From IMG/VR virus record IMGVR_UViG_3300008448_000470, positions 1 through 28,105 of that record: 28,105 nucleotides of DNA. One strand, 5' to 3'. Shown here piece by piece: positions 1 through 28,105 of the stretch; the first letter of the stretch is position 1, and the number at the start of each line of letters is the position of its first letter. The DNA is from a virus. The position numbers and the translations under genes were made by a program. The notes beneath the pieces are model-generated. The model saw only the letters and a program-made list of their open reading frames with translations. It searched no databases and was not told where the DNA came from.

Positions 1-147
1 AACCCAACTGACCGCACGTTCAGCCAAAGGATTAATCAAAGCCAATCGGAAAAAAGCAAAGCGCGAAACAAGCCGTTCCATGACCAGTTTCACGCCTGCC
101 GAGTATGCCGTTCGTTTCAGATTTTCGACATACTGTTGATGTGTCAT
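1..147 (-). CDS. Small amphipathic/hydrophobic phage protein (3' end outside window)
   Basis: A reading frame starts at an ATG at 147 and runs open for 49 codons to the window edge, so its C-terminus is missing. It begins MTHQQYVENLKRTAYSAG and continues with an amphipathic, partly hydrophobic stretch (residues about 18-49, rich in L, V, F and A with R/K). It sits 3 bases after the stop of the 85-residue gene, in the same tightly coupled series as the membrane and lipoprotein genes upstream, which suggests a role in lysis or envelope association. I do not recognise a named family. It is accepted as real because of the spacing and the absence of stops; the function is unknown. Confidence 0.6.
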   Translation of the reverse strand, partial: MTHQQYVENLKRTAYSAGVKLVMERLVSRFAFFRLALINPLAERAVSWV

Positions 148-150
148 CAA

Positions 151-408
151 TTAGCCTTTTTGACCGTCGATTTCGTCAACTTTTGCCAAGATGAATGACT
201 TCACTGGCGGCAATACTGCCAAGGCAAAATCATCATAAGGGTTTTGAGTCAGCTTCACAGACTGTTCAGTCCATGCAAACACCTCATCAACCAAAATGAC
301 GCCTGCTTTTTCAGCAACGTCCAAAGCTTCAATCTTGATTTCGATTCCGCGTCCCTTAAGTTTTGCAACCAGAACAGCCGTGTCGAATGGTTTCAACATT
401 GGTTCCAT
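151..408 (-). CDS. Conserved-type phage hypothetical protein, 85 aa
   Basis: This encodes an 85-residue, mostly acidic, helical protein without a membrane segment. The middle (KGRGIEIKIEALDVAEKAG, then a V-rich segment) and the C-terminus (PYDDFALAVLPPVKSFIL) look like a short soluble phage protein often found near the lysis genes of tailed phages, but I cannot name a function. The start at 408 directly follows the TAA stop of the 53-residue membrane protein (TAA then ATG) and has an AAGGGGGA ribosome-binding site about 8 bases upstream. It is co-transcribed and probably translationally coupled with its neighbours. Confidence 0.7.
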   Translation of the reverse strand: MEPMLKPFDTAVLVAKLKGRGIEIKIEALDVAEKAGVILVDEVFAWTEQSVKLTQNPYDDFALAVLPPVKSFILAKVDEIDGQKG

Positions 409-570
409 TTATCGTCCCCCTTTTTTCATGATGATTGATTTCACCATGTTCAAAATAAGTTGAATTGTCGAGTTCGCCTCAACCTTTTTCGTTCGTCCCA
501 GCCAGTATTCAATCAGGAACACCAACAAAATCAAGGCAAACTGTGTGCAGTCAAAAGTTTCGCAGTTCAT
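409..570 (-). CDS. Small membrane protein, 53 aa (lysis-module, possible holin-like)
   Basis: The frame opens at ATG 570, overlapping the stop of the lipoprotein gene as ATGA, and closes with TAA at 411-409. The product has two Cys near the N-terminus, one strong membrane segment (about residues 11-24, FALILLVFLIEYWL), a basic/acidic stretch (GRTKKVEANS), a second amphipathic helix (TIQLILNMVKSIIM) and a basic tail (KKGGR). Size, topology and position in the cassette fit a holin, antiholin or other lysis accessory, but no sequence motif proves this. ATGA coupling to the lipoprotein gene supports that it is genuine. Confidence 0.7.
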   Translation of the reverse strand: MNCETFDCTQFALILLVFLIEYWLGRTKKVEANSTIQLILNMVKSIIMKKGGR

Positions 571-1307
571 AAGATGTTGCAGTCAATTGGTCCAAGCGGC
601 AATGACTGGTCCTTTGGATAGGCAATGACAATCTGACTTTTGTTGTTGGCCCTCAAATAAAAATGAACCGCGTGCGAAACGCCGCCAAGATATTCCTTGG
701 ACCCTGGTCCAGTTTCGTGCCCCGAATAGACAACAATCGAACGCCCATCATAGTTCAAAACGAATTTGGTTCCTGGTTTTGGTCTTTGCCCTGGTCCCCA
801 CATCATATTCAACGAAAACATTTCCTGTTCAGGGGTCAGGTTGGCTTTTTGCCAGACTGTTCCACGAGACCCCACGCCAATGGGTCCAGATTCCGAGGGT
901 GTCCATTGCTTGGCCCATCGTGTTTTGAATAGGTCAGAACACGCCACGTTTGGCACATACTTTTTAAACAAAACACATTCGCGTTCTAAATGTTTTTCGA
1001 TTCCGTGTGTGACTGTTTCTGGCGTTCGGGAAATGTGCTTGTCATCTGTGGTCAAATAGTGACTTTCAGCCACGAACTGACCGACATGAGGCATCTTGAT
1101 CACACGACGCCAGCGGTTTCCTGGTCCAACGTGTTCAACTCGATAGTCGCCAATCGCGCATTCGTTTTTTTTTTGCGTGGTCGTGGTCGAACTTTGCGTG
1201 ACCGTTGTGGGAACTTCACCAATCGGACGGTTGAACTCATCAACCACAGGCTGGCAACCCAACAAAAGCCCACAAAACAATGCAAAAATTAAGGTTTTTT
1301 CCATCAT
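567..1307 (-). CDS. Lipoprotein, 246 aa; possible double-psi beta-barrel wall-active protein
   Basis: The N-terminus is a signal peptide with a lipobox ending LLLGC (Cys18), followed by Q, which predicts an outer-membrane-sorted lipoprotein. Residues about 35-48 are a Thr-rich linker ending in Lys, encoded over a run of ten A. The mature domain has several Cys. The last third (PKPGTKFVLNYDGRSIVVY, then GHETGPGS, then LGGVSHAVHFYLRAN) has the spacing of a double-psi beta-barrel as in RlpA-like proteins; this is my reading, not proven, and the usual catalytic Asp is not evident. The gene overlaps the 87-residue membrane protein upstream by ATGA and the 53-residue one downstream. In this context it may be the wall-degrading or outer-membrane-disrupting lysis factor; a lipoprotein of lysogenic conversion is the alternative. 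Confidence 0.75.
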   Translation of the reverse strand: MMEKTLIFALFCGLLLGCQPVVDEFNRPIGEVPTTVTQSSTTTTQKKNECAIGDYRVEHVGPGNRWRRVIKMPHVGQFVAESHYLTTDDKHISRTPETVTHGIEKHLERECVLFKKYVPNVACSDLFKTRWAKQWTPSESGPIGVGSRGTVWQKANLTPEQEMFSLNMMWGPGQRPKPGTKFVLNYDGRSIVVYSGHETGPGSKEYLGGVSHAVHFYLRANNKSQIVIAYPKDQSLPLGPIDCNIL

Positions 1308-1567
1308 CTTGCCCCTGATTTGCGCAGTTCTTTTTCGAGTTCCTTGATTTGCTGTGATTGTTCAGCGTTGACCCTTGCCTCATAAGTGATTTGCGTGACG
1401 ACGATTGCCATTTTTTCATTCAGTGACATGATGCTCATGCCAATCCAGAACAAAAAGCCCGAAATCACGGCCCAAAACATCTTGTCAACAACATCACCAA
1501 ATACAAGACGGCGTTTTTCGTCGTATTCCATTGTCAGTTTTCCCCAAGCTGCAACCATAGTGGTCAT
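1304..1567 (-). CDS. Single-TM protein with coiled coil, 87 aa (holin- or i-spanin-like)
   Basis: The protein has a roughly 28-residue charged N-terminus, one membrane segment (about residues 30-48, MFWAVISGFLFWIGMSI) and a C-terminal helix rich in E, Q and K (NAEQSQQIKELEKELRKSG) that looks like a coiled coil. That layout matches an inner-membrane spanin subunit (N-terminal TM, periplasmic coiled coil) and also some single-TM holins. It lies directly after a 42-residue lipoprotein that would be a natural outer-membrane partner. The start at 1567 has an AAGGGG site about 7 bases upstream; the stop overlaps the next start as ATGA. The assignment to a lysis role comes from context and topology only. 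Confidence 0.75.
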   Translation of the reverse strand: MTTMVAAWGKLTMEYDEKRRLVFGDVVDKMFWAVISGFLFWIGMSIMSLNEKMAIVVTQITYEARVNAEQSQQIKELEKELRKSGAR

Positions 1568-1583
1568 GACTGCCCCTTAAGTT

Positions 1584-1712
1584 TTATTTGAAAAACACGT
1601 CGTCGCAAACAAAATATGCATTGTCTTTGGTCTCGACACAATTTTTGACCAATGTCTTGCTTGCGCAGCCTGAAAGCATAAGTAAAAGGCTTAAAAAGAT
1701 TGCTGTTCTCAT
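1584..1712 (-). CDS. Tiny outer-membrane-type lipoprotein, 42 aa (o-spanin candidate)
   Basis: A 42-codon frame (ATG 1712, TAA 1586-1584) encodes a signal peptide with lipobox MLSGC (Cys16), followed by A, giving a mature lipoprotein of only 27 residues. The mature part has two more Cys and ends FVCDDVFFK. The start has a strong AGGGGG site about 4 bases upstream. Tiny lipoproteins next to a single-TM coiled-coil protein are the hallmark of Rz/Rz1-type spanin pairs, here in separate tandem genes with the lipoprotein first, which is the less usual order. It is the first gene after the terminator following the fibre-like gene. Confidence 0.75.
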   Translation of the reverse strand: MRTAIFLSLLLMLSGCASKTLVKNCVETKDNAYFVCDDVFFK

Positions 1713-1750
1713 GTTTCCCCCTCTGTTCACAACCATTTTCGTTGCTTCAC

Positions 1751-1780
1751 CGAACAAAAGGCAAGCTTTTGCAGCCTGCC
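1751..1780 (-). terminator. Probable intrinsic terminator after the fibre-like gene
   Basis: On the minus strand an 8-bp stem GGCAGGCT / AGCTTGCC (one G-T wobble) encloses the 5-base loop GCAAA and is followed by TTTTGTT. It lies between the stop of the fibre-like gene (1817) and the lysis module (start 1712), separating the tail and lysis transcripts or reducing readthrough. The T tract is short and interrupted, so it may be leaky; I found no convincing promoter between it and 1712. Confidence 0.6.
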
Positions 1781-1816
1781 GTTGTCCTGTATTTTTTCAA
1801 AACCTAGACCATGGTC

Positions 1817-4081
1817 CTATCTTGGACCAACACACTTTATTTCAAAACTTGCATCAGCCCTTGCAAAAGACCCCTGCGTTGTGCCGAAACCAAATTGCGT
1901 TGGACTATTTAAGGCGTCTCGAAAACAGATTGCGCCAACAGCACCGCCAGCATTGCAAACACAAGTTGGAAACGCCGCGAATGCAGTTGAAAAATTTGCA
2001 ACATATTGTCCAGCCGCAGTTCTTGTGATTGACGAAATGCCCGAGGACCTGTCCATTGAGCATGGCGAGGCCGAGCAGTTTAAGTTTACAGTTGCACTGA
2101 CAACGCGTTCTGTTGTCGATGGTGTGCCAGGCAAAAGGCCGCCGACAAGAACAGGCATTGGCACAGCTTGGGTCAGTGGTGTGATTTCCCATTTGATGTC
2201 TCGTTGGCCGATATTTGGCAAAGCATCAGCAATTGCAGTTGAATTGGAAATTGACCCCGATTCAATGTTTTGCTCATAGAAAACCCTTAGTGTTTTTTGC
2301 CCTGCCGAGGCAAAACTAAATGTTCCACACACTCTGAATGGCGTTGTTTGTGCGCCTGCAATTGTTGCCGTGTTGAAATATCTTGACAGCTTCCCTTTGC
2401 CTTCTTGCAAAATTGTCTGCGCATTGTTTGGCGTTTCGACAATTTGAAAAATCTGTTCGGCTGCACTGCTTGTTGGCAAGCTCAAAAATGCATTCATTGT
2501 TGCACACGCCAACACGTCACCGCTTGTTGGTTGCAGCCAAGAAACCGAAACGCTTTCATCTGCCGCTGTGCAAGTCGTGCCAGTAGGTGCAGTCGTGCCA
2601 GCGCAACCAATCTGCGCAGGAATGACCCCAATCCCTGGATTGTTTGTCAGAGTTAAAGATGGGTGCGTCATCCCAGTATATGATGAAACTGACGCAGTTC
2701 CTAAGTTTGGATTGCCGCCTGCAATATTCGCATCAACTCGCCAAGCAACTTGATCAGGTCTGAACGCTTGTTCTGATGACAATGGGAAACGGTAAACTAG
2801 AATTTCCAGGTCAGCCGTGTCGCCGCCAGCAAACAACTGTGCAGTCGCCCCAGTGAATGTTTGAGCTTGAATTTGAAATGTCACATTCGAAAGTGTTGAA
2901 TTGATTGTGATTGGCCTTGGTGCCATATTCTGAGCAACAATGTTTGCTGCATCAGTATAGTTCACAACGCTTGAAGAGTGATTTGTCCCATCACTAATTC
3001 TGTAATAAGTGTAGCGGCCTAAGCCAGCAACGGAACTGTTTGAAGTATTTGCAGTTATAACAAAAACATAATTTCCAGGCGCAAGACTGCTGAACGTGAT
3101 TCCAGGGATTCTTGTAGCAGGTGCCGAGGCAGACCCTGTGACCGTTGGTGCAGAACAATCAGTGTCGGCAGGAAAATTTGAAAAAGAACCTGGCGAAGCG
3201 ACATTCCAAATACAGTTCAAGGCTGGCGTGTACTTAATTCCCCCGACAAAAGTCGCCTGACTCACTTGTGACAAGTTGTCAGCTTCACCCAAGGTCACTT
3301 GATCAAGCGCAACCAGTGTCGCGTCTGCCGTTGAACGAACGCGCCATTTGATTGAACCAGATGTCGGGCAAGGGAAATTTAGAGTCAAAGGTCTGACAGA
3401 TGCAAAAGCAGAAAACACTTGTTGTGCAAGCTGCACGTTTGAACCGTCTGTTGCCTCGAAAATCAGGTTTGCATCTGCGCCCTTATAATGAACGCGAGCC
3501 AAACAATTGCGACCCCTTAAGATTTCAGGGATTGTGATTGCTTGAGTTTCAAAAACTTGTGCCGCTGCCGATGCGTCGAAGGTCACAGACTGCAATCCAA
3601 ACAAAAGGTTTGAACCTGTGGTCACAACCGCGACAACACCGCCAGTGTTTGTGAACCCTAGTGTGCCGTCCTCAAAGCCTGAATTTTCAATGAGGTTGAT
3701 TCCTGCGCCCGACCCAGAACCTGAACCGATAGCCTTGAAATTTGTGCCGTCATTTGTGAACTCAATCTTTGCCGCTGTATTGTTCCAACGAATTGCAGGG
3801 GCAGGACTTGCCCCAGTGTTGAACTCAAGGGATTGATTCGCCGCTGTGCCTGTTCCAAGCTGCATTCTGTTCGTGCGCACGCGCAGGTTGTCTTGTCCTG
3901 GCGTCGTCGAAATCTGTGGGTTTGAAACCGAGTTGTTGTCAAACTCTAGGACCTTGTCACCTGAACTGACCTTGCGGCCAATCTTGGTGCGGTCTGTGTT
4001 CAAAACAGTGTCTGCGGCCAATGCCGTCACTGTCGTCAACAAAATGCCAAGAAAAATTTTGTTCCTCAAAAATGCTTTCAT
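1817..4081 (-). CDS. Secreted-type, cysteine-rich fibre/adhesin-like protein, 754 aa
   Basis: The protein begins with a Sec-type signal peptide: basic N-terminus (KAFLRNK), hydrophobic core (IFLGILLTTVT) and an ALA cleavage site after residue 22. Residues about 44-70 and 84-108 are two similar beta-rich modules (LEF...P.I), a pattern seen in tail-fibre shafts (IRWNNTAAKIEFTNDG). A GSGSGSGAG linker (119-127) leads into a module starting INLIENSGFEDG, resembling the opening of carbohydrate-binding jelly-rolls. The remainder is Ser/Thr/Ala-rich beta structure with 14 Cys, many closely spaced. It sits directly after the beta-helix tail protein with an AGGGGG ribosome site, so by position it is the host-recognition protein. 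A signal peptide and many Cys are odd for a virion protein assembled in the cytoplasm; an exported adhesin or lysogenic-conversion factor is the alternative. Confidence 0.8.
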   Translation of the reverse strand: MKAFLRNKIFLGILLTTVTALAADTVLNTDRTKIGRKVSSGDKVLEFDNNSVSNPQISTTPGQDNLRVRTNRMQLGTGTAANQSLEFNTGASPAPAIRWNNTAAKIEFTNDGTNFKAIGSGSGSGAGINLIENSGFEDGTLGFTNTGGVVAVVTTGSNLLFGLQSVTFDASAAAQVFETQAITIPEILRGRNCLARVHYKGADANLIFEATDGSNVQLAQQVFSAFASVRPLTLNFPCPTSGSIKWRVRSTADATLVALDQVTLGEADNLSQVSQATFVGGIKYTPALNCIWNVASPGSFSNFPADTDCSAPTVTGSASAPATRIPGITFSSLAPGNYVFVITANTSNSSVAGLGRYTYYRISDGTNHSSSVVNYTDAANIVAQNMAPRPITINSTLSNVTFQIQAQTFTGATAQLFAGGDTADLEILVYRFPLSSEQAFRPDQVAWRVDANIAGGNPNLGTASVSSYTGMTHPSLTLTNNPGIGVIPAQIGCAGTTAPTGTTCTAADESVSVSWLQPTSGDVLACATMNAFLSLPTSSAAEQIFQIVETPNNAQTILQEGKGKLSRYFNTATIAGAQTTPFRVCGTFSFASAGQKTLRVFYEQNIESGSISNSTAIADALPNIGQRDIKWEITPLTQAVPMPVLVGGLLPGTPSTTERVVSATVNLNCSASPCSMDRSSGISSITRTAAGQYVANFSTAFAAFPTCVCNAGGAVGAICFRDALNSPTQFGFGTTQGSFARADASFEIKCVGPR

Positions 4082-4089
4082 GCGTCCCC

Positions 4090-4695
4090 CTATTCTGTCA
4101 CCGTTCCAAGAATTGATGACGTGTTTGCCAAGTCGTCAATTTCCAGAACGCAGTTGTTGAATCTTGTGTCTCTGATTTGCGTGTAGTCCGAACCTGCATC
4201 AATGACAATTGCCTTGTCGCCAGCGGTCGAAAAATTCACAAATCTGCCGTCCAAAACTTTCACCCCATCAGCCGAAATTTGCAAGCCTGTGGTTGCAACC
4301 CCTCTGATGATTGAAACGCCTGGCGCAAACTCAATGCGGCAGTTGTTCTTTGTGATTTGTTGTGTCGAAGTCAGGGTCAAATCTGAAATGACCAAGATTC
4401 GCGCACCTTGTGGGACGCCAGAATCTGCCATTGCAGCATTCAGCGTGGCATGAGTTGCCAAAGGTCCAGTTCCCACGATTGCAGAATAGATTTGATTAAA
4501 CTGGTCGAGTGAATCAGAAACCGTGTCAATGTATTCAATCCATTCTGACAAGTTCTGAAACAGCCAATTCATATATTCGCGTGGCGGTCGTTCATCAACG
4601 GCCCATCCTGCCGCTTTTTTTCCTGATGTTGGTTCAAGAACCTGCGGCCCTGTGACCCCAAGCATCCAGTCTGGTTTGATTGTTGGTTTACTCAT
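4090..4695 (-). CDS. Short tail fibre/spike protein with beta-helix region, 201 aa
   Basis: The N-terminal part (about residues 1-60) has the W-rich motif PPREYMNWLFQNLSEWIEYID, which recurs near the start of many phage tail-fibre and collar-type proteins. From about residue 95 the sequence turns into short repeated strands with stacked hydrophobic and Asn/Asp positions (LTLTSTQQI, CRIEFAPGVSIIRG, LQISADGVKVLDGRFVNF, KAIVIDAG, DTRFNNC), typical of a right-handed beta-helix as in tailspikes. At 201 residues it is short for a complete spike and likely acts as a baseplate adaptor or partner of the next, much larger protein. An AAGGGGG site lies ahead of ATG 4695. Confidence 0.75.
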   Translation of the reverse strand: MSKPTIKPDWMLGVTGPQVLEPTSGKKAAGWAVDERPPREYMNWLFQNLSEWIEYIDTVSDSLDQFNQIYSAIVGTGPLATHATLNAAMADSGVPQGARILVISDLTLTSTQQITKNNCRIEFAPGVSIIRGVATTGLQISADGVKVLDGRFVNFSTAGDKAIVIDAGSDYTQIRDTRFNNCVLEIDDLANTSSILGTVTE

Positions 4696-4707
4696 CTTCG
4701 CGCCCCC

Positions 4708-5391
4708 TTATAAGCTTGTAAATAAGCCGCCCACGATTGGGTCAAACACTGTTCCAAAACCTGAATTGTCAGGATTGAACCCATCAAAAGCAAACTTTTT
4801 GTCATTTTGTCGTTTCACTGTTGCGAATTTGCCGCCAGCCAATGGGTCAAGCGTGTCACCAAACCCCCGACCAGGCAAAGACCCTGCGAATGCGAACGGT
4901 TCGGTTGCATCGAACGACCCAATGCCGTCGATTCGAACCCCTGCCGCAATCACCTTTTTCATTTCCCTGTGCAAAACATTGATTTGTTCTTGCGTGAATT
5001 GCAAGTTTGCCATCAACGAAAGTTCTGCATAGGCCCCATCATTCAGAATCACAAGGGTTGCCCCTGTCAAAGTCCTGAAAGTTTGGATGACCGATTCTGG
5101 TTCACCCTCTGAAATGTTCTGACCTATCTTGACTTTCAGTGCCTGCCGATAGTCCGCGTCTGATTGACCAGGAACTCTTGAAAGCCCCACAATCACGCCG
5201 ATTCGATCAAGCTGAACACCTGCCGAAACGTCCAAAGTCCTGTCAGTTGCAAGCAAAGCAAAGACATTTTCAAGGTTTTGAATCTCATTGACCACAGCCT
5301 CAATGACCCAGCCGACTCGCTGTTTTTCCCTGTATTGGGTCAACAGTCTGTCCTTTGCTTTTTCAATGTGGTCGTTGATTGTTGGAATCAT
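4708..5391 (-). CDS. Baseplate wedge protein, DUF2612 / tail protein I-like, 227 aa
   Basis: This protein follows the J-like baseplate gene, the position of gpI-type proteins. Its body (HIEKAKDRLLTQYREK, then LDVSAGVQLDRIGVIVGLSR, then SDADYRQALKVKIGQN, then EPESVIQTFRTLTGA) is characteristic of the DUF2612 family, which joins the baseplate wedge to the fibre region. The C-terminus is Gly/Phe/Asp-rich (GRGFGDTLDPLAGGKFATV, GFGTVFDPIVGGLF) with two similar short repeats, probably the fibre attachment part. Its start overlaps the stop of the J-like gene. Confidence 0.85.
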   Translation of the reverse strand: MIPTINDHIEKAKDRLLTQYREKQRVGWVIEAVVNEIQNLENVFALLATDRTLDVSAGVQLDRIGVIVGLSRVPGQSDADYRQALKVKIGQNISEGEPESVIQTFRTLTGATLVILNDGAYAELSLMANLQFTQEQINVLHREMKKVIAAGVRIDGIGSFDATEPFAFAGSLPGRGFGDTLDPLAGGKFATVKRQNDKKFAFDGFNPDNSGFGTVFDPIVGGLFTSL

Positions 5392-6848
5392 GGACTTGTC
5401 ACCGTCACTTTGAGGTTGTCGGTCACTGGTATTTCGTTCGCCAAAATGATCACGTTGTCATCAGTCGTTGGACTTGGCAACTTGCCGATGCGAATGACCA
5501 CATCAAGAATGCCAGGAACGCCAGCGAAAACCGAAATCAATTGTGGATAAGTGATGATGTCGCCGCCAATGCCTCGGGTGTTGATGAAATTCACGATGGC
5601 ATCACGGACAACATCGTCGCCAGTCGCAGGATATAACAAAGAATCAACCGTCAAAGTCACATCACAATAGATTGATACGTTTGTCGGTCTTGAAAATTTC
5701 ACGGTTTGCGAAACACCCATTGAGTCCAGGACTGAACCAGTCTCAAAGCCGAATGTTTCAATGCCTGCGGGTTTTGATGCCCACAAAGTGTCGAAAATGT
5801 CTTGGTCATCACCGCCAGCAACGACCGATTCAAATGATTTTGGCGGTCTGCCGTTGACATCAACAACCGTTGAAATGTTTTCGAAAATCAAAGCATCTGT
5901 GACGCCCTCAACATTCAAAAGCCTTGCGCGAATCGCATCGGGTGTGGCGGCCCCTGCAACCTGCAAGGTGTTTGCCCTGCGTGCGCGAAGTTCCAAATCT
6001 GTTTCGACGTTCCTGCCGACGATTGCTGCCTCAATGTTCTTGACCGAATCGAGTCCAAAAACTGGCGTGTTGATCACGGTCAGTGTTCCATATAGTGCCT
6101 GCGTTGGTCCAAACTCAATCGCGGTCACATCAACCTGACCCTGCGAAACGCCCTCAACAGTTGAAACCAATGTGGTTAAAACCCCTGTGGTGTTGTTCGA
6201 AACCACAATCAAAGGCTGCGGTTGTTTGCCGTCTGCCCCTGCAAAAGTGATTGTGAACCCAGGTCCCATGCTGCCAGTGACAACAACGCCCGACAAACTT
6301 GGCAACGCATTCAACGCCGCTTGAATTTGTGGTGCAGTTGCATCAAAATTCAGCAAACTTGAAAGTTCGCCCCTGTATGAAAGCCGAAATGAACCCGACA
6401 ATGGCAGGGTTGCGAAGGTCAAAAGCTGAACCTCATCAACGCCAGCAACCAAAGTTCTGTCAGAATCTGTCACGAACCTTGCCTGTGTGTTGCCTGCAAC
6501 AGCGAGTTCAGTCCCTTGCGGCACCAAAGTCCCAGCGGTTCCAAACAAACACACGTTTTGAATTTTTGATTTTGTGGCTGGCTGCCTGACAATCCCTGTG
6601 ATGGCTGCGACGTTGTCCAATGACACGCCCTCGGCGGTGTCTGGATATTGTGAGTTGTAAACGTCCTCGGAAAGTTCCCAGATTTCAGCCTCGCGGTCAG
6701 CAAAAACGCCGACCAAGTTCCCGAAAACTGACTGCGGCAAAAGGTTGATGAAATTTCCAAACCGCTGCCTAAGAGCGTCCTCAATTTCACCCTTGATGTC
6801 TGACAGACGTTTCCTTGTGAAACCGTCCGAGTTCAAACCAAATGCCAT
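5388..6848 (-). CDS. Baseplate J-like protein, 486 aa
   Basis: Length and layout fit the baseplate J / Mu gp47 family that builds the wedge of contractile tails. The N-terminus has GFTRKRLSDIKGEIEDALRQ and FADREAEIWELSEDVYNSQ, then LDNVAAITGIVRQPAT and the characteristic GTLVPQGTELAV. The middle carries an inserted Gly/Thr-rich domain (about residues 150-235), and the conserved NVETDLELRARRANTLQ and the late segment DDVVRDAIVNFINTRGIGGD follow. An AGGGGG site precedes ATG 6848. Its stop overlaps the DUF2612 gene. Confidence 0.92.
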   Translation of the reverse strand: MAFGLNSDGFTRKRLSDIKGEIEDALRQRFGNFINLLPQSVFGNLVGVFADREAEIWELSEDVYNSQYPDTAEGVSLDNVAAITGIVRQPATKSKIQNVCLFGTAGTLVPQGTELAVAGNTQARFVTDSDRTLVAGVDEVQLLTFATLPLSGSFRLSYRGELSSLLNFDATAPQIQAALNALPSLSGVVVTGSMGPGFTITFAGADGKQPQPLIVVSNNTTGVLTTLVSTVEGVSQGQVDVTAIEFGPTQALYGTLTVINTPVFGLDSVKNIEAAIVGRNVETDLELRARRANTLQVAGAATPDAIRARLLNVEGVTDALIFENISTVVDVNGRPPKSFESVVAGGDDQDIFDTLWASKPAGIETFGFETGSVLDSMGVSQTVKFSRPTNVSIYCDVTLTVDSLLYPATGDDVVRDAIVNFINTRGIGGDIITYPQLISVFAGVPGILDVVIRIGKLPSPTTDDNVIILANEIPVTDNLKVTVTSP

Positions 6849-6857
6849 CGCGTCCCC

Positions 6858-7217
6858 CTAACCAAATGCTTCGCTGAAATCTATCACGCCTGTGCGCGTG
6901 CGAATAGAACAATCAACCTTGAGTTTCCTTGTTCCTGACTCAAAGTCTAGTTCAAAAGTCAGCAACTCGACAACCCCAGGTGTGTCCAAAATAGTTTGTT
7001 TCAAAACACCATCGACAACTTGAATGTTTGGGTTCTTTTTTAATATGTCCTGGAAATAAGGAACACCCACAGACAAATCAAGAAACCATTCCCCCAAAAA
7101 TGTGCGCAATCTTTGAACAATCAACTGCCTGATTGCGTCATCTGATTGGGTCAACACAAGATCACCGTTCACAAGGTCCAAGTCATAAGTCTGTTCATTC
7201 AATCTTAAGTCGCCCAC
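6858..7217 (-). CDS. Baseplate wedge protein, gp25/gpW-like lysozyme-fold, 119 aa
   Basis: The sequence matches the small gp25-type wedge protein: a beta N-terminus (YDLDLVNGDLVLT), DDAIRQLIVQRLRTFLGEWFLD with the conserved pattern of arginine-rich helix then W-F/L-D, VGVPYFQDIL, and a C-terminal strand pair (LTFELDFESGTRKLKVD). The start codon is GTG at 7217 with an AGGGGG site. It lies between the spike region and the J-like protein, the normal place for gp25 homologues in myoviruses. Confidence 0.9.
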   Translation of the reverse strand: MGDLRLNEQTYDLDLVNGDLVLTQSDDAIRQLIVQRLRTFLGEWFLDLSVGVPYFQDILKKNPNIQVVDGVLKQTILDTPGVVELLTFELDFESGTRKLKVDCSIRTRTGVIDFSEAFG

Positions 7218-7225
7218 GTTTCCCC

Positions 7226-7510
7226 CTAGATGATTTTTCCAAGTCCAAGCACTGTGCCAGGTGCAAGCACCGCCCCTGTTCCTGTTGCTGGCGAAACCTG
7301 AACAGGTGCCGCCGCCACGTTCATGGGTGTTGTTCCTGTTGGACTCACATCAGCGTTCGCCACAATGTGCGCAACGATTTCATTCGCAATGATTTGCCAT
7401 TTTGCCAATGCCTCGGCGTCTTGTTCTGGCGTATATGTCGCGCCAGTGTCTGCCTTGATTGCATTCCAGATGGCCGAACCCAGTGCGTTCCCAGTCCCAG
7501 TCAGTGCCAT
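7226..7510 (-). CDS. Small baseplate/spike-associated protein, 94 aa
   Basis: A 94-residue protein whose first half is helical (TGTGNALGSAIWNAIKADTG, TPEQDAEALAKWQIIANEIV) and second half is low-complexity Ala/Val/Pro/Gly/Thr-rich beta sequence. Small proteins of this kind are common between the spike and gp25-like genes of phages and may be needed for spike assembly, but no family function is established from what I see. ATG 7510 is preferred over the in-frame GTG at 7516 because an AAGGGG site lies 5 bases upstream of the ATG. Confidence 0.75.
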   Translation of the reverse strand: MALTGTGNALGSAIWNAIKADTGATYTPEQDAEALAKWQIIANEIVAHIVANADVSPTGTTPMNVAAAPVQVSPATGTGAVLAPGTVLGLGKII

Positions 7511-7512
7511 GT

Positions 7513-8145
7513 TCACCCCTTCATTTGGTCAAGCAATGTTTTCAGTTGCGCAAACTGCGCAGCATTCAACAAAGGCCCGACCGCAGTCTGTGCCTGCACC
7601 AATTGTTCAAGTGTCTTTGAAAAAAGGTCAATCAGTTCTAGTTGCGCGTTGCCATTGACACCAATCTTGAATTTGCCGTCATCCGAAAGCTGAATCAAAG
7701 CATCACCAAACTGGACGTTCATCTTACTTGGGTCTGCAACCTCAAAGGCACCGCTTTGAGGCCATGGTCCAGGAATGCAAAGCGCATCTGAAAGGCTATG
7801 TTTTCGGGTGTCGGCAGGGTCAACGACGCCGCCATTCTGTGCCCATCTGTCAATGGACCGTTCTGAAAAAATCAAAAGAACTGAATCACCTTTTTGCAAA
7901 GGGAAATAAACGATTGCGTTCGAACTGCGTGGGAATACCACAGGAACATTGGGAATCACTGGCAATGCCTCGACCCTTGTCCCTTGGCTTGTCACAAATT
8001 TACGTTTCAAAGCTGGCTGCACGTCTGCCATTTGTGTGCTTGGGTTGAATGACACAACCTCGCCAGGCATAGCCGAATGAAGGTCAACCAACCTTGTTTC
8101 AATCGCTGACTTGATGACCTCTGAGAGTGTGGGTGTTGCCGTCAT
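7513..8145 (-). CDS. Baseplate central spike protein, Gp138/gpV-like, 210 aa
   Basis: Residues about 20-110 match the N-terminal OB-fold of Gp138/gp45-type spikes: MPGEVVSFNPSTQMADVQP, then VIPNVPVVFPRSSNAIVYFP, then KGDSVLLIFSERSIDRW and a downstream RKHSLSDALCIPGPWP, which is a common signature of this family. A beta-strand stretch follows (NVQFGDALIQLSDDGKFKIG), probably the needle helix, and the C-terminus is helical. The protein would form the trimeric membrane-puncturing tip at the end of the tube. It overlaps the hub gene by ATGA. Confidence 0.85.
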   Translation of the reverse strand: MTATPTLSEVIKSAIETRLVDLHSAMPGEVVSFNPSTQMADVQPALKRKFVTSQGTRVEALPVIPNVPVVFPRSSNAIVYFPLQKGDSVLLIFSERSIDRWAQNGGVVDPADTRKHSLSDALCIPGPWPQSGAFEVADPSKMNVQFGDALIQLSDDGKFKIGVNGNAQLELIDLFSKTLEQLVQAQTAVGPLLNAAQFAQLKTLLDQMKG

Positions 8146-8945
8146 TTGATTTCTGCCTCAATGATTGTGAACCAGTCGCCAGTGAATGAGTCGCCTCGAT
8201 GCTTGACCCTTTGAGGAACAAGCACACCGCGCACGAAATTTGACTGCAACAACACTGGTCTGTCAGGTTTGATTTTGGGGTTCAGCAATGAAGTGACCTC
8301 AATGCCATTGTCCTTTTTTTTCGGGGAACCGATGAGGCCTGTTGATGAACTCAACAAAACAGCTTCCTCGCCAGTCCCCTCGCCTGGTTTCAGAATCTGA
8401 ATGGCCCCATCTTGAATTGACCAAATCAGCCCCTGTTTTGATGTCAGTTCGTCAAGCTTGTCTTTGCTTGAACCCGAAAGGGTCAAGCCGTTGGCAAAGG
8501 TTTCGTTCTGAACCCCTTGTTGCACCTTTACAGGCAAGCCAAATGACTGCGAAACAAAATTCAAAGCGGTTTGGAAATTCACCCCTGGCGCAAAACTTTT
8601 GTTCACTGTTGAATCATTATATGCAGCCTCGCCGTCGCCAGCCTCGAACTCTGTGATGATGTCCGCGCCCTCGCGTCTGGACATTGCACGCCCGACATCA
8701 CCCTGAAAAATGGTTTCGTTCCTGCCGCCATAGCCTGCCTGCAAAATCACCTGCATTTTTTCTTTTTCGGCCAATGCCCTTGAATCTTTTGTCAGGTTAT
8801 AGATTGCCATTTTGCATTTGTTTGGTTCACTCGTTGAGGTTCGTTCGATGTCGAACACCACGCGCAAATCAGTGAAGCGTTTGCCGTACTGACCAGCAAC
8901 CCCAAACTGAAATGAAACTGTTCGTTCAAACAAAAATTCACTCAT
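8142..8945 (-). CDS. Baseplate hub protein, gp44/gpD-like, 267 aa
   Basis: This is placed directly upstream of the spike gene and has beta-barrel hub features: FTDLRVVFDIERTSTSEPNK, MAIYNLTKDSRALAEKEKMQ, VILQAGYGGRNETIFQGDVG and DIITEFEAGDGEAAY. A central helical segment (NFQTALNFVSQSFGLPV) and the late motif SLLNPKIKPDRPVLLQSNFV followed by VKHRGDSFTGDWFTIIEAE are typical of small myovirus hubs that hold the spike under the tail tube. It overlaps the preceding gene by 8 bases. Confidence 0.85.
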   Translation of the reverse strand: MSEFLFERTVSFQFGVAGQYGKRFTDLRVVFDIERTSTSEPNKCKMAIYNLTKDSRALAEKEKMQVILQAGYGGRNETIFQGDVGRAMSRREGADIITEFEAGDGEAAYNDSTVNKSFAPGVNFQTALNFVSQSFGLPVKVQQGVQNETFANGLTLSGSSKDKLDELTSKQGLIWSIQDGAIQILKPGEGTGEEAVLLSSSTGLIGSPKKKDNGIEVTSLLNPKIKPDRPVLLQSNFVRGVLVPQRVKHRGDSFTGDWFTIIEAEIK

Positions 8946-9270
8946 CGACTGTCGTGCTTTCTCGATACATCAAAATGTGTCTCGACCCGAGTTCATCAAC
9001 GCCAGGGTCCTTGCCCTCGTTTGCTGAATCAATCACAAACATTGTTCCCAAAGGCAAGCGCGTGTCCTTGAGTCGTTCCAAGATCGGCCAACCTGTCAAA
9101 AGCTTGACGCCTGAAACGATGACCGCCTGTGATTGGTCCTTAATTGTCATGAACCATTTGCCAATTCTGGCATTCCAGTTGAATGAAAAAAAGAAAACTC
9201 GCCCCTCAAGTTCGATTTCGAACTCATAGGCTGGCAAGTCCGCACGCACTGGCAATTTCACATAAGCCAT
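8938..9270 (-). CDS. Small baseplate protein (plug-like, DUF6983-type), 110 aa
   Basis: The sequence is almost wholly beta: residues 12-60 contain LPAYEFEIELEGRVFFFSFN and NARIGKWFMTIKDQSQAVIV, then LTGWPILERLKDTRLPLG and a C-terminal DELGSRHILMYRE. This looks like the small baseplate plug family found between Dit-like and hub genes in simple contractile tails; I am fairly sure of its place and less sure of the exact name. It starts directly after the stop of the Dit-like gene with a GGGGG site. Confidence 0.75.
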   Translation of the reverse strand: MAYVKLPVRADLPAYEFEIELEGRVFFFSFNWNARIGKWFMTIKDQSQAVIVSGVKLLTGWPILERLKDTRLPLGTMFVIDSANEGKDPGVDELGSRHILMYRESTTVDE

Positions 9271-10017
9271 TTAACCCCCAATGACGCCAAATTTTTGCAG
9301 ACCCTGAAACAGCAATGACCCCGATTGTTTTTCTTTTTCTGTTGCTGCCTCGGTTGCCTGTTTTCCAAGGCTTGTTGATGCCGCCCCATGCGCCTGACCT
9401 GTGGCAATGTTTTTGATCAACACAGATTCAGGTTTCACGATGCGAATTTGTTGCGCCTGCAATGAAAAACGCAAGCTGCCCCCATCATTTTGCACCCTTG
9501 GAAATGTCACGTTTCGAATGACCATGTTGTCAAACTTGCGGCGTTTCGTGACGATTGTGAACAAAGTCTTTTTGCGCCAAATGTCCTCAATTGCTTTGCG
9601 TGCAACATCGGCAGGGTTCAATGCGCGTTCGTTGCCGTCTGCATCTTGGCCCCTGACAGTGTCCCCAAAGATCGAGGCACCCAGAAAACCCCCTGCAATT
9701 CCTGCAAGCTGTGGGTTGAAACCCCCTTGCCTGCCTGCCGCTGCAACTGCACCCGATGTGACAAGGCTTGCTGCCGTCCCTTTCAAGGTGATTGGTGTTT
9801 CTGAAATGACACCGTCAATCTGCAAGGTGATTGGTCGCAAGGCAATGTTGTCGGTCACGTCTGGACCGTCCTCAACAGGGAACGCCGTCACCTCTGCATC
9901 ATAGGTCGGGGTTTCTGAAATCGTGGCATCAACCAAAAGCAGGTCAATTTTCCCCTCGGTGTCCATGAACTTGGTTCGAATCGGTGTGTTTCCTGTCAAA
10001 AATGAAAGCAACGCCAT
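9271..10017 (-). CDS. Dit-like / LysM-region baseplate protein, 248 aa
   Basis: The gene follows the tape measure gene with a TAATG overlap, where distal-tail (Dit-like) proteins normally lie. The first 90 residues are beta-rich (KIDLLLVDATISETPTYDAE, NIALRPITLQIDGVISETP), followed by an Ala/Gly-rich insertion, a long helix (PADVARKAIEDIWRKK) and the conserved TIVTKRRKFDNMVIRNV then FPRVQNDGGSLRFSLQAQQI. The latter is the typical Dit-like N-domain end. The C-terminus is Gln/Glu/Lys-rich. It probably forms the ring joining tube and baseplate hub. Confidence 0.8.
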   Translation of the reverse strand: MALLSFLTGNTPIRTKFMDTEGKIDLLLVDATISETPTYDAEVTAFPVEDGPDVTDNIALRPITLQIDGVISETPITLKGTAASLVTSGAVAAAGRQGGFNPQLAGIAGGFLGASIFGDTVRGQDADGNERALNPADVARKAIEDIWRKKTLFTIVTKRRKFDNMVIRNVTFPRVQNDGGSLRFSLQAQQIRIVKPESVLIKNIATGQAHGAASTSLGKQATEAATEKEKQSGSLLFQGLQKFGVIGG

Positions 10018-11636
10018 TAGTATGCAACCCCCGACTTGAATGTTCTGTTTGATTGTCGCAAGACCGATTCAAGCCCATCGGTGACACCTGTTCGCGCAGC
10101 CCCTGCGATGTCGTTCGGGTTCGCCCCTGGCGGCACGCTGATGTTCAGATTGATGTTGTTCTGGTTGTTCTGGTTTGCTTGCACTGAACCGCTTTGTGCA
10201 GGTGCAGACCCTGGTTCAATTGAACGCAAACCGCCCACAACACCGACTTGATCGGCAGCCCCTGCCGTGAAATCTGCCGTTGCCTGTGCGCCTGATTTGA
10301 ACGCACCCCCCAAAGCCGCAGCAATGGACCCGATTCCTAGTTTTTCAACCAAGAATGAGACCGCTTGACCAAGCTTTTTGAATGCCTCGACCACAACGCC
10401 AACAATCACCGAACCGATCTTGAACAAGATGCCAAGCAAGCTTGAAAGCAAGTTGAAAAATACTTTGAAAATGGAAACCAGTCCCTCGAAAATGCTGCCA
10501 AAAAACTTGAACGCATTTGGGAACTTGGTCTTGAAAAAATCAAGCAACAAACCAAGCGCAGAGTCTCGACCTTGCGTGAATGCCATGATGTCCTCTGCAA
10601 TCAATGCAATGACACCGACAAGCGCAGCAATTGCCAAAGGTATTGCCATGGCTTTCAGGTTCAAAACCCCGAACGCCGTCGCCAAACCATAGACCGCAAG
10701 TGTGGTCGCACCCAAAACTTTCAAAAACATTGGGTTCATCAGCAAATAGTCTAGACCTTTGTTGAGGTATTCCAGGACATTGCCTGTGCCGCCGAATGCT
10801 TTGGCAAGATTTCCAAAGATTTCGACCGCGCCAACCGCTGCCTTGGTCACAAGATTGACGAACTTGCCAAGAACTTGAAAAACTTTGCCGATGTTTTGTG
10901 CAATGATGTCCCTGTTCTGTGCCATGTAGTCAGCAAAAGCACGCATCAGCTTGGTGATTTCAGGAATCAAAGCATTGCCAAGGATGTTTCGAACCCCTGT
11001 CAGTGCCGCTTTTGATTCATCAAGTGTGTCGTTGAACTCATCAGCCGCACGCGCCTGCGCTTCACTCAAGACAATCCCATATTTTTCAGCCTTTGCCCCT
11101 GCCTCATCAATGGCCGCAGACCCTTGTTTGAGGAACGGCACCATGCTGGCACCCGAACGACCGAACAATTGCATTGCCAATGCCGCACGTTCTGGACCCT
11201 CTGGCAATGTTTGGAATCTGTCAGCGATTGCACGCAACGCCTGGTCGCCTGACTTGAATGATTTTGGGTCAAGCTTAAGACGTTGGAACGCCTTGGCCGC
11301 ATCACCCGAACCCTGTTGTGCCGCAAGCAAGTTCCTTGAAAGGAACCTCATGCCGCCAGCAAATTCGCCGCTTTCGATGTTCGCAAGCTTTGCTGCAAAT
11401 TGTAGTTTTTGAAGTGTCTCGACATTGAGGCCAAGCATTTCAGCCGTGTGCAAAGCCTGGTCGCCCGCATCTGCCGTGAATTTTGCGAACCCGAACATGG
11501 TCCCAGCCGCAGCAACCGCCGCCAGTCCAACCGCGTTCACCTTTGATTGCAACCCAGCCATGTTTTTTTCAAGCTGTTGCAGAGGTTTCATGTCTACATC
11601 GAAACCCCATTTTGTGAACAATTCTTGAACCGTCAT
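10017..11636 (-). CDS. Tail tape measure protein, 539 aa
   Basis: A long helical protein, Ala/Leu/Lys-rich, located right after the tail chaperone gene, as expected for the tape measure. It has an N-terminal coiled region (residues 16-60), a conserved tape-measure block (MLGLNVETLQKLQFAAKLA, FGRSGASMVPFLKQG, AADEFNDTLDESKAAL) and hydrophobic segments (about 315-355 and 385-430) that may enter the host membrane at ejection. The C-terminus is Asn/Gln-rich (SVQANQNNQNNINLNIS). By the usual scale of about 1.5 Angstrom per residue, the tail would be short, near 80 nm. ATG 11636 overlaps the -1 frame stop of the chaperone as ATGA. Confidence 0.93.
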   Translation of the reverse strand: MTVQELFTKWGFDVDMKPLQQLEKNMAGLQSKVNAVGLAAVAAAGTMFGFAKFTADAGDQALHTAEMLGLNVETLQKLQFAAKLANIESGEFAGGMRFLSRNLLAAQQGSGDAAKAFQRLKLDPKSFKSGDQALRAIADRFQTLPEGPERAALAMQLFGRSGASMVPFLKQGSAAIDEAGAKAEKYGIVLSEAQARAADEFNDTLDESKAALTGVRNILGNALIPEITKLMRAFADYMAQNRDIIAQNIGKVFQVLGKFVNLVTKAAVGAVEIFGNLAKAFGGTGNVLEYLNKGLDYLLMNPMFLKVLGATTLAVYGLATAFGVLNLKAMAIPLAIAALVGVIALIAEDIMAFTQGRDSALGLLLDFFKTKFPNAFKFFGSIFEGLVSIFKVFFNLLSSLLGILFKIGSVIVGVVVEAFKKLGQAVSFLVEKLGIGSIAAALGGAFKSGAQATADFTAGAADQVGVVGGLRSIEPGSAPAQSGSVQANQNNQNNINLNISVPPGANPNDIAGAARTGVTDGLESVLRQSNRTFKSGVAY

Positions 11637-12228
11637 TGCTTAGACCCCTTTTTCATTGCCCTTGCCTCAACATCTTGCTGAATGTCCAAAGCCTCGTTCG
11701 CGTCGAGCAAGTCTGTCAATGAATAGTGTTCCTCAATTTCCCTCAATGTGGCAACCTTTGACAAGACAACTCGCCAAACAATCCAAACATCAACCAAGTG
11801 ATCGGGCAGTCTTACTGATTCGCCTTGAGTCCCAGACCGTTTCCTCTGGCGAAGTCTCCTAAAAAATCTGCATAGTTCAGTTTCAAAACTTCGATCAAAA
11901 GTTTGAAAATCACTGGCAGTTTTCCCATGAAATGAGTTTCGAACTGTGGTGAAACAGGTTGACCCTGGAAAAACACACAGCCCATGAACTCTTTGATCAG
12001 CGAGTCAACTTCATTTTCGTCCAGACCTTCACGCAAGATTTTTGCAACCGTTGGCAAAACCTCGGTGATGTCTCGTTGACCGCCAGCCAACATCACAAGC
12101 AAGGGTTCACCCACAAGCTTGATTGTTCTGGTCATCATTTTGATTGCTTTTGTTGGCGGCAATTGTTGCAGGTCATAGACCAACACTTCGCCGCCATGCT
12201 CGATTGAAACTTGCGTCCTAAGCTTCAC
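11633..12228 (-). CDS. Tail assembly chaperone, -1 frameshift product (G-T type), about 198 aa
   Basis: After slipping at T TTT TTA, the -1 frame stays open for 75 codons (RRLRQRKRSGTQGESVRLPD ... SLTDLLDANEALDIQQDVE ... KKGSKQ) and stops with TGA at 11635-11633, overlapping the tape measure ATG. The extension has a helical, charged end like the T domain of lambda gpG-T, which recruits tube protein. No good start or ribosome site serves this frame alone, so it is best explained as a fusion made by frameshifting. The coordinates span both frames; the join is at about 11860. Confidence 0.8.
11812..12228 (-). CDS. Tail assembly chaperone, short (zero-frame) product, 138 aa
   Basis: This soluble helical protein lies between the tube gene and the tape measure, the invariant place for tail assembly chaperones. 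It starts with GTG at 12228 (an AGGAC site upstream) and has a beta N-terminus (RTQVSIEHGGEVLVYDLQQL) then helices (PTKAIKMMTRTIKLVGEPL, LPTVAKILREGLDENEVDSL). At residues 121-123 the codons GAT TTT TTA form the heptamer T TTT TTA, a classic -1 slippery site; without slippage translation ends at TAA 11814-11812. The short form would be the major product, and its N-domain should bind the tape measure together with the extended form. Confidence 0.88.
   Translation of the reverse strand: MKLRTQVSIEHGGEVLVYDLQQLPPTKAIKMMTRTIKLVGEPLLVMLAGGQRDITEVLPTVAKILREGLDENEVDSLIKEFMGCVFFQGQPVSPQFETHFMGKLPVIFKLLIEVLKLNYADFLGDFARGNGLGLKANQ
11819..11866 (-). promoter_or_regulatory. Programmed -1 ribosomal frameshift signal (slippery site plus hairpin)
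   Basis: The heptamer TTTTTTA occupies 11866-11860 and is phased T TTT TTA relative to the chaperone frame. Six bases downstream, TTCGCC (11853-11848) can pair with GGCGAA (11824-11819) as a 6-bp stem; a competing inner hairpin pairs CCAGA (11849-11845) with TCTGG (11836-11832) around GGAAACGG-like loop sequence. A heptamer with a 5-9 base spacer and a hairpin is the textbook arrangement. Confidence 0.8.
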
Positions 12229-12252
12229 GTCACACGTCCTTTATTTGATTGA

Positions 12253-12678
12253 TTAGTTTCCACCAACTGTAGAAACAAGTTCCCCAGTTCTGATCACCCA
12301 TTCACGCGGCCCAGCCTCTGCGCCATAGTTGACGGCAGGCAGCTTTTGAACCCACGCCTGTTCTGCAACATGAAGTGATCGACCTGAATTGTCCTTGATC
12401 ATCAGAGGAAATTTGCCGTTGTTGGCAAGTTTGTCTGCCTGATAGTACGATGTCAGAATGTCGTTCATGTCAGACGTTTGCATCAGTCGCAATGTGACCG
12501 TTGCAGCGTTGTTGTTTGATTTGGACCGAGTTGCCTCGCCGTCCGCACCAACCAAAAGGTTCCACGCATCAGCGTCCATTTCGACAGTGACCGCGTCACC
12601 GTCTGCCAGACCTGTTGCTTGAACGCCGCCCATGATGACGGCAACCGATTTGAAATCATAAGTTTTCAATTGTGCCAT
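12253..12678 (-). CDS. Tail tube protein, DUF3277 type, 141 aa
   Basis: A 141-residue protein beginning AQLKTYDFKSVAVIMGGVQA, the usual opening of the DUF3277 tube family, followed by ADGDAVTVEMDADAWNLLVG, a segment with VTLRLMQTSDMNDILTSYYQ and a final strand region (REWVIRTGELVSTVGGN). It forms the inner tube through which DNA passes. It lies immediately after the sheath gene and before the chaperone, the normal order, with an AAGGGGG site ahead of ATG 12678. Confidence 0.9.
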   Translation of the reverse strand: MAQLKTYDFKSVAVIMGGVQATGLADGDAVTVEMDADAWNLLVGADGEATRSKSNNNAATVTLRLMQTSDMNDILTSYYQADKLANNGKFPLMIKDNSGRSLHVAEQAWVQKLPAVNYGAEAGPREWVIRTGELVSTVGGN

Positions 12679-12690
12679 TGTTCCCCCTTA

Positions 12691-13980
12691 TTATACCTGA
12701 ACGACGCCTTGAATTTCGACCGCATGGATAGCACCTGCCAAGTTTGCTTGGAATGCTACATCAGGCAACAAGCGTGCTGCCCTGTCCGCAGGTGCAACGT
12801 CTGCAACCTTTGGAACCTCAACACTTGGTGCAGGGTCAGCGGCCAAACCGCCCACGCGAACACCTTCTTGCAACTGCGCACGCAATTCTGCCTCAACAAT
12901 CGCAACACCTTGGTCAGTGTAAGGAATCTTTTTGGTGTTGACCAAAAGACCAAACAGACGTTCTTGAATGCGTGCCTGCAACCAGTCGATGAATTGAACG
13001 ATGTCAAACCATTCGCCGCCTACAGTTTTCGCATTTTTCACAATCGAAACGCCAGCAAGTTCAATATAGTATGATGCATTTTTGAGTTCCAAATAACCGA
13101 TTTGGGTTGATGTCAATTTGGCAGGTGTGACCCCGACCAAGTTCTTGTATTCGCCAGTATATGAACCAGGGTCGAATGAAAGAACCGCACCCAAATATGC
13201 AGCGTCTGGATATTCAGCCGCAACAGAGTTGAAAAACACCTGTGTGCGCATGAATGACTTGGCTTTCAATCTTGAAACGATGTCAGTTGAAACATTCGTG
13301 ATGATTGCAGCCGCTGAACTTCGCGCCAAGTAAACTTTGCGCATTGTCTCGATAGTTTTTGTAGCCTCATCAATCGTCAAATCATCTGCACCAACAGTCA
13401 AAAGCGCATACCAGTCGGCATCAAGTTCTGCATATCGCAGAATGTCCGTTGCAATCCCGACGTTCGCAGTTGTCACAACCTGTGCAAGGTTTGCAGATTG
13501 TGTGACTGTGAACGAATGCCCTGCCGCTTTTGCAGTCAAGACAAGTGTCGTTGACCCTGATGCGTCCGCAGGACAATTTGTGTCTGCGTCGATCAAAGCC
13601 GTGAGGCCTGTCACGATTTCTGCCGCCGTCGCATTTGAATCTGATGTGAACGAATAGACAACGCCGTCAATCGTCACCGTGTAAACCGCAGAGTTCACAA
13701 CCGTTGGCGTCAACGTCACAACCTGTGCAACAGGTGTCGAAGTCTTTGCAATCTTAAGTTTCTTGATTTTTGGTTGCTGCGACAAAATTGCCGCTGCCAT
13801 CTTGTATTCATCAGACGATGTTGCGAAATCTGCCGCAACTTCGACTAGTGATGCATAGGCGCGAACCTCATTTGTGAAAACCGCATTTGGTCCAAGGATG
13901 AGAGGCACCCCAAAACCTGCGCGTGAAATTGAACGTGTGCCCTTCACGATTGACACGTCAATGATTGAATCTAAAGCCAT
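12691..13980 (-). CDS. Tail sheath protein, DUF3383 type, 429 aa
   Basis: The contractile sheath protein: ALDSIIDVSIVKGTRSISRA and GFGVPLILGPNAVFTNEVRA at the start, a central inserted Thr/Val/Ala-rich beta domain (about residues 90-180), then WYALLTVGADDLTIDEATK and the conserved C-terminal block (VKNAKTVGGEWFDIVQFIDW, LQARIQERLFGLLVNTKKIP, YTDQGVAIVEAELRAQLQEG) that gives the handshake between sheath subunits. ATG 13980 is chosen because AGGGGG lies just upstream; an in-frame ATG further upstream would overlap the previous gene. Its presence establishes a myovirus-type tail. Confidence 0.93.
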   Translation of the reverse strand: MALDSIIDVSIVKGTRSISRAGFGVPLILGPNAVFTNEVRAYASLVEVAADFATSSDEYKMAAAILSQQPKIKKLKIAKTSTPVAQVVTLTPTVVNSAVYTVTIDGVVYSFTSDSNATAAEIVTGLTALIDADTNCPADASGSTTLVLTAKAAGHSFTVTQSANLAQVVTTANVGIATDILRYAELDADWYALLTVGADDLTIDEATKTIETMRKVYLARSSAAAIITNVSTDIVSRLKAKSFMRTQVFFNSVAAEYPDAAYLGAVLSFDPGSYTGEYKNLVGVTPAKLTSTQIGYLELKNASYYIELAGVSIVKNAKTVGGEWFDIVQFIDWLQARIQERLFGLLVNTKKIPYTDQGVAIVEAELRAQLQEGVRVGGLAADPAPSVEVPKVADVAPADRAARLLPDVAFQANLAGAIHAVEIQGVVQV

Positions 13981-13990
13981 GTTTCCCCCT

Positions 13991-14494
13991 TTAATTGTCA
14001 TCAACAACAACAGTTGAATTGTCGAGTTCGTTCAAGACCTCGACCGTTTCAATATAACCTGCACCATTGTCAACCCGATTGATCGAAGTTGCAAACCGAA
14101 AATCAAACTGTGCCCGACCCTCAACGTCTGTTTCCTGCAAAAGGTCTAGGACTCTGACATCACTTGTGTCGATGATGGCAATGTCAGACACCCTCAACAG
14201 TTCCTGAACGCTTGGCATTTCCAAGCTTGTCACCAATCGTTCGGCCAAATCGTTCGCATTGTTCCCAAACACATTGACCGAAAGTGTGAATGACCGCATT
14301 CCTGCAACATAGAACTGACCTGGAATGTCTTGGCGCAAGTTGTCGTGCCCGACCTTCACAGGTCCTGCAATGATGTCAATGGCAACATAAGGAATCGCAG
14401 GCCTTGGCGCACGCTGATTCATCCAAACAGTCGTGACCCCTGAAACAGTCTTGGCCCAATTGTGAATTTGATCTTTTTTGATTCTTGCAATCAT
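13991..14494 (-). CDS. Neck terminator protein (gp12-like), 167 aa
   Basis: The family signature is present: an N-terminal helix (IHNWAKTVSGVTTVWMNQRA) then PRPAIPYVAIDIIAGPVKVG, a long strand with RSFTLSVNVFGNNANDLAER and a late FDFRFATSINRVDNGAGYIE. This type of protein closes the neck and terminates the tube. It begins at ATG 14494, one base into the stop of the preceding gene, and lies right before the sheath gene. Confidence 0.85.
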   Translation of the reverse strand: MIARIKKDQIHNWAKTVSGVTTVWMNQRAPRPAIPYVAIDIIAGPVKVGHDNLRQDIPGQFYVAGMRSFTLSVNVFGNNANDLAERLVTSLEMPSVQELLRVSDIAIIDTSDVRVLDLLQETDVEGRAQFDFRFATSINRVDNGAGYIETVEVLNELDNSTVVVDDN

Positions 14495-14862
14495 CAGATG
14501 ACCTCGTCCTCAAGAATTGCATCGGCCCTATAATAGGTGATGTTCATGGCCTGCGGTTGAACGAAATTTGTGACTGCGAAAACTTCGAACCGTCTGCCAT
14601 CAATGACCAGAACATCAGAGTTTTTTTGAGTCTTGTCAGATGCGACAACGATTTTTGTGGTCGTGTATATTTTCACAGCCTCGCGGTTTGATTGATTTTC
14701 AGGCAGCCGCTGCAATTCATCTGGCGTCAAAGGTTGAACGCTTGCAATGATGTCAACCTGGACCTTTGGCCCACGAACCCAGTTTCCATTCGTGTCATAA
14801 GCCCCTTGTCCGATTGTCTCAAGCTTGATTTTTCTGCCGAACCTTTGAATCAAAGCAAGCAT
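14494..14862 (-). CDS. Head-closure / head-tail stopper protein, 122 aa
   Basis: A small beta-barrel type protein (FGRKIKLETIGQGAYDTNGN, GPKVQVDIIASVQPLTPDEL, EAVKIYTTTKIVVAS, VLVIDGRRFEVFAVTNF) typical of phage head-closure proteins in the connector series between the adaptor and the neck terminator. The LTPDELQRLPE segment with following E-x-x-x-IYT is common in these proteins. Its start directly follows the upstream stop with an AAGGGG site. Confidence 0.8.
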   Translation of the reverse strand: MLALIQRFGRKIKLETIGQGAYDTNGNWVRGPKVQVDIIASVQPLTPDELQRLPENQSNREAVKIYTTTKIVVASDKTQKNSDVLVIDGRRFEVFAVTNFVQPQAMNITYYRADAILEDEVI

Positions 14863-15375
14863 TTAGTCCCCTTTTTCAACCACAAGGTGTTGAATTGAGT
14901 TTACAAGTTGACCAGTGTCAATCAATGGTTTTGATGAACCCTTTCGATCAATTGTTTTTGGGTCTAGGTCTGGCTTGATTCCTGCCCTGATTCGTTTCTG
15001 GACCTTGGACTTGATTGAAAGCCCCAAGATTCCCAGCCCCCTCATTGCATCAATCGAACCAGATGAAACCTTTTTGAAAATGTTCAGCGTTTCAGTTTGC
15101 AGTTCTGATTTGTTGGCATCAATCGTCGCACGCAGAAACGACCGTTCAGGTGTGCGTGATGTTCCAAATTCATGGAACGTCGCAACCTCGACAAGGGTCA
15201 ATCCTGTTGGCTGCGCATTTGGCGAGTCGCCCGAAATTTCCTTGGCCTGGTCTGCCTTGCCCTCAAGAATGCCGACTTTGACAAATGGTTTGTTCGAAAT
15301 TGCAGCCGCGTTTGCAAGAATCTTTGCATACAACGGCGAGTTTTTCACTGTGGTTCGAACCGTTCCTTTTGCCAA
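14863..15375 (-). CDS. Tail completion / HK97 gp10-like or gpG-like minor protein, 170 aa
   Basis: The central block LVEVATFHEFGTSRTPERSF then LRATIDANKSELQTETLN and the C-terminal SSKPLIDTGQLVNSIQHLV are the hallmarks of gp10-like neck proteins and Mu gpG-like morphogenesis proteins. The start is uncertain: the frame opens at TTG 15393, but a TTG at 15375 has AGGGGG placed 7 bases upstream, giving (M)AKGTVRTTVKNSP; I prefer that. No ATG is available before the conserved region, so a non-ATG start is required. Confidence 0.8.
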   Translation of the reverse strand: MAKGTVRTTVKNSPLYAKILANAAAISNKPFVKVGILEGKADQAKEISGDSPNAQPTGLTLVEVATFHEFGTSRTPERSFLRATIDANKSELQTETLNIFKKVSSGSIDAMRGLGILGLSIKSKVQKRIRAGIKPDLDPKTIDRKGSSKPLIDTGQLVNSIQHLVVEKGD

Positions 15376-15385
15376 CCTCTGCCCC

Positions 15386-15787
15386 CTAAACAACCAATGG
15401 TGTTCGAAGTAAAGTCTTGCGCAATGCTATGAATTGTTGCCCATAACTCGTCGTCGCCAGTTCATCAGTGCCTGACCCAGTCGTCTGTCCGTATGATCTT
15501 GAGAGTTCACCAACTGATTCAGACGTGACACCGCCGCCGTTTCCCCCTCTGCCTGCCGCCGTGATGAGGTGACAAGTGATGAGGACGTGCGCGAGTTTGA
15601 ATTTTCGCCCGAACTTTGTTTCATTGACGAATGACAGTCCGTATTCAATGAACAGGTTGATTCGTTCGTCGGTTTCGTTTTCGAGTTCTGCCGCGAACGC
15701 TTTGATGTCTTGTGGTGTGATCGGGTCCAACTTCGCCCCCTCATGGTTCAAAGGATAGGGCAGGTCACGCGCACGCGCAACCCGCAT
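15386..15787 (-). CDS. Head-tail adaptor, DUF4054 type, up to 133 aa
   Basis: The protein has four helices and ends with DELATTSYGQQFIALRKTL, the clear C-terminal signature of DUF4054 adaptors, which bind the portal. The middle (ERINLFIEYGLSFVNETKFG, KFKLAHVLITCHLITAAGRG) agrees. The ATG at 15787 lacks a Shine-Dalgarno sequence, whereas a TTG at 15730 has GAGGGGG 7 bases upstream and would give (M)DPITPQDIKAFAAEL, which is the usual family N-terminus. The shorter form (114 residues) may be the true one. Confidence 0.85.
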   Translation of the reverse strand: MRVARARDLPYPLNHEGAKLDPITPQDIKAFAAELENETDERINLFIEYGLSFVNETKFGRKFKLAHVLITCHLITAAGRGGNGGGVTSESVGELSRSYGQTTGSGTDELATTSYGQQFIALRKTLLRTPLVV

Positions 15788-15801
15788 GATTGAAAACCAG
15801 A

Positions 15802-16191
15802 CTATTCAGCCGAGGTTTCCTCTGCCTTTGTTTCGTCTCGATAGACGATTGTTTCAAGTTCTTTGATTTGTTTCTTGATGGCCGCCACAACTGGTTTTCG
15901 TTTTTCAGTTTTTAGCATTTCCTCAAGCGTTGGAACAAGCACCGTTTGCTGAACCAACTCGATGGCCTTGGCAGGTGCCATGTCTGCAAGCAACTTGGCT
16001 GCAACTTTGTCCCCTGATTTTTCCGAGTCCTCAATCACTTCGATCATGCCCTCATCAAGGTATATTTTGACGATTGGGTGTGATTTCACTTTGTCCCAAT
16101 CAGATTTCAGAATGTGTGTGTTCAGTCCTGGAATGAGTTTCACCCCATCGCCAGCCTCAAAAATGTTTGCTTGGTTGTATTTTAAAAGCAT
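15802..16191 (-). CDS. Head-module hypothetical protein, 129 aa
   Basis: An acidic, Lys-rich protein with an N-terminal beta part (LLKYNQANIFEAGDGVKLIP, then GLNTHILKSDWDKVKSHPIV) resembling small phage head-region proteins with a FluMu N-type fold, followed by helices (KSGDKVAAKLLADMAPAKAI, LVPTLEEMLKTEKRKPVVAA). It lies between the capsid gene terminator and the connector genes. An upstream in-frame ATG at 16251 falls inside the terminator hairpin; ATG 16191 with AAGGGGG is preferred. The function is unknown; a capsid-associated or neck role is possible. Confidence 0.7.
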   Translation of the reverse strand: MLLKYNQANIFEAGDGVKLIPGLNTHILKSDWDKVKSHPIVKIYLDEGMIEVIEDSEKSGDKVAAKLLADMAPAKAIELVQQTVLVPTLEEMLKTEKRKPVVAAIKKQIKELETIVYRDETKAEETSAE

Positions 16192-16220
16192 TGCGTCCCC
16201 CTTATGTTGTGCCAACAGAA

Positions 16221-16255
16221 AAACAAAAAACCCATGCCGAGTCAACGACATGGGT
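16221..16255 (-). terminator. Intrinsic terminator after the major capsid gene
   Basis: On the minus strand a 7-bp stem ACCCATG / CATGGGT with further inner pairing (CG/CG) is followed at once by TTTTTTGTTTTT. It lies 26 bases past the capsid stop at 16282 and before the next gene's start, so the highly expressed head transcript can end here while part of it reads into the tail genes. The opposite side has no T tract, so it acts only on minus-strand transcription. Confidence 0.85.
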
Positions 16256-16281
16256 CTTGATGCTTTGAATATACTGACCGA

Positions 16282-17208
16282 CTAGATGCCGTCTGCGAAT
16301 GCAACCGACAATGGATAGTAAATCAGAACGCCGCCGATTCTCGAATGGCAAGGAACAACAAACTCAAGGTTTCTTGATTGTGGTTCGAATTGTTCGAAAT
16401 CTTGCGGAATCTCAAGCGTCAAATGATCAGGTGATTTTTTGTAAACCATCATTCTATTTGTGCCGCCTGCGCCTGCACCTTGCAATTCATTCACCCATTC
16501 AACTTGCTTGATATAAGGTGACTGCTCAAGGAACAAGTCCAGGATTGATTTGCCATCGCCAGTTGTTGACCATGGTGTTGATTTCAACAAGTTGAATTGA
16601 GTCACTGGCAACAACATTGTGTCAGCTTGCTCAACTGCCCTTGTGTTTTCAACAACAAAGTTTGAAACTCTGTGAAGGTCACGCAAGATTTGTGCAGGTG
16701 TTTTGGTTGCGAATGTGGTTGTTGAACCAGTTCCATCGGCTGCAAGTGTGATTGAGCTAATGTTTGGATGATTCAAGAACCCCAAGATTCCGTGTGCCGC
16801 AGAACCGAAAAATGCAATGCTGTTTTCAATTTGCATGATTGCGCGTTTTGCTGCATTTGCACGACGCTGTTCAAGCGGTTTGCCTGCCATCTTTGCAGCG
16901 CGAATTTCTTGCACGTTGTAACCATAACTTGCACCCAATGAACGAACAACCGAAATGAACTCTTTGCCCCTGACATCGGCGCGAGGAATATCATCAGCAT
17001 AAGATGCGATGATTTTCGCCATTCCGACTTGGTCGAATTGTTCATACTTGATTGTTTCTGCGCCAGGTCCTGCTTCAGAGGAAACAGGAATCAAGGCACG
17101 CGCCTTTAATTCTGCATACTTTACGTCATAGCTTTTGGCCTTGACGTGTTCAAGCTGCCGTCCAAAAAAGATGCTTTCGTCTGCATCTAAGTGAATAAAT
17201 TTAGTCAT
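16282..17208 (-). CDS. Major capsid protein, DUF2184 type, 308 aa
   Basis: The DUF2184 capsid family is recognised from the N-terminal FIHLDADESIFFGRQLEHVK, the TIKYEQFDQVGMAKIIASYA and ADDIPRADVRGKEFISVVRS segments, the long helix with AAKMAGKPLEQRRANAAKRA, and the A-domain stretch (DTMLLPVTQFNLLKSTPWST, ILDLFLEQSPYIKQVEWVNE). Its end is the strand-rich QSRNLEFVVPCHSRIGGVLI. An AGGGGG site precedes ATG 17208 and a terminator follows the stop, consistent with high expression. It forms the icosahedral shell with the cement protein encoded just upstream. Confidence 0.93.
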   Translation of the reverse strand: MTKFIHLDADESIFFGRQLEHVKAKSYDVKYAELKARALIPVSSEAGPGAETIKYEQFDQVGMAKIIASYADDIPRADVRGKEFISVVRSLGASYGYNVQEIRAAKMAGKPLEQRRANAAKRAIMQIENSIAFFGSAAHGILGFLNHPNISSITLAADGTGSTTTFATKTPAQILRDLHRVSNFVVENTRAVEQADTMLLPVTQFNLLKSTPWSTTGDGKSILDLFLEQSPYIKQVEWVNELQGAGAGGTNRMMVYKKSPDHLTLEIPQDFEQFEPQSRNLEFVVPCHSRIGGVLIYYPLSVAFADGI

Positions 17209-17220
17209 CTGTTCCCCCTA

Positions 17221-17709
17221 TTAAAGATCAATTTCCAACAATGCCAGACCTGCGCCAGTTGTGCTTGAAAGCCATTTTGCATTTGGCAAAACCGCTGTTT
17301 CTGAAGCAACCGCCGCACCTCTGAACCCACCACGTTGACCAACACCTGCATAACGAACGTGAACATCTGATGTCCCTCGCGTCACGGCGTTTTCAACTTG
17401 AACCCAAACGCGTCCTTTTTTCAGAACATTCACCGCAGAGTTTGGCGCATACTGTGGCAAACCTGACGCTGAACTTTCCATTGCTTGATGTGCAATTGCA
17501 ACACCAACCAATTTTTTCACGTCTGTCACGTCACCTGCCGCCGCTGGCAATGCGATTTGATTCGCGCCTGCGCCGATTGCCGTCATCACACCAAATGGAA
17601 TCGCTGCCGAAAGGTTTTCACCTGTGACAACATCCTGAACCATTCCTGCATCTGCCAACATTCCTGCGAATGCAACAGCCTGGTCAACTGCATAACTTAA
17701 TTGAGACAT
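17221..17709 (-). CDS. Capsid cement/decoration protein (Gp24-like), 162 aa
   Basis: A beta-rich, Ala/Gly/Val-rich protein directly before the capsid gene, the position of the structural cement (Gp24) family. Typical parts are AVDQAVAFAGMLADAGMVQD, PFGVMTAIGAGANQIALPAA, VGVAIAHQAMESSAS, NVLKKGRVWVQVENAVTRGT and DVHVRYAGVGQRGGFRG. It has no obvious cleaved propeptide. ATG 17709 starts just after the stop of the protease/scaffold gene, with GGGGG inside the end of that gene. Confidence 0.87.
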   Translation of the reverse strand: MSQLSYAVDQAVAFAGMLADAGMVQDVVTGENLSAAIPFGVMTAIGAGANQIALPAAAGDVTDVKKLVGVAIAHQAMESSASGLPQYAPNSAVNVLKKGRVWVQVENAVTRGTSDVHVRYAGVGQRGGFRGAAVASETAVLPNAKWLSSTTGAGLALLEIDL

Positions 17710-17710
17710 A

Positions 17711-18331
17711 CTATTCCCCCTTTTTCTTTGCCGCGAAAACGTGCGTTTTGTGTGCCTGCATAGACTCTTCGATCATCTTTTTTCGTGCCTCATCAGCACT
17801 GGCAGGAACACCGTCATTTCGAGTCTGTTTGTTTTTTCCAAAATCATCAACTGTTTTTTCTGTGCCCTCGACCATTTCAGCGATTGCATCAAATCGTGCC
17901 TGAACGTATTCAGCCGAACGACCCTCAAAGTTGAAATCTGGATATTTTTTTGAAATCACTTTTTTCATGATGTCCATGTCCAGGTCAGCATCGAACTTGG
18001 TTTCTTTGCCAAGAACGTCGCCAGCAACTTTTTCAAGCTTGATTCTTTTTTGAACCAAAGCGTGAACGGTTTTTTCGTCCGCAGAATCTTTGCGAACTTT
18101 CAACTGTTCCATGGCCTCATCATACTTTGCTTGCAAGGCGTCTTTTTCCTTTTTCGCAGAGTCGAGTTCAACCTCTAGTTCAGCCTTTTTTTCTTCTTTG
18201 CCGCCCATGTCCTTTTTCATTTCGGCCATGTCCATTTCCATTTGTTGCAACTTTGCCATTTCAGCCTCAATTGCAGCTTTCATTTCTGGCGACACTTCAA
18301 ATTCTTTGCCGCCAATCATGAGTTTGTCCAT
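17711..18331 (-). CDS. Internal in-frame scaffold protein, 206 aa (nested)
   Basis: Within the protease gene, in the same frame, the sequence AAAGGGGGAAAA directly precedes ATG 18331 (codon Met189), the same ribosome-site type used by most genes of this phage. Translation from there gives a protein starting MDKLMIGGKEFEVSPEMKAA and continuing through a long coiled coil (AEMAKLQQMEMDMAEMKKDM and KKAELEVELDSAKKEKDALQ) to the shared C-terminus. It lacks the protease domain. This is the lambda C/Nu3 arrangement, where scaffold is made separately in excess over protease. Predicted from sequence, not demonstrated. Confidence 0.7.
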   Translation of the reverse strand: MDKLMIGGKEFEVSPEMKAAIEAEMAKLQQMEMDMAEMKKDMGGKEEKKAELEVELDSAKKEKDALQAKYDEAMEQLKVRKDSADEKTVHALVQKRIKLEKVAGDVLGKETKFDADLDMDIMKKVISKKYPDFNFEGRSAEYVQARFDAIAEMVEGTEKTVDDFGKNKQTRNDGVPASADEARKKMIEESMQAHKTHVFAAKKKGE

Positions 18332-18895
18332 TTTTCCCCCTTTGGTGTCTTGGTCCTCAAAAAGAATTGCATCATCCGAGTCAAGTTTCAAGCGAACTTG
18401 CGGACCTGCCCGACCTTTCGCAACCAATGCCACATGATTATATTGAATGTTTCGTTGAATCACATCATAAGGTTCGCCCTGAAATACACCTGGCGTTTCA
18501 TCAAGTTCTGATTCATAGCCGCACGAAAGTTCATGCTTGCCGCCCTCAACATCTTGAATCGCAGAGTTGTCGTGAATGGTCAGTGTCGTTTCAAGAAACT
18601 GATCATTCTTTTTCACAAGTTCCCCAGTCCAACCCACAGCCAATTGTTTGGCATTGTCTGCATTCACAAGCACTGTCGGGTGATCATTGGTCACAGGAAT
18701 CAGTTTCAAAGTCTCAAGGGACTTTGGTGAAAACACCTCATCAGGGGGTCGCAGTTCCCTGACAATCGAACCGTCTGGTTTCTTGTATTTGAAAACCCCG
18801 ACCCTTGTCACAAAAGCAGGCAAACGAACAAACCCTTGCGGTGTTTTTTCGATCTTTGACAATTGTGTGCGGTCAAAACGACGAACCGTTTTCAT
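17711..18895 (-). CDS. Prohead protease-scaffold fusion, DUF2213 type, 394 aa
   Basis: The N-terminal half (residues about 10-175) is a DUF2213 prohead-protease-like domain: FVRLPAFVTRVGVFKYKKPD, LKLIPVTNDHPTVLV with His72, HELSCGYESELDETPGVFQ with Ser124, and QYNHVALVAKGRAGPQ with His154. These are plausible members of the assemblin-type Ser-His-His site. The second half is a Lys/Glu/Met-rich coiled coil, that is, the scaffold. The ATG 18895 start has no clear Shine-Dalgarno; a TTG at 18934 is possible. It lies between the MuF-like and cement genes, as expected. A strong internal start inside the gene is listed separately. Confidence 0.87.
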   Translation of the reverse strand: MKTVRRFDRTQLSKIEKTPQGFVRLPAFVTRVGVFKYKKPDGSIVRELRPPDEVFSPKSLETLKLIPVTNDHPTVLVNADNAKQLAVGWTGELVKKNDQFLETTLTIHDNSAIQDVEGGKHELSCGYESELDETPGVFQGEPYDVIQRNIQYNHVALVAKGRAGPQVRLKLDSDDAILFEDQDTKGGKMDKLMIGGKEFEVSPEMKAAIEAEMAKLQQMEMDMAEMKKDMGGKEEKKAELEVELDSAKKEKDALQAKYDEAMEQLKVRKDSADEKTVHALVQKRIKLEKVAGDVLGKETKFDADLDMDIMKKVISKKYPDFNFEGRSAEYVQARFDAIAEMVEGTEKTVDDFGKNKQTRNDGVPASADEARKKMIEESMQAHKTHVFAAKKKGE

Positions 18896-18957
18896 CAATG
18901 CAATGGTGAACTTTGTTTTGTCTGCGTGCAACAAGTTTCTGCCAGCACGACTTTGGA

Positions 18958-19806
18958 CTATTCGGCCAAGAACTCATCGAGAACAGGTTCTGCGGTGCAT
19001 CGACATTGAATAGCCTCGCCTGGATGACCTTCGCTTGGGGGTGTGTCCCATCGGTGTTCTGTTCCCTCAAGGCGTTCGTGCGCGTCACGCACACGTTCGT
19101 CAAGTGATGTGCGCCAAATGTATTTGGTCACGCCGAGTTCACCTTGTCGAAGTTGATTCAGTTGTCCGTTGATCTTGTTGACCTGGTCCCTTGCAATCAG
19201 ATTGGCCCTTGATTCTGAAACGCCAAAGCGTTCCTCAATTTGGTCCGAAATGTTTTCCCATCTAGTCCCAGACGATAGTCCTGAATAGACACGTTCCTCG
19301 ATTTCGGCAAAGGTCCTTTGTGACAACGATTCAATCAGGTTCACATTTTGTGCGACAAAAAGTTGCAGTTCGCCTTGTAGGTATTTTTCGGCAAAGATGA
19401 CATCAACGCCAGCCACACGTTTGAAACCTTTTTCCAAGGCCTCGCGGTTGAACTCACTGACTGCCATGCCTTTGCGCATTGCTATCCTTGCCAGTTCGGT
19501 CGCCGTGTATTCCTGCGAAAACATTCTTTTGATTTGGTCCATGAGTCGCCTTGCGGTTGACATCGCGTCGCCTGCGTCATCCTGCCTGACCTCAACTGGT
19601 CTTGCCTCGACTGCGGTTGCCACAATTTTCGGCAGTTGCGAAACTAGAACTTGATTTGTGATGGCTTTCATCTTGCGAACGATTGCCAAAAGGTCGCGTT
19701 GATAGGACCTTTCGAGTTCCTTGGGTGCGCGTGCGCGAGGCCATCGACTGACCCTGCGCTTGGACTGCAATGACTGCCGCAACAAACGGCGTGACCGTTC
19801 ACTCAT
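18958..19806 (-). CDS. MuF-like / SPP1 gp7-like head morphogenesis protein, 282 aa
   Basis: A basic N-terminus (SERSRRLLRQSLQSKRRVSR) and long helices lead into the family signature at the C-terminus: NLIARDQVNKINGQLNQLRQ then KYIWRTSLDERVRDAHERLEG and HPGEAIQCRCTAEPVL, with the two Cys of the C-x-C motif. Such proteins sit inside the head bound to the portal and can be ejected. ATG 19806 shares a base with the portal stop. No extra toxin domain is attached to this protein, unlike the portal. Confidence 0.9.
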   Translation of the reverse strand: MSERSRRLLRQSLQSKRRVSRWPRARAPKELERSYQRDLLAIVRKMKAITNQVLVSQLPKIVATAVEARPVEVRQDDAGDAMSTARRLMDQIKRMFSQEYTATELARIAMRKGMAVSEFNREALEKGFKRVAGVDVIFAEKYLQGELQLFVAQNVNLIESLSQRTFAEIEERVYSGLSSGTRWENISDQIEERFGVSESRANLIARDQVNKINGQLNQLRQGELGVTKYIWRTSLDERVRDAHERLEGTEHRWDTPPSEGHPGEAIQCRCTAEPVLDEFLAE

Positions 19807-22157
19807 CAGCCTCTGACCCCTGATGCAACTGCGGGTTTCGCTGTGCTGAACTTGTCGCCAGTTTCAACATTCGACTTGATGCCGTCTGTGTTGCTATCCT
19901 TCGAAACCTTTTCGCCCTTTTGATTGAATAGGGCTAAACCGCTTGGGTCATGCATTAGATATTCAATGCCATTGTCGCCGCCCACAACAAAACCCTTGAT
20001 TCCGTTTTTAACCATTTCCTCGTATGCTTCTTTTTTTGACAGACCTTTGCCCTTCATTAGTGCGCGTTCAAGTTGAATGTTTGGTTGCGAATTAAACAAT
20101 GATGAAACGTGTTGTTCAACGCCCATTTTTTGGGCAGCTTCACGAACTGCGTTCGGGTTTTGTTCAACATTCACGATTGAACCTTTTTCTGCAAAAGCTG
20201 TGTAAACTTGACCAGTTTTTTCGCCAATGCCGTTTTTTGAAACGTACTGTTCAGAATAACTTTTATCAGGTGAAAACGATGTCCCAACGCCACGCTTTTG
20301 ACCATAGTTTGTTGAAAGGTCTTTTTCGTTTCCAACAACTGATTCAAAGCCTTTCAGGTTGTTGTCTAAAGAACCGTGAAACAATGGGTTGTCGATGTCA
20401 TACTGTTCAGACAATGATTCCAAATCAGATTCTGAAATGTTTGTTTCGTTTGAAACTTTTTTTGTGTTCCCTGACCCAGGCTTTCGTCCTGCACCTTCGC
20501 GTGCGCCGCCCCAGGTTCCCTCATCAAGTTCAATCTGCATTTCCTTGAATGCGCCGTCAAACTTTGGGGAACCGCCGCCGCCCTCGCCTGGCAATGGTGT
20601 GCCTGATGGTTTGAACCCTTTGCCTGCCAATCCCATGACTTTTTCTGCCTCATCACTTGTCATGTTGAATGCCTTTTGCAGCATGAACAGACCTGATTCG
20701 CGTGGCAAGTTGCCTGTTGCAACTGACTGAACAATTTCAATCATGCTTGTCACCTGTGCGCCGTTCAGTGCCTGTTGCTGCACGTTTTCAGCTTGTGGTG
20801 CAGGCTGTGCGCCCTCGACCATTTCGCCAGTGATTGGTTCAGCTTGTCGCAAAGTTTCCTCGATTTGGGTTTCCATGCTGTATTTGCCGCCAGCAAAACG
20901 AGACAATGACACCTCATCAGCGTCAACAACACCGTTTTGAATGTATATCTGGTCAGTTTCTGCCTGTGTTTTGCGAAGTGTTGCCGTTTCCATGTCGTCG
21001 AGTTGATACAACGGCTTGAATGTCAGGTCCAGACCCTCGGCTGCAATGCCAAGTTCTGCCGCAATCATCTTGAAAACCTGCAAAAGCTTGGGTTTCAAAT
21101 AGGTTTCTTGCTGGCTTGCAATGTAGTCATACCAGTTGTCCTGTTCATGTCTGCCAGTGCCGCCCATTCCTGTGGGTGATTCACCCAAAAGGACAGTGCG
21201 TGGGATATTCGTGCCCCCAACAAGTCGGTTTTCAACCTTGCCAAGCAATTCAGAAACGCCAGCAACTGACCCAATCTTGTATTCGAAGTCCTCGCCCTCG
21301 GCATCAATCACCACAGCACGCGCAACCGATCTTGAAAGGTTCGCAATTTCCATTCGCTTGATGATCAAGTCGTCATTGTCAGCCGCAATTTGGTCGGCCA
21401 AGTTCTTGATTTTGAACACGGCAATTCGAAAGTCCTGCAATGTTGAACTGGCTGCGTCATGACTCAACTGATAGTTTCGAATCGAGTTCTGCAAGTTGTT
21501 CAGGACCGAGTCGCCCCAATAGTTGTTTTGCTGCATGAACCGCAAAGGCAAAGTTTTGCCGTCGAATCTGATGATTCGTGTTGCGTGAATCTTTGTCAGG
21601 ACCTCAACCGTCGAACCTGAAACCCTTGGTTGGTATGAATACACCCGAGGGGTCAAATAGTTTGGGGACAAAAGATTAAAGTCCATGTCCTCATGTTGCG
21701 CGTAAAGTTCCCACATCGAAACCGCATTCACCCCACGCAGGAATGCATTGGGTCTCATCGGTTCTTGCAAGTTTCGCATTTCATCGGTCAGCATGATCAA
21801 GCCTGCGCCGCCGTACCGTCGCGCCATTTTCCAAGCGTGTGCGAACTTTGGCAGAATCTGCATTTCAGAGGCTTTCATCAAAAGCTTTTTGGCCTGTTCC
21901 TTGTCGATTCCCTCAAGTTCGAACCCTTCGCGCAAGGACTCATCAACCAAGGCGTCAACAATCTTGGCCGCCATTTCGTCGGCTGCATACAAGTTGTCAG
22001 CGTCAACCTCTGGTAATCGTTCCCAATTGACTTCGGCAGACAAACGCTTGTCCATTCCCTTGACCCCAAGTCCAGTCAGGACGTTGGCCCAGCCATCCAT
22101 GTTCACGCGCTTTTGAATCAATGCTTTTGATTGTTTTGAAATTTGTTTCTTTGCCAT
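19806..22157 (-). CDS. Portal protein (DUF1073) with C-terminal ADP-ribosyltransferase-like domain, 783 aa
   Basis: Residues about 20-440 match DUF1073 portals: GWANVLTGLGVKGMDKRLSA, ADEMAAKIVDALVDESLREG, AWKMARRYGGAGLIML, PRTVLLGESPTGMGGTGRHE and NWYDYIASQQETYLKPKLLQ. A Gln/Pro/Gly-rich tail and a GTWGGAREGAGRKPGSG motif (Trp549) follow. Residues about 585-760 look like a PolyVal/PARP-type ART fold: PLFHGSLDNN (His594), GTSFSPDKSYSEQYV (Tyr634), VYTAFAEKGSIVNVE, then GIKGFVVGGDNGIEYLMHDP (Glu732), an H-Y-E order. The extension is more AT-rich than the portal part, hinting at acquisition. An ordinary portal of this type ends near 450-550 residues. Portal call firm, ART call good but unproven. 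Confidence 0.88.
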   Translation of the reverse strand: MAKKQISKQSKALIQKRVNMDGWANVLTGLGVKGMDKRLSAEVNWERLPEVDADNLYAADEMAAKIVDALVDESLREGFELEGIDKEQAKKLLMKASEMQILPKFAHAWKMARRYGGAGLIMLTDEMRNLQEPMRPNAFLRGVNAVSMWELYAQHEDMDFNLLSPNYLTPRVYSYQPRVSGSTVEVLTKIHATRIIRFDGKTLPLRFMQQNNYWGDSVLNNLQNSIRNYQLSHDAASSTLQDFRIAVFKIKNLADQIAADNDDLIIKRMEIANLSRSVARAVVIDAEGEDFEYKIGSVAGVSELLGKVENRLVGGTNIPRTVLLGESPTGMGGTGRHEQDNWYDYIASQQETYLKPKLLQVFKMIAAELGIAAEGLDLTFKPLYQLDDMETATLRKTQAETDQIYIQNGVVDADEVSLSRFAGGKYSMETQIEETLRQAEPITGEMVEGAQPAPQAENVQQQALNGAQVTSMIEIVQSVATGNLPRESGLFMLQKAFNMTSDEAEKVMGLAGKGFKPSGTPLPGEGGGGSPKFDGAFKEMQIELDEGTWGGAREGAGRKPGSGNTKKVSNETNISESDLESLSEQYDIDNPLFHGSLDNNLKGFESVVGNEKDLSTNYGQKRGVGTSFSPDKSYSEQYVSKNGIGEKTGQVYTAFAEKGSIVNVEQNPNAVREAAQKMGVEQHVSSLFNSQPNIQLERALMKGKGLSKKEAYEEMVKNGIKGFVVGGDNGIEYLMHDPSGLALFNQKGEKVSKDSNTDGIKSNVETGDKFSTAKPAVASGVRG

Positions 22158-22173
22158 AGCGTCCCCCTGATTT

Positions 22174-23637
22174 TCACATTCTGGTCATCTTCGCCAGTGT
22201 TGCTGATTTTTCCCTGAAACGCAAGATGGCTTGAGTTGAGGCGTCAACACAATCGTCATGACGTGCTGTGGGAAAACCAACAAGTTCGTTGATGTAGTCA
22301 TGAACCCAAGGTGCAATCGAAGGGTCTGGCAAAATGATGTTGCCTGCCTCAAAGTCTGGACTGACTGCGTTGAGTCTTGCTTCTTTTGAATCGGTCGGTG
22401 AAATGCCGACAATCCCTGAAACCTGTCCCTTGAGTGAATCAATCACGGCCTCGCCATTGGCCTTGGCCTCGACAAGTTTCAGATGCGCTTTCGGCCATTT
22501 GGCAGATAGACTTTTGACTGCGGCGACTGTTTCGGTGAAACCGCCTTGAAACCTTGCTTGATCAAGCATCCATTTTTCTGCCCCAATCCTGCCCCAAACC
22601 TGTCCCACGACGTAATCAGAACGGTCGCCGCCCTTGAAGGTCATGTCCCATGACTGGATGATTTCGTCAAACCTCGCTGGCATTTCACGCCAGAACTTGT
22701 TCAGCCATTGCCGTTTGATCAATGAACCCTCGCGTGCGACTGGTTCCTGTTGATATAAGCTGTTCCAAACCCTTGCGCCCTCGTTTTGTGTGGTCACATT
22801 CTTGATGATCATGGTTTCATTCAGGTCGTATTTGTTCGGCCAAAGGACTTCACCTTGATTTCGTGGGTCGCCAGGTGTTGGTTCTGATTCCAAGACCATG
22901 GGGAACTTGACGATTTCCCAATCCATTGACGGTTCACCGCGCTTTTTGGCGTCCGCGTCCTGTTTCAAAAGTCTGCCTGCCAAGTCGTCCTCATGCCATC
23001 GGGTCATAACCAAAGCCATGGAACAGTTTTTTTCACGGCGTGTGAACAGTGTGGACAAATACCAGTCCCAGACCTTTTGCCTGTATGTTGGCGAGTCGGC
23101 CTCACTCTGATTCTTAACGACATCATCAATCAGGATGTAGTTTGCGCCCATGCCTGTGATACCGCCGCCCACGCCTGCGCACCTGTAAACGCCCCCATGT
23201 TCGACGATTTCGAAAATGTCGTTGTTGCGCAGCCAGTTCCCTTGCGCTGCCGTTCGCACGTTTTCCCCTGAAAGCAATGTCCCTGGAAAAATGTCCCTGT
23301 ATTCCTGCGCGTCGATGATTCGCTGAACATCACGGTTCAACATCTGTGCAAGGTCCGCGCTGTACGATGTCGAAATGATTCGTGCCTTTGGATTGATGCC
23401 GAAAATGTATGCAGGCAACCGTCTTGAAATCAGTTCTGATTTTCCCATTCGTGGCGGCATGAACACCATGATGTTGCGAACCTTTTTGTGTGCGAACTGT
23501 TCAAGTTTTTTGCCCATCAAGACATGGTGCCAGTTGAAATCATAGTCCTTTTTGGTCCATTTGGTGAACGCAAGGAAATTGCCAGCCAGTGCCTTGGCCT
23601 TGATTGTTTGCCATGCCTTGGCCTGTGCCTCATTCAT
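22174..23637 (-). CDS. terL: Terminase large subunit, 487 aa
   Basis: The packaging motor: Walker A-like MPPRMGKSEL at residues 60-69, Walker B YILIDDVV (Asp171, Asp172), the coupling segment VMTRWHEDDLAG (near Trp214), and a C-terminal RNase-H-like nuclease with acidic sites SWDMTF (Asp331), LVEAKANGEAVID, and HDDCVDA (near Asp461). It uses ATP to drive DNA through the portal and cuts the concatemer. The start at ATG 23637 overlaps the small subunit stop by 8 bases and has GAGG upstream; the longer frame to 23667 would overlap more and has no ribosome site. Confidence 0.96.
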   Translation of the reverse strand: MNEAQAKAWQTIKAKALAGNFLAFTKWTKKDYDFNWHHVLMGKKLEQFAHKKVRNIMVFMPPRMGKSELISRRLPAYIFGINPKARIISTSYSADLAQMLNRDVQRIIDAQEYRDIFPGTLLSGENVRTAAQGNWLRNNDIFEIVEHGGVYRCAGVGGGITGMGANYILIDDVVKNQSEADSPTYRQKVWDWYLSTLFTRREKNCSMALVMTRWHEDDLAGRLLKQDADAKKRGEPSMDWEIVKFPMVLESEPTPGDPRNQGEVLWPNKYDLNETMIIKNVTTQNEGARVWNSLYQQEPVAREGSLIKRQWLNKFWREMPARFDEIIQSWDMTFKGGDRSDYVVGQVWGRIGAEKWMLDQARFQGGFTETVAAVKSLSAKWPKAHLKLVEAKANGEAVIDSLKGQVSGIVGISPTDSKEARLNAVSPDFEAGNIILPDPSIAPWVHDYINELVGFPTARHDDCVDASTQAILRFREKSATLAKMTRM

Positions 23638-24241
23638 CCTCTGAACCCTCGATGGCCTCAAGCGCATTGGTCAAGTCTTTGAGTTCTGCAATCACCTCTG
23701 ATGTTGGTTTGACCTCGACCTCTGCCTGTTTCGAATCGTCCTCAACTGTCAGCTTGGCTTTTGGACCCCAACGCAAATTGTGACGGCGTTCAAGTCGCCA
23801 GATGACTGCCCGAAAGTCTGGCATGATTTCAGACCGCTTGACGATTGGGTTGCCATTGACATCACGTTCAAGCTTGCCTGTGATTGGGTCACGTTCAAAC
23901 TCTTTTGGCCTGCCCTCTGCGAAGGTCTCAACCCTTATGATGTCCCTGACCTCTGACTCTGCAATGGCCTGATGTACTTTTGCCAAAAATTCACCGCATC
24001 TTGACGCAGGGTCCTCTTTTGCTATCCTGCACCATTCCATGAAGGTTGTGCGCGAGACCCCCGAGGCATAAACGGCAACGTCAAAGGCTGCCCCAATCTT
24101 GATCATGTTGATGACTTTGTCCTCAAGTTCTTGGTCGATTTCGATTTTGGGTCTGCCTGCTTTTTTGTCAGGCTTTGGACCATAGACCGAAAGTGATCTG
24201 ACTGGCGGTTCACCTTTGAGTTTCCTGTATTTTCCAGGCAT
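23630..24241 (-). CDS. terS: Terminase small subunit, 203 aa
   Basis: The N-terminal half carries a helix-turn-helix: EIDQELEDKVINMIKIGAAF then DVAVYASGVSRTTFMEWCR, typical of small terminases that bind the packaging site. A charged middle (AIAESEVRDIIRVETFAEGR) and a segment with FRAVIWRLERRHNLRWGPKA (the common RLERR...W motif) follow, and the C-terminus is acidic for contact with the large subunit. ATG 24241 has GAGGAA about 7 bases upstream. It overlaps the large subunit gene. Confidence 0.9.
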   Translation of the reverse strand: MPGKYRKLKGEPPVRSLSVYGPKPDKKAGRPKIEIDQELEDKVINMIKIGAAFDVAVYASGVSRTTFMEWCRIAKEDPASRCGEFLAKVHQAIAESEVRDIIRVETFAEGRPKEFERDPITGKLERDVNGNPIVKRSEIMPDFRAVIWRLERRHNLRWGPKAKLTVEDDSKQAEVEVKPTSEVIAELKDLTNALEAIEGSEDE

Positions 24242-24245
24242 GGGT

Positions 24246-24407
24246 CTATTCCTCAACGAAAGCGTCTGCAATGTGCTTTGTGATTTTCATTTCCCTTGGT
24301 GCGACAATAGCAATGACGACCCTGTTCTTGCCTTTGGACTCGACCAGGTGAATTTCAACGAGGTTGTGAATGTTGACAATGTCCCCAAGCTTGATTTCGG
24401 TCAGCAT
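24246..24407 (-). CDS. csrA: CsrA-like RNA-binding protein, 53 aa
   Basis: Starting from ATG 24407 (overlapping the RusA-like stop by 7 bases), the product aligns column by column with the second half of E. coli CsrA: VVIAIVAPREMKITK against VRIGVNAPKEVSVHR, with Pro37 and Ala36 at the same numbers, Val30, Ile32 and Glu39 kept, and the RNA-contacting Arg44 replaced by Lys44. The first strands LGDIVNIHNLVEIHLVES match GETLMIGDEVTVTVL with a one-residue shift, but the N-terminal LTRR contact motif is altered to TEIK. CsrA dimers bind GGA in leader RNAs and repress translation; a phage copy could control phage or host mRNAs. Frames extending further upstream give a poor N-terminus. Confidence 0.75.
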   Translation of the reverse strand: MLTEIKLGDIVNIHNLVEIHLVESKGKNRVVIAIVAPREMKITKHIADAFVEE

Positions 24408-24955
24408 TTTCCCAAAGTATTTTTGATGTGGGTCTTGATTTGATTGAGGTTTTGAATTTTTGTCGGTCTGACGACGATGATTGTGCATTCCAAGTCCTTT
24501 GATTCGCAAGTGACCTTTTGCCAGGTCCCATTCAGAATGAACTTGTCGTCAATGTCTGTCAACTTTGTCAGGCCATCAATGGCCGCTTTGATGTAGTTGT
24601 TCGAATCTGTTCCATGTGGAACATTCGCCCCAACCCAATGCTTTTGATCACCCCTGCCGACTTGTTTCCCCTTGGTGATCATGTCAGGTTCAAAGACTGC
24701 AAAGGTCAAATCAACTGCCAAGACAAACCCCTCATCAATCCATTGCTGCAATGTGCCAGTGATTTCCTGCATGGCTTTGATGTTCTGGTTTCGATAGCGC
24801 AGGACCTCGGCATAGAACATCGTCATTTCATCTGACTTTCGTCTTGAAATAGCAAAAGCAAGTTTAGAGTTGTTGCTCGATGATTTGCGCGTGACCCTGT
24901 TGACATAGGCCTTGTTCACAGACGGCGGCAGAGGCAGACCGAACAGCGCAATCAT
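24401..24955 (-). CDS. rusA: RusA-like Holliday junction resolvase, 184 aa
   Basis: The start IALFGLPLPPSVNKAYVNRV is the typical RusA opening (PPSVN..Y). The catalytic region is DSNNYIKAAIDGLTKLTDID followed by DKFI, giving the conserved Asp-x-Asn-x-x-Lys-like and Asp-Asp sites with a Lys between. RusA-family dimers cut four-way junctions formed during replication and recombination, tidying concatemers before packaging, which fits the place just before terminase. It is longer than the 120-residue E. coli protein because of an inserted middle segment (about residues 70-115). No strong ribosome site precedes ATG 24955. Confidence 0.88.
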   Translation of the reverse strand: MIALFGLPLPPSVNKAYVNRVTRKSSSNNSKLAFAISRRKSDEMTMFYAEVLRYRNQNIKAMQEITGTLQQWIDEGFVLAVDLTFAVFEPDMITKGKQVGRGDQKHWVGANVPHGTDSNNYIKAAIDGLTKLTDIDDKFILNGTWQKVTCESKDLECTIIVVRPTKIQNLNQIKTHIKNTLGKC

Positions 24956-24980
24956 TCTGGTTTCACAGCATTTTGTTTGG

Positions 24981-25085
24981 TCACAATGCCCCCTTGAGTT
25001 TCATCCAAATTTCAAAAATCATCACAAGGTTCGCAAGCGTTGCCAGGTATGTGATGACCACAAAGAAAACTAGACCTTTGGTCAT
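24981..25085 (-). CDS. Tiny single-pass membrane protein, 34 aa
   Basis: ATG 25085 overlaps the stop of the 264-residue gene as ATGA, and the frame ends with TGA at 24983-24981. The product is MTKGLVFFVVITYLATLANL followed by VMIFEIWMKLKGAL: one membrane helix (about residues 5-27) with positive ends. Its coupling suggests it is truly translated. I do not recognise it; small membrane proteins of this kind are easily missed in annotation. Confidence 0.6.
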   Translation of the reverse strand: MTKGLVFFVVITYLATLANLVMIFEIWMKLKGAL

Positions 25086-25876
25086 TTCGCCGACCTGATT
25101 CCTGGTTCAATCCATTCGCCCCATTTTTCAAGGCCTCGCCCTGTGCTTGTGTATTTGGTCAAACGCTTGTCCCAATCGGGCACGATTTTCCGATAGACCG
25201 AAACAATGTCCAACGCCCTTGCGGTTGCAAGCATTGCACCCTGGTCATCATTGTCAGACCAACGAAATGACAATGCCTCAAGGCAAAAGGTTGGCAACCC
25301 AAGCAATTGCAGCAATGTTTTCGGCAAGACCTTCGCGGACGCTGCCAGTGCGCAGATGTGGTGCGGCCATAAGGGGTCAGCGAAGTTGAACCAGACCCAT
25401 TTGCCGCCAGTTTCGCGTTTCACAATCTTGGTTGCGAACAGAACAGGCCTTGCATATTTGACCAACCATTGCGGCCAACCTTGAAAGGCAGGTTTCTTTT
25501 TGTGTGGGTTGTCCTTGCATCTGTGTTCATAGTGCGGCCATGGGAACTTGGTCGTTCCCCTGCAATCGCGTTCCCAACTTTGCGCCAAAAACCCATGTTT
25601 CAATCTTGAAAAAAAGATTCTGCGTGCATTGTCGGTGTGTCCAAGGTGTCCCAACGCGCAGGCAATCGGCATCAACTGGTCGCGTGTCAGATTCCAGGGA
25701 TTGTTCCAAGGATATTGCGAAGGATGCCTGCAAACTAGACCTTTTTCGACTTCGAACATTTGAATCATTTGGCAAGGGTCATCAGAAAAAAGAACCGAAA
25801 GACCTGTGAAGTGTGCCGAATCACCGCCGTCGCCGCCCTCAACAACAACAAAACCATTTGTGTCACGAATCAACAT
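25082..25876 (-). CDS. Unknown phage protein, 264 aa, Trp/His-rich
   Basis: From ATG 25876 (GAGG 7 bases upstream) the protein begins MLIRDTNGFVVVEGGDGGDS and continues with RHPSQYPWNNPWNLTRDQLM, HLGHTDNARRIFFSRLKHGF, FPWPHYEHRC, and GWPQWLVKYARPVLF. It is rich in Trp, His, Pro and Arg and has no signal peptide. GGDSAH-type and RDQLMP segments recur, as far as I remember, in uncharacterised phage proteins of about this size; the fold may be an all-helical barrel, but I do not assign a function. Being flanked by two tiny membrane proteins, both coupled by overlap or a short gap, suggests that the three act together, possibly at the membrane. Confidence 0.75.
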   Translation of the reverse strand: MLIRDTNGFVVVEGGDGGDSAHFTGLSVLFSDDPCQMIQMFEVEKGLVCRHPSQYPWNNPWNLTRDQLMPIACALGHLGHTDNARRIFFSRLKHGFLAQSWERDCRGTTKFPWPHYEHRCKDNPHKKKPAFQGWPQWLVKYARPVLFATKIVKRETGGKWVWFNFADPLWPHHICALAASAKVLPKTLLQLLGLPTFCLEALSFRWSDNDDQGAMLATARALDIVSVYRKIVPDWDKRLTKYTSTGRGLEKWGEWIEPGIRSAK

Positions 25877-25884
25877 TTCAAACC

Positions 25885-26001
25885 TCACTGACCAAGCGGC
25901 ACTGTTGCCGCATAGATTGCCGCTGCCATTCCAAAACCCATGCCGCAAATCAGTCCTGCAATGATTCCGATTGCAAAACCGTCCTCAAATCGTTTCATCA
26001 T
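25885..26001 (-). CDS. Tiny Gly/Ala-rich membrane protein, 38 aa
   Basis: The start ATG at 26001 overlaps the 93-residue gene stop as ATGA. The sequence has a charged N-terminus (MMKRFEDG) and a Gly/Ala/Ile-rich helix (about residues 9-33, AIGIIAGLICGMGFGMAAAI) with glycine-zipper-like spacing, then VPLGQ. It is probably an oligomerising inner-membrane peptide. The function is unknown; regulation of the neighbouring 264-residue protein or superinfection effects are guesses. Confidence 0.6.
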   Translation of the reverse strand: MMKRFEDGFAIGIIAGLICGMGFGMAAAIYAATVPLGQ

Positions 26002-26279
26002 ACAACCCCCAACACTTTTTTGATTTCGTGTGCCGTGTCCCCAAGGCGTTCAAGGGTGATGTCGGCAATCATTTCGTTTCGCGTGTTCCTGTTTTGGTGC
26101 AACAGGTTTCTTGAACCCTCAACATTTGCCAAGCTGTAGGACAAAGTTGCCTCAAGTCGTTCCATGTATTTGATCAAAGGCTTGATTTCAGAATAGTTGA
26201 CAAGCAAATCAGCGCGTTCGCCGCCGCCCTTTTGCCGTTCCTCTAGTTGTTTGATGATTGCCAAGACCTCACCGCGCAT
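25998..26279 (-). CDS. Hypothetical helical protein, 93 aa
   Basis: A helical, charged protein (EVLAIIKQLEERQKGGGERA, EIKPLIKYMERLEATLSYSL, then NRNTRNEMIADITLERLGDT) without membrane segments or known motif. It begins at ATG 26279 with GAGGGGG and overlaps the preceding helix-turn-helix-like gene by 11 bases. Member of the early small-gene series. Confidence 0.7.
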   Translation of the reverse strand: MRGEVLAIIKQLEERQKGGGERADLLVNYSEIKPLIKYMERLEATLSYSLANVEGSRNLLHQNRNTRNEMIADITLERLGDTAHEIKKVLGVV

Positions 26280-26478
26280 TTTTCCCCCTCGGTTTTCGTT
26301 GTGTTTTGATGTTGTATGCCCTCAAGAACATTGAAACGTGTTCTTGTTCCAACAGATTGCCTCGGTTTGTCCGATAGCCCATGTCATTCAAAATGCCTGC
26401 AATATCTTTTTGGGTCTTGGTTTTCTTGAGTTCAAGGACCTTTGGCAAAATCAGTTGATCAAGCTTTTTGAAAGTCAT
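26269..26478 (-). CDS. Small DNA-binding protein with recombinase-like HTH, 69 aa
   Basis: The region KTQKDIAGILNDMGYRTNRG followed by NLLEQEHVSMFLRAYNI follows the pattern IA..LN..GY.T..G....(T)V...L, as in the helix-turn-helix of the serine-recombinase accessory domain. It has a basic tail (KTQRKPRGKNAR). The start overlaps the upstream gene as ATGA. By size it is a regulator or DNA-binding accessory rather than an enzyme. Confidence 0.7.
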   Translation of the reverse strand: MTFKKLDQLILPKVLELKKTKTQKDIAGILNDMGYRTNRGNLLEQEHVSMFLRAYNIKTQRKPRGKNAR

Positions 26479-26675
26479 TTTTTTGAAGCCTTTTTGCGTG
26501 CAGGTTGGACTTGAAAATCTGCAATGTAAACTTTCAAAGCTGCCTCAACGACTGCTGTGATTGTCACACCCTCTGCCTTGGCCTTGGCAAAAGCTTTTTC
26601 AACAATGTCCTTGTCAACCTTGGCCTGAACTGGTCGCCAGTTTTTCTTTTTCTTTATTGAGTCTTGAAAGTCCAT
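26475..26675 (-). CDS. Ribbon-helix-helix-like small regulator, 66 aa
   Basis: ATG 26675 is preferred because GAGGGG lies 6 bases upstream; the longer frame from 26711 has none. After a Lys-rich start (IKKKKNWRPVQAKVDKDIVE) comes a pattern close to ribbon-helix-helix proteins: a strand (VQAKVD), then helix KAFAKAKAEGVTITAVVEAA and LKVYI with a basic tail. Such proteins bind DNA as dimers and often repress their own operon. Not verified by alignment. Confidence 0.65.
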   Translation of the reverse strand: MDFQDSIKKKKNWRPVQAKVDKDIVEKAFAKAKAEGVTITAVVEAALKVYIADFQVQPARKKASKK

Positions 26676-26711
26676 GTGACCCCTCGCTTGTGTTTCTTTT
26701 TGTCGTGACAT

Positions 26712-27278
26712 CTAGTCAGACGAATCAGGGTTGAAGTCAATCAATTTCATGATGCCGTTTTCCTGCACCTCGTAAAGCGCACAACCATGGTCTGCCTTTC
26801 GAGTCTTAAGGTCTGGCGGCAGGTATGTTCTGACATGATGTGGTTCAAGCTTGTCGGCAACCTCTGCAAAAGTGTTGAACCCGTCCATGATGTGGTTCAT
26901 TGACCATTGGTGAACCATGACAAACCCTCGAATGTTTTGGGTTGTTTCAGAAAAAACGCTGTTCATGATGGCTTTCATTTGTGATTCACCATTCAACAGC
27001 ACATCAATGGTTTTGTTTTGGCGTTCATCGGCGGCAAGCTGGCGAACCGCTGCATTCTTTTTGTCGGCAATGCGTGACTGCGCGTTGTGAACCAAGTTCA
27101 AAAGGGTTCTGACAGTGCGTTCGATGTTTTCCAGGTGCGCGTCGGTCATTTCTTTTTCGGGGTCTAGGATGTCGGTCATTCTGCGTTGCCAAATTTTGCA
27201 CATCATCTGCGCATCTTTGCGTTCTGATTGGGTCCAACGGTTCATGAGTTCCAAAAGTTTTTGATTTTCTGTTTTCAT
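26712..27278 (-). CDS. Hypothetical helical protein, 188 aa
   Basis: A long helical protein (LLELMNRWTQSERKDAQMMC, HLENIERTVRTLLNLVHNAQ, QKNKTIDVLLNGES-like segments) with Trp, Met and His in the middle (MVHQWSMNHIMDGFNTFAEV). It has no motif I know and no membrane segment. It starts at ATG 27278 with AAGGGG, near the beginning of the early operon, and may interact with nucleic acid or other early proteins; that is speculation. Confidence 0.7.
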   Translation of the reverse strand: MKTENQKLLELMNRWTQSERKDAQMMCKIWQRRMTDILDPEKEMTDAHLENIERTVRTLLNLVHNAQSRIADKKNAAVRQLAADERQNKTIDVLLNGESQMKAIMNSVFSETTQNIRGFVMVHQWSMNHIMDGFNTFAEVADKLEPHHVRTYLPPDLKTRKADHGCALYEVQENGIMKLIDFNPDSSD

Positions 27279-27293
27279 TTGTTTCCCCTTTCA

Positions 27294-27545
27294 CTATTTA
27301 TTTTTTTTCAGATTGGCCCTTTTGCAACGAATCGTGTCGGTGTTGATAGGCCCCCCGAATTTGGCGGTATATCCCTCAGAGTTTAGTTTTTGAGCAATCT
27401 CAAAGTCCTCAAGCCCTTGCGCCTTAAGTTTTTCGGCCCTATTGAACCAGTCAGGGCTTTCAATTTTCTGCAAAACTTTGTGATATAGCTTGCCGTTTCG
27501 TTTTTCAAATTCAGTCTTGGACAAAATCAGTTTTGTGGTTTTCAT
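27294..27545 (-). CDS. Small protein with recombinase-like HTH module, 83 aa
   Basis: The C-terminal part AEKLKAQGLEDFEIAQKLNS then EGYTAKFGGPINTDTIRCKR follows the same IA..LN..GY module as the 69-residue protein at 26269-26478, so the two are probably paralogous in fold. The N-terminus is Lys-rich. ATG 27545 follows the stop of the preceding small gene by zero bases, with a GGGGG site inside the end of that gene. Confidence 0.75.
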   Translation of the reverse strand: MKTTKLILSKTEFEKRNGKLYHKVLQKIESPDWFNRAEKLKAQGLEDFEIAQKLNSEGYTAKFGGPINTDTIRCKRANLKKNK

Positions 27546-27725
27546 TTATTCCCCCATTTCCTGACCGACTATTTGGCCGCCCTGAAAGGCTGCCTCTGTG
27601 GTCTCATATATTGAAAAAAAGTCGTCATTCATTTCAAGGTCAAAAGGTCTTTTTGCTTTGTCCTCAAAACCGCTGATGAAAGCGGCTTTGAGTTGTTCGA
27701 TTGTTGGTTGTTTTTGTTGTTCCAT
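27546..27725 (-). CDS. Small acidic hypothetical protein, 59 aa
   Basis: ATG 27725 lies one base after the previous stop and TAA is at 27548-27546. The product is MEQQKQPTIEQLKAAFISGF then EDKAKRPFDLEMNDDFFSIY and ETTEAAFQGGQIVGQEMGE: acidic, helical, soluble. Position exactly between two genes with no spare bases supports it. Unknown function. Confidence 0.7.
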   Translation of the reverse strand: MEQQKQPTIEQLKAAFISGFEDKAKRPFDLEMNDDFFSIYETTEAAFQGGQIVGQEMGE

Positions 27726-27962
27726 TTATTGCCCCTCTGCAATTGGCAGGGTTGCAACAAAGCGACCCTGTAAATCAAGAACTCTTAAGTTCCAACCATT
27801 ATAATTGTCTTGCGCAACAACAAGGTTTTCAAAACCACGAATGAAAGAAAAATCAAAAGTCTCAACTTGATTAAGTTTCAACATCAACACATTGTTACCC
27901 TGTGAATCGTATGCAAAAGTTCCTTTGTTTTTCATTTCCTCAATCAGTTTTTGTTTTGTCAT
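27726..27962 (-). CDS. First gene of the minus-strand operon, hypothetical, 78 aa
   Basis: From ATG 27962 (GAGG 7 bases upstream) the product is MTKQKLIEEMKNKGTFAYDS with strands (NNVLMLKLNQVETFDFSFIR, NGWNLRVLDLQGRFVATLPI) and no recognised motif. A longer in-frame reading from TTG 28013 is rejected because it would begin at the -35 box of the promoter. It is the promoter-proximal gene, about 16 bases after the predicted transcription start. Confidence 0.75.
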   Translation of the reverse strand: MTKQKLIEEMKNKGTFAYDSQGNNVLMLKLNQVETFDFSFIRGFENLVVAQDNYNGWNLRVLDLQGRFVATLPIAEGQ

Positions 27963-27984
27963 TTTCAACCTCGCTTGTGATAAC

Positions 27985-28013
27985 AGAATATAATGCGTCA
28001 TGACGTTCGTCAA
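27985..28013 (-). promoter_or_regulatory. Strong sigma70-like promoter for the minus-strand operon
   Basis: TTGACG (28013-28008) and TATTCT (27990-27985) are separated by exactly 17 bases. Transcription would begin near 27978, just before the Shine-Dalgarno of the first gene. No comparable promoter was found inside the operon, so this may drive much of the leftward transcription. Confidence 0.8.
27996..28012. promoter_or_regulatory. Candidate operator: CGTCA/TGACG half-site cluster
   Basis: On the plus strand the sequence is CGTCA-TGACG-TT-CGTCA: a perfect 10-base palindrome CGTCATGACG sharing its right arm with the inverted repeat TGACG-TT-CGTCA. It fills the promoter spacer and overlaps the -35 box, where a bound repressor would block RNA polymerase. 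The regulator is unknown; the gene to the right or the ribbon-helix-helix-like protein are candidates. Confidence 0.6.
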
Positions 28014-28018
28014 TACAC

Positions 28019-28046
28019 TTGAAATCTTTTCTCAACATGATACAAG
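28019..28046 (+). promoter_or_regulatory. Weak candidate promoter for the rightward gene
   Basis: TTGAAA (28019-28024) and TACAAG (28041-28046) are 16 bases apart on the plus strand, ahead of the GTG start at 28080. The -10 element is poor, so it may need an activator. Divergent to the strong leftward promoter. Confidence 0.3.
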
Positions 28047-28079
28047 GAAAACTGCCAAATCAATTTTAAGGGGGTTTGA

Positions 28080-28105
28080 GTGTCTCATTTCGAAATGGTT
28101 GATGT
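28080..28105 (+). CDS. Start of a plus-strand gene (5' end only)
   Basis: AAGGGGG lies 5 bases ahead of GTG 28080, and the frame reads (M)SHFEMVD to the window edge. It is the only plus-strand coding start with a phage-type ribosome site in the window. Openings of this kind occur in phage replication-initiator or helix-turn-helix proteins, but eight codons are too few to say. It is divergent from the leftward operon. Confidence 0.55.

Follow-up and report, generated by a model that had tools for sequence, protein, structure and literature searches.

A candidate Sec-exported, cysteine-rich fibre at the tail-fibre locus of a phage probably infecting Bdellovibrio-like predatory bacteria

Results and Discussion

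The stretch of viral DNA analyzed here (IMG/VR record IMGVR_UViG_3300008448_000470, positions 1 to 28,105, referred to as the window at its full length of 28,105 nucleotides) encodes a modular, cysteine-rich protein with a predicted Sec signal peptide (SP). Its gene lies in the slot after those for baseplate J, a DUF2612 protein and a tail-fibre adaptor and thus qualifies by position as a tailed-phage fibre gene (Table 1). We give an even chance to the reading that the product serves a contractile-tailed phage of Bdellovibrio-like hosts as its distal receptor-binding fibre and that this fibre is built in two compartments. The more general idea of a mobile two-part module in phages of Bdellovibrio-like predators, consisting of a cytoplasmic docking domain and a Sec-exported, disulphide-stabilised fibre that would be assembled after lysis, is put forward more tentatively. 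Both draw on sequence evidence, i.e., the signal peptide and its recurrence, paired and even-numbered cysteines, the joint occurrence of an adaptor domain with a fibre module, and homology of the tip to that of a bacterial adhesin. From these features we infer which host the phage has and that the fibre is exported, forms disulphides, docks upon lysis, becomes part of the virion and binds glycans.

Table 1. Features of the fibre locus and neighbouring genes in the window (aa, amino acids; SP, signal peptide)
Feature	Position	Strand	Details	Basis
Predicted exported fibre-like protein (SP-fibre)	1817..4081	-	754 aa, 14 mature Cys	ORF reading and homologues
Predicted Sec-type signal peptide	4016..4081	-	residues 1-22, cut near ALA/AD	rule-based predictor
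N-module	3710..4012	-	residues 24-124, GSGSG linker at its end	leave-one-out HMM and alignments
CBM-like beta-sandwich module	3278..3700	-	residues 128-268, Cys pair 193/238	weak profile match
TNF-like lectin tip	2786..3259	-	residues 275-432, Cys pair 290/309	phmmer and profile to 8okw
Fourth module	2132..2764	-	residues 440-650, Cys pairs 493/504 and 526/585	cysteine alignment
C-terminal module	1820..2131	-	residues 651-754, Cys pairs 669/674 and 707/750	cysteine alignment
Tail-fibre adaptor	4090..4695	-	201 aa, no SP	PHROG tail fibre families, E 2e-4
Adaptor N-domain (tail-fibre attachment motif)	4489..4695	-	residues 1-69	PHROG tail-fibre match and weak structure match
Adaptor C-domain	4093..4488	-	residues 70-201, predicted right-handed beta-helix	AlphaFold and beta-helix matches
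DUF2612 baseplate protein	4708..5391	-		Pfam E 1e-10
Baseplate J protein	5388..6848	-		Pfam E 9e-14, PHROG 6
Lipoprotein-like gene	567..1307	-	LLGC lipobox	sequence; no Pfam/PHROG match above chance
Small one-helix membrane protein	1304..1567	-	charged tail	sequence

Gene, Signal Peptide and Module Layout

The fibre gene starts with an ATG at position 4081, with a GGGGG ribosome site close upstream. The deduced protein begins with MKAFLRNKIFLGILLTTVTALA, followed by AD, and cleavage is predicted after one of residues 20-23. Signal peptides were called with a purpose-made rule set and not with SignalP, and single calls are less certain than the overall contrast: the signal peptide that a sequence-only reading of the window had proposed at this locus was recovered by the rule-based prediction and exceeds chance, as one is predicted for 18/18 genes in the corresponding slot vs. 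1/272 of the remaining ORFs with 150 aa or more on the same contigs.

The fibre-like strands, GSG linker and CBM-like part recognized in that reading were all borne out, while their arrangement had to be revised to N-module, linker (GSG stretch at residues 119-127), CBM-like module, TNF-like tip and two C-terminal modules. Within the N-module, which we propose to be the docking end of the fibre, the first ~40 residues are best conserved (D-x3-IG-x2-SS-..-K-..-FD-G). The CBM-like module gave a weak profile match to the endoglucanase CBMs 2zex/3oea (E 0.7-0.9), and the protein ends with ...EIKCVGPR. Searches of the window protein against Pfam and PHROG yielded no useful match, and AlphaFold applied to the whole fibre (three sequences) returned a mean pLDDT of 39, too low for a usable model. 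A trimeric autotransporter adhesin was considered and rejected, as the protein has neither a C-terminal membrane-anchor barrel nor a Pfam domain.

Recurrence of the Signal Peptide at the Fibre Slot

The 18 phages with a predicted signal peptide in the product of the gene following the adaptor are Bdellovibrio phage phi1422 and 17 others with a readable gene at that place, which were collected by searching with the major capsid protein, with alignments of the fibre and with the adaptor C-domain; since the 18 were partly picked by fibre homology, 18/18 is not an unbiased frequency. An independent check is provided by L074, L077, L078, L079 and L081, which were found by the adaptor C-domain alone and of which 5/5 fit. 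One relative by major capsid protein, G010 (L028), has no recognisable SP-fibre after baseplate J and is uncounted because its adaptor is not identifiable. The slot-gene signal peptides occupy the same position as in the window protein and are tripartite (n-h-c) with small residues at -1/-3, and this holds true across unrelated tails in all 18 cases.

As a control, we inspected 49 proteins from the fibre loci of nine cultured phages whose structural modules are homologous and whose hosts differ (Vibrio, Pectobacterium, Aeromonas, Rheinheimera, Shewanella, Salmonella and Hafnia); none has a signal peptide. Felix-O1-like and related split loci (e.g., Salmonella SBA-1781, Pectobacterium Arno18, Hafnia SarahDanielle) have baseplate J, a DUF2612-type protein, a short adaptor and the fibre in the same order, but their fibres contain few cysteines and fall under the same 0/49. 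In cultured relatives this slot is the site of the virion fibres. Signal peptides are likewise missing from proteins whose similarity is limited to the N-terminal "NDG" shaft motif, and tblastn for relatives of the window protein in cultured phages or plasmids retrieved none. Every homologue found has a signal peptide; the earlier reading had listed a lack of such homologues among the findings that would speak against it. No second hydrophobic helix after the signal peptide was apparent in eleven homologues checked, nor was an obvious membrane anchor present in homologues whose C-terminus was checked.

Phage phi1422 (NC_019525), a cultured phage described as a lytic myovirus that infects B. 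bacteriovorus, encodes portal, hub, spike and baseplate proteins that are distant homologues of those in the window. Its gp67 is a fibre without signal peptide, and the next gene product, gp68 (annotated as hypothetical), combines a signal peptide with eight and hence an even number of mature cysteines; gp67 differs from the window adaptor in having no C-domain and gp68 from the window fibre in having no N-module. A gp68 relative in another virus record, L086 (43% over 333 residues), with signal peptide and four mature cysteines constitutes a 19th SP-fibre. The tail of L086 has no match to the baseplate J of the window and represents another type, while baseplate J of L031 is Mu-like and L032 and L033 have yet another type. 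The SP-fibre family is therefore not bound to one tail type.

Further proteins with signal peptides occur in the fibre loci of other carriers, and could be taken to mean that the fibre serves as an envelope landing site for tails or that virion maturation takes place at the inner membrane, prior to lysis. In phi1422, gp75 also has a signal peptide. G007 (L025) contains more fibre-like genes with signal-peptide-like starts (5390-7549, 9580-10758 and 10819-end), as does G008 (L026) at 7875-8513 and 6493-7890, the latter two having been read by eye and not called by the predictor. With no anchoring segment in the fibres checked and no precedent for tailed phages found in the literature searched, we regard assembly at the membrane as highly improbable.

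Cysteines

The 14 cysteines, including close clusters, are present as described before, and every one resides in the mature part. In an alignment of nine homologues, cysteine columns co-occur as pairs: 193/238 is found in 9/9, both columns of 526/585 are filled in one set of seven, and those of 493/504 and of 707/750 in one set of six for each pair; 290/309 occurs in five, with one extra homologue having a cysteine at 309. Leaving out two fibres cut by contig ends, the mature cysteine count is even in 14 of the 15 complete SP-fibres that have any cysteine (G008, with three, is the exception); the nominal probability of 5e-4 overstates independence, as the family shares descent.

Another large fibre-like protein of the same phage (L023:6051-9887, minus strand) has 1278 aa and 13 cysteines but no signal peptide, and its gene is adjoined by a short collagen-like gene (L023:9901-10338). 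It is possibly another receptor binder, and that it could be the real one counts against our main explanation. Virions of Agrobacterium phage Milano, which has cysteine-rich virion receptor-binding proteins, are rich in disulphides, and no export has been reported; most of the reported bonds lock sheath and baseplate, whereas the pairs in the window fibre would lie within one chain (PMC10811340). On account of the 13-cysteine fibre and of Milano, a high cysteine number is not diagnostic, and we rejected it as a sign of export when taken by itself. The same two observations speak for a signal peptide that is not used, i.e., a hydrophobic N-terminus of a cytoplasmic fibre or a signal masked by folding, with disulphides formed after lysis as may happen in Milano (PMC10811340). 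This we consider very improbable in view of tripartite signal peptides in all slot genes across unrelated tails and in none of the 49 controls. Another cysteine-containing protein of the window (25082-25948, minus strand; 288 aa, eight Cys) is encoded beside packaging genes and has no Pfam/PHROG match above chance.

Joint Occurrence of the Adaptor C-Domain and the Fibre N-Module

The adaptor gene sits 8 bases upstream of the fibre gene. The adaptor N-domain gave a weak profile match to the solved short tail fibre 9cuy (residues 2-56, E 0.077), and the C-domain, predicted by AlphaFold with a pLDDT of about 90-96 for residues 71-180, is proposed to be the dock for the exported fibre. In the baseplate J protein, residues ~139-233 form an inserted module with matches to PHROGs of tail sheaths and major tail proteins and to the putative sheath of phi1422 (33% over 101 aa), i.e., a mobile tail domain.

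The C-domain was detected in 13 phages, on three unrelated N-domains (the window type, that of L032, which matches L033, and that of L081). In 13/13 cases an SP-fibre with the conserved N-module comes next, the match in L053 being weak (4e-3) and in the right place. Adaptors of L031, L033, phi1422, G007 and G004 have no C-domain, and four of these five phages have fibres without N-module, L031 being borderline (0.011). A one-sided Fisher test of the association gives 1.2e-4 (0.0016 with L031 counted against). The adaptor of L032 has an N-domain 48% identical to that of L033 and a C-domain 51.5% identical to that of the window, and the L081 adaptor combines a third N-domain with the same C-domain. 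In G008, L078 and L081 the fibre tips vary while the N-module is kept, the pattern of a conserved attachment end and a variable receptor-binding end. The adaptor C-domain scan revealed no fused adaptor-fibre gene.

The simplest reading of these data is that adaptor C-domain and fibre N-module form a docking pair that may work on different tails. Alternatively, both might be merely co-inherited as adjacent stretches without binding each other. As the swap point in L032 falls within the adaptor, where its two domains meet, function is favoured over mere co-inheritance, for such a swap is expected if C-domain and fibre act as a unit. In L031, L033, phi1422, G007 and G004, docking would have to differ because their SP-fibres occur without an adaptor C-domain.

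A soluble receptor blocker or decoy, exported or set free to coat receptors on infected cells or debris and thereby stop re-adsorption or superinfection, would need just export and receptor-binding modules. It fits a lytic phage and the neighbouring putative lysis genes downstream: judging from sequence features, the lipoprotein-like gene possibly encodes an outer-membrane spanin and the small membrane protein an inner-membrane spanin or holin. A decoy leaves the conservation of the N-module and its joint travel with the adaptor C-domain unexplained, and we consider it improbable. Three origins had been offered for the window protein, and an exported protein that joins the particle late fits best, as the adaptor docking domain travels with the fibre N-module across unrelated tails.

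Relationship to Bdellovibrio Adhesins and Probable Host

Residues 276-412 of the window protein match PDB entry 8OKW (phmmer E 1.1e-11), which is also reached by a five-sequence family profile (E 1.2e-10) and by homologue L052 alone (E 2.5e-10). The crystal structure shows the TNF-like tip of Bd2734, which belongs to the mosaic adhesive trimer (MAT) proteins of Bdellovibrio bacteriovorus; such proteins bear signal peptides, resemble phage fibres and have been detected at the predator surface (PMC10769870). Bd2734 and the window protein have in common the signal peptide, a modular fibre-like architecture and the homologous tip with a corresponding cysteine pair. On the other hand, MATs are encoded by bacteria and the window protein by a phage of ~39.6 kb, in the tail-fibre slot beside a tail adaptor and with an N-module that follows the adaptor C-domain. 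Its tip of known type is internal and not C-terminal, with no C-terminal S74 or other known MAT tip; a search for an S74 domain in the window found none, and identity with a MAT of S74 type was rejected. In MATs, a conserved ~130-aa beta-rich N-domain comes right after the signal peptide; MAT entries in the PDB are C-terminal fragments only. The window N-module resembles phage-fibre shaft motifs. The suggestion of a gene taken from a host adhesin agrees in part with the homology of the tip, which transfer in either direction may have produced; the remaining protein belongs to a phage-specific family. Two narrow pattern scans of genome contigs found no cellular homologues of the window fibre.

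The similarity to MATs is also the basis of the main rival explanation, in which the fibre is displayed on the infected or lysogenic predator like a MAT, alters prey recognition and is never part of the virion. It draws on the homology of the tip to that of Bd2734 and on the nature of MATs as SP-bearing, fibre-like surface proteins (PMC10769870), and, given the Mu-like tail of L031, some carriers may be temperate. Yet in 18 genomes the gene is invariably found at the tail-fibre slot, the N-module travels with a tail adaptor domain, and there is no obvious membrane anchor in the C-termini checked. No integrase was recognized among the genes of the window phage scanned with Pfam (some small ORFs lay outside the scan), and the architecture exists in phi1422, which is reported as lytic, so that the adhesin of lysogens originally suggested has lost ground. 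We consider a host-surface adhesin unlikely, though less so than the other alternatives to a virion fibre.

Record G001 (39,749 bp) encodes an identical fibre and has a 141-bp direct terminal repeat at its end, from which a genome of ~39.6 kb results; 534 of 562 sampled 50-mers of the window are present in the G001 pieces compared. The homology to the MAT tip and the relationship to phi1422 indirectly suggest that the phage probably infects Bdellovibrio-like predatory bacteria. The portal protein (783 aa) has a ~220-aa C-terminal extension past the Phage_portal_3 match (19809-20480, minus strand) that gave no Pfam or PDB match above chance and, judged by eye, might at a guess be ADP-ribosyltransferase-like. 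The early region of the same phage encodes a YiiX/YaeF-like C92 amidase (L023:5281-5859).

Proposed Assembly and Implications

Virions of tailed phages are generally taken to be completed in the cytoplasm. In the assembly that we propose, the adaptor would be made there, its N-domain attaching to the baseplate and its beta-helix C-domain being presented. The fibre would pass through Sec to the periplasm, where the paired cysteines would become disulphides. Upon rupture of the envelope by holin, endolysin and spanins, virions would meet folded fibres, and the N-module could then dock on the adaptor C-domain, leaving the TNF-like and CBM-like modules to bind glycans on the host surface. Late addition of a fibre is plausible because T4 tail fibres attach in vitro to finished particles. 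Export from a tail-fibre region is also known for lambda Lom, a Sec-exported product that forms an outer-membrane barrel of lysogens; unlike the window fibre, Lom is not modular and has no adaptor partner.

Tail fibres and adaptors are known kinds of proteins. The exported fibre appears undescribed as far as the literature searched shows, which covered few subscription journals and contained no report of a Sec-exported receptor-binding fibre. The idea can be tested directly, because the cultured phage phi1422 has the architecture. If it is true, part of a virion would be made in a different compartment, and disulphide chemistry would be open to phage receptor binders. It would also physically connect the fibres of phages with the adhesins by which predatory bacteria recognize prey; as a further possibility, the MAT adhesins of predators may descend from exported phage fibres.
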